A model generated the notes under the pieces. The model was not told the DNA's origin and made no database searches. It worked only from the letters and a program-made list of their open reading frames with translations. Below are positions 1-64,000 of a DNA stretch of 64,000 bases, in pieces. The position numbers were made by a program, and so were the translations under genes. The stretch comes from Aureispira sp. CCB-QB1. GTDB taxonomy: Bacteria; Bacteroidota; Bacteroidia; Chitinophagales; Saprospiraceae. The DNA lies in assembly GCF_000724545.1 (NCBI RefSeq), contig NZ_JHBV01000003.1, positions 1 through 64,000 of the forward strand, given 5' to 3'. The first letter of the stretch is position 1, and every line of letters starts with the position of its first letter.

Positions 1-275
1 TTTTAAGTTATCATAGTTCATGCTTTTAATATACGAAAAATAATCCTGCCTTGCGTATGCGTACGCGCGGTCTGGCTTTATTCCTAATAATATCTATTAA
101 AGTTGTAAAAAAAAATATTTATTATTTCAATAATCCCTATTTTACGATGTGACCTTAATCACAAGTTTTAAAGTAATTTTATTTTTTCTGTCCTACATTC
201 AAAATTTTTCATAGAAAAACGAACGGTGATGCATCCGTTTGGTTTAAATTACAAAAGTATAAACCTATTAAAACC
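1..275. other. Upstream intergenic region, no gene
   Basis: This is AT-rich non-coding sequence before the first gene. The only notable element is the CRP-type palindrome listed separately. No convincing TAnnTTTG promoter was found in it. Confidence 0.6.
148..163. promoter_or_regulatory. CRP/FNR-type palindromic operator candidate
   Basis: The site reads TGTGACCTTAATCACA, a perfect TGTGA-N6-TCACA palindrome, which is the core recognised by CRP/FNR-family regulators. It lies about 110 bases upstream of the first GH113-like gene. A catabolite-type regulator acting on a polysaccharide-degradation gene would make sense. That link is inference from sequence alone. Confidence 0.45.
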
Positions 276-1355
276 ATGAAAAAAACATTGGTGTTTCAAT
301 TTTTGAAGAAAATGAGTATTCTATTCTCTATTTTTGGACTATCAAGTTGTACGGCAGATAAATTACCTTGTGAGGTTCCAGTGACAAAAGGGCTTATGAC
401 TGACAAAATAAGAGGAATGTCAGTAGTAGCAGCAGAAAGCCCTATAGATGGAACGCCTATAAAAAACCTAAATAGCATAGGAGTCAATTGGGTGGCTGCC
501 ATGCCTTATGCTTATTATGAGGTAAATAACCCTAGAATTGATAGCGTATCTGTTTGCCCGTTACCTGATTGTCCACATGGACCAAGTTCTAAACAAGCTG
601 TTATAGAGTTGATTCAGCGTTCCAAACAAAGAGGTTTGAAGGTAATGTTAAAGCCTCAACTTTGGGCGGCAACAGAATGGATTGGAGACATGGAATTTGA
701 TACAGAATCAAAATGGGATCAATTTGAAATTAACTATACAAACTTAGTTTTGGAGTGGGCTCAAATAGCAAATAATATGGATGTTGATCTATTGTGCATT
801 GGAACCGAAATTGCAAAATTTGTTTTACAACGCCCTAATTATTGGAGAAATTTGATTGCGCAAGTTCGACAAATTTACGATGGACCTTTAACGTATGCAG
901 CTAATTGGGATGATTATCAGGATGTTTCTTTTTGGGATTTACTAGATTATGTAGGTGTGGATGCTTATTTCCCATTGATCCCAGAAGCAACCCCACCTGT
1001 TTGCGATTTAATGAATGCTTGGGGATCCTATGAACAAGAACTTTCGGTTTATTCTGCACAAATAAATAAACCAATTTTATTTACAGAATTTGGATATTTA
1101 AGCGTTAGCAGTTGTGCTTATAATACTTGGGAATTAGAGGGGAAAATGTCTTCTAACGAGATTAACGAACAAGCGCAAGCAAATGCTTTGCATGCTTTGA
1201 TAGAGGTATTTGGTTCTAAGGCATGGTGGGCAGGTGGTTTTCAGTGGAAATGGTATGCCGATGCAGTCAGTGCTTCTTGTGAAGAAGATTTGGCAAAAGA
1301 TTATACACCTGAAGGAAAAATGGGAGCAGATATGTTGCAGCAATTGTACCAATAA
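276..1355 (+). CDS. GH113-like glycoside hydrolase lipoprotein (copy 1)
   Basis: This 359-residue protein is probably a lipoprotein: a hydrophobic N-terminus ends in GLSSC with the acylated Cys at position 25. The rest resembles the TIM-barrel glycoside hydrolases of family 113 (endo-beta-mannanase type). Two glutamates sit where clan-A barrels place acid/base and nucleophile: E178 in CIGTEIA after strand 4 and E271 in ILFTEFGY after strand 7. Other family-like segments are KPQLW (126-130) and the C-terminal GGFQWKWY. The ATG fits the lipoprotein signal. The following gene is a close paralog, so the pair arose by tandem duplication. Family assignment is from recalled motifs; the true substrate is unknown. 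Confidence 0.8.
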   Translation: MKKTLVFQFLKKMSILFSIFGLSSCTADKLPCEVPVTKGLMTDKIRGMSVVAAESPIDGTPIKNLNSIGVNWVAAMPYAYYEVNNPRIDSVSVCPLPDCPHGPSSKQAVIELIQRSKQRGLKVMLKPQLWAATEWIGDMEFDTESKWDQFEINYTNLVLEWAQIANNMDVDLLCIGTEIAKFVLQRPNYWRNLIAQVRQIYDGPLTYAANWDDYQDVSFWDLLDYVGVDAYFPLIPEATPPVCDLMNAWGSYEQELSVYSAQINKPILFTEFGYLSVSSCAYNTWELEGKMSSNEINEQAQANALHALIEVFGSKAWWAGGFQWKWYADAVSASCEEDLAKDYTPEGKMGADMLQQLYQ

Positions 1356-1420
1356 TAGTAGCAGCGAACCGAGCACAGCGAGCTCACGGCCGTCGGGAGT
1401 AACAAAGCTAACTATTGATC
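1351..1420 (+). repeat. Short dispersed repeat with GC-rich insert
   Basis: Starting at the stop of the first GH113 gene, AATAATAGTAGCAGCG is followed by a GC-rich stretch of about 30 bases and then GCTAACTATTGATC. The ends match the compact copy at 31021-31047 and the copies at 17937-17960 and 39326-39349. The outer parts (AATAGT / ACTATT) can pair. The insert is strikingly GC-rich for this DNA. Confidence 0.5.
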
Positions 1421-1480
1421 CATAAGGAAGATCAAATTTATTTTTAGAATACCAGAACTAGAACATTCTAAAGTAGCAAT

Positions 1481-2533
1481 TTGAAACAAATTTTTATCAT
1501 ATTGATGCTAATTAATTTAGCAGCTTGTTGGGTTTACCCGAATCGACAAGCACCTGTTATGAAAGGGCTTTTGAAAGGAAAAATAAATGGAATGGCAATA
1601 ATGGCTCCGCCAAATCCTTTTAAAGAGAATCCTATGCCTATCATAGAATCAATTGGTGTTAATTACGTTAGTATTCAGCCTTTTGCTTTTTTTAATAAAG
1701 ATCAGCCAACGATTGAGTACGGTGGTTATTTGTGGTGGGGTGAAAAAAAAGAAGGATTAATTCAATCGATCCAATTGGCAAAAAAAGAAAATTTAGCAGT
1801 CCTTCTAAAACCGCAGTTATGGGCTTATAATCAGTGGATTGGAGATTTGGAATTTGACAATGAAGCAGATTGGCTGTTGTTCGAAAAAAATTACCGTAAT
1901 TATATCTTACCCATGGCAAAGCTAGCCGATAGCATGAAGGTAGAGTTGTTTGCAGTAGGTACCGAGGTAAAACTATCCGCTATTCAGCGACCTGAATTTT
2001 GGAGAGGTTTGATTCAAGACATTCGAACAATTTACTCTGGAAAGTTAGTTTATGCATCTAATTGGGATGCTTATTCATCCGTAAGTTTTTGGGATGCTCT
2101 AGACTATGTTGGGATAGATGCCTATTTTCCTTTGATCAAAAAAAAGCGCCCCAATGTAACGGAATTGAAACGGGCATGGGAGCCAACTATAGATAGTATG
2201 GAAGCTTTTTATAATACTTGGCAACGCCCCATCTTGTTTACAGAGTTTGGTTATATGAGTTTGGAAGGCTGTGCTTATAAAGCTTGGTTATTAGAAAAAA
2301 AGCAAGCAGAGGCAAAGTTAAGTGAGCAAGCACAGGCGAATGCCTTGCAAGCGTTGTTAGAAGTTTTTGGTCAAAAATCTTGGTGGGCAGGTGGTTTTCA
2401 ATGGAAGTGGTATGCCGATATATCATCCGTTTTGAAAAAATCTGAAATAGAGCGAGACTATACTCCCCAAGGGAAAAAAGCATTAAAAGTGTTGAAGGAG
2501 TTGTATGGAAATAGAGAAGAAGCGAGTCAATAA
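1481..2533 (+). CDS. GH113-like glycoside hydrolase lipoprotein (copy 2)
   Basis: This 350-residue paralog of the preceding gene has the same order of motifs: KPQLW (110-114), GTEV with E162, SNWDAY, GIDAYFPL, FTEFGY with E255, and GGFQWKWY. The start is taken as TTG because an in-frame stop lies immediately upstream and this start gives a lipoprotein signal ending NLAAC (Cys16). The next in-frame ATG (1505) would leave too short a signal. TTG starts are uncommon, so the exact N-terminus is less certain than the family. It probably acts at the cell surface or in the periplasm with copy 1. The N-terminal loops differ most, which could reflect different substrates. Confidence 0.78.
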   Translation: MKQIFIILMLINLAACWVYPNRQAPVMKGLLKGKINGMAIMAPPNPFKENPMPIIESIGVNYVSIQPFAFFNKDQPTIEYGGYLWWGEKKEGLIQSIQLAKKENLAVLLKPQLWAYNQWIGDLEFDNEADWLLFEKNYRNYILPMAKLADSMKVELFAVGTEVKLSAIQRPEFWRGLIQDIRTIYSGKLVYASNWDAYSSVSFWDALDYVGIDAYFPLIKKKRPNVTELKRAWEPTIDSMEAFYNTWQRPILFTEFGYMSLEGCAYKAWLLEKKQAEAKLSEQAQANALQALLEVFGQKSWWAGGFQWKWYADISSVLKKSEIERDYTPQGKKALKVLKELYGNREEASQ

Positions 2534-2837
2534 ACTATCAAATATAGTTTAATAAGGATGCCTTGAACTAAAGAAAAATCAACGAACTATTCCTATACAA
2601 TCAATCAAAACCTATTCCGTATTGTTTTTGTTTTTATAACTAAGTGGTCAGAAAAATAATAGCACCTTGTACTATTATTGGTTGATGCGGAGCTCTGCTT
2701 GTTGGGACAAAGTACTTTAATAAGCATTTTACGCTCGAAAAGAAAAGAAATAGTTAATACTTGAAGGTTTCTGCATGAATTTTAATTCTAAATGATTAGA
2801 TTACATTTTTCCTGCTAGGCTTCTTAATTATGAATCA
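2534..2837. other. Intergenic region with a lone repeat end
   Basis: No gene is seen here. Near 2574-2592 there is AAATCAACGAACTATT, one terminus of the dispersed TIR element, without a partner end nearby. At 2655-2679 an 8-base inverted repeat (AATAATAG / CTATTATT) follows AAGTGGTCAGAAAAA. That string closely matches a sequence at 61274-61288 upstream of blaI. Confidence 0.4.
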
Positions 2838-3752
2838 ATGGAATTTGGAAAGTTAAAAGATATCAGTAAGGTAGATTTTTCTATGGGAACCGTACATCCC
2901 AATACTACAAAATTATTAAAACGATTACCTGCAACAAGTGAAAAAACGAATTTCTATTTTGGTTGTACAGGTTGGGGAATGAAAGAATGGTTGGGTAAAT
3001 ATTATCCGCAAAAAGCGAAGACCAAAGAATATTTGTACCATTACTCCAGACAGTTCTCTACCATAGAACTGAATACAACACATTATCGAATTCCCACTGC
3101 TCAAACCATTCAAAATTGGTACGATCTATCTGCAAAAGATTTTAAGTTTGCACCCAAAATTCCTCAATCTATTAGCCATAGCAACGATTTGGGGGCTTAT
3201 GGAAATCAAATTGATCTATTTTGTGCCTCCATTACAGGTTTGAAGGAAAAATTGGGGACTTCTTTTATGCAATTGCCACCTAATTTTGGTCCTAATCGAA
3301 TGGCAATTTTAGAGCAGTTTTTATCTAAGTTTCCTACAGATGAAGTGCCTCTTGCCATAGAAGTACGTGCAGAGAACTGGTTTAAAGACGAGCACTATTT
3401 TCAATTATTACTCAATTTATTAGCTAGTCACGATGTAGGAACGGTAATAACAGATGTTGCGGGCAGAAGAGATGTCTTACATCTGGGCTTGACGACACCT
3501 AGTGCAATGATACGTTTTGTGGGCAATGGTTTGCATCCTACAGATTATGAACGAGTGGACGAGTGGATTGATTTATTAGTGGATTGGATGAAACAAGGAT
3601 TAAGAGAAATTTACTTCTTTTCTCATCAACCAGACAATATTTTATCTCCAGAGATGTGTATTTACCTGATAGAACAATTGGAAAGAAAGAGCGATTTGCG
3701 TTTTTCTATAAAAACAAAGCCTATTGATGATGGTCAGATGACTTTGTTTTAG
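2838..3752 (+). CDS. DUF72 (YecE-like) family protein
   Basis: The 304-residue product matches the DUF72 TIM-barrel family. The opening of the domain reads FYFGCTGWGMKEWLGKYYP near residue 39, followed by the ELNTTHYRIP segment and FKFAPKIPQSISH. Later parts include AIEVRAENWF and a C-terminal YFFSHQPDN segment. Family length is about 240-300 residues, so it is complete, with roughly 35 extra residues in front. No signal peptide is visible, so it is cytosolic. The molecular function of DUF72 proteins is not established. The neighbours do not suggest one. Confidence 0.85.
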   Translation: MEFGKLKDISKVDFSMGTVHPNTTKLLKRLPATSEKTNFYFGCTGWGMKEWLGKYYPQKAKTKEYLYHYSRQFSTIELNTTHYRIPTAQTIQNWYDLSAKDFKFAPKIPQSISHSNDLGAYGNQIDLFCASITGLKEKLGTSFMQLPPNFGPNRMAILEQFLSKFPTDEVPLAIEVRAENWFKDEHYFQLLLNLLASHDVGTVITDVAGRRDVLHLGLTTPSAMIRFVGNGLHPTDYERVDEWIDLLVDWMKQGLREIYFFSHQPDNILSPEMCIYLIEQLERKSDLRFSIKTKPIDDGQMTLF

Positions 3753-3890
3753 TATTTTGACAGAATGGAAAGCAAATCAATCCCACAACGTAAAAGTTCT
3801 AATATTATTATAACAAGAAGCAAGAATTATTTAAAATAAACTCTTTTTGCTGATTACTAACTATAAAAAAACAGTATAGAAACGTAGACA

Positions 3891-4715
3891 ATGAATTATT
3901 TGAAATTGACAATAGAAACAGAGGATGTAAGTATCAATGATATTTTGGTAGCACACTTAGCAGATTATGATTTCAATGGGTTTAGTGAGGAAGACGAAAA
4001 CTTAGTGGCGTATATTGAGGAAGCAGCTTGTAGCAAGGAACTAGAAGCGGATTTGAATGCTTTGACTGCAAAATATAACTTAACTATTAGTCGAACGATT
4101 TTGGAAGATCAAAATTGGAATGCAAAGTGGGAGTCGGACTATGAACCTGTTTTAGTAGACGATTTTTGTGCTGTTAGAGCTACTTTTCATGAACCGATTG
4201 AGACGGTAGAACATGAAATTATTGTAACACCTAAAATGTCTTTTGGAACAGGACACCATGCTACAACTTATATGATGATGAAACAAATGCAAGATTTGAA
4301 GTTTGAAGATTGTATGGTGTTTGATTACGGTTGTGGAACAGGTGTTTTGGCTATTTTAGCTCAAAAATTAGGTGCTAAGGAATCGGATGCTATTGATATT
4401 GATTCTTGGGCATATGAAAATACCGTAGAGAATGTTGAGATCAATGCTTGCACGGATCAGATCAATGTCTATTGTGGAGAAATTGATGCAGTACCACTCA
4501 AAAAATACGATGTGATTCTAGCGAATATCAATAGAAATGTGATTTTAAACACAATGGATGAAATGGCAAGTCGTTTAAAGGAAGGAGGACATCTGTTGAC
4601 TTCTGGTTTTTTGGAAGCAGATGTTGCCTTAGTTTTGGAGGCTGCCGCCAAACATGGATTAAAGTTAGTTCGCAAATTAGAAAGAGAACAATGGCGCTGC
4701 TTAATGTTGTCATAA
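3891..4715 (+). CDS. prmA: Ribosomal protein L11 methyltransferase
   Basis: This 274-residue protein is PrmA, the SAM-dependent enzyme that trimethylates ribosomal protein L11 in the cytosol. The small N-terminal recognition domain (about 1-95) is followed by the family signature FGTGHHATT (118-126). Then come the SAM-binding motif DYGCGTGVLAI (145-155) and the NPPY-like LANIN (210-214). Length is close to other PrmA proteins. It stands alone with about 140 bases in front and 245 behind, so it is probably monocistronic. Confidence 0.92.
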   Translation: MNYLKLTIETEDVSINDILVAHLADYDFNGFSEEDENLVAYIEEAACSKELEADLNALTAKYNLTISRTILEDQNWNAKWESDYEPVLVDDFCAVRATFHEPIETVEHEIIVTPKMSFGTGHHATTYMMMKQMQDLKFEDCMVFDYGCGTGVLAILAQKLGAKESDAIDIDSWAYENTVENVEINACTDQINVYCGEIDAVPLKKYDVILANINRNVILNTMDEMASRLKEGGHLLTSGFLEADVALVLEAAAKHGLKLVRKLEREQWRCLMLS

Positions 4716-4834
4716 TGTTAATGCTTAAAATAACTTGCTAAAAGTCCTTATTTTTATAAAAGCATGACGACAAATAACCTTATACAATGATTTTAGACTA
4801 AAGTTAAAGAGTTTTGTTTTACGGTTCATCAGAT

Positions 4835-4846
4835 TAGTAGTTCGTT
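4835..4846 (+). repeat. Lone terminus of the TIR repeat family
   Basis: TAGTAGTTCGTT matches the outer end of the dispersed TIR elements at 20285 and 18086, but no matching opposite end was found nearby. It may be a remnant. Confidence 0.3.
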
Positions 4847-4960
4847 CTATTACTACTGTATGATATTTTATGAACAGCTCCTACTAGTTTAGTTTGGCGA
4901 ACGATTGTATAGCAATGAACTATAAAATATATACGATAGATCAAATAATAATCTATAACT

Positions 4961-7900
4961 ATGAATGGATTAAAATTTACTTTACTCAGTGTTTTTCTCT
5001 TTGTTGGAACCTCTTTTTCTTGGGGACAAGATGAGGTAGATGAAATTCCAACGACTCCTGATGCTTGTTATAAGTATATGGAGGAAATAATGCTGGCAAC
5101 TAAGAGGGCAGAATGTGAGGAAATAATGAAAGAAATGAAGCAGAAACAAAAGGCAGGAAAGTGGACGCCTGAGTTGTATGCTGGACTAGCAGATTTGGGA
5201 AACCAAATGATTGCTCGAAAAATGAAACGTTACAATTTCTTTCGACATGTCTTAGATATTATTCACACTTTTGCGGATGATCCTGGTTTGGCTTCGCAGC
5301 ATTTCAACAAATGGATTAAAATTTCCAAAGAAATTTTAGCTGGGCAAGCAGAGGGTAAAACCCTAGAATTTGAAAATTACTTAAAATTTAGTCGTAGTTT
5401 TTGGAAAACAGGAAACCTTTATGATATTTCAAAAGGTAGCCACAAATGGCGTTCTGAATCAAGGGTGTTTGATATGAAATACGTAGATGGTATTTTGTCC
5501 ATTAAATATGACAACACAACTTTGTATTGTTTTAATAAGAAAGACTCATTGACCATCAAAGATGCAAAAGGGGTTTATTATCCTTTGGAACAAAAATGGA
5601 AAGGAGTGAAAGGTCAAGTAGATTGGACTGCTGAGGGGGCAAAAGATGCTTATGCTCTTTTAAAAACGTACACCATTGAAACTAGAAGAACTTCTTATGC
5701 TGCTCAAAATGCCGTTTTGTATTATAACTCAGTGTTTAAACAACCTATCGATGGTATTTTAAAAGATAGAGCGGTTCGTCGAAGTGCTGCGAATCTGCGA
5801 TACCCTTACTTTGAATCGAACTCACGAGATATTCAAATGGATGATATTGGAGAAGGGGTGTCTTATCGAGGAGGTTTTGTGATGACAGGGGCTTCTGTAA
5901 AAGGATATGGAGACAGCAAAGGACTTTCTACTGTATATATCACTGACAAAAGCGGAAAAACGTTGATTAAAGCGGAGTCTGGAGGTTTTGATATTTTAAA
6001 GGGAGAAAAAGTTGTCTCACAAGATGCAAAAGTGACGCTGTATATCAATCATGACGATGGAACGATAGATTCGATTTATCACCCTAGTATTAATTTCTTG
6101 TATAGTATTACAAATCGAAAATTGGATTTGACTAGAAGTGATTCTCGAATTTCAAGAGTGCCTTTTTCAAATTCGTTGCAAGAAATGGATATGAAAGTAA
6201 CGTCCATTTCTTGGTTTATAGATACCGATGAATTGGTAATGGGAGATAATAATCAAGATATGGAAATGGCCTCTGAAAATCATTTTGATCAGTTGCTTTT
6301 TGAAAAATATCAAAATATTATCTCTATCAATCCTTTGATTAAGTTTGCGGTTTATTCTAACAAACTAAAAGAGTCACAAGAAATGTTAGGAGCCGTCCGT
6401 CCAGGTACAAACCCTTGGGAGCAAGAAGGTCCTATGTCTGATGAGGAATATTGTAGGCAACAGCCTGATCTTTGTGATGAGAATGGCAGACCATTTTTTA
6501 ATAGAGAAGAAGAGGGCGAAGAAGAAATCGATACCGCTTTTTTGAAGTTAATTGGGGAGTGGCCTCCTAAAGAGGATGATAGTGATCCAGAAAACGAAGA
6601 AAGTTTTGATGATGAGTTTGCAGAAACAGATCCTAGGGTGGTTTCAGCAAATGAGTTGGCTGCGTTGTTGGATAAACGGATGGAAAAAATCACCATTTTG
6701 ACTTCTGAGGAGGTTGAACGGGCCGCTAAAAACCCTGCCTTTAAAATTATCAAACGAGATCAAGATTATCGAGATTTTATGAAAGGATTCCCCTTGCGCT
6801 ACAAGTTTGGAGCAATTGATGTTTATGACTTAATGTCTGTGGTGCCAGATCCTTCGTTTAATCTAAGCAATACGTTGCCATTGTTTTTGGAAATGGTAAA
6901 AGATGGTTTTATTCTTTATAACAAAGATAAAGGAACAATCACACTTCGTGATAAGTTATTCCACTATGTAGCTTCGGTGAATACAAAGAAAAAAGACCAC
7001 GATTTTGATAAGATTAGAATTAAGTCAGTACCTTCTAGAAATAATAAAAAACCTGCCAATGCCGTATTTGATATGAAAAAGGGCGAGATTCAAACTTTTG
7101 GAGTACAAGAGTTTATATTGAGTGATTCTCAGCAGGTAATTGCAAGACCTTTTAACGGAGAGGTCAAAATGTTGAAGGGGCGTAACATGGATTTTAACGG
7201 TGTTATGTCAGGAGGTGCTTGTAACTTTACAGGAACTGATTTCCATTTTATTTACGATATTTTCCATGTCGAAATGGATTCTATTAGTTATTTGGATTTG
7301 TTTATCTATAAACGTGCCCGTCATGGTGAAGAAGCTGGCTACATGGCTGGTCGCCCGAAAGCAGAACGAGCAGTTGAAGACCTAACAGAACTGCCTACCA
7401 AAGAAAAAGAACCAATTAATAGTGTGATAGAAGGAGGTAGTGGTTTGATGTTGATCGATGTTCCAAGTAATAAGTCGGGAAGGATGAAAAGTGATCCTAT
7501 TTATCCATCTTTTGAATCTACCAGTAAATCGAGGGTCTATTACGATAAGCGAAATAGACAGGGAGAAGGAACCTATCCTAGGGAGACTTTTTATTACGAA
7601 TTGGAGCCTTTTATGTTGGATGGTATGGACGAACTGAAACCAGAGCAATTGAATTTTGAAGGGAAATTATATGCAGCCGATATCTTTGAGCCAATTAATC
7701 AAAACTTAACAGTGATGTACCACGATTTATCACTTGGTTTTGAAACAGAAACTAGAGGGAACGACCCGAATCCAATCTATATTAGAGACGATAAGAGAGG
7801 AAAGGGAACTTTTAAAGGCTCTGTAGGTGTGAGTAATGAAGGTTTGATTGGTAATGGTCGATTGGATTATTTGGGAGCTACTGTAGAGTCAGAGTATATT

Positions 7901-10021
7901 GAGTTTTTGCCAGAGCAATTCCGTGCAGAGGATGTAGATAGTTTTAATTTAGCAGGATCTGTTCGTGATGGAGTAGAATTTCCTAATGTAAAAGGAGAGC
8001 AAGTTCAAATTGATTGGGCACCTTATAGCGATAGTATGTACATTGAATCGGCGATTGTGGAAGGAGTGCCATTTCAGTTCTTTGATTCGACAGATTTTAA
8101 TTTAGAAGGCTCTTTGACATTGACACCCGATGGTTTGTTAGGAAGAGGAACATTTGATTGGTATGGGGCTACCTTGGAATCTAATCCTGGAGGAGACTTT
8201 AAATTTGGCAAACAATCGATTGCATCTCCATCGGCAGCAGTTATTATCAAATCTCAAGGCGTTCAGAAATTTGCTTTTGAAAATGAAAATGTAGACGCTA
8301 TTATCGATTTTGAAAAGCAAACAGGAGATTTTATTTCTCAAGAATCTGACTTAGCAACAGATTTGCCTTATAATAGTTATCAAACATCATTGGATCAATT
8401 CCATTGGGATATGGCAACGGATCATATTTTTATGGATGCACAAGAAGGAAAAACAGGCTTTTTCTTGGCGACGGAACAATCACAGGATTCGTTGGTGTTC
8501 TTGGGAGAAAAAGCAGATTATGATTTGAATACAGGATTGTTAAAAATTGATGGGGTTGAACATATCCGTGTTGCAGATGCTTTTATTTATCCAAAAGACA
8601 AGCACGTGGAAATTGAAGAAGCCTCTCATATGAGAACTTTAGAGGATTCTAAAATCATAGCAGATACCTTAAACCAAAACCATGTTATTCAAAGAGCATC
8701 TATCAATGTGTTGAGTAGAAATGAATTCAAAGCTTCTGGTTATTTGGAGTTTAATGTAGAAAATAAGGAGCAAGAAATTAAGTTTGATAACGTAACTTCT
8801 GCACAAGAATCCGCAGGACAATTTGTAACCGTAGGTAGTGGTATGGTTGCAGATACAGCAGATTTTCATTTGGACAAACGTACAAAATTTAAAGGAGAGG
8901 TTTCGTTGAATTCAAAATCAGAACTGTTGACCTTCAAAGGATATGCAAAGATATCTTCTTCTGTTATTCCTACTCAAGAATGGTTTGGCATTGAGTCTAA
9001 AATTGATAAACGAGATGTGTCCATTGAATATGATAATCCTAAAAATCCAGCAGGGGATTTCTTGCATGTTGGATTGTATTTAAATTTGGATACAATGGAT
9101 TTATATCCTGCTATTCTATCTCCTAAGCAAACCCCCTCAGATAGAAGCATTTTCTCAGCAACGGGAGTGTTGAAATTTGATGATGAAGAGAACATGTATA
9201 TCTTCGGAGATTCTGCTAGAGTGTTGGGAGATGCAGAAGCAGGAAAGTTGTTTACGGTTTCTGAAAAAAATGCAAAAGTTACCGCTTCTGGGCGCTTTGA
9301 TTTTGACAAAGGGTTTAAATCTGCTACGGCTCCTGATTTCTTAGTAGATATTGTTGGGGATTTTACGTTCTTCCTAAATGCCAAATCAGATTACTTATTT
9401 GAAACATCTACCAATTTAGATTTCTATTTGCCACAAACTTTGCGAGATGTTATTGTCAATGATTTGCAAAGTAATGATGAGTTGATTGATAAGTTGTTGT
9501 ATGCAAGTATCAAAAATGAAAAATTGCATCAGCACATGAAAAATTACATTACAGACGATAAGAAGTTCGATAAAATGTGGAAAAAGGTAAAAGATGATGA
9601 GCGTTTGCAATTGCCGAATGATTTTTCTCATACCTTCTTTTTTGTAAACAACAAATTATTGTGGAGTCCCAAAACACAGTCTTTTATTACCAAGGGACGC
9701 CGTTTACAGTTGGCTTCGATAGGAGGAAAGCACGTGGGGCAAGTCGTAAAGGGGCACATGGAAATTTTGAACGATCCAGCACGTGGAGATGCCATGACAT
9801 TTTATATTGTTTCGCCGAATGGTGATTGGTATTATTTCTCGTATCAAAATGGATTTTTGAAAACCGTATCGTCTAATCCTGATTATAACAATGCTATTTC
9901 ATCTCTAAAAAGTAAAGATCGCCGTGTTAGAACAGAAAATGGCAATTGGATCGAATTGGTGATTGGTTCTCCAGGAGAATATTCTAGCTTTAAAAATAAG
10001 GCTAGCGCCGCGCATAACTAG
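4961..10021 (+). CDS. Very large secreted protein of unknown function
   Basis: This 1686-residue protein has an N-terminal signal peptide (hydrophobic run to about residue 22, then GQDEVDE), so it is exported. I do not recognise a family. An acidic stretch around 515-570 is rich in Glu and Asp. The second half contains recurring beta-rich units: one near 949-977 (NEGLIGNGRLDYLGAT) and one near 1050-1074 (PDGLLGRGTFDWYGATLES) are clearly related. Looser copies follow, such as the segments around residues 1310 and 1390. No transmembrane segment, lipobox or T9SS sorting domain was seen. The repeats could form a beta-sheet stack, as in surface or cell-envelope scaffold proteins, but this is speculation. 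A bidirectional terminator follows. Confidence 0.8.
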   Translation: MNGLKFTLLSVFLFVGTSFSWGQDEVDEIPTTPDACYKYMEEIMLATKRAECEEIMKEMKQKQKAGKWTPELYAGLADLGNQMIARKMKRYNFFRHVLDIIHTFADDPGLASQHFNKWIKISKEILAGQAEGKTLEFENYLKFSRSFWKTGNLYDISKGSHKWRSESRVFDMKYVDGILSIKYDNTTLYCFNKKDSLTIKDAKGVYYPLEQKWKGVKGQVDWTAEGAKDAYALLKTYTIETRRTSYAAQNAVLYYNSVFKQPIDGILKDRAVRRSAANLRYPYFESNSRDIQMDDIGEGVSYRGGFVMTGASVKGYGDSKGLSTVYITDKSGKTLIKAESGGFDILKGEKVVSQDAKVTLYINHDDGTIDSIYHPSINFLYSITNRKLDLTRSDSRISRVPFSNSLQEMDMKVTSISWFIDTDELVMGDNNQDMEMASENHFDQLLFEKYQNIISINPLIKFAVYSNKLKESQEMLGAVRPGTNPWEQEGPMSDEEYCRQQPDLCDENGRPFFNREEEGEEEIDTAFLKLIGEWPPKEDDSDPENEESFDDEFAETDPRVVSANELAALLDKRMEKITILTSEEVERAAKNPAFKIIKRDQDYRDFMKGFPLRYKFGAIDVYDLMSVVPDPSFNLSNTLPLFLEMVKDGFILYNKDKGTITLRDKLFHYVASVNTKKKDHDFDKIRIKSVPSRNNKKPANAVFDMKKGEIQTFGVQEFILSDSQQVIARPFNGEVKMLKGRNMDFNGVMSGGACNFTGTDFHFIYDIFHVEMDSISYLDLFIYKRARHGEEAGYMAGRPKAERAVEDLTELPTKEKEPINSVIEGGSGLMLIDVPSNKSGRMKSDPIYPSFESTSKSRVYYDKRNRQGEGTYPRETFYYELEPFMLDGMDELKPEQLNFEGKLYAADIFEPINQNLTVMYHDLSLGFETETRGNDPNPIYIRDDKRGKGTFKGSVGVSNEGLIGNGRLDYLGATVESEYIEFLPEQFRAEDVDSFNLAGSVRDGVEFPNVKGEQVQIDWAPYSDSMYIESAIVEGVPFQFFDSTDFNLEGSLTLTPDGLLGRGTFDWYGATLESNPGGDFKFGKQSIASPSAAVIIKSQGVQKFAFENENVDAIIDFEKQTGDFISQESDLATDLPYNSYQTSLDQFHWDMATDHIFMDAQEGKTGFFLATEQSQDSLVFLGEKADYDLNTGLLKIDGVEHIRVADAFIYPKDKHVEIEEASHMRTLEDSKIIADTLNQNHVIQRASINVLSRNEFKASGYLEFNVENKEQEIKFDNVTSAQESAGQFVTVGSGMVADTADFHLDKRTKFKGEVSLNSKSELLTFKGYAKISSSVIPTQEWFGIESKIDKRDVSIEYDNPKNPAGDFLHVGLYLNLDTMDLYPAILSPKQTPSDRSIFSATGVLKFDDEENMYIFGDSARVLGDAEAGKLFTVSEKNAKVTASGRFDFDKGFKSATAPDFLVDIVGDFTFFLNAKSDYLFETSTNLDFYLPQTLRDVIVNDLQSNDELIDKLLYASIKNEKLHQHMKNYITDDKKFDKMWKKVKDDERLQLPNDFSHTFFFVNNKLLWSPKTQSFITKGRRLQLASIGGKHVGQVVKGHMEILNDPARGDAMTFYIVSPNGDWYYFSYQNGFLKTVSSNPDYNNAISSLKSKDRRVRTENGNWIELVIGSPGEYSSFKNKASAAHN

Positions 10022-10049
10022 ATGCATAATAGCATAACCTTTTAAAATT

Positions 10050-10096
10050 AAAAGCCTTGAAAAAGATTCTACAAAATCCATTTCAAGGCTTTTTTT
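10050..10096. terminator. Bidirectional intrinsic terminator
   Basis: AAAAGCCTTGAAA (10050-10062) pairs with TTTCAAGGCTTTT (10081 onward), with a T-run on one side and an A-run on the other. It lies between convergent genes, the giant protein on + and the acetyltransferase on -, and can serve both. Confidence 0.85.
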
Positions 10097-10097
10097 A

Positions 10098-10661
10098 TTA
10101 AGAAGGTTCAAGCAAAGAAAAGATCATGCTGTCAATGAACCGACCATCAAAAAAATAATCTTCTTTAAAATAGGCTTCTTGTACAAACTTATTTTTTTCT
10201 AACAGTCGGATAGAGCTTTTATTGTTAGGGTTGACATTCGCCATAATACTGTGGAGCCCGAATTGTTCGAAAGCAAAGGCTATCATCGTTTTTAAGGTTT
10301 CATCCATGTATCCTTGTCCCCAGTAGTCGGGGTGCAAGGCATAGCCTATTTCGGCTCGACAATTTTGCCAAAAAAGTCGCCAAAAGCCAAAGTAACCGAT
10401 AAAGGTATTAGAGCTTTTTTCTACGATACTCCAATTAAGCGCTGTTTTTTCTATAAAGGCGGTTCTATTTTGCTGAATGTTTAATTCTGCATCTTCGATG
10501 GTTTGGTAAGGATAACTATCCATGTAGCGCATGACTTCTACATTAGAACGTAGCTCAAACATTGCTTGGCAGTCATTTAATTCAAATTCTCGAAATAAAA
10601 GACGGTCACTTTCTAAGGTGGGAAAATGCTCAAAGACAGCAGCATTAATTTTTGTATTCAT
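10098..10661 (-). CDS. GNAT-family N-acetyltransferase (RimJ/RimL type)
   Basis: The 187-residue protein has the layout of RimJ/RimL-like acetyltransferases. It opens with LESDRLLFREFELNDC near residue 16. The acetyl-CoA loop lies in YWGQGYMDETL (113-123), followed by VNPNNKSSIRLLEKNKF, the usual motif B region. This subfamily acetylates N-termini or small molecules; the acceptor here cannot be told. It lies 18 bases downstream of the DUF2461 gene on the same strand, so the two are probably cotranscribed. Confidence 0.85.
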   Translation of the reverse strand: MNTKINAAVFEHFPTLESDRLLFREFELNDCQAMFELRSNVEVMRYMDSYPYQTIEDAELNIQQNRTAFIEKTALNWSIVEKSSNTFIGYFGFWRLFWQNCRAEIGYALHPDYWGQGYMDETLKTMIAFAFEQFGLHSIMANVNPNNKSSIRLLEKNKFVQEAYFKEDYFFDGRFIDSMIFSLLEPS

Positions 10662-10679
10662 AATAGAACGTTATTTTTT

Positions 10680-11348
10680 TTACAAAATAGAAACGCCATT
10701 CATATCTGTTGTTAAGACATCGGTCATGTAATCAAAGAAAGGGCGAATTGCTATAAATGTTTCCGTCATTTGATCTGCAAAATCTTTACGGGTAACTTCT
10801 TCGTCAGCAAAATTCCTAAAAGCCAAAAATTGTTTCATTCTCAACCACTTGATATGCGGATGGTTTTTGTCGAAACCTCTTGGTGCAGTTTTTAAAGAAA
10901 CTCCTTGTAGTTCTCCAAAGTATTTTACAAAGGTAGGATCTTGAGTCACCTTCTCAATATAGGAACTGTCCATTTCAAATTCTTTGCGAATGCGTAACAA
11001 ATCATCAGTATTAGGACCAAAAAAACCGCCTCCTACAACAGATTTGCCATTGGGGCAAATGTCAAAAGTATAGCTTCCTCGGCGGTCATTACCAAAGCGC
11101 CTGTAATATCCTCCAAGGTAACCTTTGTAAGGGAGTTTGTTTTTTGAAAAACGGACATCACGGTAAATTCTATACAATTTGGAAAATTCAATATTATCAA
11201 CTTTATTGAGGTTTGCTTCGACTTTTTTAACTAAAGTCTCTACTTCTCTTTTTGTTTTTAAATAATCTTCTTTGTGTGCCTCAAACCAAGGTCGGTTGTT
11301 GTTTTCTTGTAATTGGGAAAGAAAATCGAGGGAATGCTTACTAATCAT
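10680..11348 (-). CDS. DUF2461 (TIGR02453) family protein
   Basis: The 222-residue product matches the DUF2461 family over its whole length. It has the N-terminal FLSQLQENNNRPWFEAHK (about 9-26), the central RIYRDVRFSKNKLPYKG and the YTFDICPNGKSVVGGG segment. The family is common in Bacteroidota and has no known biochemical role. It is soluble with no signal peptide and probably the first gene of a two-gene unit with the acetyltransferase. Confidence 0.85.
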   Translation of the reverse strand: MISKHSLDFLSQLQENNNRPWFEAHKEDYLKTKREVETLVKKVEANLNKVDNIEFSKLYRIYRDVRFSKNKLPYKGYLGGYYRRFGNDRRGSYTFDICPNGKSVVGGGFFGPNTDDLLRIRKEFEMDSSYIEKVTQDPTFVKYFGELQGVSLKTAPRGFDKNHPHIKWLRMKQFLAFRNFADEEVTRKDFADQMTETFIAIRPFFDYMTDVLTTDMNGVSIL

Positions 11349-11878
11349 GCTTTGTTTTTTTATAAAAAATTCGTTTTTACTATTGTTTGATACGTTATCC
11401 TTGGTTATTGTGTGGTTCCAACGGAGTATTATAAATAGTAATAATAGCCGAATTGTTCAAAATATTTTCACTTAAGATAGGTGGGCTAAAAAATATAAAA
11501 ATACCATTACAAAGTATAAAAGTTGTAAAGGAATCATTATTTCTTTATCAAAGATATTAAAACTATTATTAGTAAAATTAATACTATTATAAAAGATAGT
11601 AATTAAAACTATATACCTTAATGGGAATTTTTTTGAAAAGGGGAATGTTTGAATAGCAGAACAACTCCTTAGAAATACAACTTGTAGAATTGCGATGAAC
11701 TTTTAGTATATTAGAGATGATATACAAAACATAGTACTTTGCAATGTATAATCTATAACCATTCGACGACTCCTTTTTTACTCTATATATCAATACAAAA
11801 TAGTTCGCTAGAGTCGTAAAATAGCGATTTAGTCAACTACTATTAACAACTTCAATAATCACAACAAAAAGAAACACG
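11349..11878. other. AT-rich intergenic region, no gene
   Basis: About 530 bases lie between divergent genes. The sequence is very AT-rich with many stops in all frames and no convincing ORF, RNA or repeat. Promoters for both flanking genes must lie here, but no clear TTTG / TAnnTTTG pair was found. Confidence 0.5.
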
Positions 11879-12673
11879 ATGAAACACTTATTTTTATTAT
11901 TAATAACGGCTTTTTTTATTAGCTCTTGTACAACAGTACAACCTGGACATAAGGGCGTGAAAGTATATTGGGGAGGTAAAACAGATATGGAAACGATTTT
12001 GCCAGAAGGGATGGATATGGGAATTAGTTGGCTATGGAATTCTTGTGTAGAATACGATGTAAGGGAAAAGACACTGGTTCAGAAATTCGTTTTTAACGAC
12101 TCTAGAAACATGGAAACTAGTGTAGAAATAGCTTTGGATTATAATTTGAATCCAGATCAGGTTAATTTAATTCACACCAAAATTACAGACATAGATACCA
12201 AAATTTTAAAAACCTTAAAATCTTCAGGAAAAGAAGTGGTTCCACAGTATACCGCTTCAGAACTGAACCTAAAAAAACGCAAAGAAGCAGAGTCGGCATT
12301 GCGTGATATTATTAGCCAAGAGCTACCAGAATTTTATGTAGAGTTTGCTAGAGTACAAATTACAGATGTGGATATTCCAAAGGCATTGGCAAAAGTAGCT
12401 GAGGAGACGGCTATTCAAGAAGGTAGAAACTCTCTAGCTGCTAAAAAAGAATTGGAACAAACAAATTTAGCAAAGGCAAGAATTGCAGAAGCAAAAGGTA
12501 AATACGATGCTGCCTTGTATGATGCTAAAACAAAAGATATTTTATCTTCGCCTAAAATGTTGGAGTTGAAAAAATTAGAAATTGAGATGGAGTGGGCCAA
12601 AAAAGGAGTGAGCAAATATGGCAATAATAATGTTTTTGGTGCCAATACTTCTGTTTTAAAAGGGTTTAATTAG
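11879..12673 (+). CDS. SPFH/prohibitin-domain lipoprotein
   Basis: The 264-residue protein begins with a lipoprotein signal ending ISSC (Cys17). It continues as an SPFH (band 7/prohibitin) domain: PGHKGVKVYWGGK, then the core strands and the helix region with VAEETAIQEGRNSLAAKKEL. The last third is Ala/Glu/Lys-rich and likely coiled coil (about 180-240), as in prohibitins. Most bacterial SPFH proteins use an N-terminal transmembrane helix; a lipid anchor is a variation also seen in Bacteroidota. It may organise membrane microdomains or protease access, by family analogy. A terminator follows directly. Confidence 0.82.
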   Translation: MKHLFLLLITAFFISSCTTVQPGHKGVKVYWGGKTDMETILPEGMDMGISWLWNSCVEYDVREKTLVQKFVFNDSRNMETSVEIALDYNLNPDQVNLIHTKITDIDTKILKTLKSSGKEVVPQYTASELNLKKRKEAESALRDIISQELPEFYVEFARVQITDVDIPKALAKVAEETAIQEGRNSLAAKKELEQTNLAKARIAEAKGKYDAALYDAKTKDILSSPKMLELKKLEIEMEWAKKGVSKYGNNNVFGANTSVLKGFN

Positions 12674-12714
12674 AACAATTTAGGTTGCTAACGTGCTACG
12701 AAATTATATGAATA

Positions 12715-12749
12715 AAAAAACTTCTACGATACGATTGTAGAAGTTTTTC
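12715..12749. terminator. Bidirectional intrinsic terminator
   Basis: An A-run and ACTTCTAC (to 12727) pair with GTAGAAGT (from 12737), followed by a T-run. It separates the convergent SPFH gene and the small lipoprotein gene. Confidence 0.85.
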
Positions 12750-12763
12750 TTGTTGAGGGAAAC

Positions 12764-13279
12764 CTAAGAACATTTATCATTACTCCAAGTAGCGCCATTT
12801 TCTTTTCTAATCCAACATTTGAATTGTTGTTGAATAGAAACAATTTGCCAGTGAACCCCTTTTTCTTCTAAGGTCATCACGATTCGATGCCCTTGAATAC
12901 TAGTATGTTCGCTTTGGTTATCGTGTGTGATGGTCACAATGGTTTGGGCTCCTTCTTTTTGAGTTTGAATGTCAATTTTTTCAAAGCTCGTTTTATTCGA
13001 AATTTTAGCAGGATAATACATTTGAGCAACCTCTTTAGCTGTTTTTTTAGAAGTAGAGGCAGCTAATTTTTCATTTAGGTTTTGATAAACTCCTGTGGGG
13101 ACATTTTCAAAGGCTTCTGGAGTAGTTACTTCTTTAGAAGCAGTAGGAAGCGTATTATAAGTATTATTACTATCACTCTTTGAGATAGGTTGGTCAGGTG
13201 ATGTTGTTGCTGGCTCGGACTGACAAGAGATTAGTAAGTAAAAAAGGCTTAGTAAAGTGAAAAAATGTATTGTGTTCAT
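12764..13279 (-). CDS. Small lipoprotein of unknown function
   Basis: This 171-residue protein starts with a signal ending LLISC (Cys19). A Ser/Thr/Pro/Asp-rich linker follows (about 20-65). The C-terminal 100 residues look like a compact alpha+beta domain, with KEVAQMYYPAKI, then alternating strands (QTIVTITHDN, HRIVMTLEEK, VHWQIVSIQQQ). This pattern is reminiscent of NTF2-like or DUF4878-type small domains, but I cannot assign it. Three cysteines near the end could form a disulfide. It is probably monocistronic, closed by the terminator downstream. Confidence 0.72.
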   Translation of the reverse strand: MNTIHFFTLLSLFYLLISCQSEPATTSPDQPISKSDSNNTYNTLPTASKEVTTPEAFENVPTGVYQNLNEKLAASTSKKTAKEVAQMYYPAKISNKTSFEKIDIQTQKEGAQTIVTITHDNQSEHTSIQGHRIVMTLEEKGVHWQIVSIQQQFKCWIRKENGATWSNDKCS

Positions 13280-13324
13280 AATTTGGAATTAGTGCATTTT
13301 TGAAATTTTTTTGGTCATTTAAGT

Positions 13325-14674
13325 TTACGAAAAACTAATCGTCCCATTGTCTGTCAACATACTTAATGGTTCAAAGTGTAGACCATCCCATTCTCCAAAA
13401 AGGCAAATGGATTTTCCACCACTAATAGCTAATATTTTCCATACAACTTCCTCCTTTAGAGTACTTAATGGAATGATATGGTCGTTACTATCTTTGATGA
13501 GTAATTCTTTTTTGTCGTTCATGAATGCTCTTAATTGTGAAAGAACGACAGGGAAAGAAAATAGCCAAGGATTTTGGACAATAGCTTCGCCATATTGTGC
13601 TAAAACAGCATTAAAATCTTTATAGCTAGTTGCATTGGGGCTTTCATAAATTTGAGCAGATTCAAAAGATTCAAAAATAGCTCGTTGGGGATAAGCCTTA
13701 GAATAATAAGTTAAGGCGCCATCTAGCAAATCTCCGACAATATATTGTTGTTCGTATCCAATATTTCCAAAAGCATAGTCCAATATTAGAGCATGTTGCT
13801 TTGTTTTTTGACCTTGCAGCCAGATTTTTCGAAAACTACGTCCTTCAATGTCAACTCCTTCTTTTTTGCCTACAACAAACCAAAGATCTTTTATACTAGG
13901 GTTTTGCTCTAAAATGTCTGCTTTCTTGACGATTTTACCCAAACTTAGATACAACTCTTCTTGAAGCTCAGGAGTAAGCAGGGACCTTTTTTTAAAAGAT
14001 TCTGTCCATAAGTAAAGTTCGCCCAAACGGGCAAGAACAATTTCCGACCAATTTTGGTTTTTTTGAATCAGTTGGTGGGTTTCTTTTAAATAAGTACTAA
14101 TTCTAGGCAACTTGGCATCCACCATTTTGGCAGCAACTTGATTCCAAAAACTAACTTTTTGAATAGCCGTATTGGCAATCCCTTGGCGAATAAGGTCGGT
14201 GAGCCAAAGTTCCAGTTCATCCATACCGCTTGCCATGAGTTGAACCCGTTGTTCCCAGCGTTTTTCTTTGGCTGCTTTAGCTTGTTGGAGGGCTTCTTCT
14301 GTTTTTAGAGTAGGTGCAATAGTCTTGGAATGACTGGCAACACTATTAGAACTTTGTTTGGACAACCAATTTTGAATTGCTTCGGGAGGAGCTTGGTACT
14401 TGAATAAAGCACTGCTTTGAGCAAATAAAAAGAAGAGTCCTAAAACGTGCTTGCAAGGAGGTTTGCGAACAGGGCAGCTGCATTTATATTTTGGTCCACT
14501 CAAATTGATTTGAACAATATAGGGTTGAGAACCAGATCCTTTGCATTCTCCCCAAATGGCTTCATAATTGGTAGCGATATAATTCCACTTGGTTGAGTTG
14601 GCTAAGGTACGTCCTCTACGCTCTGTGGAATCGTTGGGAGAAAGTGCTGCTATTTTTTCGTCAGTCCATTGCAT
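13325..14674 (-). CDS. SWIM zinc-finger domain protein
   Basis: The 449-residue protein carries a SWIM-type zinc finger near residues 58-80: KCSCPVRKPPCKHVLGLFF gives the CxC...CxH ligand set. SWIM domains bind nucleic acid or protein partners. The rest is largely helical and has no recognised catalytic motif. In many Bacteroidota such proteins lie next to MoxR ATPase and VWA-domain genes, but no such partner is present here. The N-terminal ERRGRTLANSTKW segment is typical of the group. Role unknown. Confidence 0.82.
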   Translation of the reverse strand: MQWTDEKIAALSPNDSTERRGRTLANSTKWNYIATNYEAIWGECKGSGSQPYIVQINLSGPKYKCSCPVRKPPCKHVLGLFFLFAQSSALFKYQAPPEAIQNWLSKQSSNSVASHSKTIAPTLKTEEALQQAKAAKEKRWEQRVQLMASGMDELELWLTDLIRQGIANTAIQKVSFWNQVAAKMVDAKLPRISTYLKETHQLIQKNQNWSEIVLARLGELYLWTESFKKRSLLTPELQEELYLSLGKIVKKADILEQNPSIKDLWFVVGKKEGVDIEGRSFRKIWLQGQKTKQHALILDYAFGNIGYEQQYIVGDLLDGALTYYSKAYPQRAIFESFESAQIYESPNATSYKDFNAVLAQYGEAIVQNPWLFSFPVVLSQLRAFMNDKKELLIKDSNDHIIPLSTLKEEVVWKILAISGGKSICLFGEWDGLHFEPLSMLTDNGTISFS

Positions 14675-14842
14675 AAATTAAAAAATGGTTTTAGTAGGAT
14701 CAATCTGAATTGTTATCATTACTTCTTGGGACAATTGCATTTGTTAGTTACGTAGTTGCTAGATTGTATTTAGTTCATGAACTTTGTTCTATGAAGTACT
14801 CCAAGAAGTGTTTTTATAAAAGTCTTGTTAAGAATAATCTGC

Positions 14843-15352
14843 TTACCAACCAGAAAAAGCTCGATTAAAAACATCGTCTAACACCTGATCGTAGATTTCT
14901 TGAATCAAAGCATCTTCCACCGTTGATAAATCGGTATCGGCGGCAAAATTGGCGAACCTAGAAAATGTCTGTGTCCAGTTCTTAGAGCCGTCCTTTTGTT
15001 TGGTGTCTTTATAATTGATGGCAATTTCAATTGTCAAGCGTTGAAAAGCAACTGTTTGGTTTGCCTGCGGAGCAAGTGATGAAATTTGATAGCCAACTAC
15101 ATTTCCAGAAAATTGAACATCGCCATCTTCATCAACATATTTTAAGCGGGTATTATTCAAAATTCTATCTTTGAGCTGTTCAGAAAAGGTTTGCCCGCTT
15201 GTTGGTGGTGCATTAGAGCTTTTTACTTCAAATTGTTCCAAAGAAAAACTGTCTAAAACCGAGTAATCAATACCAGTATTAATTAAACTGACTGTACAAG
15301 CTTGGGCTATTAGAACAACAATTATAAAAATAAATAAATGAAACTTTTGCAT
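14843..15352 (-). CDS. lptE: LptE-like LPS-assembly lipoprotein
   Basis: The 169-residue protein has a lipoprotein signal ending AQAC (Cys19). Its fold pattern is typical of LptE in Bacteroidota: a YSVLDSFSLEQFEV strand pair, a SEQLKDRILNNTRL helix, the VQFSGNVVGYQISS strand and a C-terminal YDQVLDDVFNRAFSGW helix. LptE plugs the LptD barrel that inserts lipopolysaccharide into the outer membrane. In this phylum the gene often follows a sigma-54 regulator, which is absent here. Assignment rests on overall pattern, so moderate certainty. Confidence 0.75.
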   Translation of the reverse strand: MQKFHLFIFIIVVLIAQACTVSLINTGIDYSVLDSFSLEQFEVKSSNAPPTSGQTFSEQLKDRILNNTRLKYVDEDGDVQFSGNVVGYQISSLAPQANQTVAFQRLTIEIAINYKDTKQKDGSKNWTQTFSRFANFAADTDLSTVEDALIQEIYDQVLDDVFNRAFSGW

Positions 15353-15441
15353 AAATCTTTTTATCTTTTAATTTGATACTTACCACTTATTTAAAAGTAC
15401 AAAACTTTGAATCATTATTACCTTTCTTAACACCTACTAAG

Positions 15442-16224
15442 ATGAGTTTAACAATAACTTTAGTTCAATCTACTTTGCATTGGGAATCTATTGATGCAAA
15501 TTTAAAAATGTTTGATGAAAAACTGCTTGATCTTGACAATACAGATGTAATTATTCTACCTGAGATGTTTACGACTGGGTTTTCAATGAATGTTGAGTCG
15601 TTGGCGGAAGATATGGAAGATAGTAAAGGAATTGTGTGGATGCAAGAAAAAGCAAAAGAACTCAATGCTGTAGTAACGGGGAGTTTGATTATAAAGGAAG
15701 GTGAAAACTATTTTAATCGACTGTTGTGGGTTGAGCCAAATGGTAAGCAATGTCATTATGACAAGAAGCATTTATTTACGATGGCAAAAGAAGACTTGCA
15801 TTTTACAGGAGGCACAAAGAAGTTGATTGTTGACTATAAAGGTTGGAAAATAGCCCCTTTCATTTGTTATGATTTGCGTTTTCCTGCTTGGTGTCGCAAT
15901 TTAGAAGATTATGACTTGGCTTTTTATGTAGCTAATTGGCCAGCTAAACGGTCTTTTCATTGGAGAAGTTTGCTGACGGCTAGAGCAATTGAAAATCAGG
16001 CTTATATAATAGGGGTTAATCGAGTAGGAGAAGATGGCAAAGGTTTTGCCTATTCGGGAGACTCTTCGGTTTTGAGCCCTAGTGGTGCTTTATTATACCA
16101 TCAAGCGAATGAAGAAGCTATTTATACAATAAATTTGTCTAAAACGCATTTGGCAGATGTTCGCAAAGAATATCCGTTTATTGGAGATCGAGATAACTAT
16201 TCTTTTCATAACACACCACAGTAG
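15442..16224 (+). CDS. Nit2/YafV-type omega-amidase
   Basis: The 261-residue protein belongs to the carbon-nitrogen hydrolase (nitrilase) superfamily. The triad is visible: E41 in LPEMFTTGF, K108 in HYDKKHLF and C142 in FICYDLRFP. Sequence and length fit the YafV/Nit2 branch, which hydrolyses omega-amides such as 2-oxoglutaramate in the cytosol. The ATG at 15442 is chosen because the family begins with this strand (MSLTITLVQ). An in-frame extension upstream lacks an ATG and any family resemblance. It is divergent from lptE. Confidence 0.87.
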   Translation: MSLTITLVQSTLHWESIDANLKMFDEKLLDLDNTDVIILPEMFTTGFSMNVESLAEDMEDSKGIVWMQEKAKELNAVVTGSLIIKEGENYFNRLLWVEPNGKQCHYDKKHLFTMAKEDLHFTGGTKKLIVDYKGWKIAPFICYDLRFPAWCRNLEDYDLAFYVANWPAKRSFHWRSLLTARAIENQAYIIGVNRVGEDGKGFAYSGDSSVLSPSGALLYHQANEEAIYTINLSKTHLADVRKEYPFIGDRDNYSFHNTPQ

Positions 16225-16326
16225 CAGAGCTTAAAATAAATTGAAATTGATAATTATCACAACAAGTAATATAATTATCAATTTCAATAGTCTATGTAAT
16301 TGGATGCTCACAAAAAACAAAAGAAA

Positions 16327-17739
16327 TTATTCTTCCCCTTTCATGATAAAGCTAGCACGGAACAACATTTTATTATTGGCATCAGCTGGACCATCGGGAC
16401 CAGAAACGGTATAGCTGCCTTTTAAATCATTGATTGCAAATTGAGTGTAAACATGCAAACGAAGGTCGCCATTCTCGTCTAAAAATGGTTCAAATTGAGC
16501 GGTGGCGGTAACAGGAGCCGTTTTTTCGAGTAATGTTAATGCCGCTTCGATCTTTGCCGTCGTGATATTTCCTAAGGCAAGTTGCAACTGTTCCCCATCA
16601 ATGCTTTTGAATACTAACTGAGCTGTTGGATATTTGTCAACGTAAAGCATACTTTCTGTAACGGCTTGTGTTAAGTCACTTTCGCCCATTTCTATAGAAG
16701 CAACATTAACTGTAAATTGACCTGTTGCTGCTTTTAAATTCTGTGATTGTTCTAAGGATATGTTTCCTGTGACAGAGGTCAGTTCGCCACCATAATGTCT
16801 TAGAGGTGGTGGAAAGTTAAAGGCTAGAATAGGAGTACTTTTATCTACGGGTCCTGCTATCGTCCATGTTTTTGGAAACGCTATGTTTTCCATGTTTGTG
16901 ATGGTGCTTTTTTCAGGAGTTGCTAGTTTTTTTAAATTCAGTGCTTCCCAAGAAACACTATTTTTATCGGTGATATAATTCATCGCATCTCCTAGCTTAG
17001 ACTCAATTAGTTGTCGCTGAATTTCAGCAAACGAATTTTGAGCTGCCAATGCAAATGCTTTGGAAATAGACGTACCAACGGCAGGCGTTTCAAACTGTTG
17101 ATAAATAGCGGTGTGGCAGTCGTAATGAGAATGAATTTCTGAACTTACATAGACCTTGCCATCTTCGGCTAGGTATGGATAAAAACTGCAATAGATGAGT
17201 TCGTCAGAATTGCCTACTAGGCTATTTTTTTTATATTTGGCAGCATCAAAACCTTCTTTGAGACCTTTTAGATATTCTTGTTGGAATTTTTTTTGACTAA
17301 AGTTCTTTGGCAAAGTACCTTGTGCCTCGGTAACTTTTAATTTTATAATTAAGTTAGAACGTTCTTTTTCCCAAACAAACACATTACTTTCTTCATAACT
17401 AGAATTTTCAACAGGCAATCGTCGAACGGTTCGGATAAAATTGAGCAAGCGTTTATGAGAAGTATAACGCCCTTTGAAAATTTTTCGTCCAAGGTAGTTT
17501 CTATAAACAATAAAAGGAGTATAACCAACCTCTTTTGGGGCACCAGTTTTATCAATATCAATAATTTTTGTTGTAATATTGCGCTCTTGCATATAACCTT
17601 GTAATGCCTTGATATTTTCTAACGTAAATGGACTATCCGTTGATTTTTGAACAAAGATAATAAGTTCTTCATCTATTTTTTGTTGAGCAATTGTCGAAAA
17701 AGATAGGAGGAGTATTAAAAATGTGATATATTTTGGCAT
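16327..17739 (-). CDS. Exported YceI-domain fusion protein
   Basis: The 470-residue protein has a signal peptide (to about residue 18). Residues about 20-110 resemble a thioredoxin-like fold without a CxxC (EELIIFVQKS...YTPFIVYRNYLGRKIFKG). Residues 110-270 form a middle region I do not recognise, containing ISSEIHSHYDCHTAIYQQF-like sequence. The C-terminal 180 residues look like a YceI lipid-binding beta-barrel: TWTIAGPV, then ATGQFTVNVASIEMGE, MLYVDKYPTAQLVFKSI and YTQFAINDLKGSY. YceI proteins are normally about 190 residues, so this is an unusual fusion. Periplasmic isoprenoid or lipid binding is inferred from the YceI family. Confidence 0.72.
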   Translation of the reverse strand: MPKYITFLILLLSFSTIAQQKIDEELIIFVQKSTDSPFTLENIKALQGYMQERNITTKIIDIDKTGAPKEVGYTPFIVYRNYLGRKIFKGRYTSHKRLLNFIRTVRRLPVENSSYEESNVFVWEKERSNLIIKLKVTEAQGTLPKNFSQKKFQQEYLKGLKEGFDAAKYKKNSLVGNSDELIYCSFYPYLAEDGKVYVSSEIHSHYDCHTAIYQQFETPAVGTSISKAFALAAQNSFAEIQRQLIESKLGDAMNYITDKNSVSWEALNLKKLATPEKSTITNMENIAFPKTWTIAGPVDKSTPILAFNFPPPLRHYGGELTSVTGNISLEQSQNLKAATGQFTVNVASIEMGESDLTQAVTESMLYVDKYPTAQLVFKSIDGEQLQLALGNITTAKIEAALTLLEKTAPVTATAQFEPFLDENGDLRLHVYTQFAINDLKGSYTVSGPDGPADANNKMLFRASFIMKGEE

Positions 17740-17919
17740 AATAATAATAGTATAGAATTAATCGAAGATTTTAAGTTATTGAAATATTTACTTACTTTAA
17801 TTTTTAAGGCTAAGATTTGTAAAGAGCTAAATTCAGTCGATAGAGGAGGTCTTATTATAATTACTTATTTTGTCGAAGGAACTGAAATAATAAATCCTCA
17901 TCATATAATTACCCTTATC

Positions 17920-18086
17920 AATAGTTCGTTGAAACCACGCAGTAGCAGCGAAGCTAAACTTTATTAGTTTGATAATTAATAAGTTATGATTTTATCGCAT
18001 TTTGTGTTAAGATTTTGATTATCAAACTAATATAAATGTGCTTTTTTATCTTTTTGGTAAAAAAGTAAAAAATCAACGAACTACTA
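17920..18086 (-). repeat. TIR repeat element, copy A
   Basis: The element starts AATAGTTCGTTGAAA and ends AATCAACGAACTACTA, so its ends are inverted repeats (TAGTTCGTTGA / TCAACGAACTA). Its inner sequence is almost the reverse complement of copy B (20285-20429), including the shared stretch AATGTGCTTTTTTATC. Relative to B it carries about 20 extra bases (17936-17956) matching the short AGTAGCAGCG repeat. No coding capacity is seen. The size and TIRs suggest a MITE-like or REP-like element. Confidence 0.75.
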
Positions 18087-18211
18087 CCTTATAAGACTGT
18101 GCTAGAAAAACAAGGATAGAAAATTATTGCTATTAAATAGATTAATAGACCAAAAGGTTTTGAAACACGCACTATTTTTAAAATAAATTAACACATAAAA
18201 TAAACAGAAGA

Positions 18212-20131
18212 ATGATATACAGATTAAGCGTCTTAGTTGCATTTTTTATCGTAACCACCTCTACTGTTTGGGCACAATCCGACCGTTGGCAACAGCGAAT
18301 TGAATACAAGATGGATATTGTCATGGACGTAGAAGCACATCAATTTACAGGTAAACAAAATGTCGTTTATCATAACAATTCCAAGGATGAACTAAACAAG
18401 GTTTTTTATCACTTGTATTTTAATGCTTTTCAGCCCAATAGTATGATGGATGTTCGTTCTAGAACAATTCAAGATGCAGATACTAGAGTAGGTGGTCGAA
18501 TTTTGGAATTGAAAAAAGACGAAATTGGTTATCACAAAATAAAGTCATTGAAACAAAATGGAAAAGATGTTGCATTTGAGGTCGTTGGAACCATTTTAGA
18601 AGTAACCTTAAACGAACCGATTAAAGCAGGAGCTTCTGCTACATTTGATATGGAGTTTGAAAGTCAAGTGCCTCTTCAAATTCGTCGTTCTGGATGGAAT
18701 AGTGAGGAAGGCATTGAGTTGTCGATGACGCAGTGGTATCCCAAAATGTGTGAATATGATTATCAAGGTTGGCATGCCAATCCCTATGTTGGTCGTGAGT
18801 TCTATGGCGTGTGGGGCGATTTTGATGTTAAAATTACGATTGATAAAGACTATACCATTGGTGGAACAGGAATGCTTCAAAATCCTAGCGAAGTAGGGCA
18901 TGGTTATGAGAAAGTAGGAGAAAAGGTGGATTTAAAAGATAAAAAGAACATCACTTGGCATTTCAAAGCGGAAAATGTACATGATTTTGCTTGGGCAGCC
19001 GATCCAGATTACATTCATGATGTTGTAGAAGTGGATGAAAATTTAGTGTTGCACTTCATTTATCAAGATGATGATAATTATAAGGATGTGTGGAAAAAGG
19101 CACAAAAGAAAACGGTTCAAGCGTTTAAATTTATCCAAGCTAGATATGGAAAATATCCTTATGGACAATATACGATTATTCAAGGAGGTGATGGTGGTAT
19201 GGAATATCCAATGGCAACCTTGATTACTGGAAAACGCAATTTTGGTTCTTTGGTTGGTGTAATTGTGCATGAGGTGATGCACACTTGGTATCAAATGTTG
19301 ATGGGATCAAATGAGAGTTTATATGCTTGGATGGATGAAGGCTTTACTTCTTATGCCTCTAATGTGGTTCGCGCTCATTTATTTAATGCACAAGGTGCTT
19401 TTCCTCATGATGGTTCTTATAGAGGTTATTTGTACTTAGCAACAAGCGGTGCAGAGGAACCAATGAGTACTCATGCTGATCATTTTAATACCAATTTTGC
19501 TTACGGTCAAGCTTCTTATTCAAAGGGAGCGGTATTTTTGGGGCAACTCAATTATATTGTAGGAGAAGGTGTTTTTGACAAAGCGATGCTAAAATATTAT
19601 GACGAATGGCATTTTAAGCATCCTAATCCAAATGACTTCATTCGTGTGATGGAAAAAGAATCTGGTTTGGAATTGGATTGGTACAAAGAGTATTGGGTAA
19701 ATACTACGAATCGAATCGACTATGCCATTGTTGATGTTTTAAAAGGAAATAAAAGTTCGAAGGATTCTGTCGTTATTAAAGCAAAAGAAGGAAACTATTT
19801 TGCCAGTAGTGGCAAGGTAGACAAGAAAGGAACGACTATTTATATTGAAAGAAAAGAGCGTATGCCAATGCCTTTAGATGTTGTTGTAACTTATAAAAAA
19901 GGAAAATTGACACAGTTGGCAACTTTTAATATTCCTTTGGAAATTATGCGTGGACACAAGCAAGATGAACTAAAAAACGGTAATCAAACAGTAATGCCTG
20001 ATTGGAAATGGACACATCCTGTTTACGAATTGAACCTTCCAATTCCAATGAAAGATATTGAAAAAATAGAGATTGATCCTTCTTTGCGCATGGCAGATAT
20101 AGATCGAGATAATAACGTTTGGGAAAAATAA
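18212..20131 (+). CDS. M1-family metallopeptidase
   Basis: The 639-residue protein has a signal peptide (cleavage near WAQS, 20-23), so it works outside the cytoplasm. Residues about 30-230 form the N-terminal beta domain of M1 aminopeptidases. The catalytic domain has the substrate-binding GGMEYP (328-333) and zinc ligands H353 and H357 in HEVMH with E376 in MDEGFTSYA. A C-terminal region of about 170 residues completes it. It probably trims peptides from the N-terminus. The gene is flanked on both sides by inverted copies of the TIR repeat and has its own strong terminator. Confidence 0.9.
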   Translation: MIYRLSVLVAFFIVTTSTVWAQSDRWQQRIEYKMDIVMDVEAHQFTGKQNVVYHNNSKDELNKVFYHLYFNAFQPNSMMDVRSRTIQDADTRVGGRILELKKDEIGYHKIKSLKQNGKDVAFEVVGTILEVTLNEPIKAGASATFDMEFESQVPLQIRRSGWNSEEGIELSMTQWYPKMCEYDYQGWHANPYVGREFYGVWGDFDVKITIDKDYTIGGTGMLQNPSEVGHGYEKVGEKVDLKDKKNITWHFKAENVHDFAWAADPDYIHDVVEVDENLVLHFIYQDDDNYKDVWKKAQKKTVQAFKFIQARYGKYPYGQYTIIQGGDGGMEYPMATLITGKRNFGSLVGVIVHEVMHTWYQMLMGSNESLYAWMDEGFTSYASNVVRAHLFNAQGAFPHDGSYRGYLYLATSGAEEPMSTHADHFNTNFAYGQASYSKGAVFLGQLNYIVGEGVFDKAMLKYYDEWHFKHPNPNDFIRVMEKESGLELDWYKEYWVNTTNRIDYAIVDVLKGNKSSKDSVVIKAKEGNYFASSGKVDKKGTTIYIERKERMPMPLDVVVTYKKGKLTQLATFNIPLEIMRGHKQDELKNGNQTVMPDWKWTHPVYELNLPIPMKDIEKIEIDPSLRMADIDRDNNVWEK

Positions 20132-20193
20132 TCCAATCTGTTATCAATAATTAGGAGCTTTGGAAGTAGACATGATGTTTTGCTTCGCTCTAG

Positions 20194-20236
20194 AAAAGAG
20201 TAATGCTGCTATTGGCATTGCTCTTTTGTTTTTTTA
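20194..20236 (+). terminator. Intrinsic terminator after M1 peptidase
   Basis: AAAAGAGTAATGC (20194-20206) pairs with GCATTGCTCTTTT (20215-20227), with one wobble, and is followed by GTTTTTTT. Confidence 0.88.
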
Positions 20237-20284
20237 TAGAGAATAGACCAATAGTAGTTAAATTTGAGCTGATTTTATCATTAA

Positions 20285-20429
20285 TAGTAGTTCGTTGATT
20301 TTTTACTTTTTTACCAAAAAGATAAAAAAGCACATTTATATTATTTTGATAATCAAAATTTTAACATAAAACGCAATAAAAGCGCAACTTGCTGATTATC
20401 AAACTAATAAAGTTTTTCAACGAACTATT
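20285..20429 (+). repeat. TIR repeat element, copy B
   Basis: The element begins TAGTAGTTCGTTGATT and ends TTTCAACGAACTATT. It is inverted with respect to copy A on the other side of the M1 peptidase gene and nearly identical to it, apart from copy A's insert. A central run contains TGATAATCAAAATT and TGATTATCAAACT, so further internal pairing is possible. Confidence 0.75.
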
Positions 20430-20461
20430 GCATTAAGTAAACCAACTAATATTAGAAAAAA

Positions 20462-21034
20462 ATGAACTACATCGAGAATACTAGAAATCTCTTTGCTTAT
20501 TATAAGCAGTTAGGCGAGCAATCAATGGCACAATTAGAGGAAAAACAATTGTTTTGGAAATACGCAGTTGACGAGAACAGCATTGCCACGATTGTAAAAC
20601 ACCTATCTGGAAATATGCTTTCTAGATGGACTGATTTTATGACAGCAGATGGCGAAAAAAATTGGCGAAATAGAGACGATGAGTTTGAAGATACGACACT
20701 CAAAAATAGAGTAGAAGTATTAGGGGCATGGGAAAGCGGGTGGAAATGTCTTTTTGATGCTATCAATCCTTTGACAGACGAAGACTTGGAGCATATTGTT
20801 TATATTAGAAACCAAGGGCATACTGTTGTAGAAGCTATTAATCGCCAGTTAGGGCATTATGCTTATCACATTGGACAAATTGTATTGATGGCTAAATTGC
20901 AAAAAGGCAAGGATTGGCAGACCTTATCTATAGCCAAAGGGGCTTCTAAGGAGTATAATAAAAATAAATTTGCTCAAGAAAAAGCAAAAGGGCACTTTAC
21001 AAAAGAGTTTCTAGATAGGGATAAAACTAGATAA
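20462..21034 (+). CDS. DinB-like DUF1572 family protein
   Basis: The 190-residue protein fits the DUF1572 branch of the DinB/YfiT four-helix-bundle family. Visible parts are IATIVKHLSGNMLSRWTDF (about 41-59), the tract with DGEKNWRNRDDEF, and INRQLGHYAYHIGQIVLMA (about 131-149). Histidines at H47, H137 and H141 could be the metal ligands of the bundle. Enzymes of this fold use thiol cofactors for transfer reactions; the actual reaction here is unknown. It starts about 30 bases after TIR repeat copy B, so its promoter may lie within that repeat. Confidence 0.82.
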   Translation: MNYIENTRNLFAYYKQLGEQSMAQLEEKQLFWKYAVDENSIATIVKHLSGNMLSRWTDFMTADGEKNWRNRDDEFEDTTLKNRVEVLGAWESGWKCLFDAINPLTDEDLEHIVYIRNQGHTVVEAINRQLGHYAYHIGQIVLMAKLQKGKDWQTLSIAKGASKEYNKNKFAQEKAKGHFTKEFLDRDKTR

Positions 21035-21054
21035 CGGATTAGAAGTGCTTACCT

Positions 21055-21627
21055 TTAAACAACCTCAATGTCATATTTTCTGAGCAAACCTGCTAGCCCA
21101 TCTTTGGAAAAAATGGCTTTGTTAATACGATTACTCTCTGGATTGATTGTATAATTAAATGCGTGCTGAAAATTGGTTTTTTCCATATTTGTAAAGTCAA
21201 AAATAGCATTTGTTAAGTCACAATCTTCGAAGACAGCGCCACTAATATCAGCAGATGCAAAGTCTACTTTTTCTAGGTTGCAGTGCTTGAATTGCGTTTT
21301 AGGGAGTTTTAACTCAAAAAAAGAGCTATAACTAAGGTTACAATTCTCAAAATCAACAGAAAACAAAAAATCATTGCAATCGCTAAAGTTAAAACCTACT
21401 AATTTACAATCTACAAATCGGACTGCTTTTAGTGCTGTATCTTTGTTTCTAGACATAGAAAAGTCGCAGTTGTCGAAGTTGCAGTCTACAAACGTGATTC
21501 CTGAAATATCGCAACTATTGAAGTTACAATAGCTAAAGTTACAATTTTCAAATTTTTGATTTTTGATACTAGCTTCTGAGTAATCAACTTTATCAAACGT
21601 TTTGTTTTCTGTTATTTTACTAGACAT
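21055..21627 (-). CDS. Pentapeptide-repeat protein, Qnr/McbG-like
   Basis: The 190-residue protein consists mainly of A(D/N)LxF-type pentapeptides (FENCNFSYCNFNSCDISG, then further repeats to about residue 150). These form a right-handed quadrilateral beta-helix. The C-terminal part, INPESNRINKAIFSKDGLAGLL, resembles the conserved tail of Qnr-type proteins, which mimic DNA and protect DNA gyrase. Qnr proteins are about 215 residues, so this one is somewhat shorter. Whether it protects gyrase is inference. It is convergent with the DUF1572 gene, with 20 bases between. Confidence 0.82.
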   Translation of the reverse strand: MSSKITENKTFDKVDYSEASIKNQKFENCNFSYCNFNSCDISGITFVDCNFDNCDFSMSRNKDTALKAVRFVDCKLVGFNFSDCNDFLFSVDFENCNLSYSSFFELKLPKTQFKHCNLEKVDFASADISGAVFEDCDLTNAIFDFTNMEKTNFQHAFNYTINPESNRINKAIFSKDGLAGLLRKYDIEVV

Positions 21628-21791
21628 TGTTTTATTCTAAAGAGTGAAATTTAAAGATAAACTATTTTATATAAAAAACTAGATAAGTTTATTTTATATT
21701 TTATAATATCTTAAATTTATATTGAAATAAAAAATAATGTCTTGGATAATTATCATCGCAATTTGTTAATTAGATCTGGCTTTTTTACTTA

Positions 21792-23387
21792 TCAGGCTAA
21801 GAAATCAGCAACAATCTTAGCCACATTTTCTCCGTCCATAGCCGCAGAAACAATACCACCAGCATATCCAGCACCTTCGCCACAGGGATATAGACCAACG
21901 ACATCAGGATGCATCAAGGTGACACTATTTCGAGGAATTCTAATAGGAGAGCTTGTTCGACTTTCGGTGCCTACAATTTGCGCTTCGTTAGTAAAATAAC
22001 CTTTTTTCTTCTTATTGAATTCAGGTAGTGCTTTTTGCAAGCGTTTACTTACCCAATTAGGAAGTAATTCATGCATGGGAGCACTATAAACACCAGGAAT
22101 GTAAGATGTACTAGGGAGGTTGTTAGATAATTTGCCTTTTGTGAAATCTACCACTCGTTGAGCAGGCGCTTTTTGACTACCATCGCCAGCTTGAAACATA
22201 ATTTGTTCTACTTCTTGTTGGAATTTTAAGCCGTTAAAAATAGGATCCTCTATTCCTTCAAAAGTTTTGTGGTTATAATGCGTTAAATCTTCGAGTTCAA
22301 TCGCTACAACCATGCCTGAGTTAGAAAAAGGAGAGTCTCTACGAGATAAAGACATCCCATTTACAACCAATTCATTAGGAGAGGTGGCAGCGGGTACAAT
22401 TAGTCCTCCAGGGCACATGCAAAAAGAAAAAACACCTCGTTTTTCGACTTGACAAACAACACTGTAACTAGCTGCGGGGAGATGCTCCTCTCGTTTTGGT
22501 TGGCGGTATTGTATCTTATCAATTAGCGATTGAGGGTGTTCAATGCGTACTCCTAAAGCAAAGGGCTTGGCTTCTAGTCGGATTTGTTTTTTGTACAACA
22601 AGGTGTAAATATCCCTAGCAGAATGTCCGGTAGCAAGAATCGTAGCATCTGCAAAATATTCCTCTTTTTGATTCACAATAACGCCTCGGATGGTGCGCTG
22701 ACCACTATTTTCTTTTTCTATGATAAAGTCTGTTACTAAACTGTCAAAATGAATTTCACCTCCGTGGGCTAGAATCGTTTCTCTAATATTGGCAACCACC
22801 TTAGGGAGTTTATTGGAGCCAATATGAGGATGAGCATCTACCAAAATATCAGAAGTAGCACCATGCTCAACCAATAAGCGCAAAATCTTCTCAATTTTTC
22901 CTCTCTTTTTAGAACGAGTATAAAGTTTTCCGTCGGAATAGGTTCCAGCTCCCCCTTCGCCAAAACAGTAATTAGAATTGGGATTAACGACTCCATCTTG
23001 TTGAATAGCTCTTAGGTCTCTACGGCGTTCTCTAACATCCTTTCCACGATCCAAAACAATGGGTTTTAAACCTAGTTCGATTAACTGAAGCGCAGCAAAA
23101 TAGCCAGCAGGTCCAGCACCAACAACAATTACTTTTTTAGCTGTTTTGACATTGCTATATTGTTTGATAATACTTGGTGGTGCAATATATGCTTCATCGA
23201 TATAGGCATCAACCAAAAGCCGCACTACAGGTACTTTACTTCTAGCATCAATGGAGCGTCGAACAGCAATGACATCAACTAGTTGTTGATTGTTGGATAA
23301 GTGTAGTTTTTTTAGGACTTGTTGCTTGATGAAAGTTTCTGATTGAGCATTCTTGGGGGAGAGTGCGATTTCTATGCGTTGAATCAT
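21792..23387 (-). CDS. NAD(P)/FAD-dependent oxidoreductase (COG2509 type)
   Basis: The product is 531 residues from the ATG at 23387, which begins MIQRIEIALSP; this matches the family's small N-terminal domain. A GTG extension upstream looks unrelated. The FAD-binding Rossmann motif VIVVGAGPAGYFAALQLIE lies near 88-106. The C-terminal VGLYPCGEGAGYAGGIVSAA is the second FAD contact. FCMCPGGLIVPA is a hallmark of this uncharacterised flavoprotein group. It is cytosolic; the substrate is unknown. Confidence 0.87.
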   Translation of the reverse strand: MIQRIEIALSPKNAQSETFIKQQVLKKLHLSNNQQLVDVIAVRRSIDARSKVPVVRLLVDAYIDEAYIAPPSIIKQYSNVKTAKKVIVVGAGPAGYFAALQLIELGLKPIVLDRGKDVRERRRDLRAIQQDGVVNPNSNYCFGEGGAGTYSDGKLYTRSKKRGKIEKILRLLVEHGATSDILVDAHPHIGSNKLPKVVANIRETILAHGGEIHFDSLVTDFIIEKENSGQRTIRGVIVNQKEEYFADATILATGHSARDIYTLLYKKQIRLEAKPFALGVRIEHPQSLIDKIQYRQPKREEHLPAASYSVVCQVEKRGVFSFCMCPGGLIVPAATSPNELVVNGMSLSRRDSPFSNSGMVVAIELEDLTHYNHKTFEGIEDPIFNGLKFQQEVEQIMFQAGDGSQKAPAQRVVDFTKGKLSNNLPSTSYIPGVYSAPMHELLPNWVSKRLQKALPEFNKKKKGYFTNEAQIVGTESRTSSPIRIPRNSVTLMHPDVVGLYPCGEGAGYAGGIVSAAMDGENVAKIVADFLA

Positions 23388-23623
23388 ATATAAGAATAGG
23401 AAAAATGCTTTATAAACAGATGTTTGGTGTAGTTGGTAAGAAGATTTTGTGCCAATCTGCGAAGTACTTTGTTGTGGTGTATTTTTATACACAAACACAG
23501 GAACAGAGTCACAACGCAGTTAAGCATAATATAATAATAGGAATGTTGATTTTTTAATGTCAAAAAAGTGATTCTATTAAGCGAACTCTACTCAACATTA
23601 GAAAACCAACATTCTAAAATATC

Positions 23624-23956
23624 TTAGTATAAGGTTAGACTTTTGTCAACATCTCTAGCATAAGCGACAATACCACCGTTTAAATTGAATAAGTTGTCGT
23701 ATTCGTATTCTTGTTGCAAAAATAAGATAGCCATGTAGCTACGTTTGCCACTTCTGCACATGACAACAGCAGGTTTATCTCTAGGGATTTTGTCTGTATT
23801 TTTATCAATTAATCCCAAAGGGACATTTATACCACCAATAGAACAAATTTCTCTTTCATCGGGTTCTCTTACATCAATGATGATAAAATCATCTCCATTG
23901 TCCATCATTTCTTTTAATTGCTGAACATTAACTCCTTTTACTTCGTTTCTATCCAT
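23624..23956 (-). CDS. Rhodanese-like single-domain protein
   Basis: The 110-residue protein is one rhodanese domain: FIIIDVREPDEREICSIGG (24-42) and the active-site loop MCRSGKRS with the catalytic C67. No signal peptide is seen, so it is a cytosolic sulfurtransferase or persulfide carrier. The acceptor is not apparent from its neighbours. Confidence 0.9.
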   Translation of the reverse strand: MDRNEVKGVNVQQLKEMMDNGDDFIIIDVREPDEREICSIGGINVPLGLIDKNTDKIPRDKPAVVMCRSGKRSYMAILFLQQEYEYDNLFNLNGGIVAYARDVDKSLTLY

Positions 23957-24247
23957 AGCAGAATATAGTTTTATATGTTTTAGTAGTTATAATAGACCAC
24001 TTACTTAATTATCAATATACTATGATTTTTTAAGTAAATTAATGTAATTATATTGGTTATCAAAAATCGGATTAGATGATTATATGTTTTCCGATTCATT
24101 TTGTTTCTAAGCAACAAAACTACTACTTTTATGCTTTATAACAAAGCTCCTTAAAGGCAGAATATCTTTTTGGTGTACAATTCACATTTGTGATTGGGAC
24201 AACCATAGTTTAGTATCTTATTTTTTATAAAAACGTCGGATTAATTT
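23957..24247. other. Intergenic region between divergent genes
   Basis: This is AT-rich, with no gene or clear RNA. A weak promoter-like pair (TTTG at 24187 and TAGTTTAG at 24206) is too short-spaced to be trusted. Confidence 0.35.
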
Positions 24248-24817
24248 ATGCATACCTTAGAACCACATTACAGGTGGAGATTGGAGTACATAGCTTCAGA
24301 AGACCCTCAATCACCTTTTTATGGGCAAGTTTATAGTGAATTTGAATTTTCAACTAAAATCTACAATTATTACATTCACCCACAGTGGGATGATTTTGGC
24401 TCTGAAACATTGTACGTGAAAATTCTTTATGTTAATTATGCAGATAATTATGCTATTTTAGAACTGATTGGAGAATGGAACGATTGCTTGCACAATGATA
24501 TTATGCTATTGAAGCAAGGTGTTGTTGATCGAATGCAGGAGCACGGCATTTCTAAATTTATTATAATTGCTGAAAATGTTCTGAATTTTCACGCTTCTGA
24601 CGATTGTTATTACGAAGAGTGGTACGATGATATTTCAGACGAGGATGGATGGGTTTGTATTATAGGGTTAAGGGATCATGTTCTAGAAGAGATGGAAGAG
24701 TACGGTATTCACAATTACATTAACTTTGGTCCTCAGTTTAATATCAACTGGCGTCCTCAAAAACCAGAGTTGGTATATGAAGATATCCGTTATAAAATAG
24801 AAGAACAGGGATATTGA
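24248..24817 (+). CDS. Conserved hypothetical protein, 189 residues
   Basis: The family is not recognised. The protein is acidic and rich in Tyr and Trp, with no signal peptide or membrane segment. It looks like an alpha/beta cytosolic protein: an N-terminal WRLEYIASEDPQSPFYG, a central LYVNYADNYAILELIGEW strand pair and the FIIIAENVLNFHA strand. After this comes a strongly acidic loop (EEWYDDISDEDGW). The ATG at 24248 is the only plausible start. It is followed by a perfect terminator and is monocistronic. Confidence 0.78.
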   Translation: MHTLEPHYRWRLEYIASEDPQSPFYGQVYSEFEFSTKIYNYYIHPQWDDFGSETLYVKILYVNYADNYAILELIGEWNDCLHNDIMLLKQGVVDRMQEHGISKFIIIAENVLNFHASDDCYYEEWYDDISDEDGWVCIIGLRDHVLEEMEEYGIHNYINFGPQFNINWRPQKPELVYEDIRYKIEEQGY

Positions 24818-24839
24818 TAATTCTTGAAACGAAAAAAGA

Positions 24840-24882
24840 ACAAGTTGTAAGAACATAATCGGATTCTTACAACTTGTTTGTC
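24840..24882. terminator. Intrinsic terminator
   Basis: ACAAGTTGTAAGAA (24840-24853) and TTCTTACAACTTGT (24864-24877) form a perfect 14-base stem between convergent genes. Confidence 0.85.
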
Positions 24883-24885
24883 ATT

Positions 24886-25821
24886 TTATTCTGCGTGAGC
24901 AACAACTGTTTTAACTGTTTCAGCTTCAATAAAAATTCGATTGACAGTAGGAATTGCTTTTTTGATTTTCGATTCAACTCGATCAATTGCTAATTCTATC
25001 TGAGAAGAAGTCATCCCTCTTTTGAAGGTTACATCCAAGTTTACCAAAACCTCATTTGGTCCAAAGTACAAACTAAGTGGTCGCTTGTAAGCTCCGATTT
25101 CAGGCTCTTCATCCAAAATCTTGGTAATTTTGTCCAAATCGCTTTGAACCAATCCTTCCCCAATTAGCAAATCTTTACATTCTATGGCAAAGAACAAAGA
25201 GACACTAACCAGTAAAACTCCAATTAGAATAGAACCAATTCCATCAAAATAAACGTTGCCTGTCATATGCCCAGCAAAAACAGAAAGAAAGGCAATCGAC
25301 AAACCAATCAAGGCTGCGCTATCTTCAATCACAACGGCAGCTGTAGAAGTATCCTTACTAGCAACAATTTCTTTAAAGAACGAACGATGGGTTCTATGAC
25401 TATTGAATTCTTTGAGCGCAACACTCAAGGCGAATCCTTCAAAGACCATAGCAAAAATTAAGATGGCATAGTTCCAAATAACATAATCTGTATTGACCTT
25501 ATCGTGTGGGTGCAAGACCGCTTCGATACCTTCATAAAGAGCAATGCCTCCCCCTAAAGCAAAAATTAGAACTGCCACAATAAATGACCAAAAGTAAATC
25601 TCATTTCCATATCCATAAGGATGTTGCTTATCAGCAGGTTTTTGACTTTTTTTGATGCCTAATAGGAGTAAGGCACCATTTCCTGTGTCCACTAAGGAGT
25701 GAATGCCTTCAGAAAGCATAGATGAAGATCCTGTGAAAAATGCAGCAATGAATTTGCTAACAGCAATTGCTGTGTTGGCTATAATTGCGCCGTAAATTGC
25801 CTTTTTGGATGAACCAGCCAT
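24886..25821 (-). CDS. Cation diffusion facilitator transporter
   Basis: From the ATG at 25821 the protein has 311 residues, the normal CDF length. It has about six membrane segments (first at about residues 8-30). The metal-site motif in helix 2 is visible as EGIHSLVDTGNG (HxxxD). In helix 5, VVIEDSAALIGLS supplies acidic ligands. The cytoplasmic C-terminal domain follows (about 210-311). CDF proteins export Zn, Fe, Mn or Co in exchange for protons; the metal cannot be told. The longer reading frame begins with GTG and is not preferred. Confidence 0.87.
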   Translation of the reverse strand: MAGSSKKAIYGAIIANTAIAVSKFIAAFFTGSSSMLSEGIHSLVDTGNGALLLLGIKKSQKPADKQHPYGYGNEIYFWSFIVAVLIFALGGGIALYEGIEAVLHPHDKVNTDYVIWNYAILIFAMVFEGFALSVALKEFNSHRTHRSFFKEIVASKDTSTAAVVIEDSAALIGLSIAFLSVFAGHMTGNVYFDGIGSILIGVLLVSVSLFFAIECKDLLIGEGLVQSDLDKITKILDEEPEIGAYKRPLSLYFGPNEVLVNLDVTFKRGMTSSQIELAIDRVESKIKKAIPTVNRIFIEAETVKTVVAHAE

Positions 25822-25890
25822 TGTTGTGTTGTATTTTTGTTTGATAATTATAATAGTTGTGTATAAAACTTGTTGGACGTGTTTTATCAC

Positions 25891-26169
25891 AACTTGTTAA
25901 AGAATTAATTGTATTTTTTGTAAACGATTATTTAAAATCGGGTATTTAGTTATAATAATGCTAATGTGGGCTATAAAGAAGTATCTTGTATCAGTCTATC
26001 TGCGTTACTAATTTGTGGTTTTAATAGAGTAAAAGTATTCATTTAACAATTACAAAAGAATATATGTTCTAGTTATTTAGAATATTAGCTTGTTTAGAAC
26101 ATAGCAAGCTGAAAAACTAAAAAAACAGTGGATTATTTCTAAAATTATCGCATAAGAACGTTCAACAAT
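25891..26169. other. Intergenic region, nothing recognised
   Basis: This is AT-rich sequence between two leftward genes, without repeat, RNA or clear promoter. Confidence 0.35.
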
Positions 26170-27027
26170 CTAAGTTTTATAATTAAAAATTTTTACTCTA
26201 AGCCCAAAAGAAATCATATGTTCGAAAAACCAAAAATTTTGTGTCGCTTTATCAGCTAAAGAAGCTGTTGTTTTAACAGAAGGAAGGTGTATAAAACCAC
26301 CTCTAAGACCTATCTGAAAGTAAAAGTATTGCAAAAGCGTAAAACTTAAATCTAGATTTGTTGCTACTCCAAAACCTGCGACATAAAAAACGTCATTTCT
26401 TTTATTATTCAACAGCTTAGCATTAGTTTTGGGAATGATTAATCCTGTTGAAAAACCTTCGGACAAGTTGATTTCTATCCATTTATTTTCTAAAGCAATT
26501 CCTTTTAGTAAATCATCGTAACGATCGACTCCTATGCTCACATAATTTAAACCATCGGTGTGTTCGTAAGCTAAGAAATCTTCCTTTAAAACAATAATAT
26601 CTTGATGATAGTTGCCATCATAATAGGAGCTGGAGTTTGCAATCTTTCCACTAATTCGTACGGTTTGGTTTTGAGTCACGACATACTTCATGTGGTCTAT
26701 ATTAAAAGAAATATGAAAATTGTCATGAAAAAAATACCCAACTTTTAAATTCGTTTGTGGAATTGTAAATGTTGTGGGATTTAAGTACAAGTCAAAATCA
26801 AACTTTGAGGGTCTATCAGTTGCTCTTACATTGAACAAAGTAAAATCATAATCATCCCCTTTGAAATGAATGTTTGAGTTGCTATAATAGCCTCGATTCC
26901 ATCCAAATGAAACAAAAACTTTCCCTTTATTAGGTCGTATTTTAAAAATATTGGCTTCTTTTTGAGCGATTGACTGGGAGAAGAGCATCATCAAAAAGCT
27001 TAGTGTTATTACGGTTTTCATAGTCAT
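26170..27027 (-). CDS. Putative outer-membrane beta-barrel protein
   Basis: The 285-residue protein has a signal peptide ending near SIAQKEAN (residue 21). Alternating hydrophobic/polar strands follow: GKVFVSFGWNRGYYSN, KVGYFFHDNFHISFNID and LTLLQYFYFQIGLRGGF-like segments, and a C-terminal MISFGLRVKIFNYKT. The last strand ends near the terminus, as outer-membrane barrels do. I do not recognise the family. Two in-frame ATGs (27027 and 27021) are both possible starts. Confidence 0.75.
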   Translation of the reverse strand: MTMKTVITLSFLMMLFSQSIAQKEANIFKIRPNKGKVFVSFGWNRGYYSNSNIHFKGDDYDFTLFNVRATDRPSKFDFDLYLNPTTFTIPQTNLKVGYFFHDNFHISFNIDHMKYVVTQNQTVRISGKIANSSSYYDGNYHQDIIVLKEDFLAYEHTDGLNYVSIGVDRYDDLLKGIALENKWIEINLSEGFSTGLIIPKTNAKLLNNKRNDVFYVAGFGVATNLDLSFTLLQYFYFQIGLRGGFIHLPSVKTTASLADKATQNFWFFEHMISFGLRVKIFNYKT

Positions 27028-27222
27028 ACTTTTATTTTAAATATTTTAAAGTTAAAAAAAGTATGTTTTTCATTCTAACATAAAAATGTGGGTTTATCAG
27101 AAAAAAAAGATCAATTTTAAATTAATGTTGAATTGACCAAAACAAAGTTAAAGAAGCAAGTTTTATATAATTTTTTCTGAAGGATTATTTAAACTCAATT
27201 TCTTTAAAAGGAACAAAAATGA

Positions 27223-28902
27223 TTATGAAAACAATAGCCACAGGCAAACAACAGCTAGCACGACAATAACAATTTGGTAAATTCCTTTGGAGCCTGATAG
27301 ATTGGTAACTTCTGCTTCTTTTTCAGCCAAATCAGAAAGCGCTTGCCCCAATTTTGATTCATTTTCTTTCAGGTTATTCTTTGCTGCTTCTAGATCTGTT
27401 GTCAACCAGTCTACTCGTTTAGATTGTTCGACCAAGTTGTGAATGAGTTGTTGCATTTCTTGACGAGCCTGGATGGATTTCTCTTCCAAAGAGCTAATAA
27501 TCAAATGTTGTTGTTGAATAGAACGCTCGGTGTGCTCCAGCATAGTCATGTAACTATTTTTATCTGCACGATATTGCTTTTGAGCTTCCAAAAATCGAGT
27601 GATGCGCTTGTCTACAAAGATATCCTCAGGGCTGACTGGACGCTTGAGAGTAATTCCTTTGAAAGAAGTACATCGACTCAACGCAACATAAGTTTGTCCT
27701 GTTGCAAATGCTTTTCGACCCAAATTAATAATAACATGGTCAAAAGTTTGTCCTTGGCTCTTGTGTATGGTAATTCCCCACGCAAGTTTTACGGGTAACT
27801 GGGTAAAAGAACCAATAGGTTTGCGTTCAACAGTTTCGGTTTCATGATTCCATTGATAAACGTATTTATGCCAAGTGTGATGAGAGACTGACACAATTTC
27901 AGTTGCCTTTCCAGCTTTGATTTCAACCAATAACTTATCTTCAAAAATTTCTGTGATTCGACCAATAGTACCATTAACCCACTGTTCGTTTTCATCGTCT
28001 TTGACAAACATAATTTGAGCACCAACTTTTATTCGCAACTCCTTATCTGTGGGATAGGCACTACCAACATTGGCAAAGTTGCCTAGCTCTTCAGCATGAA
28101 AAGTCACCAAGGGAGCTTCAATAGCTGCTAGGTTTTCTTCGTTTAGCTGTTTGATAACAGCATTGGTAGAAGCCAAGGTGATTTTAAAGTTAGAAGACAA
28201 TCCTCCTTTGACATCGTATCGCTCGTTGAGCAAATTTAGGTGTTGTTGATCTAATTGATTGACACGAATCGCATTGAGCAAGCTAATAAATTTTTTGTCT
28301 CTTTGGCGATACACCTTAGACAGCTCAACAATTTGATACTGATAATCTCCTTCAAACGCTTTGGCACTGAAAAAATACCTAGAAGTATAATGCGTGCGCA
28401 ATAAATTGACAGTTTCTTTGTCTCGTTCGTCAATAATAGGAGGCAGTTGATACAAGTCTCCAATCATTAAAAGTTGTTTGCCTCCAAAAGGGAGGTTGGA
28501 TCTTAAATTAGCTCTTAAGGATAAGTCAATGGCATTCATTAAGTCGCATCGTACCATTGAAATTTCATCAATAATAATCAACTCAATTTCTTCCAGAAGT
28601 TGAATGGTTGTAGGGGGCAAGGGAGGAATGCCTTTGTCATTGGGCAGATAAGCACGCCATTCAAAACCAAAAAAAGAATGAATGTTTTCTCCACCAACTT
28701 GCAGCGCAGCAAGTTCGGTAGGTGCTAATATGATGTGTTTTTTACTTAAACTCTTGGTTAAATACGTTAAGAGTGTCGATTTTCCTGTACCTGCTTTTCC
28801 TGTTAAAAAAACAGAGCTGGATGTATGTTCAATTAAGCGAATGGCATCTTGTGCTTTTTGATTGTTGCTATATGCCTTTAGTAAATTAGTAATTGAATTC
28901 AT
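27223..28902 (-). CDS. Pif1-like helicase with coiled coil and C-terminal membrane anchor
   Basis: The 559-residue protein has a complete SF1B helicase core. Walker A GKAGTGKST is at 35-43 and Walker B IIIDEIS has DE at 112-113. Motif III is GDLYQLPP (148-155), the SH3-like insert follows, then motif V IHKSQGQTFD (379-388) and motif VI YVALSRCTS (405-413). After the core, residues 455-535 are strongly heptad-like (coiled coil). Residues 541-558 (IYQIVIVVLAVVCLWLLF) are a single hydrophobic helix at the very end. Pif1/RecD2-type helicases act on DNA in the cytosol. A tail anchor would place this one at the inner membrane, which is unusual. Confidence 0.88.
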   Translation of the reverse strand: MNSITNLLKAYSNNQKAQDAIRLIEHTSSSVFLTGKAGTGKSTLLTYLTKSLSKKHIILAPTELAALQVGGENIHSFFGFEWRAYLPNDKGIPPLPPTTIQLLEEIELIIIDEISMVRCDLMNAIDLSLRANLRSNLPFGGKQLLMIGDLYQLPPIIDERDKETVNLLRTHYTSRYFFSAKAFEGDYQYQIVELSKVYRQRDKKFISLLNAIRVNQLDQQHLNLLNERYDVKGGLSSNFKITLASTNAVIKQLNEENLAAIEAPLVTFHAEELGNFANVGSAYPTDKELRIKVGAQIMFVKDDENEQWVNGTIGRITEIFEDKLLVEIKAGKATEIVSVSHHTWHKYVYQWNHETETVERKPIGSFTQLPVKLAWGITIHKSQGQTFDHVIINLGRKAFATGQTYVALSRCTSFKGITLKRPVSPEDIFVDKRITRFLEAQKQYRADKNSYMTMLEHTERSIQQQHLIISSLEEKSIQARQEMQQLIHNLVEQSKRVDWLTTDLEAAKNNLKENESKLGQALSDLAEKEAEVTNLSGSKGIYQIVIVVLAVVCLWLLFS

Positions 28903-29245
28903 TTATTTATCTGGTAAATAACAAGTATTCCTCCTCAAAAAACTCGTTATGTTTTGTTAAATGTTGTTCTTTGATATAGCCAAGTTGTCAAAGGTCTGTT
29001 CTGTTTTAGCTCCCAAAATACACATTTAAAATAGAACAAAAACATCCATCGCAAAAATATTTTAAAGCAAAACAATAGACATTGTCACCAATAGGTTTTA
29101 GGAGTCGAAAGATGTTCTGATTTTTTCTCGGATCAAAAACTTAGTCGCTGGGCTAATTTTTAGACTATAGATATTAAAATCAATAGTAAGAATTAAAAAA
29201 TCATTATTAAAGCAATTGCACCAAAAACACCGTTACAGAGTTGTT
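28903..29245. other. Intergenic region upstream of helicase gene
   Basis: No gene was found. On the minus strand TATTTTTG occurs at 29052-29059, which fits a -7 element, but no -33 partner is present at the right distance. Confidence 0.35.
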
Positions 29246-29283
29246 AAAAAATAAAAATCCTGCTAGTAAATATACCAGCAGGA
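29246..29283 (-). terminator. Intrinsic terminator of the T9SS protein gene
   Basis: On the minus strand, TCCTGCT (29283-29277) and AGCAGGA (29264-29258) form a stem followed by TTTTTATTTTTT. Confidence 0.75.
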
Positions 29284-29310
29284 AATTATGTGCTTTTTTG
29301 TTTTTAGATT

Positions 29311-30978
29311 TTATTCTACTACAATTTGATGACTTTCAACGTTACCATCAACACTTACTTTTAAGACATAAGTGCCTTTAGGAAGACGACTAACATCAAT
29401 CTGACCATTGTAGTTGTCCATTAAGATTTTTGCTTTTGGAAAACCATAGAAATCAAATAATTCAGCTGACACAGTTGCTTTTTTATTAGGCGTATGAGAT
29501 TGGTCGGCTAATTCTAGGTTAATAATTGTAGAAGCAGGATTAGGATAAGCTGTAAAGTAATCCAAAGTAGCTTTGCTACTATTCAAACTTGAAATATTGC
29601 TTCTTTCTGCGAATCCAAAAACATTGTCATCGTCATTATCACATTCTTGCGTGATATTGATTCGTTGATCATACCAAGAAGACCAACCGCATACGTTTTG
29701 AGCTCTAACTCTGAATCGAATAGTTCCCATTTGGTAAGGAAGAAAACGGGCTCTATGTTGCTGTGTTGTCCATGTGAAATTAGTGGTTTGTTGATCCCAA
29801 TCCCAAGTTAAATTGTGACCTCCTGTTGCCTCTGCTTCTATCATATTTTTATCCGCATAAAAATTATTCGAACGGCATAAGTCACAATAAGAATTATCGG
29901 ATGGGAATTGGTCAATAGGAGTTAGCACTAAACCACCACAATTTGGCTTGATAATTACAGGTACACCAACCCCTACTTTCATTCTTTTAACAATTGTTTG
30001 GCTACAGCTGTTGGTGATTGTTCCTGTTAAGAAAACATCGCCTTGTCCAACTCCTGTTAGTGTTACTTGGCTATTAGTCGCGTTGCTTATTGTAACTAAG
30101 GAAGGATTCGAAACAGTCCAATTAACTGTCTCTCCATTTTGCAAACCTGTCATTGTATAAACAGCATTGCTCGCCGAGCAAACGGCACTATTCCCTACAA
30201 TTCGTGCGGTACTAGTAAAAGGACTGATAGAAACTTGGCAATGCAGACTTCTTTGGCGATTGCCTTTAAAAATAGGCACGACGCTTATATTAGACAAAGG
30301 ATAAGTATTAGGAACCAATGTTAAGGTTCTAGAGGTTGTTGTTATAAGACCACTTACTGGAACTCCTGCGGTTGTTGCCCAGCCAGAACCGACATTCCAT
30401 TCATAAGATACACTTCCAGAAACATTATTGGTCTCGGTTACAGAAAAACTAACGGATGATGTTGATCCACAAGAGATGGTTTTGCTTGTTGGAGACAAAG
30501 AAAAACTTGGAGTGCTTGGAGGAGTCGAAGTAGCGCCTTTTTTTAGCGTGTATTCACAAGAGCGATACTCTACACCAGTTAATGTTTTAAGTACTGCAAT
30601 AAGCTTATCACCAGTTGAGATAGAGCTAGCATCTAATGTGAAAGGAGGACCTGCCGAAAAAACTTGAGGAGAATTGCCTCCCCAAAATAATGAACTAGGA
30701 ATAGATGTAAATCCCCGTTGGTCACGAATGCCAGAACTACTTTCTGTATAAATAAACAGTTCTGTTGCTCCCAAAGCATGGTTAAAAGGCTTCTCCATAT
30801 ACACTTCACAATTATACATAACAGAGCTACTAGAACCTAAATCAATTTCCCCACATTCACTAATGGTAGCACCGCCTGAGGTGGGCGTTATGTTTCGTAA
30901 GGTAACAGTTACCTGTGCCATTGACCAAGTAGACATAAATAGCAATAATAATAATTGAATTTTAATTTGTGTTTTCAT
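29311..30978 (-). CDS. Secreted protein with T9SS type A sorting domain
   Basis: The 555-residue protein has a signal peptide (cleavage near SMAQ, residue 21) and ends in a T9SS sorting domain of about 80 residues: FTAYPNPASTIINLELAD, then VSAELFDFYGFPKAKIL and RLPKGTYVLKVSVDG. The middle carries Ig/PKD-like folds (about 170-270 and 270-345) with VSYEWNVGSGW and NWTVSNPSLVTI. Pairs of Cys suggest disulfides. It would be exported and attached to or released from the surface by T9SS. No catalytic domain is seen; an adhesive or structural role is plausible. Confidence 0.87.
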   Translation of the reverse strand: MKTQIKIQLLLLLFMSTWSMAQVTVTLRNITPTSGGATISECGEIDLGSSSSVMYNCEVYMEKPFNHALGATELFIYTESSSGIRDQRGFTSIPSSLFWGGNSPQVFSAGPPFTLDASSISTGDKLIAVLKTLTGVEYRSCEYTLKKGATSTPPSTPSFSLSPTSKTISCGSTSSVSFSVTETNNVSGSVSYEWNVGSGWATTAGVPVSGLITTTSRTLTLVPNTYPLSNISVVPIFKGNRQRSLHCQVSISPFTSTARIVGNSAVCSASNAVYTMTGLQNGETVNWTVSNPSLVTISNATNSQVTLTGVGQGDVFLTGTITNSCSQTIVKRMKVGVGVPVIIKPNCGGLVLTPIDQFPSDNSYCDLCRSNNFYADKNMIEAEATGGHNLTWDWDQQTTNFTWTTQQHRARFLPYQMGTIRFRVRAQNVCGWSSWYDQRINITQECDNDDDNVFGFAERSNISSLNSSKATLDYFTAYPNPASTIINLELADQSHTPNKKATVSAELFDFYGFPKAKILMDNYNGQIDVSRLPKGTYVLKVSVDGNVESHQIVVE

Positions 30979-31538
30979 AAAAATTTGAATCTATGTTAGT
31001 AAAAAAATATCAATACTATGCAATAGTAGCAGCGCAGCTAACTATTGATACAATAAAGGGGTGTTTAAAGTAAATCTTTACTTTAGTTGTGGAGATAAGT
31101 ATTTCATTTTTATACAGAATAAATGGTGGGGAGCTGATAACCATTGATGTTCAAAATTCAAAGAGTAGTTTAAGGTTATTTTGAATCAATGGTTGTAAGA
31201 AGTAGATTTTAAAACTACACAACACTTATAAAGTAAAATGGACTGGTATAGTGTTACTACAAAGTACTTCTTTGTGTTGTTGGCTACTGCAAATGTAGAA
31301 AATAATTTGAATAAAGTAAAGACACATTTTGGGGCGTTCTAAGCTATTCAACGGTTATTAAGAAGTTGCTTATTTTTGAAAATTAAGATTTTAGATTGAT
31401 TAATTAGATATATTCAGGACTAGTTATTTTTTTATATTTTATGTAATTGGAGAAATTTAGGTGCTAAACTGAGTTTTATTTTTATGTATGCAATTGTCTG
31501 ATAAATAAGGTAATGGAGTACAAGTTTTCAGTGAGAAC
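30979..31538. other. Long intergenic region
   Basis: About 560 bases separate two leftward genes. Apart from the short repeat at 31021-31047, it is AT-rich with no ORF or recognisable RNA. It probably holds the promoter of the T9SS protein gene and the 3' end of the porin transcript. Confidence 0.4.
31021..31047. repeat. Short palindromic repeat, compact copy
   Basis: CAATAGTAGCAGCG followed by CAGCTAACTATTG has inverted ends (CAATAGT / ACTATTG). It matches copies at 1351-1420, inside 17937-17960 and, inverted, 39326-39349. Confidence 0.55.
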
Positions 31539-32981
31539 TTATTTTAAAGCAAAATAATAAGTATAACCAATTAAAAGGGTTATGGCATGGTAGTTCATAA
31601 AAGCACTTTCGTTGCGTTCTCCAATTAAAAAAAGTGGGGACTGGATAACAGGTTCTGTAAAATTGACTAACTGACTAAAGCCTTTGTCTCGATGACCATA
31701 GGTGTAGTTGACACCGATACTCATCAAGCTTGCCTTTCTGCGCCATGATATACCCGAAGAAAAATGCCACAAATCAATAGGAGCGCTGACAATCGTTAAG
31801 TCACCTTCTCTGATTCGGTCAGAACGCCTTGCATAACTAAAGTCGCTGCGAAAACCTATGTGCAGACGAATTTTATCAATGATTTGTTGTTCCCAACCAA
31901 TTGCTCCGTTGATAACTTGGTTGGCACCATGATGAATGGTGAAAAAGTCTATGCCAGGGCGGCTCAAAAAGGCAGGAAAAGTAGGTTGGCTAGGGTCTGA
32001 TTCAATCATTTTATACTGTTTGATGCTTGAAAAGTATTCTCCTGTAAAGCTGATTAAACCTGTTTTGTAAACATAGGAAAGGCCAAGCCCTATGCTCAAT
32101 GGGTATTTATATTGTGATTTTAATTGAGTTTGTTCTCCTGTTTGAATTTTATCAACATTGCCAGGAAGATTAGTTTGACTAAGTTCTCTTTGAACCCTAG
32201 ATTCTCCCCATATTGTTATGGAAGGTGAAGAGATGTTGAGACCAAAACGCCAGCCATTAAAACGAGCGTGAAAGCCAGCTTTTAGTAGTCCTCCAATCAT
32301 ATTGGTGCGTGTATGTAGATAAAATGAGTTGGTTGCTATGTCAAATGGAATGTTGTTAGAAATATAGGTCGAATCTCCACTAATAGAACGTGCTGTGTAA
32401 GAAAAAGTATGCCGTTGAGAGCGATAGGTGACAATTGCTGTTAGACCAACAGAAAAATTTTCACTTAATTTATAACCAGCCCCCAAACAAGCCCAAGTTT
32501 CATTTAGGTTATTTCGCAACTCGACACTACCAATATAATTTTCTGCACCAGCTTGATTAGGGTTGAGCTCATAAGTCATCTCATGGCGTTGAGTCATGTC
32601 AATATTAACGTGTTGGCGTGTTAAGATGTTGAAACCTAGACGCCATTTTTTCTCTGGATTTTTAGTTAGCAAACCAGAAATCATTTGTTGATACAAACTA
32701 ATCCTTTGAGAGTTTAAATCTACATTAGTTCCTCCTCCATTACCGATATACAAGTCGGTATATTTATAAACAGAGGTATTTAAAGAAACCGTACTTTGCT
32801 TGATAAACGCTAAATTAGCAGGGTTGTAATAAACGGCACTGTTATCATCCAACCCCGAGATTACAGCACCGCCAAGAAAAGAGGCACGTGCTCCAAATTG
32901 ATTGGTCCAGTAATGTGTATCTTGTCCTTGAAGGTTATGAATTGTTATAAAACATAGAAATAGTAAGAGGTTGTTTTTCAT
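31539..32981 (-). CDS. FadL/OmpP1-family outer-membrane porin
   Basis: The 480-residue protein has a signal peptide (to about residue 19). It opens with the FadL-type plug region: QFGARASFLGGAVISG, then DDNSAVYYNPANLAF (about 46-60). The rest is a long series of amphipathic strands, ending ITLLIGYTYYFALK. FadL-type barrels take up long-chain fatty acids or other hydrophobic compounds. It starts 24 bases after the NrtR-like gene on the same strand, so it may be cotranscribed with it. Confidence 0.83.
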   Translation of the reverse strand: MKNNLLLFLCFITIHNLQGQDTHYWTNQFGARASFLGGAVISGLDDNSAVYYNPANLAFIKQSTVSLNTSVYKYTDLYIGNGGGTNVDLNSQRISLYQQMISGLLTKNPEKKWRLGFNILTRQHVNIDMTQRHEMTYELNPNQAGAENYIGSVELRNNLNETWACLGAGYKLSENFSVGLTAIVTYRSQRHTFSYTARSISGDSTYISNNIPFDIATNSFYLHTRTNMIGGLLKAGFHARFNGWRFGLNISSPSITIWGESRVQRELSQTNLPGNVDKIQTGEQTQLKSQYKYPLSIGLGLSYVYKTGLISFTGEYFSSIKQYKMIESDPSQPTFPAFLSRPGIDFFTIHHGANQVINGAIGWEQQIIDKIRLHIGFRSDFSYARRSDRIREGDLTIVSAPIDLWHFSSGISWRRKASLMSIGVNYTYGHRDKGFSQLVNFTEPVIQSPLFLIGERNESAFMNYHAITLLIGYTYYFALK

Positions 32982-33005
32982 GGTTATAATACTTCTATAA
33001 TGCGG

Positions 33006-33719
33006 TTAAGTATGTCGTTCTTTGGGAGGTGAAATAGCAAATTCAAAACCATTTTTAGTCAATTCTTCGTACTTCTCTTTGTTGAATTTATACAAGAAAG
33101 CAGGGCGATGAGGAACATCCTTCTGGCGTTCTAGTTGTTCCAAAATACCCATTTTTAGGATTTTAGATCGAAAGTTTCGACGATTTAATGCTCTACCTAA
33201 GATAGTTTCGTATAAATTTTGTAATTCACTCAGTGTGAATTTGTCTGGTAATAATTCAAAACCAATGGGTTGGTAGCGAACTTTTGAGTCTAAGCGTTTG
33301 ATGGCCATATCTAAAATTTGGGCATGGTCAAAGGCTAGTTCGGGAACTTCAGATAATTTGAACCATTGAGCGTCTTGTGCATCGGTTGCTGCAGAAGTAG
33401 GGTGTTCTTCTAAATTAATTAATGCAAAGTAAGCAACACTAATGACATGCCCTCTAGGGTCTCTATCCAAACTTCCAAAGGTATAGAGTTGTTCTATAAA
33501 AATATCTCGAACACCTGTTTCTTCCTCTAGTTCACGTTGAGCAGCGGCATCTAAGGTTTCATTTTCTTTGATGAAACCACCAGGAATTGCCCAAGCGTTT
33601 TTGAAGGGTTCGTAAGCACGTTTGATTAATAAAACACGAACATCTGCACTTTTGTCCAATCCAAAAACCACGCAGTCTACGGTTACAGAAGGTTTGTAAT
33701 TTGTTTTATTATAAAGCAT
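33006..33719 (-). CDS. NrtR-like Nudix-domain transcriptional regulator
   Basis: The 237-residue protein has an N-terminal Nudix domain with a full box (48-70): G-x5-E-x7-REL-E-EE-T-GV, seen in GFIKENE and [11 protein letters not shown]-terminal winged-helix-like region follows (about 150-230: [30 protein letters not shown]). This architecture is that of NrtR, which represses NAD synthesis or salvage genes and senses ADP-ribose. The next gene upstream on the same strand is nicotinate phosphoribosyltransferase, which supports this role. Unlike many NrtR proteins, the intact box suggests hydrolase activity may be retained. Confidence 0.85.
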
Positions 33720-33738
33720 ATTTTAAGCATATTTTTAG

Positions 33739-33866
33739 TAATAGTTCGTTTTTTTTAGATAAAAAGTACATTTATATTGTGCTGATAATCAATTTTTTAA
33801 CATAAAATACAATAAGTTTTCAACTTGTTGATTATCAATTAAATAAGGTTTTTTGACGAACTATTG
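33739..33866 (+). repeat. TIR repeat element, copy C
   Basis: The element begins TAATAGTTCGTTTTTTTT and ends TTTTTTGACGAACTATTG, in the same orientation as copy B. It shares AGTACATTTATATT, TAACATAAAA and TTGATTATCAA with B but has point changes and small deletions. It lies between pncB and the NrtR-like gene, where an operator might be expected. Confidence 0.7.
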
Positions 33867-33929
33867 TTTAGATAAGAAGGTAAAAATTAATATACCTTCT
33901 TGCTAGATGATTTTTAATAAATTTGAAGG

Positions 33930-35366
33930 CTACAAATAGTGTTGAATCAATTGGAGTTTTTGTTGATTGAGTTGTTGTTCTAATCCCATCGGATACAACT
34001 TGAAATCAACTTGTTGAAACAACTTGACTTGTTCTTGTCGATGCCTTCTGATTTGATGAATAGAAGGACTTTGGTATACTAATTCACCTTTCCTAAAAAT
34101 AGGAATTAGCAAATCTTTAAAAAGCCGATTGTCCGCAACAATTGTTCTGCCATCAAAACTTTGGATTAGAGGAAATAGTTCCGTATTATCTGTATTCCAA
34201 ATCATATCGCCAAAGGGTTGCCCATCGCTCATAAAATAACGACGCACTTGTAAAATGCCAGGTGTTGAAACTTTGTTGGGAGTATTGGATAGTTTTAGTT
34301 TGTACACCCAATCACTTCCTTGTTTCTTAATGGCAGCCAATTTATAAACGCCTCCCAAAGCTGGTTCATCTTTGGCGGTGACCAAATTAGTACCAACTCC
34401 CCAAACATCAATCAACGCACCTTTGGCTTTTAGGTGGCTAATTTTATGCTCGTCTAAATTATCGCTTGCCACAATTTTAGCTTGTTCAAAACCTGCTGCA
34501 TCTAACAAAGCCCTTGCTTGGATACTTAAAGTACACAAGTCGCCACTATCCAATCGAATGCCTAAAAAATTCTGCCCTTTCTCACGGAGTTGTTGCGCAA
34601 CTTGAATCGCTTTCTCAATACCTTTGATACTATCAAAAGTATCCACCAAAAAAATACAATTATGAGGGAGTGTTCTAGCGTAAGCTTCGAAAGCATCTAG
34701 TTCATTATCAAAACTCATAACCCAACTATGCGCATGGGTGCCTTTGACAGGAATATCGTAAATCCTTCCTGCTAGCAAATTGCTCGTGGCTACACATCCA
34801 CCAATATAAGCAGCTCGGCTAGCAGAGAGTCCTCCGTCTATTCCTTGCGCCCTACGCAATCCAAATTCAAGTACAGCGTCCCCGCCCGCAGCAGCTACAA
34901 TTCGAGCAGCTTTTGTAGCGATCAAAGTTTGAAAGTTGAGGCTGTTTAATAGAAACGTTTCAATTAATTGAGCTTGCAATAAAGGACCTGTAACTCTCAG
35001 CAAAGGTTCGTGGGGAAAAACTACTGTTCCTTCTTCTACCGCATCAATATCACAAGTAAATTTTAAATGACTCAAATAATCTAAAAATTCTGGTTCAAAT
35101 AAAACTTGGTTGTTAGATGTTTTTAAACTTTTTAAATAAGCTAAGTCAGAAGGCGTCAATCTAAACTCATTTAAAAAATGAATGACATCCTCTAAACCAC
35201 AAGCAATCGTATATTTAGCCCCAAATGGAGGTTTTCTATAAAAAAGATGAAAGACAGCTTCGTCTTCAGCAGAGCCCGTTTTCCAATAGCCATAGGCCAT
35301 GGTTAATTGATACAAATCAGTCAACAAACCTAAGTTTGTTTGATAACGAGTTTTAAGGTGATTCAT
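33930..35366 (-). CDS. pncB: Nicotinate phosphoribosyltransferase
   Basis: The 478-residue enzyme converts nicotinate and PRPP to nicotinate mononucleotide in the Preiss-Handler NAD salvage pathway. The N-terminal LLTDLYQLTMAYGYW (14-28) is diagnostic. EFGLRRAQG (167-175) and GTHAHSWV (209-216, with the histidine that is phosphorylated in this family) are present, as are FLGIRLDSGDL and VASDNLDEHKI. Length fits the bacterial family of about 480. The gene is cytosolic and the first of a leftward group, with the NrtR-like regulator next. Confidence 0.94.
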   Translation of the reverse strand: MNHLKTRYQTNLGLLTDLYQLTMAYGYWKTGSAEDEAVFHLFYRKPPFGAKYTIACGLEDVIHFLNEFRLTPSDLAYLKSLKTSNNQVLFEPEFLDYLSHLKFTCDIDAVEEGTVVFPHEPLLRVTGPLLQAQLIETFLLNSLNFQTLIATKAARIVAAAGGDAVLEFGLRRAQGIDGGLSASRAAYIGGCVATSNLLAGRIYDIPVKGTHAHSWVMSFDNELDAFEAYARTLPHNCIFLVDTFDSIKGIEKAIQVAQQLREKGQNFLGIRLDSGDLCTLSIQARALLDAAGFEQAKIVASDNLDEHKISHLKAKGALIDVWGVGTNLVTAKDEPALGGVYKLAAIKKQGSDWVYKLKLSNTPNKVSTPGILQVRRYFMSDGQPFGDMIWNTDNTELFPLIQSFDGRTIVADNRLFKDLLIPIFRKGELVYQSPSIHQIRRHRQEQVKLFQQVDFKLYPMGLEQQLNQQKLQLIQHYL

Positions 35367-35500
35367 AAAAGCTTTGAATGATTCTTATTATTTTGTAACT
35401 TTCCCACACAATATAAGGTAGCTTAGTTTTAAATACAAACTAAGAAGCAAATTAAAACAAAAAAATAACAATTAATCGCCTCAAAGAGGTTTATAAAGAA

Positions 35501-36226
35501 ATGGCAAAAAAGGACTATACTGTTTTATTCGAAGATGAGCATTTAATAATCGTGGACAAACGCAGTGGTTTGCTGACTATCCCTGACCGATACAGAACAG
35601 ATATCCCCAATTTATACAATATCCTTCAAACGACTTATGAAGAAGTGTATGTCGTCCATAGATTGGACAAAGGGACGAGTGGTATTATCTGCTTTGCAAA
35701 GACCAAAGAAGCCCACCGTTTGTTGAGTTTGCAATTTCAAGAACGCATACCATTGAAACGTTATCACGCTATTGTACAAGGAGTTCCGTTTGAAAGCGAA
35801 GGGGTAATTGATGCAGGCTTGTCACCTAATAAAGAAGGTGGTATGCGAGTAGATATTAAACGAGGAAAACCCTCTGTTACAGAATATAAAGTACTAGATA
35901 GTTATGGTCAATTTGCATTGATTGAGGCAACAATTTTAACAGGTAGAACCCATCAAATTAGAATTCACTTAAAACACTTGGGACATCCTTTGGCGGTAGA
36001 TCCTCTTTATGCAAACAAAGAAGAACTATATCTTTCTGAAATAAAACGAAAAAAATTCAATCTAAAGAAACATACAGACGAGCGTCCTTTGCTAACAAGG
36101 GTACCGCTTCATGCGCATTATTTAAGTTTTGAGCATCCAATTACCCAAAAAGCCATAGAAATAGAATGCGCTTATCCCAAAGATATGCGGGCTATTTTGA
36201 ATCAATTAAACAAATGGGGGAAATAA
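35501..36226 (+). CDS. RluA-family pseudouridine synthase
   Basis: The 241-residue protein has the RluA-type catalytic motif VVHRLDKGTSGII, with the catalytic Asp at D56. The GRTHQIRIHLKHLGHPLAVD signature is present near 148-167. It has no S4 domain, being one compact catalytic domain. It isomerises uridine in rRNA or tRNA; the exact target (RluA, RluC or RluD type) cannot be decided. It is divergent from pncB. Confidence 0.9.
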   Translation: MAKKDYTVLFEDEHLIIVDKRSGLLTIPDRYRTDIPNLYNILQTTYEEVYVVHRLDKGTSGIICFAKTKEAHRLLSLQFQERIPLKRYHAIVQGVPFESEGVIDAGLSPNKEGGMRVDIKRGKPSVTEYKVLDSYGQFALIEATILTGRTHQIRIHLKHLGHPLAVDPLYANKEELYLSEIKRKKFNLKKHTDERPLLTRVPLHAHYLSFEHPITQKAIEIECAYPKDMRAILNQLNKWGK

Positions 36227-36379
36227 AAAAGCATTTTACAGATTATCTCTCACTCTCAATACTCTGCCAAAATGAAAGAAATTTCTAGTACAGAGTACCA
36301 AGTTATGTGTAATTTGTTATCTTTCTTTTACTTCGTTCAATAGTCAGACCAACCCCTTGTTTAAAAGAATCCTCTGTCA

Positions 36380-37480
36380 ATGCTTCCAGGTAGCTATCAT
36401 AAAAATTCGGTACGGATACAGCGTTTTCAACGTGTCAATAAATATATTCGAAATATTTTATTGGCGATTGTTTTGCTATGTACGACTACAGTCACTGGGA
36501 TCGTAGGATTTATGACAATAGATCATTATACTTTTTCAGAGGCGTTTTATATGACCATTATCACCTTGTCGACAGTAGGGTTTGGGGAAGTGCAACCCTT
36601 ATCTCCCAATGGACAGGTATTTACGTCCTTTTTGATTATTTTTAATTTGGGTGTTTTTGCTTATGCAATTTCTATTATTTCCAATTTTATTCTAGAAGGC
36701 GAACTGAGAGTTTTCTTAAAAGATTATAAAATGTACCAAAAAATACAGAAACTAGAAGACCACACCATTGTTTGCGGTTTTGGTCGTCATGGTCGACAAA
36801 TTTGCAAAGAGTTGACAAAGAATAATTTGCCTTTTGTCGTGATAGAACCAGAGGGGAAACAGTTTGAGGATTTGAGAGAACTGAAGTACTTGTTTATGGA
36901 AGGAGATGCTACCGATGATGAAATTTTGATTGATGCAGGAATTCACAATGCAAAAGCGGTGGTGGTAACCTATAATGAGAATGCTTTGAATGTCTATACT
37001 GTTCTAACAGCAAGACAGTTGAACCCTAAATTGAGAATTATAACTAGAGCGACAGATCGTACTGCGGAAAAGAAATTATTAAGAGCAGGTGCCAATCATG
37101 TTGTGTTAACAGAGGTGATTGGGGGATTTTATATGGCAACTCTAATTCATCAGCCCAATGTCGTGGAGTTTTTTAGCATTATTTCCAATATGGGAGATGT
37201 GTCGATCCATTTCAAAGAGGTACATTATGATGAATTAAAAAAGGAATATCGAGACAAATCGATTTTAGATTTAAGCTTACGCTCTCATACTGGTGTCAAT
37301 ATTATTGGGGTTAGAAGAGTAGGGGGACAATATGATGTCAACCCCAAGCCTGATATAATTATCAAGAAAGGAATGACGTTGGTTGTTTTGGGTGATTTAA
37401 ATCAAATTAAACTATTCCAAGACAGAATTATGATGAATCAACCCCCATCGGAGGATCAAAACACACATTCACGTTATTAG
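36380..37480 (+). CDS. TrkA-N (RCK) domain potassium channel
   Basis: The 366-residue protein has two membrane helices (about 25-46 and 79-105) around a pore with selectivity filter TLSTVGFGE (TVGFG at 65-69). An RCK domain follows, with a Rossmann motif VCGFGRHGRQIC (about 131-142), and a C-terminal TrkA-C-like lobe (about 265-350). This is the MthK/Kch layout: a K+ channel gated by a ligand (Ca2+ or nucleotide) at the RCK ring. It is complete and stands alone. Confidence 0.9.
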   Translation: MLPGSYHKNSVRIQRFQRVNKYIRNILLAIVLLCTTTVTGIVGFMTIDHYTFSEAFYMTIITLSTVGFGEVQPLSPNGQVFTSFLIIFNLGVFAYAISIISNFILEGELRVFLKDYKMYQKIQKLEDHTIVCGFGRHGRQICKELTKNNLPFVVIEPEGKQFEDLRELKYLFMEGDATDDEILIDAGIHNAKAVVVTYNENALNVYTVLTARQLNPKLRIITRATDRTAEKKLLRAGANHVVLTEVIGGFYMATLIHQPNVVEFFSIISNMGDVSIHFKEVHYDELKKEYRDKSILDLSLRSHTGVNIIGVRRVGGQYDVNPKPDIIIKKGMTLVVLGDLNQIKLFQDRIMMNQPPSEDQNTHSRY

Positions 37481-37505
37481 AAAAAGCACGTTATAAAAAA
37501 TAACA

Positions 37506-37874
37506 TTAGGCATTGCTGCGTAGAATTTTCTCCATTTTACGCCCTTTTGCCAATTCATCAACTAATTTATCTAAATACCTAACTTGTTGTGTCAAAGGAG
37601 TTTTGATCTCTTCTACTCTATAGCCACAGATGACACCTGTAATAAGATGTGTATTGGGATGCAAGGAGGCATTTTTAAAAAATGTTTCAAAAGACACCTT
37701 GTCCTCTATTTGCTTTTGCAAGGCGCTTTCATCATAGCCTGTTAACCATTCTAAAACTTGATGTAGTTCAGCTTTAGTTCTTCCTTTTTTCTCTACTTTA
37801 TGAACGTAATGCGGGTATACAGAGGCAAATGTCATTTTTGCAATGCGCTCATCTTGTTTTGTAGTGTCTTTCAT
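37506..37874 (-). CDS. DUF2200 family protein
   Basis: The 122-residue protein matches the DUF2200 family: [19 protein letters not shown] (10-28), [19 protein letters not shown] (29-47) and [16 protein letters not shown]. The family normally has about 110-120 residues, so it is complete. Its function is unknown; it is cytosolic. Confidence 0.88.
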
Positions 37875-38010
37875 TATTTGGATTTTTTTATCAATTAGTA
37901 TATTGAATCAATAGAGGTCTAAGTAATCATTCAGAAAAAATATAGCCAAAAAGTAACCTTCTTTTGCATTATTCTTCATCAAAACGTCTTGTTTTAGCTT
38001 GCTAAAGTAC

Positions 38011-38580
38011 TTATTGTGAACAACGGCTTATTTTTAGAAATTGGCTGCACCTGTTTTCAAACCCTTCAAAAGAGTCTATTAAAATTGCTGCACCACCTTT
38101 GTGAATTAGTTGATTGGTAACCTCATTGACTATTTTTTCAGCACCTAATGGATCTAGACCTCCTAAATCAAAGATAATATTCCTAGTGTAAGAAAGTGTA
38201 GTCAATAATGATATTAATTTTCTGTCAGTACCAGGTAAATGGGTAATTTTAGAATTAGGAAAAATATTCTCAAAAGAAACAATTTGATGTAGAGTATTTG
38301 AAGGTGTTTTAGCATTTTTGTAAATATACTTTTGAACACTGGTGGGGATAAAAAACTCTTTGATGCTATTGAGTTGTATGTTAGCAACAGTAGTTATGTT
38401 TTCATTGATTGTTAATTTTGGATGTAGTTTCTTGCTACTAAAAAGCAAGAAAAGTTGTTCCTTTAGATGCAATGCTTCAAAGCTATTTTCTACGAATAAA
38501 AGAATAAAGTCTCCTTTATTTAAGGTAAAAGGAGGGATTTTAAAGCCATTTACTATAAAACCATTGCTTTGAGCGATCAT
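38011..38580 (-). CDS. Hypothetical protein with faint ABC-ATPase-like outline
   Basis: The family is not recognised. The 189-residue protein has no signal peptide. Its outline suggests a degenerate ABC-type ATPase. A start like that of ABC domains (IPPFTLNKGDFILLF) is followed by ENSFEA where a Walker A would be. LPGTDRKLISLLTTLSY sits at the signature/Q-helix position, and NIIFDLGGLDPLGAEKI resembles a Walker B plus D-loop, but without the catalytic Glu. If that is right it cannot hydrolyse ATP. This reading is tentative and may be chance. It has no operon partner. Confidence 0.6.
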   Translation of the reverse strand: MIAQSNGFIVNGFKIPPFTLNKGDFILLFVENSFEALHLKEQLFLLFSSKKLHPKLTINENITTVANIQLNSIKEFFIPTSVQKYIYKNAKTPSNTLHQIVSFENIFPNSKITHLPGTDRKLISLLTTLSYTRNIIFDLGGLDPLGAEKIVNEVTNQLIHKGGAAILIDSFEGFENRCSQFLKISRCSQ

Positions 38581-38781
38581 TTACAAGTTTTATTTGTTGC
38601 TAATAATAATGCCTAAATTGGAAGGATTAAAGAGAATGATTAGTTGCAATTCTAGCAATATTAAGCATTAGAATGACCGTTATCTAATACACCATAATCA
38701 TTTTCTAACATGGTTGTTTGTTTATAGGATTGTAATAGAATTTATAATGTATTATAAATCTAAAAATTGATAGTTGCAAAC

Positions 38782-38811
38782 TTTGAATCCTCTAATTTTA
38801 ATGTATTTTTG
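38782..38811 (+). promoter_or_regulatory. Bacteroidota-type promoter of paaD
   Basis: TTTG (38782-38785), an 18-base spacer and TATTTTTG (38804-38811) match the -33 / -7 (TTTG, TAnnTTTG) consensus of Bacteroidota primary sigma factors. Transcription would begin near 38818, just before the ATG at 38830. This excludes the upstream in-frame TTG as the start. Confidence 0.75.
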
Positions 38812-38829
38812 TTTAAAGAATTCAATATT

Positions 38830-39321
38830 ATGACGAAAAAAGAAACACAAGAAGTATGGACATTGTTGGAACAGGTTTCAGATCCTGAGATTCCTGTTTT
38901 GACGGTGATTGATATGGGAGTGATTCGAGATGTGAGAGCGCAAGAAGGGCAAATAGAAATAGTGATTACGCCAACTTATTCGGGCTGTCCTGCAATGGAT
39001 ATGATTGAGGTAGAAATCCGTTCGGTTTTACAGGAGAATGGTTATGATAATGTGGCGGTAAAAATGGTGTTGTCTCCCGCATGGACAACCGATTGGATGT
39101 CAGAATCAGGAAAGAAGAAATTGAAGGAATACGGGATTGCTCCTCCTGAAGGAACAACGATAGACAAAAGTGTCTTATTTGGCGAAGCAAAAAAAATTGA
39201 ATGTCCAAGGTGTCATTCTCGAAACACAGAGATGTTGAGTCAATTTGGTTCTACAGCTTGCAAGGCTTTGTATCAATGTTCGGACTGCAAAGAACCTTTT
39301 GATTATTTTAAATGTCATTAG
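38830..39321 (+). CDS. paaD: Phenylacetyl-CoA epoxidase subunit PaaD
   Basis: The 163-residue protein is PaaD (also called PaaJ), the small subunit linked to maturation of the 1,2-phenylacetyl-CoA epoxidase PaaABCE. The N-terminal MIP18/DUF59 domain is clear: VSDPEIPVLTVIDMGVIRDV (16-35) and TPTYSGCPAMDMIE (48-61). The C-terminal zinc ribbon has two CxxC pairs (ECPRCHSR and QCSDCKEP). The start is fixed by the promoter at 38782-38811. paaABC and paaE are not in this window, so they must lie elsewhere if the pathway is complete. Confidence 0.92.
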   Translation: MTKKETQEVWTLLEQVSDPEIPVLTVIDMGVIRDVRAQEGQIEIVITPTYSGCPAMDMIEVEIRSVLQENGYDNVAVKMVLSPAWTTDWMSESGKKKLKEYGIAPPEGTTIDKSVLFGEAKKIECPRCHSRNTEMLSQFGSTACKALYQCSDCKEPFDYFKCH

Positions 39322-39325
39322 AACT

Positions 39326-39349
39326 TAGTAGTTAGCTACGCTGCTACTA
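39326..39349 (-). repeat. Short palindromic repeat, inverted copy
   Basis: TAGTAGTTAGC followed by TACGCTGCTACTA lies directly after the paaD stop. It is an inverted copy of the AGTAGCAGCG...GCTAACTA repeat and can fold by itself (TAGTAG / CTACTA). Some 15 bases on, TCGTTGCTTTTTTACTTTTTTA looks like a decayed end of the TIR element family. Confidence 0.5.
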
Positions 39350-39566
39350 TGTGGTCGTTGCTTTTTTACTTTTTTAGCTCGTGAGATCGCGAGCTTAATT
39401 ACCAAAAGATAATTATCTAAAAATATACTTGAGTAAGCGGGCTAAAATGAACGATTACTTAATATTTATTAATAATAGCAGCTCACGAATAAGCTTTGAG
39501 CCCCATAAGTTGCTTGGAGTAGCTCTGTGCATAAAGTGAATTGCTAGAATAAAGAACAATCTAAAA

Positions 39567-40346
39567 ATGTCAGAAACGGTTCAATTTAAACAAGAAAATG
39601 GCGTCGCAATATTAACGCTCAATAGACCCAAAGCATTTAACAGCTTTAATCGAGAAATGGCTTTTGCTTTGTTGGAGCGATTGGATGCTTGTGCCAAAGA
39701 TGAAACCATTCGTGCAATTGTGTTGACAGGAGAGGGCCGAGCTTTTTGCGCTGGTCAGGATTTGAAGGAGGCAACAGAGGATAATGGGATCAGTTTTGAG
39801 ATGATTTTGAACGAACATTACAATCCAATAATCAAAGCTATTAGAACAATTAAGAAACCTGTTCTTGCTGCTGTAAATGGTGTCGCAGCTGGAGCAGGAG
39901 CAAATATTGCTTTTGCTTGTGATATGACAATTGCCAAGAAATCGGCTAGCTTTACACAGGCATTTAGTAAAATTGGTTTGGTGCCTGATAGTGGAGGGAC
40001 ATTCTTTTTGCCACGCTTAGTAGGGATGCAACGAGCGACTGCTATGATGATGTTGAGCAACAAAATTACAGCACAAGGAGCTGTTGAAATGGGATTGATC
40101 TATCAATATGTAGAGGACGAGCAATTTGAGGAGCAGGTCATGAACTTGGCAACTTCTTTGGCTAAGATGCCAACCAAAGCTTTAGGGATGACCAAAGAAT
40201 TGATCAATGCAGGCATGCAAAATGACTTGGATAGTCAATTGGAGATGGAAGGCAAATATCAAATAGAAGCGAGTCAAAGTGCCGATTATGAAGAAGGTGT
40301 AAACGCTTTTTTGGAAAAGAGAAAACCTGAATTTAAAGGCAAATAA
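39567..40346 (+). CDS. paaG: Enoyl-CoA hydratase/isomerase, PaaG-like
   Basis: The 259-residue protein is a crotonase-fold enzyme: LTLNRPKAFNSFNREM (15-30), GRAFCAGQDLKEA (55-67) and the oxyanion-hole segment GVAAGAGANIAFACDM (108-123). Length and neighbours fit PaaG, which isomerises the ring-1,2-epoxide of phenylacetyl-CoA to the oxepin-CoA. Other enoyl-CoA hydratases look alike, but placement between paaD and paaH favours PaaG. The 245-base gap after paaD contains repeats. Confidence 0.87.
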   Translation: MSETVQFKQENGVAILTLNRPKAFNSFNREMAFALLERLDACAKDETIRAIVLTGEGRAFCAGQDLKEATEDNGISFEMILNEHYNPIIKAIRTIKKPVLAAVNGVAAGAGANIAFACDMTIAKKSASFTQAFSKIGLVPDSGGTFFLPRLVGMQRATAMMMLSNKITAQGAVEMGLIYQYVEDEQFEEQVMNLATSLAKMPTKALGMTKELINAGMQNDLDSQLEMEGKYQIEASQSADYEEGVNAFLEKRKPEFKGK

Positions 40347-40403
40347 GGGGCTGTTTTAGCAAAAAAGATTGATTATTAGGTTTAAAACTCAAAAAAATAA
40401 AAA

Positions 40404-41546
40404 ATGAAAGTAGGAGTACTAGGTGCTGGTTCAATGGGAATTGGAATTGCTCAAATTGCAGCAGGATTTGGTCATGAAGTTGTGTTGTGTGATAATAATG
40501 CGGCTGCGATGGAAAAATCAATTCAACAACTAACTAAAGTATTGCATCGTTTGGTCGAAAAGGGAAAAGTGACCACAGAATATGTTGGTGATTTGTTAAT
40601 GAGAATTCAACAAACTTCTTTAATTAATGAGTTTAACGATTGTGATATTGTTATTGAAGCTATTGTTGAAAATCTAGCCATCAAAAAATCTGTTTTCCAA
40701 AAAATGGAAGATGTGGTAAGTGATACTTGTATTTTGGCAACCAATACTTCTTCTTTGTCTGTTGCTTCTATTGCTGCTGCTTGTGCGAAACCAGAACGAG
40801 TGCTTGGAATTCATTTCTTCAATCCAGCTCCATTGATGAAATTGGTTGAAATTATTCCAGCGATTCAAACAAGTTCAGAGGTCTTAACAAAAGCACGAGA
40901 TTTGATTGATTCTTGGCAGAAAGTGACTGTTTTGGCAAAAGATACGCCTGGTTTTATTGTCAATCGTGTTGCCCGCCCTTTTTATGGCGAATCTTTGCGT
41001 ATTTTGGAAGAGGGAATTGCAGATGTTGCGACAATTGATTGGGCAATGACGGAATTAGCAGGTTTTAGAATGGGACCCTTTACATTGATGGATTATATCG
41101 GGAATGATGTCAACTATGTTGTAACAGAAACAGTCTTTACAGCCTTTTATTTTGACCCAAGATACAAACCCGCTTTTACACAAAAACGCTTATCAGAAGC
41201 AGGGTACTTGGGGCGTAAAACAGGCAGAGGTTATTATGATTATGCGGAAGGGGCTAACAATCCTGTAGCGACCAAAGATCAAGCATTGGGACAACAGATT
41301 GTCGATAGAGTTGTCGTGATGTTGATCAATGAAGCAGCAGATGCGTTGTTCTGGAATGTGGCATCTGCCGAAGACATTGATTTAGCCATGACCAAAGGTG
41401 TCAATTATCCCAAAGGTTTGTTGCAATGGGCGAAAGAAATTGGTTATCAAATATGTGTTGATCGTTTGGATACTTTGTATAATGAGTATCATGAAGATAG
41501 ATATCGCTGTAGCCCAATGTTGAGACGGATGGCTAAAGAAGCATAG
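40404..41546 (+). CDS. paaH: 3-hydroxyacyl-CoA dehydrogenase, PaaH-like
   Basis: The 380-residue protein has an NAD-binding motif VGVLGAGSMGIGIAQIAAGFGH (split at 3-24), ATNTSSLSVASIAA, and the catalytic-region LGIHFFNPAPLMKLVEII. Two C-terminal helical domains carry TPGFIVNRVARPFYGE and GYLGRKTGRGYYDY. This is the PaaH/FadB-type dehydrogenase acting on 3-hydroxyadipyl-CoA in phenylacetate breakdown. It is shorter than enteric PaaH of about 475 residues but complete for the fold. It starts 57 bases after paaG. Confidence 0.89.
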   Translation: MKVGVLGAGSMGIGIAQIAAGFGHEVVLCDNNAAAMEKSIQQLTKVLHRLVEKGKVTTEYVGDLLMRIQQTSLINEFNDCDIVIEAIVENLAIKKSVFQKMEDVVSDTCILATNTSSLSVASIAAACAKPERVLGIHFFNPAPLMKLVEIIPAIQTSSEVLTKARDLIDSWQKVTVLAKDTPGFIVNRVARPFYGESLRILEEGIADVATIDWAMTELAGFRMGPFTLMDYIGNDVNYVVTETVFTAFYFDPRYKPAFTQKRLSEAGYLGRKTGRGYYDYAEGANNPVATKDQALGQQIVDRVVVMLINEAADALFWNVASAEDIDLAMTKGVNYPKGLLQWAKEIGYQICVDRLDTLYNEYHEDRYRCSPMLRRMAKEA

Positions 41547-41586
41547 TATCTTAACAGAGCGTGCGTAAAACTTTTTTAAAATTAAA

Positions 41587-41622
41587 AATGCGAGCCAAGT
41601 CAGAGTGGATTTGGTTCGCATT
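41587..41622 (+). other. Intercistronic hairpin between paaH and paaI
   Basis: AATGCGAGCCAA (41587-41598) pairs with TTGGTTCGCATT (41611-41622), a 12-base stem with one wobble. No T-run follows, so it is more likely an mRNA-stability or attenuation element than a strong terminator. Confidence 0.5.
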
Positions 41623-41639
41623 GTTATTCAATTCAAAAT

Positions 41640-42071
41640 ATGAATTCAAAAAAAAAAGCATACCAAATAGCAGAAGAACAAATGTATAATCACGATGCCT
41701 TTAGTCAATGGTTGGGGATTGAGATCGTCGATTTGGATGCAGGAAAGGCGGTTCTAAAAATGGTCGTTCGAGATGAAATGACCAATGGTTTTGGTATAGC
41801 ACACGGAGGAATTACGTATTCGTTGGCAGATAGTGCGCTTGCTTTTGCTTCTAATGCTTATGGTCGCCATAGTGTATCTATTGAAACATCAATATCGCAT
41901 ACGCAACCTGTTCGAGTTAACGATGTTCTGCTGGCTAGCGTTTGCGAAGAAAGTTTGAACCACAAAATTGGTGTTTATCGAGTACTGATTGAAAATCAAT
42001 CGAAGGAAACGGTAGCAATATTTAAAGGAACGGTATATCGTAGTTCTAAAGAATGGGAAGTGATGGAATAA
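41640..42071 (+). CDS. paaI: Hydroxyphenylacetyl-CoA thioesterase PaaI
   Basis: The 143-residue protein is a single hotdog domain. FGIAHGGITYSLADSALAFA (51-70) holds the conserved HGG and the catalytic Asp region, and SIETSISHTQPVRVND follows. PaaI removes CoA from dead-end phenylacetate-pathway intermediates, rescuing free CoA. It is the last of the four paa genes here. Confidence 0.9.
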   Translation: MNSKKKAYQIAEEQMYNHDAFSQWLGIEIVDLDAGKAVLKMVVRDEMTNGFGIAHGGITYSLADSALAFASNAYGRHSVSIETSISHTQPVRVNDVLLASVCEESLNHKIGVYRVLIENQSKETVAIFKGTVYRSSKEWEVME

Positions 42072-42443
42072 AAGGAGATAGAGTTAAAGCAACTAGAAGA
42101 TTACAATCGAATGTAGTGGTTTTGCGTAGCGTGATAAGTAATAGTACAAAAGTATGATACTTAATAATCGTTAATCATATTCTTATCGGAATATTAATAA
42201 GATAGGTCGAAAAAGAATTTTTTTTTACCTAAAAGTAAGGATATTGCAAATTACTTGGAAAGCAGTATCCTTTTATAAAAAGACAAAAGTGTTTGTGAAA
42301 GCTATAAATAGTAGATTGGGTTCTACTTCGTTTTTTCAAAAAAAAACTTATTTTTACGGCACTTTTCAAGACATCGCAGTTGGCACAACTTTATTTTTTA
42401 TAAAAGTAAAAAATGTTTGCAAACAAGGTGTTTAATAACATTC
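42072..42443. other. Intergenic region after paaI
   Basis: This is AT-rich, containing a 63-codon frame (42244-42435) without family resemblance, which is not called. No clear terminator or promoter was found. Confidence 0.35.
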
Positions 42444-42643
42444 AATAGTTCGTTGAAACTATGAAGTACTAGTGCAGATAGATTTTATTAGTTTAATGAC
42501 ACTATTACTAAGTAGCGTTTCATGGAATAAATTGATGTGAATGTATTCTTTATTTTTTGTTAACGGACTTGTGACCTCAGGGAAGAACGGGAGAGAGCGA
42601 GTTTTTGGTAGCGCAAAAAATGAAAAAAATCAACGAACTACTA
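42444..42643 (-). repeat. TIR repeat element, copy D (diverged)
   Basis: The element starts AATAGTTCGTTGAAA and ends AATCAACGAACTACTA, with the same ends and orientation as copy A. The left interior shares TTTTATTAGTTT with A. The rest is diverged and includes about 50 bases of more GC-rich sequence (GACCTCAGGGAAGAACGGGA). It ends 21 bases before the KAS III start codon. Confidence 0.65.
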
Positions 42644-42664
42644 AACATTAGTAAAAGGCTATAT

Positions 42665-43720
42665 ATGACACAGATTAGAACAAAAATTAAGGGTTTAGGT
42701 TTTTTTGTACCTAAAAATATTGTTACGAATGACGATTTGACAAAAGTAATGGATACTAGTGATGAATGGATTCGTGCAAGAACGGGAATTGAAGAACGTC
42801 GTTATGTAACTCGTTTTAAAGACACTCCTTCTACAATGGGAGCAGAAGCTGCCAGAATCGCTATGGATCGTGCTGGTGTAAAACCTGAAGATATTGATTT
42901 TGTTGTGTTTGCAACATTGAGTCCTGATTATTACTTCCCAGGTGGTGGGGTTTTGGTACAGCGTGAGTTAGGTTTGGGGCATTGCGGATGTCTAGATGTG
43001 CGCAACCAGTGTTCTGGTTTTGTGTATGGTTTGTCGGTAGCAGATCAGTATATTCGTACAGGAACGTACAAAAATATATTGTTGATAGGATCAGAAGTAC
43101 ACTCAGCAGGAATTGATTTTAGTACTAGAGGGCGTGATGTAACGGTAATTTTTGGGGATGGAGCTGGTGCGGCTGTTTTGCAACCAACAACAGAAGAAGG
43201 AAAAGGTATTTTGACAACGCATTTGCATGCAGATGGTCGTTATGCTGAAAAACTTGCCTTCAAGAATCCTGGATCTCATGCAGGGGTATTTACTGGTGAA
43301 ACAGATATTTTTCCTAAAGAAGATCCTTATGCTTCTTTAATGATTACACCTAAAATGGTAGAGGATGGAGATCACTATCCTAACATGGACGGGCAATTCG
43401 TATTTAAACATGCTGTTCAACGTTTTCCAGAAGTAATTGGCGAAGCGCTCCAAGCAACAGGTTTGTCTGTGTCAGACATTGATTTGTTAGTACCACATCA
43501 AGCTAACTTGAGAATTGCACAGTTTGTTCAAAAAACATTGCAGTTGCCTGATGAAAAAGTGTTTAATAATATTCAAAAATATGGTAACACAACCGCAGCA
43601 TCTATTCCGATTGCACTAACAGAAGCATGGGAGCAAGGTTTGGTCAAAGATGGTGACTTAATTTGTTTGGCTGCTTTTGGTAGTGGTTTTACATGGGCAA
43701 GTGCTTTAATTAGATGGTAA
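42665..43720 (+). CDS. 3-oxoacyl-ACP synthase III (KAS III) family
   Basis: From the ATG at 42665 the protein has 351 residues and begins MTQIRTKIKGLGFFVP, as KAS III enzymes do. An upstream in-frame start lies inside the TIR repeat and is rejected. The triad is visible: C116 in NQCSGFVYG, H278 in VPHQANLRI and N308 in YGNTTAAS. KAS III condenses an acyl-CoA with malonyl-ACP to start fatty-acid synthesis. The protein is about 25 residues longer than typical FabH, with an insertion around 190-230, so it could be a FabH-like paralog in a special lipid pathway. Confidence 0.88.
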   Translation: MTQIRTKIKGLGFFVPKNIVTNDDLTKVMDTSDEWIRARTGIEERRYVTRFKDTPSTMGAEAARIAMDRAGVKPEDIDFVVFATLSPDYYFPGGGVLVQRELGLGHCGCLDVRNQCSGFVYGLSVADQYIRTGTYKNILLIGSEVHSAGIDFSTRGRDVTVIFGDGAGAAVLQPTTEEGKGILTTHLHADGRYAEKLAFKNPGSHAGVFTGETDIFPKEDPYASLMITPKMVEDGDHYPNMDGQFVFKHAVQRFPEVIGEALQATGLSVSDIDLLVPHQANLRIAQFVQKTLQLPDEKVFNNIQKYGNTTAASIPIALTEAWEQGLVKDGDLICLAAFGSGFTWASALIRW

Positions 43721-43851
43721 TTGGCATTAACATTTTTTTGTCGGATTTTAAAATCCTGTTAAAAGGTATTGGTTTGTAAAAATCGGCATTGCTATTGATT
43801 TTAGCTAGATTAAATTCCTCGGATTAGAGGATTGGAATGAAACAAATTTTG

Positions 43852-43877
43852 TATAAAAGGCTTTGTCGCCTTTTATA
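43852..43877 (+). other. Perfect hairpin upstream of subtilisin gene
   Basis: TATAAAAGGC (43852-43861) and GCCTTTTATA (43868-43877) form a perfect 10-base stem with a 6-base loop. No T-run follows. It could be a leader structure or operator of the protease gene, 40 bases upstream of its ATG. Confidence 0.5.
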
Positions 43878-43916
43878 AGTACAGTATATAAGATTACTTA
43901 ACAATTTAACAACAGT

Positions 43917-45506
43917 ATGAAATTAAGAAATATAATATTTCCTGCTTGCTTCGTTGCTCAAGCGTTTTTTGCTAATGCTCAAGCGCCAGAGAACTGGTAT
44001 AATTTGGACAAAGAGACCGATAATGTTCAAGGAGTGAGTACAGAAAAGGCTTATAAAGAGCTATTGCAAGGAAAACAATCTTCGACCGTCGTTGTCGCTA
44101 TTATTGACTCTGGTATCGACGAAGAGCACGAGGATTTGAAAGATGTGATGTGGATTAACGAAGATGAAATTGCTGGAAATGGTATTGATGATGACAAAAA
44201 TGGATACATTGACGATGTCTATGGATGGAATTTCATCGGGGGTAAAGACGGTAAACATGTGGGGAAAGATAGTTATGAGTTAACTCGTGTGTATACTTAC
44301 TTGAAAAATAAAAAACGCAACAAAAAAGAAGAAGAGCGTTACAAAAAGATTAGAGAAGAATTTGATGCTAAGGTGACAGGAATGCAAAATAGCATGCAAG
44401 AGACACAGGCAATCTATGGTGTGGTGACTTCTTTGTTGGAAGCTTTGGGAGACAAGCCAATGACGGCAGAAAATGTAAAAGCAATTGAAGCCAAAGGTGA
44501 TAAAGTTACTATGGCAAAACAATTGTTTGAGGCTGTTTTTGTACCTCAATTAGAAACACCTCAAGATACAGTTCCTGGCGAAGAAATTGTAAAGCAATTG
44601 GAAGGTGCTTTGGAGTATTATTCTGATGCCTTGGAATATGGGTACAATGAAGAGTTCAACCCTAGAGATATCGTGGGAGATAATTACATGAAGTCGAAAG
44701 AAAAAAATTATGGAAATAACGATATCACTGGACCAGATGCAAGACATGGTACGCATGTTGCAGGTATTGTTGGAGCTGTTCGTACCAACGATATAGGAAA
44801 CAAGGGCGTTGCGGATAACGTAAGGTTAATGGCTGTTCGTGTTGTTCCTGACGGAGATGAGCGTGACAAAGATGTTGCTAATGGTATTATTTACGCTGTT
44901 GACAATGGCGCTAAAATCATTAACATGAGCTTTGGAAAAGGGTATGCGTTTGACAAGAAAATCGTTGATAAAGCAGTTAAATATGCAGAAAGGAAAGGTG
45001 TCTTATTGGTACATGCTGCTGGAAATAGTGCTTTGAATACAGATGTAGAAAGCAATTATCCAAACAAGTATTGTAAAGATAACACAGCTAAACCTTACAG
45101 CAACTGGTTAGAAGTTGGTGCTCTTTCTTGGAGAGGTGGTGCTGATGCACCAGCAACTTTTTCTAACTATGGTAAGAGAAATGTAGATGTATTTGCTCCT
45201 GGTGTAGATATTTATGCAACAGTACCTGGTTCTAAATACGAAGCATTGAGCGGTACTAGTATGGCATCTCCTGTAACGGCAGGGGTAGCAGCATTGGTAT
45301 GGTCTTATTACCCAGAGTTGACTGTAAAAGAATTGCGCAAATGTTTGGTAGAGTCTACTGTTAAAATGAACGAATATGTTAATGTTCCTGGTTCTGGTGG
45401 CGCTACGCAAATAGAATTTAAAGATTTGTGTAATACTAGTGGTGTTGTTAATGCTTATAATGCATTAAAAATGGCTGAAAAGATTGTTGCTGATAAGAAA
45501 AAATAA
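43917..45506 (+). CDS. S8 family (subtilisin-like) serine protease
   Basis: The 529-residue protein has a signal peptide (to about residue 22). The catalytic triad is clear: D64 in AIIDSGIDEEHED, H277 in RHGTHVAGIVG and S448 in LSGTSMASPV, with oxyanion N370 in HAAGN. About 200 residues separate Asp and His, against about 30-40 in classic subtilisins. The insertion (about 100-270) is charged and helical (NKKRNKKEEERYKKIREEF). No propeptide or T9SS sorting domain was seen, so it is probably periplasmic or exported by another route. Confidence 0.92.
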   Translation: MKLRNIIFPACFVAQAFFANAQAPENWYNLDKETDNVQGVSTEKAYKELLQGKQSSTVVVAIIDSGIDEEHEDLKDVMWINEDEIAGNGIDDDKNGYIDDVYGWNFIGGKDGKHVGKDSYELTRVYTYLKNKKRNKKEEERYKKIREEFDAKVTGMQNSMQETQAIYGVVTSLLEALGDKPMTAENVKAIEAKGDKVTMAKQLFEAVFVPQLETPQDTVPGEEIVKQLEGALEYYSDALEYGYNEEFNPRDIVGDNYMKSKEKNYGNNDITGPDARHGTHVAGIVGAVRTNDIGNKGVADNVRLMAVRVVPDGDERDKDVANGIIYAVDNGAKIINMSFGKGYAFDKKIVDKAVKYAERKGVLLVHAAGNSALNTDVESNYPNKYCKDNTAKPYSNWLEVGALSWRGGADAPATFSNYGKRNVDVFAPGVDIYATVPGSKYEALSGTSMASPVTAGVAALVWSYYPELTVKELRKCLVESTVKMNEYVNVPGSGGATQIEFKDLCNTSGVVNAYNALKMAEKIVADKKK

Positions 45507-45547
45507 ATTATAAGTATTGTTATTAATAACATTATTTTAGAATGATT

Positions 45548-45590
45548 AAAACCTTCTCTTAGTTAAACACTTTGGGAAGGTTTTCTTTTA
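45548..45590 (+). terminator. Intrinsic terminator after S8 protease
   Basis: AAAACCTTC (45548-45556) pairs with GAAGGTTTT (45576-45584), followed by CTTTT. Confidence 0.75.
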
Positions 45591-45888
45591 TGATTTGAAC
45601 TAGAATGTTGCTCAATGGCTTAAAAAAGAATGCCTTATGTGCTTTGTTTTTGCGAAAAATAATATCTTAGAGTGGTTACATTATCCAATTTTGAACCATT
45701 ACTACAAAAAAGTTTATTTGCGTTCATTAACTGTAGTAGTAAGTTGTACTGTTACGTGGTTTTAACCAACTATTGTAAATAGAAACTGAGTTAACATATT
45801 ATTGGTGTAAAACGTTTAGTAGATAACGCTTTATTCAAAACATGTTCTATTCCCAATTGACATTTATCTAATTAAAATTACAAATCCT
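45591..45888. other. Intergenic region upstream of OmpA-family gene
   Basis: No gene, RNA or confident promoter was found. It is AT-rich. Confidence 0.35.
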
Positions 45889-46977
45889 ATGAAATTATCT
45901 GTACACACGTTGATTTCTTTTATGTTTCTGTTTGGAGTTTATTTTAGTGCAAGCGCTGCTCCAGATTATACCGATTATGTTCCCAAATATCGTAGTCAAA
46001 ACAAAAATTTCATGCTCACAAAAATTGAATATACGACTAGTGAGATGATTCTTCATTTTAGATATGTGGCTAGTAGAGAAGAAGAAATAATCTATTTTCC
46101 AGGCTCATCTAGATCAACTGCTTGGAAATTGTATACTTCTGGCAGAAGTGGTTCTGAATTGACCAAATACGCTACACTCGAAAACATTACAATTAACGGC
46201 GAATTAAAATCCAAAAAAATAGAAGCAGGTGATGAACCTTCTTTTGTTGCGAGATATGGGGAGGTGATTAGAGGAGAAGCGCACTTTGGTAGGCTTCCTG
46301 GAAATGTAAAAGCAATTAATTTTAAGGCTAGCACTTTGGCAATTTGCAGCGATATTTTGGTAAAAGATGAAGATAGCCCAATGTTGGGAACGGTAGAGCA
46401 AATGGAAGGTAGTGTCGAGCGTTTTGATAAAATGCTTACTAATTTGGGGATAACAGTAGTTCCTGAACCCACTCAAAATAAATCTAATTTGGGAATTGCT
46501 AATAATGCAGAAGCCAAGGAAGAAGATCTTTCTACAGAAAATGCGGTGAAAGATGAAATTATTGTGAAAGCACAAGAACCAATTACATATACTCCGCAAG
46601 AATTAAATTCTTCAGAAGATTTGGATTGCAACAAGCGGGTGATCTTGAAAAATGTCTATTTTGATGACAATAGTGCTAGTTATGCAGGACGCGTCAATGC
46701 CTTAAAAACAATTCAGGTAATTGTCGACTATATGAATTATTATCCTCAAGCTATGATTATTTTACATGGACATAGTGATGTTTTAGGAGACCAAATTCGG
46801 AGCTTTGAGTTGTCAAAAGAGCGAGTGCTAGCAGTTAGAAATTCTCTAGTCTTAAGGGGGATTGATAATGATAGGATTCGAACAATTGCGCATGGAAGTA
46901 AACAACCATTACCAAAGTTTGAAAATGGAGGTAAAAAAAATAGAAGAGTTGAAGTAGAATTGATCTGTAGGGATTAA
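45889..46977 (+). CDS. OmpA-family peptidoglycan-binding protein
   Basis: The 362-residue protein has a signal peptide (cleavage near SASAA, residue 24). An N-terminal beta-rich region of about 130 residues holds TTSEMILHFRYVASREEEI, and a linker (170-240) follows. The C-terminal OmpA/MotB domain has LKNVYFDDNSASYAG (about 253-267), IILHGHSDVLGD, SFELSKERVLAVRNSL and NRRVEVEL. This domain binds peptidoglycan non-covalently and tethers the outer membrane. There is no lipobox. The N-terminal part is not recognised. A strong terminator follows. Confidence 0.88.
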   Translation: MKLSVHTLISFMFLFGVYFSASAAPDYTDYVPKYRSQNKNFMLTKIEYTTSEMILHFRYVASREEEIIYFPGSSRSTAWKLYTSGRSGSELTKYATLENITINGELKSKKIEAGDEPSFVARYGEVIRGEAHFGRLPGNVKAINFKASTLAICSDILVKDEDSPMLGTVEQMEGSVERFDKMLTNLGITVVPEPTQNKSNLGIANNAEAKEEDLSTENAVKDEIIVKAQEPITYTPQELNSSEDLDCNKRVILKNVYFDDNSASYAGRVNALKTIQVIVDYMNYYPQAMIILHGHSDVLGDQIRSFELSKERVLAVRNSLVLRGIDNDRIRTIAHGSKQPLPKFENGGKKNRRVEVELICRD

Positions 46978-47019
46978 TAGGATCAATGTAGTTGACCGAC
47001 ATAATGATTAGTGTCCAAG

Positions 47020-47072
47020 AGCACTCTTAAAACTTAATATTTCTATTAAAAAAGTTTTAAGAGTGCTTTTTT
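47020..47072 (+). terminator. Strong intrinsic terminator after OmpA-family gene
   Basis: AGCACTCTTAAAACT (47020-47034) and AGTTTTAAGAGTGCT (47053-47067) form a perfect 15-base stem followed by TTTTT. Confidence 0.92.
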
Positions 47073-47370
47073 AGTAAATGAATGGCGCATAAAATCTGAT
47101 AAAAAAAACAAAAATGCATACCATCTGAAAGCTATAGAAGTATTCTAAGAAGTTTTTTTGCCAAAAGGTTAAATTTTTTAGATGTTTTTTTTCTGATAAA
47201 GCCAATATTCTGTATTTGAGCATATTTTAGATTAACGTTATAATTGTAACAGAAAGAAGAAATATACAAGTTGGTTATGTATAATGTTCATTTTAGTGAG
47301 TGTCGTGTAGATTAACAAAAGAAAAAAAGATAAAGAGAAAAGGAAATAGACGAAATTCTTTTGTAATCAA
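47073..47370. other. Non-coding stretch before a second hairpin
   Basis: This is AT-rich with no ORF. Because it lies between a strong terminator (47020-47072) and another terminator-like hairpin (47371-47447), a small RNA could be encoded here. No promoter was identified with confidence. Confidence 0.3.
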
Positions 47371-47447
47371 ATAGCCTTCCTTGATAAATTAGATTTGGTG
47401 GTTCGAGTTCTAATTTATGACTAATAACAAGGAAGGTTATTTTTTTA
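47371..47447 (+). terminator. Long terminator-like hairpin
   Basis: ATAGCCTTCCTTG (47371-47383) pairs with CAAGGAAGGTTAT (47428-47440), with one wobble. Directly inside, ATAAATTAGA (47384-47393) pairs with TCTAATTTAT (47409-47418). A 9-base bulge lies on the right side, and TTTTTTT follows. No protein gene ends just before it. Confidence 0.7.
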
Positions 47448-47529
47448 TAAAAATCCAACTTTTTTTAACTTTTTACTCTCCTAAACCAACATTTAACTCA
47501 CAGTAAAGCCCTCCAGACATATAAAATAT

Positions 47530-47537
47530 TATCTTTG
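47530..47537 (+). promoter_or_regulatory. Possible -7 promoter element of the glycan locus
   Basis: TATCTTTG fits TAnnTTTG and lies 35 bases upstream of the first membrane-protein ATG. The expected -33 TTTG is not present at the right distance, so the call is weak. Confidence 0.35.
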
Positions 47538-47572
47538 CGGGAAAAGAATATTTCACTTGAATTTAGCCCTTA

Positions 47573-48952
47573 ATGAAACTAACAAAATTAGAGTTGTTAC
47601 TTTATCTAAGTATTATAGCTTTGCTTTTTTGTGCTCCTGCATTTTACAATGGCTTTCCCATTTTATTTCCTGATACTGCAAGTTATATCAATGCAGGTTT
47701 TATTGATAAAGTGCAAGGGTCTAGACCTTGGCTTTACAGTGGTTTCATTCGGCATATAAGTTTGTGGGAAACCTTATGGCTAGTTGTTTTTACACAAGGT
47801 TTTTTAATGGCGGGTACGGTCTATTTAATGTTCAAAGAGTTTTACCAAGGACAAAACAGGAATAAACTATTTATATTTTACAGTTTAATTATAGGAACTA
47901 CCACTGCTGTATCATTCCATGTAAGTAGATTGATGCCAGATATTTTTACACCTATAGTTATTTTACTTTTTGGTTTGATGTTGCTTGAAAAACATCTTAG
48001 TCGAAAAGAAAAAATCTTTGCTATTATACTATTTATAGCGGCATCAGGAATGCATAATTCACATTTAGTGATGAATATAGGGATGATCCTATTGGTTATC
48101 TTTGGGAGTTTGTTCAAGGCACTTCGAGTACATTACCAATCATTAGGAATCACAAAAAAAAGAGTTGGATGGTTGACCTTATGCGTTGTCATAACCCATT
48201 TATTTACTTGTACATTGCATTATTCTAAAAGTGGAGAATTTGTAGCAACTAGAGGGGGCTCCATCTTCTTATTTGCTCGACTGTGCGATTTTGGAATCGT
48301 ACAAAGTTATTTGGAAGAGCATTGTGGAGAAGACTTAAATGGCGGTATTTGCGACCATCCTGGCAAACTGTATTATGCTGGAAATTTTTTGTGGCACAAG
48401 AATTCTTACCTAAATAAAAGTGGTGGGTGGTCAAAACACAACGAGGCGTATTTTGGCGAATTGACCAAAAAAATATTGACAACGCCCAAATATCTAAAAG
48501 CTTATATCATACGTTCGATAGAGGCGACATTTATTCAATTTTTTATATTTGATTATAGCCCTGTAGAACCTCATATAAAATGGGTGACAGGTTCTGTCAA
48601 ATTATACTACCCCATGTACATATTGGCAGCAGATGGTAGTCGCCAAATGCAAGATGGTTACAATCAGAACTATGTTGATGTCAATAATGTGATTCAACAA
48701 ATCGTTGTATTTATATCTTTCTTGCTTGTTCTATTACTCTTGTGGCATCCTAAGACTTCAAAACAACAAAAAGCGTTGGCAATATTAATTATATTAAGTT
48801 TATTAGTTAATGCTTTCATAGGAGCAGCTACTTCAGGAGTGTTTGATCGTTATCAAAGCCGAGTCAATTGGCTGTTAACTTTACCTGCTTTTTGGATGGT
48901 TTGTTACTGGTTGAGTAAGTTTGAATTATTTGAAAAAAAAGCTAGAATATGA
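47573..48952 (+). CDS. Polytopic membrane protein, GT-C-like family, paralog 1
   Basis: The 459-residue protein is very hydrophobic, with about ten membrane helices starting at residues 7-25. I do not recognise a named family. Its outline resembles GT-C glycosyltransferases: a first helix and then an acidic motif in the first outer loop, NGFPILFPDTASYI with D34. Conserved segments shared with the two later paralogs are WLYSGFIRHISLWETLW (53-69), FHVSRLMPDIFTPIVIL, GMHNSHLVMNIG, LFARLCDFGIVQSYLEE and, before the last helix, DRYQSRVNWLLTLPAFW. Its stop overlaps the methyltransferase start by 4 bases (ATGA). It probably acts on a lipid-linked sugar at the inner membrane; this is inference. Confidence 0.8.
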   Translation: MKLTKLELLLYLSIIALLFCAPAFYNGFPILFPDTASYINAGFIDKVQGSRPWLYSGFIRHISLWETLWLVVFTQGFLMAGTVYLMFKEFYQGQNRNKLFIFYSLIIGTTTAVSFHVSRLMPDIFTPIVILLFGLMLLEKHLSRKEKIFAIILFIAASGMHNSHLVMNIGMILLVIFGSLFKALRVHYQSLGITKKRVGWLTLCVVITHLFTCTLHYSKSGEFVATRGGSIFLFARLCDFGIVQSYLEEHCGEDLNGGICDHPGKLYYAGNFLWHKNSYLNKSGGWSKHNEAYFGELTKKILTTPKYLKAYIIRSIEATFIQFFIFDYSPVEPHIKWVTGSVKLYYPMYILAADGSRQMQDGYNQNYVDVNNVIQQIVVFISFLLVLLLLWHPKTSKQQKALAILIILSLLVNAFIGAATSGVFDRYQSRVNWLLTLPAFWMVCYWLSKFELFEKKARI

Positions 48953-49628
48953 GTTCACCAATTGCTAAAAAAACTAAAAGTAATTTAGAAAAAACGATTA
49001 TAAAGTCACACCAGAAATTATCTCACAATAATAGAATTAATTATTTGTCTAATCTTTTTATAGGATTATTAGATGAATTAAATTTAGATGAAATTTCTTT
49101 GTTAGATATTGGTTGTGGCGATATGTCTATTGCTGAAAACTTGATGAATAGCAGGGAAACTATCAATGCGATATGTTTGGATACCTATCCGCTTCCTGAG
49201 CAATACAAGGGAGAAGAAAAGTGGGAAAAATATGTCAGTTTTGATGGACGAACGATGCCTTTTGAAGATAAAAAATTTGACGTGGCTATTTTGTGTGATG
49301 TGCTGCATCACGATTTTGAGTTTGCGGATGTTATCTTAAAAGAAGCTTGCAGGGTGGCAAAATACATAGTTGTTAAAGATCATTTCGAATATGGAATGGT
49401 TTCTCGACAAACATTACGTTTAATGGATTTTATTGGAAATTGGGATATGGCGTTTCTGTACCCGATCGATATTTTTCAAAAGAAACATATCAAGATGTAT
49501 TGAACCAGTTAGGAGGTGTGAAAGAATTAAAACAAATCTGCCCAATACCTCTGTATGAACATAATTTTCTTTTTAATCTAATTTGTCCAGGGAAGTTGCA
49601 ATACATTTCTATTCTGAAAAGTGCCTAG
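48949..49628 (+). pseudogene. SAM-dependent methyltransferase, frameshifted
   Basis: The gene starts ATGA-coupled to paralog 1. The first 160 or so codons encode a class I methyltransferase: ISLLDIGCGDMSIAENL (about 43-59) binds SAM, and KFDVAILCDVLHHDFEF is the motif after the third strand. In the original frame the sequence after MDFIGNW becomes unlike the family and stops at 49503. In the next frame, from about 49440, the family-like sequence GYGVSVPDRYFSKETYQDVL continues to 49628. One extra G in the TGGG run near 49441-49444 would restore one frame of about 227 codons. It is therefore either a recent mutation or a sequencing/assembly error. The acceptor is unknown. Confidence 0.8.
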
Positions 49629-49796
49629 TCATTTATGCTACTATTTATATAAAAAATAGCTATTATTGTTTTGCTATACCGACTTGTCTTTTAACTATAA
49701 TAGTGACTTGTTTAAAAATACGTTAGTTTGTTGGCTGTTTGCACAGAACTTTCGATAAATTAATGATAAAAAATTAATCATAAAAACTTGAACTCA

Positions 49797-50957
49797 ATGT
49801 CTGATGAACTTTTAGAATTGACAATTCTAATGCCTTGCTTGAATGAAGAACTTACGCTAGGAACTTGTATAAAAAAAGCAAAAAAATACTTAGAAGAAAA
49901 TAATATAAGAGGAGAGATTGTTATAGGAGATAATGGAAGTACAGATCGTTCGATTGAAATTGCGGAATCTCTAGGAGCTCGCGTAATCAACATTCCCCAA
50001 AAGGGCTACGGTAGTGCTTTAATTGGAGGAATAAAAGCAGCGAAGGGTAAGTATGTGATTATGGGGGATTCAGACGATAGCTATGATTTTTCAAGACTAA
50101 TGCCTTATGTCGAAAAACTGCGAGAGGGGAATGACTTAGTAATGGGCAATCGTTTTAAAGGAGGGATTGAAAAAGGAGCCATGCCATTTTTGCACAAGTA
50201 CTTGGGCAACCCTGTATTGTCATTTATTGGGCGCTTGTTTTTTAATACTTCTATTGGCGATTTTCACTGCGGTTTGAGAGGCTTTAATAGGGAGAGAATG
50301 TTATCTATTAATTTGGAATGTCCAGGAATGGAGTTTGCGTCAGAGATGGTGGTGAAGTCTATCTTAAATGATTTTAAAATTGCAGAAGTTCCAACAACTT
50401 TGTCTAAAGATGGAAGAGATCGTCCTCCTCATTTGAATACATGGACAGATGGATGGCGCCATTTAAGATTTTTGCTATTATATAGCCCTGCATGGTTGTT
50501 TTTATATCCTGGGATAGTGCTGTTTTTATTGGGAACAGTGTTGACGATAATGTTATTGTTGCAACCTTTACACATATTGGGGATTGAATTGGATATACAC
50601 ACTTTAGCATACAGTGCAACTAGTATTTTTATAGGTTTCCAGTTGATGTTTTTCTTCGTGTTCTCTAGAATATATGCTAGCATGAACGGATTGCTTCCTC
50701 CCAACAAACTGTATAATTATTACAAAAACAAGTTCTCTTTAGAGAAGGGGTTGATTTTAGGCGGTTGTTTTATTCTTTTAGGAATTGCTTTGGTCATTGC
50801 AGCGTGGCTTTCTTGGCAATCTGTGGATTATGGTGATTTAAAACCAAGAGAAACTCTACGTACTGTAATTCCATCTATCTTCTTCTTAATTGGAGGGATT
50901 CAAATTGCTCAAAGTAGCTTTTTAATTAGCATATTAGAACTAAAAAAAACAAAGTAA
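49797..50957 (+). CDS. GT2 glycosyltransferase, DPM1/undecaprenyl-phosphate type
   Basis: The 386-residue protein has a GT-A domain: LTILMPCLNEELTLGTC (8-24), then EIVIGDNGSTDRSIEIAESL and the metal-binding MGDSDDSYDF (DSD at 91-93). A C-terminal membrane region of about four helices follows, from about residue 220. This layout is typical of enzymes that load a sugar from a nucleotide donor onto polyprenyl phosphate. The ATG at 49797 (MSDELLELTI) is preferred to a TTG three codons earlier. The product could be the donor for the neighbouring GT-C-like proteins, which is the usual division of labour between such families. Confidence 0.88.
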   Translation: MSDELLELTILMPCLNEELTLGTCIKKAKKYLEENNIRGEIVIGDNGSTDRSIEIAESLGARVINIPQKGYGSALIGGIKAAKGKYVIMGDSDDSYDFSRLMPYVEKLREGNDLVMGNRFKGGIEKGAMPFLHKYLGNPVLSFIGRLFFNTSIGDFHCGLRGFNRERMLSINLECPGMEFASEMVVKSILNDFKIAEVPTTLSKDGRDRPPHLNTWTDGWRHLRFLLLYSPAWLFLYPGIVLFLLGTVLTIMLLLQPLHILGIELDIHTLAYSATSIFIGFQLMFFFVFSRIYASMNGLLPPNKLYNYYKNKFSLEKGLILGGCFILLGIALVIAAWLSWQSVDYGDLKPRETLRTVIPSIFFLIGGIQIAQSSFLISILELKKTK

Positions 50958-51118
50958 TTTATCCTTCAATCTAGTGCAGAATAGCATAAATTTTCAAATG
51001 AGTATTTTTTGTAAAATTTCTTGATTCTGTCATCAAATATGAGCGTTCTTGAATTTTATCAAAAATACTCTAATAACAATTAAAACTTCTGTTAGAATGT
51101 ACTTTGTAATTATCACCC

Positions 51119-52525
51119 ATGAAATGGACTCGTCTAGAGAAAATTAGTTACCTTTTAGTAGCTGTATTGGTTTTATGTATTCCCGCTTTTTACAATGGTT
51201 TTCCTTTTAGATTTCCAGATACCACAGGGTACTTAACATCAGGATTTGAGAATAAAATCGGAGATGCTCGTGCTTGGTTATATGCAGGTTTTATTAGGCA
51301 TGTAAGCTTATGGGAGACTTTATGGTTTGTTGTTTTTGCTCAGGGGCTGCTTATTACTGGAACAATTTACTTGTTGTTTAAATATTTTTTTAGGCATAAA
51401 TACAAGAGAGAGTTCGCGATAGTATATGTAATACTTGCAGGTTTGACGACAGCCATTTCTTTTCATGTGAGCATGTTGATGCCCGACATATTTACACCGA
51501 TAGTTATATTGAGCTTTGGTCTATTGCTTTTGGGAAAGGAATTATCGCAAAGAGATAAAATCCTTACTGTTTTCTTGTTTGTAGGAGCAACAGCAATGCA
51601 CAATTCGCACTTAGTATTAAATTTGGGAATATTAATTTTAATTGGTTTGACCATGCTTGTTAAACCTTGGCGCGTACAGTGGAATAGCTGGGGTGTAAAT
51701 GGGAGAAAATTAGTACTGTTGATTGGGCTTATATTCTTTACGCATCTAAGTGTTTGCACGTTGCATTATAGCAAAGGTGGGGAATTTAAAGCAACACGAG
51801 GAGGTACAATATTTCTTTTTGCTCGATTGTGTGATTTTGGAATTGCGCAAAGTTATTTAGAAGAGCATTGCAAAGATTCAGAGGATGCTATTTGTTCGCA
51901 TGTTCAAACTTTAAAATTAGGTAGAGGTTTTTTGTGGATGTGGCAAAGCTACTTGTATAAATCAGGAGGGTGGACAAAAGAAGGAGAAGCGTACTATGGG
52001 GAACTAGTTAAGGATATATTGACAACACCCAAGTATTTAAAGAAGTATATCATAAAGTCTACAGAGGCAATGTTCATGCAGTTTTTTTATTATGAAGTTG
52101 ATCCTCTATCCGAAATGCGAAATAAAGTGAAGGATAGTGGTTTGATTAAGACATATTTTGAAACTTATGATTTAGCAGCTGTACACAGCCGACAGTTTAA
52201 AAAAACATATAGTAATACATTCATTGAACGTCAGAATGCAGTTCAACAATTTGTAATCGCAATTGCGATGATTTTATTAGTATTGTTGTTTTGGGATAAG
52301 AAATATTCAAAACAACAAAAAGCTCTTACCGTTTTTATTGTATTAGGTTTGTTCGTTAATGCCTTTATCGCAGGAGCTACCTCAGGAGTGTATGATCGTT
52401 ATCAAAGTCGAGTAGCTTGGTTGCTTACCTTACCTGCTTTTTGGTATCTTTGTGCTAAGATAGAAACATTTGGTAAAATGCTATCTATAAGCAAAGATAC
52501 TACCATTGAAAAAGATGCATCGTAG
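51119..52525 (+). CDS. Polytopic membrane protein, GT-C-like family, paralog 2
   Basis: This 468-residue paralog of the product at 47573-48952 shares all its motifs: NGFPFRFPDTTGYL with D34, WLYAGFIRHVSLWETLW, FHVSMLMPDIFTPIVIL, AMHNSHLVLNLG, LHYSKGGEFKATRGG, LFARLCDFGIAQSYLEE and DRYQSRVAWLLTLPAFW. About ten membrane helices are present. The largest differences lie in the outer loop of about 310-375, which may determine substrate. Only 13 bases separate it from paralog 3, so those two are cotranscribed. Confidence 0.8.
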   Translation: MKWTRLEKISYLLVAVLVLCIPAFYNGFPFRFPDTTGYLTSGFENKIGDARAWLYAGFIRHVSLWETLWFVVFAQGLLITGTIYLLFKYFFRHKYKREFAIVYVILAGLTTAISFHVSMLMPDIFTPIVILSFGLLLLGKELSQRDKILTVFLFVGATAMHNSHLVLNLGILILIGLTMLVKPWRVQWNSWGVNGRKLVLLIGLIFFTHLSVCTLHYSKGGEFKATRGGTIFLFARLCDFGIAQSYLEEHCKDSEDAICSHVQTLKLGRGFLWMWQSYLYKSGGWTKEGEAYYGELVKDILTTPKYLKKYIIKSTEAMFMQFFYYEVDPLSEMRNKVKDSGLIKTYFETYDLAAVHSRQFKKTYSNTFIERQNAVQQFVIAIAMILLVLLFWDKKYSKQQKALTVFIVLGLFVNAFIAGATSGVYDRYQSRVAWLLTLPAFWYLCAKIETFGKMLSISKDTTIEKDAS

Positions 52526-52538
52526 AAAAATTAAGTAG

Positions 52539-53903
52539 ATGACTTTACTTCAAAAAATACTCTGTATAACCTTAGGTGCTTTAGTGCTCTGTGTACCTGC
52601 TTTTTACAATGGTTTTCCGTTTATGTTTCCCGATACCAATGGGTATATAATGACAGGTTTTACCAATGAAATAGGATATGCTAGGGTTTGGTTGTATGGA
52701 GGTTTTATAAGGCATATCAGTCTCTACGAATCGCCTTGGTTGGTCGTTATCGCACAAGGAATGTTAATTACAATGACCTTGTCTTTAGCGTTTAAGCATC
52801 TTTTTACCTGTTTTAATTGGCAAAAATATACCTTGCTTTATATTTTAGTGGTGGGACAGACGACAGCGGTTGCTTTTCACGTGAGTATGTTGATGCCTGA
52901 TACCTTTACACCTATTGTTATTCTAAGCTTGTGCTTGCTTTTGTTTGGCAAAAAAATGTCAAAAAGTGCCACTATCTTAAGCGTCATCTTGTTTATGATG
53001 GCAACAGCAATGCACAATGCGCACTTAATACTAAATATTGGTTTGATTATAGGTTTGAGTCTTTTGATGCTGGTAAAAAAGGTGCGTTTGTTCTTAAAAA
53101 GTTGTGGAATAGGCTATCGAAAAATAGCTTGGCTTGGAGGATTGGTAATTATAACTCATTTGTTGGTGTGTACCTTGCACTATAGCAAAGGAGGAGCTTT
53201 TCAAGCAACCAAAGGCGGGCAAATCTTTCTTTTTGCACGGTTGTGTGATTTTGGAATTGCTCAAAGTTATTTGAAAGAAAATCGTGATATAGAAAAATTA
53301 AACCAACTGTATGATAATGTGACGAGCTTAGGTTTAGGAGCTCATTTTTTGTGGTCAGGCGAAAGTTATCTTTACCAAACGGGAGGTTGGACAAAAGAAA
53401 ATGAAGCCTTTTACGGAAAACTTGTTAAAAATATATTGACAACACCCAAATATTTAAAAAAATACCTTATCAAAACGATGGAAACAACCCTTATGCAGTT
53501 CTTTTCTTATGAAAGAAGCCCTCATTCTGAACTGTATGGTGTTAATGCAAATGTAATCAATACCTATTTCCCAACTTATACATTAGCGGCAAAACACAGT
53601 AGACAACTGAAGCGCTCTTATAACGAGAGTTCTATTGAGAATCGAAATGCGATTCAACATGGTTTACTAATGTTATCTATGATAGTAATTTTAGTTATGT
53701 TGTGGAATTCAGGATATTCAAAATATCAAAAAGCAATCGCCTTATTTATTCTTTTTGCATTATTGTTAAATGCTTTTATTGCTGCTGCCTCTTCAGGTGT
53801 TTTTCATCGTTATCAAAGCCGAGTTGCTTGGTTGGTTACATTGCCTGCCTTTTATTTTATTAGTGATAAAGTTCATAACATATTTACTAGGATTAAAGAA
53901 TAA
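52539..53903 (+). CDS. Polytopic membrane protein, GT-C-like family, paralog 3
   Basis: This 454-residue paralog has the same topology: NGFPFMFPDTNGYIM with D32, WLYGGFIRHISLYESPW, FHVSMLMPDTFTPIVIL, AMHNAHLILNIG, LHYSKGGAFQATKGG, LFARLCDFGIAQSYL and HRYQSRVAWLVTLPAFY. It differs from the other two in ESPW for ETLW and in His for Asp before RYQSR. It is closer to paralog 2 than to paralog 1, which suggests the nearer duplication is the younger. It is the last gene of the cluster. Confidence 0.8.
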   Translation: MTLLQKILCITLGALVLCVPAFYNGFPFMFPDTNGYIMTGFTNEIGYARVWLYGGFIRHISLYESPWLVVIAQGMLITMTLSLAFKHLFTCFNWQKYTLLYILVVGQTTAVAFHVSMLMPDTFTPIVILSLCLLLFGKKMSKSATILSVILFMMATAMHNAHLILNIGLIIGLSLLMLVKKVRLFLKSCGIGYRKIAWLGGLVIITHLLVCTLHYSKGGAFQATKGGQIFLFARLCDFGIAQSYLKENRDIEKLNQLYDNVTSLGLGAHFLWSGESYLYQTGGWTKENEAFYGKLVKNILTTPKYLKKYLIKTMETTLMQFFSYERSPHSELYGVNANVINTYFPTYTLAAKHSRQLKRSYNESSIENRNAIQHGLLMLSMIVILVMLWNSGYSKYQKAIALFILFALLLNAFIAAASSGVFHRYQSRVAWLVTLPAFYFISDKVHNIFTRIKE

Positions 53904-54076
53904 TCATTTATGAAATCTATGTGAGTGATTTGTTTTTTGTTGTGTTTTGTGGAATTAAATTTCGATTTTTAATTATAATTAATATTATATTTTATTATTG
54001 TTGCTTTTTTTATGTGAAAATTTTTCTTTAAAAACAAAGCATATAGGTAATAATAGGTGTATTTTTCCTATATTCA

Positions 54077-54119
54077 TAGAATTGAAAATAAATAAATATT
54101 ACCTCCCCATTCAATTCTA
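54077..54119. promoter_or_regulatory. Inverted repeat upstream of CpeT-like gene
   Basis: TAGAATTGAA (54077-54086) and TTCAATTCTA (54110-54119) are a perfect 10-base inverted repeat. It lies 14 bases before the next start codon and could be an operator or a leader hairpin. Confidence 0.45.
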
Positions 54120-54132
54120 AATAAAGTAATAT

Positions 54133-54825
54133 ATGAAAAAATGCAACCTCAAAAAGGTGCTTTTGGGAACACTCTGTTGTTCTCTAATCGCTTGTCAAAA
54201 AGGAAGATCTTTGTCCAATGCATCAAAACTCTCTATTGAAAATAAGGAAACTTACTTGATGTCTAAAACTAGTCTTGAACGTTTGATTTTAATGCAAGAA
54301 GGCTTGTTTACGTTATATCTACCATCTAGAACGGAAGCCCTACGCCTCAAGTCAGGAGATAGTTTAATGGTATTTAGCAAGCAGTTCGGAGACCGAGACA
54401 AAGATGGTTATTGGCTGTATCAAAAGATGTATATGTCCTCATTTCCAGAAGAGCCACTGAGTGTTGGCTTTTTGAAATTTAGTAAAATCACAAGAGATTC
54501 ATTTGTTGCCCAACAATACACTTCTCAAGAAGATTATAAGAGTGCAGATATAAATCCTGAAATTTTGGCAGAGGTAGAATTCAAAAATTTAGAGTTAGGT
54601 GATTGTGATATTATTTTTAAGAAAATTGGACAATTAGAGTTTAGAGGACAGACAGATACCTGTATCATAAACCACGAAGGAGGAGCAGTACAAATTACCT
54701 CCAATACCTATCATATTGCTTCAGACGGGTTCAATGTTAAAACGAATCATTATAAAGAAAAAGATGGCAAGATCGTCTACGATTCATTTGGCGATGCTTA
54801 TTTTCATTATAACAACAAAAAGTAA
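54133..54825 (+). CDS. CpeT/CpcT-like lipoprotein
   Basis: The 230-residue protein has a lipoprotein signal ending SLIAC (Cys21). The mature part follows the order of motifs of the CpeT/CpcT family: a helix with LERLILMQEGLFTLYLPS, then GYWLYQKMYMSSFPEEPLSV, then LELGDCDIIFKKIGQLEFRG, a DTCIINHEGGAVQITSNTYH block and a final DSFGDAYFHYNNKK. In cyanobacteria this fold attaches bilins to phycobiliproteins; non-phototrophs have homologs of unknown role. It is convergent with the kinase gene, 9 bases apart. Confidence 0.68.
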   Translation: MKKCNLKKVLLGTLCCSLIACQKGRSLSNASKLSIENKETYLMSKTSLERLILMQEGLFTLYLPSRTEALRLKSGDSLMVFSKQFGDRDKDGYWLYQKMYMSSFPEEPLSVGFLKFSKITRDSFVAQQYTSQEDYKSADINPEILAEVEFKNLELGDCDIIFKKIGQLEFRGQTDTCIINHEGGAVQITSNTYHIASDGFNVKTNHYKEKDGKIVYDSFGDAYFHYNNKK

Positions 54826-54834
54826 TCGAGGAAA

Positions 54835-57800
54835 TTATACTACTGTAGTTGAAGATGTTCGTTCAACAGCCAATGGTAATTCAACAAAAAAGTCAGTTCC
54901 TTTCCCTTCCTCAGACTCAAAGTAAATTTGACCTTTTGCCATTTCAACAATCGTTTTAGACATAGCTAAACCAATGCCTGTACCTGAGCTTTTAGTGGTA
55001 AAATTGGGGACAAAAATATCGTCTTCTTGAGCTTTGGGAATGCCACAGCCATTATCAGATACTTTTAAAATAGCTGTAGTGCTGGTGGCTGCTAATTGAA
55101 CTTTTATAATACCTGGTTGATCGTCAGGAATAGCTTGTACAGCGTTTTTGAGCAAGTTATTTAAAACACGCATAATTTGTGTTTTGTCAGCAAAAACAAC
55201 ACATTTTTTGGATGTCATATCCAAGTATAGTTGTACATTTTCTTCTTCTTTAAATAAGCTATATGCATTGCGAACGAGTTCATTGATATCTAAGAACTCA
55301 TTGTTTGCGGTAGGCATTTTTGCAAAGTTAGAAAACTCTGAGGCAATGTGAGCCAAGCTATCAATTTGTTCAATTAGCGTATTGGAAACTCGTTTTACCA
55401 TTTTTTGCGCCTTTTCAGGGTTGGTATTAACGACACGTTCTAGTAATTGGATGTTGAGTTTCATGGGAGTCAGCGGATTTTTGATTTCATGGGCAATCTG
55501 TTTGGCCATCTCTCGCCAAGCGCTTTCTCGTTGCGAACGAGCTAGTTTTTTGGTACTCTCTTCCAGTTCTTTAATCATATGGTTGTAACGATCAACCAAT
55601 TCCCCAATTTCATCCTTGTTATTCCAAATCAACGGCTCATTCTTTTTTCCAAGTTCAACTGCATCTAATTTTGCGCCAATGACAGAAAGAGGGTTGGTAA
55701 CAGAGTTGGCAATAAAAAAGGCGGCACCACCAGCTATTAATAAAAAGATAACATAGACGTTTAATAACGCGCCTAAGAATTCTGCAACATCTTGAGAACC
55801 AATATTGTTGGAGCCAGCTAAATCATAGGGTAGATTCAAATAAGCAATGGTTATTTCATTTTTATCTTTTAAAGGCATGTAGGCTGCGATGTATTCAAAA
55901 TCATTAATAATCTCTGTACGCGATACTAAGTTTTGTTGTTCATTTCTCAGGAGTTGAAAGGCAATAGGGTTCATTTTTCTACTAATCAAATGCCGTTCAA
56001 AAACAACCTTTTCGGATGAGGTAATTAAATTCCCCCCTAAATCATAAATATTAACATCAATTTTGTGTATATCAGCTAAACTTCTAGCATCAGGAAGCTT
56101 GATAATAGAATCTTGATTTTGGTGAATTTGCCAAACCGCTGTTCGAGCCGTGCTGCTTATTTTTCTTAACAACCTTGATCGGTGGTAATCGTCGTATTCG
56201 TCGCTATAATAAGAGATTGTAATAATTGCAATAGCAACAAAGGATGTTAAGGTAACCATAATGATACCTCGTTGTATTTGCTCTCGAAGCGAGTTTTCAA
56301 AGTTTAAAATAGCAAATTTAATATTTGTTACTTTGAAAATAAGATAGTTAATAAGATAACCTAAGAATAACAAGAAAATACCAAAACAAAAGATATAGGC
56401 GAAAATAGTGAATACTTTAAACAGATTAAGCTTAGGAACCGTAACGATAGAGATAGTAGAACCGTCGTATTGGCTACTATAAACCAAATGATTTTTTTGG
56501 TCATTGGTGCTTTTAATCATGAGCATTTTATACTCTCCAGGATCAGGTCTAGGAAGAGAATAAGCTAGTTGCGCCCTAAAATTAGACCCATTGGTTGAGA
56601 CACGCTCTTCATATTTGTAAACCGCATAAGTAAATTGAGCATAAATACTCTCCAAACGTTCTTTGTTTCTACTTAATAACTCAACATAAATATTCGATTT
56701 TTTAAACTCTTTTTTGGGAGTAAATTCTATAATAACAATACCTAATAAAGCACCATTCTGTGTAATTGGTAATTTGGCATAATAGGCATATTGTCCATCG
56801 GGTATAGAATAAAATTGCAAATACTTTGAGATCGTTTTGCGACTACTTTTAATGATATTCATTAGTGACTCATAATCTCTAGTTTCGCCTCGATAAGGTT
56901 GTCCTTCCTCTTTGTAAATGTGAACACTGTAATCGTAACGACCAAAAAAGTAGTTGTCTAAGTATCGTGAAGTTAATAATTCTATTGCCTGAGTTCTAGG
57001 AGAAGGAGAAAGAGGGTTGTTCATGAACAGTTTTAAGAAACCATCATCTAGTATTTTGGGAACAAGAGATTTAAAGGTTACTTCTGTCTCCATGTCTCGC
57101 TCAAACGCCAAGGCTTTGGCAAAATCTTTTCTCAATGAAATACCTTTATCTGTATTAGAATTTTCGATGACAATGGTCGCAAATGTTGAAAATAAGAAGA
57201 GCCAAATACTAATCCAAGCTAAAGACGTTGTTTCTCGTTGCACAAAGAAATACAGAGTGATGGCATGTATCATAGATGCTATCGTAAATACTCCAATATC
57301 AATTGGGAGAACATTAGTAATGTATGCGACAACCAAAACAATCCCTAAGGCACTCGAAAACAAGCCAATATTGGTTCGTATTCCCAATTCAAATTCTTTA
57401 AGAAAAGTAAAGAATCGGTAAGTACAAAAGAAATAAGCCAGTAGCATAATTCCCATACCTGTTAATGCCAATAAGGAGTATAAATCTAAGCGAGAAAAGT
57501 CGTTAAACTCAAATGAAATAAAAGAGGACATAACGATATCTCGCATTGCAAATTGAGCACCTGCCAAGCCACCTATCAGTCCAATATAGCCTAATCCACC
57601 AACGGTCAGTTGTTGAATGAAACGATAGTTTTTGATATCGGTCAAACGAATCACCTTAGAGATGTAGATAGACAACCAGAATAGTAGTGCACTATCAATT
57701 AGAAAATCCCCCAAAGAGTAAAACCAAATGTTGTTTGCATTCGAAAGTCGCTCGTTAAATATGCCATATTCGTGCGCTAATAAGGGAAAATCATAAAAAA

Positions 57801-58602
57801 TAGTGAAAAGCCTAAATAACAAAAATGTAAAGACAAAAAGACTTAAACCGAGTAGTATGTGCCCTTTGAAACTGATTTTTTGAGCAATTAGATGGATGGC
57901 TAACAAAAATGAGAAGCTACTTAAAAAGTACAAGATAGTACTAAAGATAATAATCCAGTGATAGGGATAACTTTCGCTAGCTTGTATGTAAATAATTGGT
58001 CGCCCCAAACGATCTTTAATGCTGAAGTCTGTTTCTTCTTCACTAATCGTGATATAATTAGAAAATTCCTTCGGCATTAGCGCAAAGTAGTTTTGCAAAT
58101 ATTCGTTTTGTATGGAATAGTGCCTATAGAGTGGAATTAAGCCTTCAAGATTATAATAATAAGTGACGCCATCAATCAGGAATTGATACGGTCGCCGAAT
58201 TCTCAAAAAAATGGATTCGTTGATTTTATACTTTTCAATGGTATCAACTTGGGAATATTGTATATCCGATTGAAAGGGAAGCACCTTATTATTGTTCCAA
58301 TAAACAATAGAATCTTGATCGTTGTAAATAATAAAGGTATAAGGCTTGTTGATGTATTTCTCAACACTATCGCTTAGAACGTAACCTTCTACGGCATTTA
58401 AGAGAAAAGAACCATTATTAAATAAACCATCAATCTCTTTCTCTGCTTGATGCAACGCCTGCTCCATATTTTGAGCGTAAGTAGCTACATTGGGTGCTTG
58501 ATGGGCGTAGTTTTCTATTACTTGACCTGTCGCAAATCCAAGTATAGCGAGAAGTAAACAAATAGAAATGGAATTAAAAAGGATTTGTTTAAGTTGATTC
58601 AT
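54835..58602 (-). CDS. Large NtrY-like sensor histidine kinase
   Basis: From the ATG at 58602 the product has 1255 residues; a TTG two codons earlier is not preferred. An N-terminal helix (about 8-28) and a periplasmic region (to about 205) lead to a block of about eight membrane helices (205-475). A second outer sensor region (about 490-760) is followed by two helices, a further short outer domain and another helix. Then come HAMP (SVTNPLSVIGAKLDAVELG), the dimerisation box QIAHEIKNPLTPMKLN with H1038, and the ATPase boxes LNNLLKNAVQAI, VSDNGCGIP and TGIGLAMSK. It has no receiver domain, and no response regulator is adjacent, so its partner is elsewhere. Confidence 0.9.
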   Translation of the reverse strand: MNQLKQILFNSISICLLLAILGFATGQVIENYAHQAPNVATYAQNMEQALHQAEKEIDGLFNNGSFLLNAVEGYVLSDSVEKYINKPYTFIIYNDQDSIVYWNNNKVLPFQSDIQYSQVDTIEKYKINESIFLRIRRPYQFLIDGVTYYYNLEGLIPLYRHYSIQNEYLQNYFALMPKEFSNYITISEEETDFSIKDRLGRPIIYIQASESYPYHWIIIFSTILYFLSSFSFLLAIHLIAQKISFKGHILLGLSLFVFTFLLFRLFTIFYDFPLLAHEYGIFNERLSNANNIWFYSLGDFLIDSALLFWLSIYISKVIRLTDIKNYRFIQQLTVGGLGYIGLIGGLAGAQFAMRDIVMSSFISFEFNDFSRLDLYSLLALTGMGIMLLAYFFCTYRFFTFLKEFELGIRTNIGLFSSALGIVLVVAYITNVLPIDIGVFTIASMIHAITLYFFVQRETTSLAWISIWLFLFSTFATIVIENSNTDKGISLRKDFAKALAFERDMETEVTFKSLVPKILDDGFLKLFMNNPLSPSPRTQAIELLTSRYLDNYFFGRYDYSVHIYKEEGQPYRGETRDYESLMNIIKSSRKTISKYLQFYSIPDGQYAYYAKLPITQNGALLGIVIIEFTPKKEFKKSNIYVELLSRNKERLESIYAQFTYAVYKYEERVSTNGSNFRAQLAYSLPRPDPGEYKMLMIKSTNDQKNHLVYSSQYDGSTISIVTVPKLNLFKVFTIFAYIFCFGIFLLFLGYLINYLIFKVTNIKFAILNFENSLREQIQRGIIMVTLTSFVAIAIITISYYSDEYDDYHRSRLLRKISSTARTAVWQIHQNQDSIIKLPDARSLADIHKIDVNIYDLGGNLITSSEKVVFERHLISRKMNPIAFQLLRNEQQNLVSRTEIINDFEYIAAYMPLKDKNEITIAYLNLPYDLAGSNNIGSQDVAEFLGALLNVYVIFLLIAGGAAFFIANSVTNPLSVIGAKLDAVELGKKNEPLIWNNKDEIGELVDRYNHMIKELEESTKKLARSQRESAWREMAKQIAHEIKNPLTPMKLNIQLLERVVNTNPEKAQKMVKRVSNTLIEQIDSLAHIASEFSNFAKMPTANNEFLDINELVRNAYSLFKEEENVQLYLDMTSKKCVVFADKTQIMRVLNNLLKNAVQAIPDDQPGIIKVQLAATSTTAILKVSDNGCGIPKAQEDDIFVPNFTTKSSGTGIGLAMSKTIVEMAKGQIYFESEEGKGTDFFVELPLAVERTSSTTVV

Positions 58603-58808
58603 AGCCAAGCGTTCACATAATTTGTACCATACTAAGAAAAAGATGTATAAGAACCAAAGAAAAGGATTTTTTTTAACAAAAAAGGCAATGAGCTAAATAA
58701 GAGAAACAGTAAAATTTTAAACTAATAATAGTTTTGTTTGCAATGTTTTACATTTGTTTACATTGTGATATATTTTATTTTTTTAAATTTAATGGTGTGC
58801 ATTTGACA
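58603..58808. other. Intergenic region
   Basis: This AT-rich stretch is between the kinase gene and the tonB-type gene, both leftward. It should hold the kinase promoter; no clear -7 element was identified. Confidence 0.3.
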
Positions 58809-58840
58809 TAAAAAAACAGAGTACCTTTAAGAGTACTCTG
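58809..58840 (-). terminator. Intrinsic terminator of the tonB-type gene
   Basis: CAGAGTAC (58817-58824) and GTACTCTG (58833-58840) form an 8-base stem. On the minus strand it is followed by TTTTTTT (58816-58809). Confidence 0.82.
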
Positions 58841-58887
58841 AGTTGCGAATGGTCATTACTTAATAATAAAATGTATTGGTTAAATTT

Positions 58888-59319
58888 TTATTCCATTTTG
58901 AATTTGAGAGGTAAACTTAGGGCAACATCAATAGGTTTCCCATCTTTTTTCCCTGGAATCCAGCGAATTCCTTTTTTATTCATTAGTTCTACCACGCGGA
59001 TACCTTCATTATCAAAGATTTTATTAAGGGAGCGTTTAATAGAAATGTCTTTGATCGTTCCTTTAGAACTGACAACAAAATTGACCATTACGGTTCCTTC
59101 CTCTTTTCCTTCCACTTCTTTGGGATATTTCAGGTTATTTTGAATGAATGCTATGAGTTTTTCATGGGAACACCTTTTTTGTGATTTTTGGTCAGTTTCT
59201 TGGCAACCAGGAAATTGAGGCATTTGGTCAACTGTTTTAGTTGTTTCATTTTGTCCATTGACCAAGAGAGCAAAGAAAACTAATCCTAAACTCATCAAAT
59301 ATTTTATAATTGTAATCAT
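58888..59319 (-). CDS. TonB C-terminal domain protein
   Basis: The protein is 143 residues from the ATG at 59319, which gives a signal peptide MITIIKYLMSLGLVFFALLV; a TTG nine codons upstream is rejected. The rest is a TonB C-terminal domain: KYPKEVEGKEEGTVMVNFVV (about 69-88), then SIKRSLNKIFDNEGIRVVEL and the end GKPIDVALSLPLKFKME. There is no proline-rich spanning region, so it may not span the periplasm like true TonB. The C-terminal half is very similar to the tail of the M56 protein upstream. A palindromic site shared with blaI lies 47 bases ahead of the start. Confidence 0.83.
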   Translation of the reverse strand: MITIIKYLMSLGLVFFALLVNGQNETTKTVDQMPQFPGCQETDQKSQKRCSHEKLIAFIQNNLKYPKEVEGKEEGTVMVNFVVSSKGTIKDISIKRSLNKIFDNEGIRVVELMNKKGIRWIPGKKDGKPIDVALSLPLKFKME

Positions 59320-59365
59320 GAGATTTTTTTGTAAAATAAAGTTCAACGCAAATAAACATTTTAAA

Positions 59366-59380
59366 ACGTATTTTTACGTT
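59366..59380. promoter_or_regulatory. Candidate BlaI-type operator (tonB site)
   Basis: ACGTATTTTTACGTT is a palindrome ACGTA-N4-TACGT. Its reverse complement, AACGTAAAAATACGT, differs by one base from the site at 61430-61444 upstream of blaI. An outer inverted repeat, GTTCAACG (59341-59348) and CGTTGAAC (59377-59384), encloses it. Confidence 0.6.
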
Positions 59381-59473
59381 GAACTTTTGAAAAAAATATT
59401 AAAAAAATAAAAGCGTCTTTATGGAAAAGTAAGCCCGTTTTATGTTTATGTTATTGATTTTTAGGTTTTACTT

Positions 59474-60796
59474 TTATTTTAGTTTAAATCGGATAGGCAA
59501 GTTATAAGTAACATCCACAAGCTTTCCTCCATCTTCTCCTGGTGTCCAAACAAGCCCATTTTCATTCATTAATTCTATAATACGAAGTACCTCAGCATCA
59601 CATTCTTGACTTACAGAACGCAAAATTTTAGGATTTTTGATAGTACCAGTTTCAGAGACAATAAAGCTGACAATAGCTACTCCTTCTGTACCATCTTTCT
59701 TTGCTTTTTTAGGATATTTTATATTATCATAAATAAACTGCAATAACTTTTCATCAGCACAAGTTTTTTTTGCTTTATTATTGCCAGCGATATGCTCGCA
59801 ACCAGGGAATCTAGGCATTTTTTCAGCTACAAACAAAGGAGATGTTTTATCTGACTCTGTTGGTTTGTATTTTGATGCGGTTAATTTTTCAGAAGATAGT
59901 TTTTCAGCGATTTCTGCTTCTGCTTCTGAAGGAAGGTCTTTGCTGCAAGATACGGTCCAAAAGACAAGAAGAAAGGCACTAAAACTAAGTGCGTATCTGA
60001 AATAAGGAGGTCGATTGGATTTCTTTTTTTTAGTCATCATATTGATGCGTTTTTTTAATTGTGAATAAATAAGATGGTTGACCAATCCAATTTTTAATCC
60101 CGGGATGGATTGCTCAATTAGTAATTGACCATATTCCTTGATTGGAACATGTGAAAGGACAGCTTGATCAGCCAAAAATTCATGTTGGTCGCGCAAGGCT
60201 GTCTTATATAAAAATACTAAAGGGTTGAACCAAAACAGAATGCTTAAGCATTCTACAAGCAATAAGTCTAAAGTGTGTTTTTGGCGAATGTGTGCTGTTT
60301 CATGCTCTATGACATATTGATATGCTTGCTTTTCTAAAGCAATATTGTTGCTAATAAATAGGTAAGAACCAAATGAAAAAGGAGAGTGAATAGAATTGGT
60401 TTTTATTAAAGTATAGAAAGATTTGTGTTCTGCCATTCCATTTTTGTACATAGAATGTAGTTTTTGTAATGATAGAACAAAGCGCACTACGCCAACAAAT
60501 ACTCCGATTCCATAAATCCCCAAAAGGATGGATGACCAATGCCAGTAGTTCGTGTATTCCACTGTTTCTGCCACTTGTCCTCCTACTGTAATTTCCTCTA
60601 AGAAATAGGATAGTTGTGGAATAGGATAGGTGTAAGTTGTTTCAATTTGTAAAAAAGGTAACCATAAACCCGTAATTAGAGTTATTAAAAGATACCCTCT
60701 ATTGACTCCAAAGAAGTGTTCTTGCTGCAAAAGTAAAATATAAGCAAGATAAAATATCAACCAACTAAAACTAACTTCAAGTATATAAGAAATCAT
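59474..60796 (-). CDS. BlaR1/MecR1-like M56 metallopeptidase fused to TonB C-terminal domain
   Basis: From the ATG at 60796 the protein has 440 residues. Three or four N-terminal membrane helices (2-25, 32-48, 85-107) surround an M56 zinc protease domain. HETAH (165-169) and the downstream third-ligand region DQHEFLADQAV are visible. A fourth helix (about 265-285) ends YALSFSAFLLVFWTVSC. The outer C-terminal part (about 335-440) is a TonB-like domain: KYPKKAKKDGTEGVAIVSFIV, with LRSVSQECDAEVLRIIELMN later. Family members sense an envelope signal and cleave or inactivate BlaI. Its gene follows blaI on the same strand. Confidence 0.88.
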   Translation of the reverse strand: MISYILEVSFSWLIFYLAYILLLQQEHFFGVNRGYLLITLITGLWLPFLQIETTYTYPIPQLSYFLEEITVGGQVAETVEYTNYWHWSSILLGIYGIGVFVGVVRFVLSLQKLHSMYKNGMAEHKSFYTLIKTNSIHSPFSFGSYLFISNNIALEKQAYQYVIEHETAHIRQKHTLDLLLVECLSILFWFNPLVFLYKTALRDQHEFLADQAVLSHVPIKEYGQLLIEQSIPGLKIGLVNHLIYSQLKKRINMMTKKKKSNRPPYFRYALSFSAFLLVFWTVSCSKDLPSEAEAEIAEKLSSEKLTASKYKPTESDKTSPLFVAEKMPRFPGCEHIAGNNKAKKTCADEKLLQFIYDNIKYPKKAKKDGTEGVAIVSFIVSETGTIKNPKILRSVSQECDAEVLRIIELMNENGLVWTPGEDGGKLVDVTYNLPIRFKLK

Positions 60797-60886
60797 TGGA
60801 ATCAAATTTTTTGGTAAAGGTTATTTGGAAATAATTCACTAGAATTATGCTTTGTTTGGGGAATAATACTCTCTATAATCAATGGA

Positions 60887-61255
60887 TTATTCTTCTTCTG
60901 TGTTATCTAACTTTTCCATCATTTCTGATAAATCTTGAATAGACAAATCTTCTTTATTTACCAAGAAAGAGACCAAACGCTTGGCAGAACCTCCAAAATA
61001 ATTGCGTACTAATGAACTAAGAGATTCCTTACTATAGTCTTCTTTGGCTATAATAGGAAAGTATTCATAGGTACGTCCATAGGCTTTGTGTCCTAAAAAA
61101 CCTTTTTTTTCTAATATTCTTACTACAGAAGAAATCGTGCTATGAGGTGGTTTCGGAGTCTCTTTTAATTGGTCAATAATATCTCGGACAGTGCATCGTT
61201 CGAGTTGCCAAATAATTTGCATTATTTCCTCTTCTACTTTAGTTAATTTGGTCAT
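60887..61255 (-). CDS. BlaI/MecI/CopY-family repressor
   Basis: The 122-residue protein has the BlaI layout. A winged helix occupies residues 1-75: MTKLTKVEEEIMQIIWQLER, then TVRDIIDQLKE, PPHSTISSVVRILEKKGFLG and the wing YGRTYEYFPII. A C-terminal dimerisation region (80-122) follows. It should repress its own operon with the M56 sensor gene and be released when the sensor cleaves it. A good promoter lies about 125-160 bases upstream. Confidence 0.92.
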   Translation of the reverse strand: MTKLTKVEEEIMQIIWQLERCTVRDIIDQLKETPKPPHSTISSVVRILEKKGFLGHKAYGRTYEYFPIIAKEDYSKESLSSLVRNYFGGSAKRLVSFLVNKEDLSIQDLSEMMEKLDNTEEE

Positions 61256-61380
61256 ACTATTTTGTTTTTAAGCAAGTGGACAGAAAAAATAATAGCTAAA
61301 CAATAAATTTGTGTTTGTAGAATTTTTTCTGAACGATTGCTTATTACTTGCAAATATGGAGAAATCGTGTTGCGATAAAA

Positions 61381-61412
61381 CAAATGTATACCTTTAGAAT
61401 AAGTTTTGCAAC
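61381..61412 (-). promoter_or_regulatory. Promoter of the blaI-M56 operon
   Basis: On the minus strand, GTTG (61412-61409), a 20-base spacer and TACATTTG (61388-61381) fit the Bacteroidota TTG / TAnnTTTG promoter. This predicts a 5' leader of about 120 bases before blaI. Confidence 0.6.
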
Positions 61413-61429
61413 TTTTTTATGCGTTTTTT

Positions 61430-61444
61430 AACGTAGAAATACGT
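61430..61444. promoter_or_regulatory. Candidate BlaI-type operator (blaI site)
   Basis: AACGTAGAAATACGT contains ACGTA-N4-TACGT and matches 14 of 15 bases of the site upstream of the tonB-type gene. It lies about 18 bases upstream of the -33 element of the blaI promoter. Confidence 0.6.
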
Positions 61445-61503
61445 CAAATAGTTTATTTTTTTTTGATAATCAATGGTTTTTACTGTTTCTGGGGACTTAA
61501 GTT

Positions 61504-62445
61504 TTATTTTTGATAGACAATTTTTAAGTAATGAACTTGCAAAGAGTTAATTGTTAGGGCAACAAAATAATGTCCATTAGAAAGGTTAGCGGGAGGTTGC
61601 CAAAAGGCTTCGTATTTGCCAGCACTGAGTTGCTTTTCGCCCAAGTTGGCAACTAAATGTCCTGCAACATCATAAATTGCGATATTAACCCTAGATTCTC
61701 TAAATATCCCATAATAAATTCGAATGCTTTCGGAGTAAGGATTAGGGCTAGCATTATAAATGATTCCTTTGTCGATGTGAAGATTGCTAGTTCCCGTTGG
61801 AATTCCATTACCACTAACAACAATATCCCAAGTTCCTTCTAAAACACCTCCATTATTGGTTAGTGAAATAATTCGATTGGTGGCATCAAAAGCACCAGAA
61901 TTGACAGAAGCAGCAGCATCGTTAGCAATATACGGGTCGCCTTGAAAATAGAGCTGGGTGGTTAAGGTAGGAAAATTAGGAGGAGTGATTTTGAAGTGAA
62001 TGTGAGCTGGACGATAAGTAGGACCATTGAGATAATGACCTGGTTTGACCGTCTCAAAAATATAAAATCCTTGTTGATTGGTTTGCATTTTTCCTCGCAA
62101 GTGATAACCTCCTGAATTGTCATACGCACCAGCATCATTAGCATGCCAAACATCTATTACTGTATTGGGAATAATTTGACTACAGTCCAAATTAAAGACT
62201 CGACCACTGATGATCATTTTTGTCCCTGGTTCATTGGTGGGTGCTAGTTGGTTGTTGGAAATCGTTGGTGGATTAGCGGTGTAAAAAGGACCTTCTCCGT
62301 AGTAATCTTCTGTGGTTTGATTGCAGTTGTGCAATTGATCAGTCGTTTCTTCGGAGGCTTTTAGAGTAGTAGGAATTGCACTAAGTCCTAATAGAGATAA
62401 AGCAGAATTGCGTAAAAACTGACGTCTATTTTTCTTTTCTTTCAT
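61504..62445 (-). CDS. Intradiol dioxygenase-like protein with Tat signal and T9SS sorting domain
   Basis: From the ATG at 62445 the protein has 313 residues and begins with a Tat-type signal: KNRRQFLRNSALSLLGLSA. The longer frame upstream is unlikely to be used. The core (about 40-215) is an intradiol ring-cleavage dioxygenase fold: YYGEGPFYTANPP, VIDVWHANDAGAYDNSGG, the ligand cluster PGHYLNGPTYRPAHIHFKI (Tyr, His, His) and LYFQGDPYI. The last 80 residues are a T9SS type A sorting domain: NASPNPYSESIRIYYG, then VNIAIYDVAGHLVANLG and LSNGHYFVALTINS. The substrate is probably aromatic; a catecholic compound is inferred from the family. Confidence 0.87.
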   Translation of the reverse strand: MKEKKNRRQFLRNSALSLLGLSAIPTTLKASEETTDQLHNCNQTTEDYYGEGPFYTANPPTISNNQLAPTNEPGTKMIISGRVFNLDCSQIIPNTVIDVWHANDAGAYDNSGGYHLRGKMQTNQQGFYIFETVKPGHYLNGPTYRPAHIHFKITPPNFPTLTTQLYFQGDPYIANDAAASVNSGAFDATNRIISLTNNGGVLEGTWDIVVSGNGIPTGTSNLHIDKGIIYNASPNPYSESIRIYYGIFRESRVNIAIYDVAGHLVANLGEKQLSAGKYEAFWQPPANLSNGHYFVALTINSLQVHYLKIVYQK

Positions 62446-62544
62446 AATTTTGATTATTAAGTAGTACTTAAAAGTAGAGATGTAAGTTGTATGATGAGTT
62501 AAGGAAGGAAGATGATGAAGATTTCTTTCTAATGCCTCATTCAT

Positions 62545-62949
62545 CTTATAGCTAATAGCTCACGTAGCTTGGGGTGTGGTATTAAGTACTAGTTGGGAAT
62601 TGGTATCATACAGGTTCTTCGTTTATTACTCTGTTGAAAAATTTGTAATGTATGGACGAACCCCAAAATATGAAACCAACATACCCATTTTTAGTAAACC
62701 AAAGATAGATCAACATTCAATAATAAGAAATACAAAAACTTGTGATTTTATTGCAAAAAAATAAAATTGCTTAGTAACGTTCAAAAATATAAGTTTTCAA
62801 AAATTGGCAGCAAGATTAGGCAAATCGGAAGATTATTTTTTATCGTTACTTAGGTGTTTATCTCAGTATGAGGGCTCTTTTATGCCTACTTTCTTAGCAT
62901 AAAAGAATCAGAACTGAGCGAGGATACAGAATGAAAAAAAAAATAATAC
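62545..62949. other. Intergenic region, nothing recognised
   Basis: About 400 AT-rich bases lie before the leftward caspase gene's stop. A 62-codon frame here has no protein-like features. No terminator or repeat of note was found. Confidence 0.4.
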
Positions 62950-64000
62950 CTATGGAATTTTGAAATAAAAATCGTCTTCTACAGACGAACTTTCCCAAGG
63001 AATTTGCTTGCCTTCCGATGATTTACGAACATTTCTGCGGACTTGCTTGAATACTTCCTCCAATCCAGGTCCTTTTTTGCTCATGGCTTTTAGCAGTTCT
63101 TGCGTATACAACCCATTGACTCCTTTACCATCCAAAGCAACCGATCCAGGAGCGGTTGAAAAAGCTATAAACGAGTTGTAAGGCGCAGAACCAATAGATG
63201 CCAAACCATTATAACTGGCATGCTTAGATTTTTCAAACTCCTCTTTGTATGGATTATCTCTACAAGCATCCAGAATAATAATATTCATATCATTTTCTGC
63301 GTATTCGAACTCTGACAAAACACGCCCTAAATCGACCGATTCAAATTCAATATCTTGGACTTTGGCAATAACCGCATCAACAGGAACTAAAAAGTTTCGT
63401 CCATCAGCTTGTAGACCATGCCCTGCATAAAAAAATAGACCTACACCGCCTCGTTCTTTTAGAGTTTCTCCAAACTCTCGAATGGCTTTTTTCATAGTAA
63501 TTTGGTTCAAGTCCGTATAAACATAGGCATCAAAACCAGAACGTTGGAGTTCTTCTGCAATGGCAATGGCATCATTGACTGGATTTTTTAGAGGGGCTTT
63601 TTGATAGTAACTATTACCAATAATCAACGCAGTTCTTGCTTGACTAGTGTCAACATTGCTCAATGCTTTGAAAAATTTGCCAACATATTTTTCTTCTTTG
63701 TTGGAACCAAAAGGATCGTTGCTAGCAACAACAACTTCTGTTTTTTGTTCTACAATAGTTTCTACAAATGTTCCATCTCGCCAAATACCTTTTTGTTGCG
63801 TGCCATCCGAAAATGTATAGATGCCTTCTCCATGACGCATATTATTGTGGTACTCTCCAATGTATTTTTCGCCATTAGTCCAAATAAACGTACCATAACC
63901 TTGGCGTTTCCCATTTACAAAGGGACCTTTATACATGCTTCCATCTTTGTTATAATAAACGCCACGACCATGAGGCACTGAGTTTTTAAATTCCCCAATG
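62950..64000 (-). CDS. MORN-repeat caspase-like (C14) protein, 5' end outside window
   Basis: The reading frame is open to the right edge (the last visible residues before VPHGRG read IGEFKNS), so the N-terminus lies beyond. The visible part starts with MORN repeats (GRGVYYNKDGSMYKGPF, GYGTFIWTNGEKYIGEY, GEGIYTFSDGTQQKGIW). A linker and a caspase-fold domain follow: TALIIGNSYYQKAPLKNPV, the catalytic His in LFFYAGHGLQ and the catalytic Cys in ILDACRDNPY, then GSVALDGKGVNGLYT. Prokaryotic caspase-like proteases (orthocaspases) cleave after basic residues and act in stress or defence. MORN repeats often contact membranes or partners. Confidence 0.9.
   Translation of the reverse strand, partial: IGEFKNSVPHGRGVYYNKDGSMYKGPFVNGKRQGYGTFIWTNGEKYIGEYHNNMRHGEGIYTFSDGTQQKGIWRDGTFVETIVEQKTEVVVASNDPFGSNKEEKYVGKFFKALSNVDTSQARTALIIGNSYYQKAPLKNPVNDAIAIAEELQRSGFDAYVYTDLNQITMKKAIREFGETLKERGGVGLFFYAGHGLQADGRNFLVPVDAVIAKVQDIEFESVDLGRVLSEFEYAENDMNIIILDACRDNPYKEEFEKSKHASYNGLASIGSAPYNSFIAFSTAPGSVALDGKGVNGLYTQELLKAMSKKGPGLEEVFKQVRRNVRKSSEGKQIPWESSSVEDDFYFKIP

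Follow-up and report, generated by a model that had tools for sequence, protein, structure and literature searches.

Three probable GT-C glycosyltransferases of an uncatalogued family and their neighbouring GT2 and methyltransferase in Aureispira sp. CCB-QB1

The window analyzed here is a 64,000-nucleotide stretch of Aureispira sp. CCB-QB1 (contig NZ_JHBV01000003.1, positions 1 to 64,000). It contains one locus at which three paralogous multi-helix proteins, a GT2 and a methyltransferase are encoded on the same (+) strand:

47573..48952, + strand: paralog A, 459 aa (ORF list, motifs); probable GT-C glycosyltransferase, family unnamed
48949..49503, + strand: SAM-dependent methyltransferase, 184 aa ORF (Methyltransf_11), truncated here by a frameshift
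49504..49628, + strand: remainder of the methyltransferase CDS, continuing in a different frame until a TAG (three-frame reading)
49788..50957, + strand: GT2, 389 aa called from TTG; GtrB/AglJ/DPM1-like probable polyprenyl-phosphate glycosyltransferase
51119..52525, + strand: paralog B, 468 aa (ORF list, motifs; AF2 model)
52539..53903, + strand: paralog C, 454 aa (ORF list, motifs), lacking a C-x7-C pair

This arrangement had been proposed in a sequence-only reading of the window and was borne out. The paralog ORFs of 459, 468 and 454 aa are 48-56% identical, and every motif quoted for them (FPDT, WLYxGFIRH, SxLMPDxFTPIVIL, MHNxHL, LFARLCDFG and RYQSRV) was found in the sequences. A search of the window genome with paralog B retrieved paralog C at E 4e-166, paralog A at 3e-164, and a fourth paralog on another contig (C29, E 3e-141), which has no adjoining GT2; such E-values cannot be put down to chance. 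Across three Aureispira species, the family is present in 1, 3 or 4 copies at one chromosomal site. A relative was also found in another phylum, in Sphingomonas (family HMM, E 1e-54 with the search space set at one million). This is the sole annotated member that we encountered, and it is labelled ‘hypothetical protein’.

The methyltransferase start overlaps the end of paralog A by 4 bases. The predicted SAM-dependent enzyme is present (Pfam Methyltransf_11, E 1e-10), but its ORF in the window is interrupted, reaching only 184 aa. The protein is intact, at 226 aa, in a genome of the same species (G156, locus L056), and another Aureispira MAG (L025) encodes it at that length too. The window and G156 are 99.34% identical over 8 kb around the locus, with a sole gap opening that falls inside the methyltransferase gene, and the reading of 49504..49628 looks, by eye, like the C-terminal stretch of the full-length L025 protein. 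In this assembly, a one-base difference thus shortens the window methyltransferase.

No paralog gave a match above the Pfam or NCBIfam cut-offs, and a PDB sequence search with an 8-row family profile returned nothing up to E 10, in agreement with the earlier remark that no named family was known for these proteins. The Pfam PMT_2 model matched none of the three window paralogs, the 8-member family set or four more distant members. PADLOC gave no match for the paralogs, and no relative was found in viral contigs and phage records. Several candidates were set aside: DUF6341 (E 0.11), DUF2178, AOX (0.1) and DUF1686 fell below the Pfam cut-off for the window paralogs; DUF3043 (E 0.0004) and DUF6594 (0.009) each matched one member only of the 8-member set; and the lone PHROG match, of unknown function, was not usable (E 0.005). 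We found no paper joining Saprospiraceae, glycosyltransferase and GT-C, and the family is not named in the titles or abstract openings of the other papers listed. The family is uncatalogued in Pfam, NCBIfam and PDB sequences, in a known kind of system.

Profile-profile comparison revealed a relationship to PMT_2 (PF13231), whose GT-C enzymes include ArnT-like proteins. Using hhalign, a 27-member family profile matched PMT_2 with a probability of 73.8% (E 2.9e-5), and the GT87, Wzx, MFS and Wzy profiles at ≤0.6% (GT87 0.5, Wzx 0.6, MFS 0.3, Wzy_C 0.5). For 40 block-shuffled controls the probability was ≤1.6%; one reversed-profile control reached 11.4, matching Wzy. When the family was halved, its two parts reached 49 and 42 with PMT_2, and ≤4.1 with the remaining four profiles; splitting the PMT_2 set lowered the family match to 34 and 18. 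Other match-column settings raised the PMT_2 probability to 82-83 over an alignment of just ~80 columns. GT87 is not matched by the family, although the GT87 and PMT_2 profiles match each other at 96.7. After realignment of the family with PMT_2, D34 and Y38 coincide with the Asp and Tyr of the DExxY motif of PMT_2, and D123 with a PMT_2 Asp that follows the third PMT_2 helix. The family resembles PMT_2 in its D..Y motif after helix 1, its Asp after helix 3 and a co-linear order over ~200 profile columns. It differs in that the paralogs are unmatched by the PMT_2 model itself, in the replacement of DE by DT/DS in 26/27 members, and in its ~10 predicted helices, the seventh and eighth of which are separated by a large outer loop.

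Inspection of the 27-member family alignment (positions in paralog B numbering) showed that N26, P29, D34, Y38, R51, Y55, D123, H161 and R427, all in outer loops of the model topology, are kept in 27/27 members. PMC12041299 locates the catalytic Asp of GT-C enzymes between TM1 and TM2, where it sits on the tip of juxtamembrane helix 1, and describes a GT-CA module of seven helices with two juxtamembrane helices. The acidic residue after helix 1 that had been read as GT-C-like corresponds to the invariant D34, at the start of a helix (33-43) in model 1; its placement in this helix is weak because pLDDT is ~48 over residues 31-40. For eukaryotic GT-C enzymes, PMC6801728 gives a DxD/DD/DE pair in loop 1, a conserved R and/or D/E/N/Q in the TM3-TM4 loop, a conserved R/K (or N/Q) in the TM5-TM6 loop, and an Rx4-14P motif in an outer loop close to the final helices. 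In the present family, the first D of the loop-1 pair is invariant and is followed by T (22), S (4) or D (1 of 27), the usual second acidic residue being absent in 26/27 members. D123 (27/27) occupies the TM3-TM4 loop. As candidates for the R/K of the TM5-TM6 loop, the family has His residues instead (H161, 27/27; H164, 25/27), and R427 (27/27) is followed 9-11 residues later by P in 24/27 members, before the last helix. The Cys pair C-x7-C (251, 259) is present in 26 aligned members, with both residues absent in paralog C. Residues 326-365 are 34-50% identical among the window paralogs. The suggestion of diversified acceptors finds a hint in this region, since it diverges among paralogs yet is 79-85% identical between orthologs of A and of B; orthologs of C, at only 45%, do not share this pattern.

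The AF2 model of paralog B has a pTM of 0.73, and the mean pLDDT values of two AF2 models are 69.6 and 63.8, poorest near the putative catalytic loop. The topology read from the model puts the invariant residues on one face and includes an outer loop of 147 residues. Among the 50 Foldseek matches listed for each model, model 1 gave the oligosaccharyltransferase PglB a probability of 0.92 with no other above 0.12, and the top probabilities for model 2 were PglB 0.51, human OST 0.25 and AftA 0.16, with PglB ranking fifth by E-value. The PglB matches have E 0.29 and 0.99 and TMq 0.40 and 0.35 (models 1 and 2), TM-scores were ≤0.40 among the matches listed, and no match of either model reached E 0.001. 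Structure prediction, suggested earlier as a check, did not yield a transporter fold; the GT-C fold itself is putative, and no E-value is significant.

The window GT2 matches Pfam Glycos_transf_2 (E 3e-26), PHROG 841 (GtrB-like, E 2e-18), the dolichol monophosphate mannose synthase 5mlz in the PDB (E 2e-12) and NCBIfam TIGR04182, AglJ (E 4e-37). Its hydropathy plot has five hydrophobic segments within residues 228-382, and an ATG lies 9 bases downstream of the called TTG. The Sphingomonas family gene also adjoins a GT2, the two genes being divergently oriented. AglJ, a dolichyl-phosphate glycosyltransferase, is the best NCBIfam model for both GT2s, although their scores (128 bits for the window, 205 for Sphingomonas) are under the equivalog cut-off of 325.

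A GT2 adjoins the family gene in 8/22 loci and a PMT_2 protein does so in 3 more, leaving 11/22 with neither. Among non-Aureispira genomes, a GT2 adjoins in 4/13 (12 genera; chance estimate 4e-6). The expected association with a GT2 loader is recurrent, in these 8/22 loci and in Sphingomonas, but not general; the outcome of no linkage did not occur. Co-occurrence of the orthologous GT2 with the family was found in 5/8 genomes versus 13/191 (p 1.6e-4), or 4/7 versus 12/105 by genus (p 0.008); three genomes with the GT2 orthologue (G143, G166 and G193) gave no family match. Where this orthologue has no family neighbour, a PMT_2-like protein adjoins it in 2/4 loci, and in a third GtrA adjoins, followed by a weakly GT-C-like protein. 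No GtrA flippase was found at the window locus, the genome's one GtrA match being on contig C35, or in G002, G003 and G007.

The paralogs are probable GT-C glycosyltransferases because of the PMT_2 profile match, the Foldseek probability for PglB and the recurrent GT2 neighbours. The controlled profile comparison and the one-face invariant residues support their GT-C-like nature; support from the two structure models is weaker. We consider it likely that the GT2 makes a polyprenyl-phosphate-sugar and that, outside the inner membrane, the paralogs pass this sugar on to glycans or lipids of the envelope. The GT2 would load the sugar from a nucleotide donor onto polyprenyl phosphate at the cytoplasmic face, and some flippase would carry the lipid-linked sugar across the membrane. 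The paralogs, with ~10 helices and a putative active site at the outer side of the inner membrane, may then carry out this transfer by means of Asp34, which lies in the first outer loop, together with Asp123, His161 and Arg427 (B numbering). All copies probably draw on a single donor but act on different acceptors or sites, and the methyltransferase, where intact, may act on the sugar or on the acceptor.

Multi-helix proteins beside a GT2, at a locus without GtrA, could also be flippase or MFS-like transporters that move the GT2 product. We regard this as very improbable given the profile probabilities (Wzx 0.6 and MFS 0.3 versus 73.8 for PMT_2), the one-face clustering of invariant residues and the 147-residue outer loop in the model topology; three copies per loader would also be odd for a flippase. 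Wzy/WaaL-type polymerases or ligases of lipid-linked oligosaccharides, as opposed to monosaccharide-transferring GT-CA enzymes, are similar to the paralogs in size and helix number, and it was Wzy that the reversed-profile control matched at 11.4. In its true orientation, however, the family scores 0.5 against Wzy_C, and the paired GT2 donors are, by family analogy, phosphate-linked rather than diphosphate-linked, so we give this identity very little credence. The paralogs might instead be GT-C enzymes whose GT2 linkage is incidental in Aureispira, with the donor coming from another loader: the window genome has 27 GT2 matches, the C29 paralog has no adjoining GT2, and 14/22 loci lack one. Recurrence of the linkage across genera and in another phylum, together with the co-occurrence of the orthologous GT2 (5/8 versus 13/191 genomes, p 1.6e-4), makes this unlikely.

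The proposed supply of GT-C-like transferases by a GT2 loader has parallels in known systems. Gtr O-antigen modification, as described in PMC11127046, combines a GtrA flippase, a GtrB GT2 and a serotype-specific GT-C. The Aureispira locus likewise places a GT2 loader, assigned by similarity only (GtrB-like in PHROGs), beside GT-C-like proteins. It differs in lacking GtrA, in pairing each loader with three or four GT-C-like copies, in its extra methyltransferase, and in the occurrence of its genes at the same chromosomal site in three species. The GT136 pentofuranose three-component systems, also described in PMC11127046, similarly combine a lipid-phosphate sugar donor with a GT-C that has no sequence similarity to earlier families. 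In those systems a polyprenyl phosphoribose synthase acts as loader and a MATE-family protein as flippase; here a GT2 is found at a flippase-less locus.

A more speculative proposal, which we advance tentatively and regard as doubtful, is that the paralogs form a new CAZy-level GT-C family, in at least Bacteroidota and Alphaproteobacteria, served by AglJ-type loaders, with one loader feeding several copies that put the same sugar on different acceptors. The Bacteroidota acceptor may include the LPS that anchors T9SS cargo. A role in T9SS and anionic LPS may be considered from one locus, L067, where a few bases are shared between the family gene and that for PorZ, the anionic-LPS delivery protein (NCBIfam, 559 bits versus a cut-off of 260), and LpxK lies four genes from the family gene. 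A T9SS-only role is argued against by the Sphingomonas member, because Sphingomonas is not known to have a T9SS.

Taken together, recognition of the paralogs as probable GT-C enzymes, partnered by a specific GT2, would bring to light a pathway of envelope glycosylation that is unannotated and occurs in at least two phyla, for which D34, D123, R427 and the two-gene Sphingomonas pair are directly testable targets.

Three paralogous membrane proteins (A, B and C) are encoded in the window, with a methyltransferase (MT) gene and a putative polyprenyl-phosphate-sugar loader gene (GT2) lying between paralogs A and B:

47573-48952, paralog A, ORF of 459 aa
48949-49628, MT, interrupted, ORF of 184 aa
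49788-50957, forward strand, GT2, five hydrophobic segments
51119-52525, paralog B, ORF of 468 aa
52539-53903, paralog C, ORF of 454 aa

The paralogs share 48-56% pairwise identity (mean column identity 71%), and every motif listed in the sequence-only reading (FPDT, WLYxGFIRH, SxLMPDxFTPIVIL, MHNxHL, LFARLCDFG and RYQSRV) was found in all three ORFs. The start of the MT gene shares 4 bases with the end of paralog A. MT is intact, with 226 aa, in the same-species genome (L056) and in a second Aureispira MAG (L025), and its ORF has 237 aa in the relative G003. Across 8 kb, identity between the window and the same-species genome is 99.34%, and the single gap opening falls inside the MT gene, where a one-base difference interrupts the window copy; the interruption is a recent loss or else an artefact of assembly. 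A fourth paralog is present in the 7.37 Mb genome, on contig C29 (L028:8480-9874). It has no GT2 neighbour, and its tree partner is the single G003 copy (support 95/98).

The locus occupies a shared chromosomal site with the order subtilase, OmpA-like protein, locus, and then, on the opposite strand, a large ORF resembling a sensor kinase, the flanking genes in relatives being assigned by sequence resemblance. The site holds MT-GT2-one copy in G003 (L058); the window's species has A-MT-GT2-B-C there, and L025 has A-MT-GT2-B-C'-C. In a tree of 27 family members, each window paralog pairs with its L025 namesake, with support of 100/100 for A, 99/98 for B and 98/99 for C. Thus, all three had arisen before the two species separated.

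A search with an 8-row profile matched 18 of 199 genomes of the taxonomic family, own species counted, with three matches (G011, G178 and G207) being partial only. In a sample of 395 genomes from across the phylum, the only hits were the own genome itself and three matches that were weak, partial and C-terminal. A Bacteroidales MAG contains a near full-length member (L026, of which L027 is a near copy). One of 72,556 plasmid records matched, from Sphingomonas parapaucimobilis (24% identity, 91% coverage); this distant member keeps the family motifs and scored E 1e-54 against a 27-member HMM at a fixed search space of one million. It is annotated "hypothetical protein".

The paralogs showed no PMT_2 or other match above a shown cut-off in Pfam and NCBIfam, and no match to the PDB by sequence. 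The family is not catalogued in the libraries searched. We compared the 27-member family profile, using hhalign, with profiles built from relatives' proteins: PMT_2 (30 sequences), GT87 (24), Wzx (28), MFS (22) and Wzy (24). The probability for PMT_2 was 73.8% (E 2.9e-5, from a one-profile comparison rather than a database search), against 0.5 for GT87, 0.6 for Wzx, 0.3 for MFS and 0.5 for Wzy. Reversed family profiles gave 0.5 with PMT_2 and at most 11.4 (Wzy), and forty 20-column block shuffles reached a maximum of 1.6 with PMT_2. The two halves of the family scored 49 and 42 with PMT_2 and at most 4.1 with the other four profiles; splitting the PMT_2 set lowered the probability to 34 and 18. 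With the Sphingomonas protein added, the full family profile still scored 72, and other match-column settings gave 82-83, but spanning only ~80 columns. GT87 against PMT_2, the positive control, scored 96.7, yet the family profile does not match GT87. In the realigned pair (paralog B numbering), D34 and Y38 align with the D and Y of the PMT_2 DExxY, the R51 block lies near the PMT_2 KPP block, and D123 falls on an Asp after the third PMT_2 helix. The paralogs are probably GT-C enzymes.

Two AF2 models, each built on a shallow alignment (of 8 and 9 rows, respectively), had mean pLDDT of 69.6 and 63.8 and pTM of 0.73 and 0.68. The first PDB match of model 1 was PglB (probability 0.92, TMq 0.40, E 0.29), with all others at or below 0.12 among the best 50 of 173 matches. 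For model 2, the top probabilities among the best 50 of 139 were PglB (0.51, fifth by E), human OST (0.25) and AftA (0.16). These matches are leads consistent with a GT-C fold rather than proof of one. With membrane helices picked by hand, model 1 starts with TM1, followed on the outer side by a loop that contains short helices; six central helices then lead to an outer loop of 147 residues, and three more helices end the protein. Conservation in 25 or more of the 27 rows is seen at 33 positions, none of which lies in an inner loop. Lys and Arg together make up 16-27% of the inner loops; in the five outer loops they account for 0-11%, except in the last, at 19%. Compared with the GT-C patterns described in PMC12041299 and, mainly for eukaryotic enzymes, in PMC6801728, the family has an Asp that model 1 weakly places where the first juxtamembrane helix has its tip, the acidic or polar residue between TM3 and TM4 (D123) and, in 24/27 members, Rx4-14P; it has His at the place of the basic or N/Q residue in loop TM5-6, and 26/27 members lack the second acidic residue of the DxD. 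Of the 27 members, 26 have both C251 and C259 and window C has neither, as an outer-loop disulfide would predict.

Of the 22 family loci retrieved, several of which belong to the same genus, 8 have a GT2 in an adjacent gene; three others (L073, on both sides, L074 and L075) have a Pfam-supported PMT_2 neighbour, and 11 have neither. Outside Aureispira, 13 genomes from 12 genera carry a full-length member, and in 4 of them a GT2 gene adjoins it. The chance probability of this is 4e-6 at ~0.9% expected each, given 13-29 GT2 matches in a genome and assuming 850 genes per Mb. Two of these four (L062, L064) are orthologues of the window's long GT2 and two (L061, L063) are 240-aa GT2 proteins. Orthologues of the window GT2 (E 1e-60 or better) occur in 8/199 genomes, and 5 of these 8 carry the family, compared with 13 of the other 191 (p 1.6e-4); counted by genus, the figures are 4/7 and 12/105 (p 0.008). 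On the Sphingomonas plasmid (L241:10840-13314), the family gene is divergently paired with a GT2 gene, flanked by clpP and tig, and AglJ is the best NCBIfam model of both this GT2 and that of the window. GT2 orthologues without a family neighbour lie beside a PMT_2-like protein in L227 (23.4 bits, below the Pfam cut-off of 26.1) and L228 (31.3 bits), and beside GtrA followed by a weakly PMT_2-like protein in L226; no recognisable GT-C lies beside that of L225. Therefore, in part of its range, the family occupies the place held elsewhere by a GT-C enzyme. The surroundings of these four orthologues are apparently a surface-glycan decoration module in Saprospiraceae. Genes nearby encode sulfotransferases (L225, L226, L227), a YfhO-type protein (L226) and GtrA (L226, L228).

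GT2 would make a polyprenyl-phosphate-sugar, and the paralogs would probably transfer this lipid-linked sugar outside the inner membrane. Residues 326-365 are 34-50% identical between window paralogs versus 79-85% between A and B orthologues, and 45% for C; from these comparisons, this region is the best candidate for governing acceptor specificity. In L067 (6885-10612), a family gene shares a few overlapping bases with the gene encoding PorZ, the T9SS anionic-LPS delivery protein (NCBIfam, 559 bits), and LpxK is four genes away from the family gene, a context in which a link of the family to lipid A or A-LPS is possible. The locus is real and ordinary in kind: a putative loader with what are probably lipid-sugar-dependent transferases.
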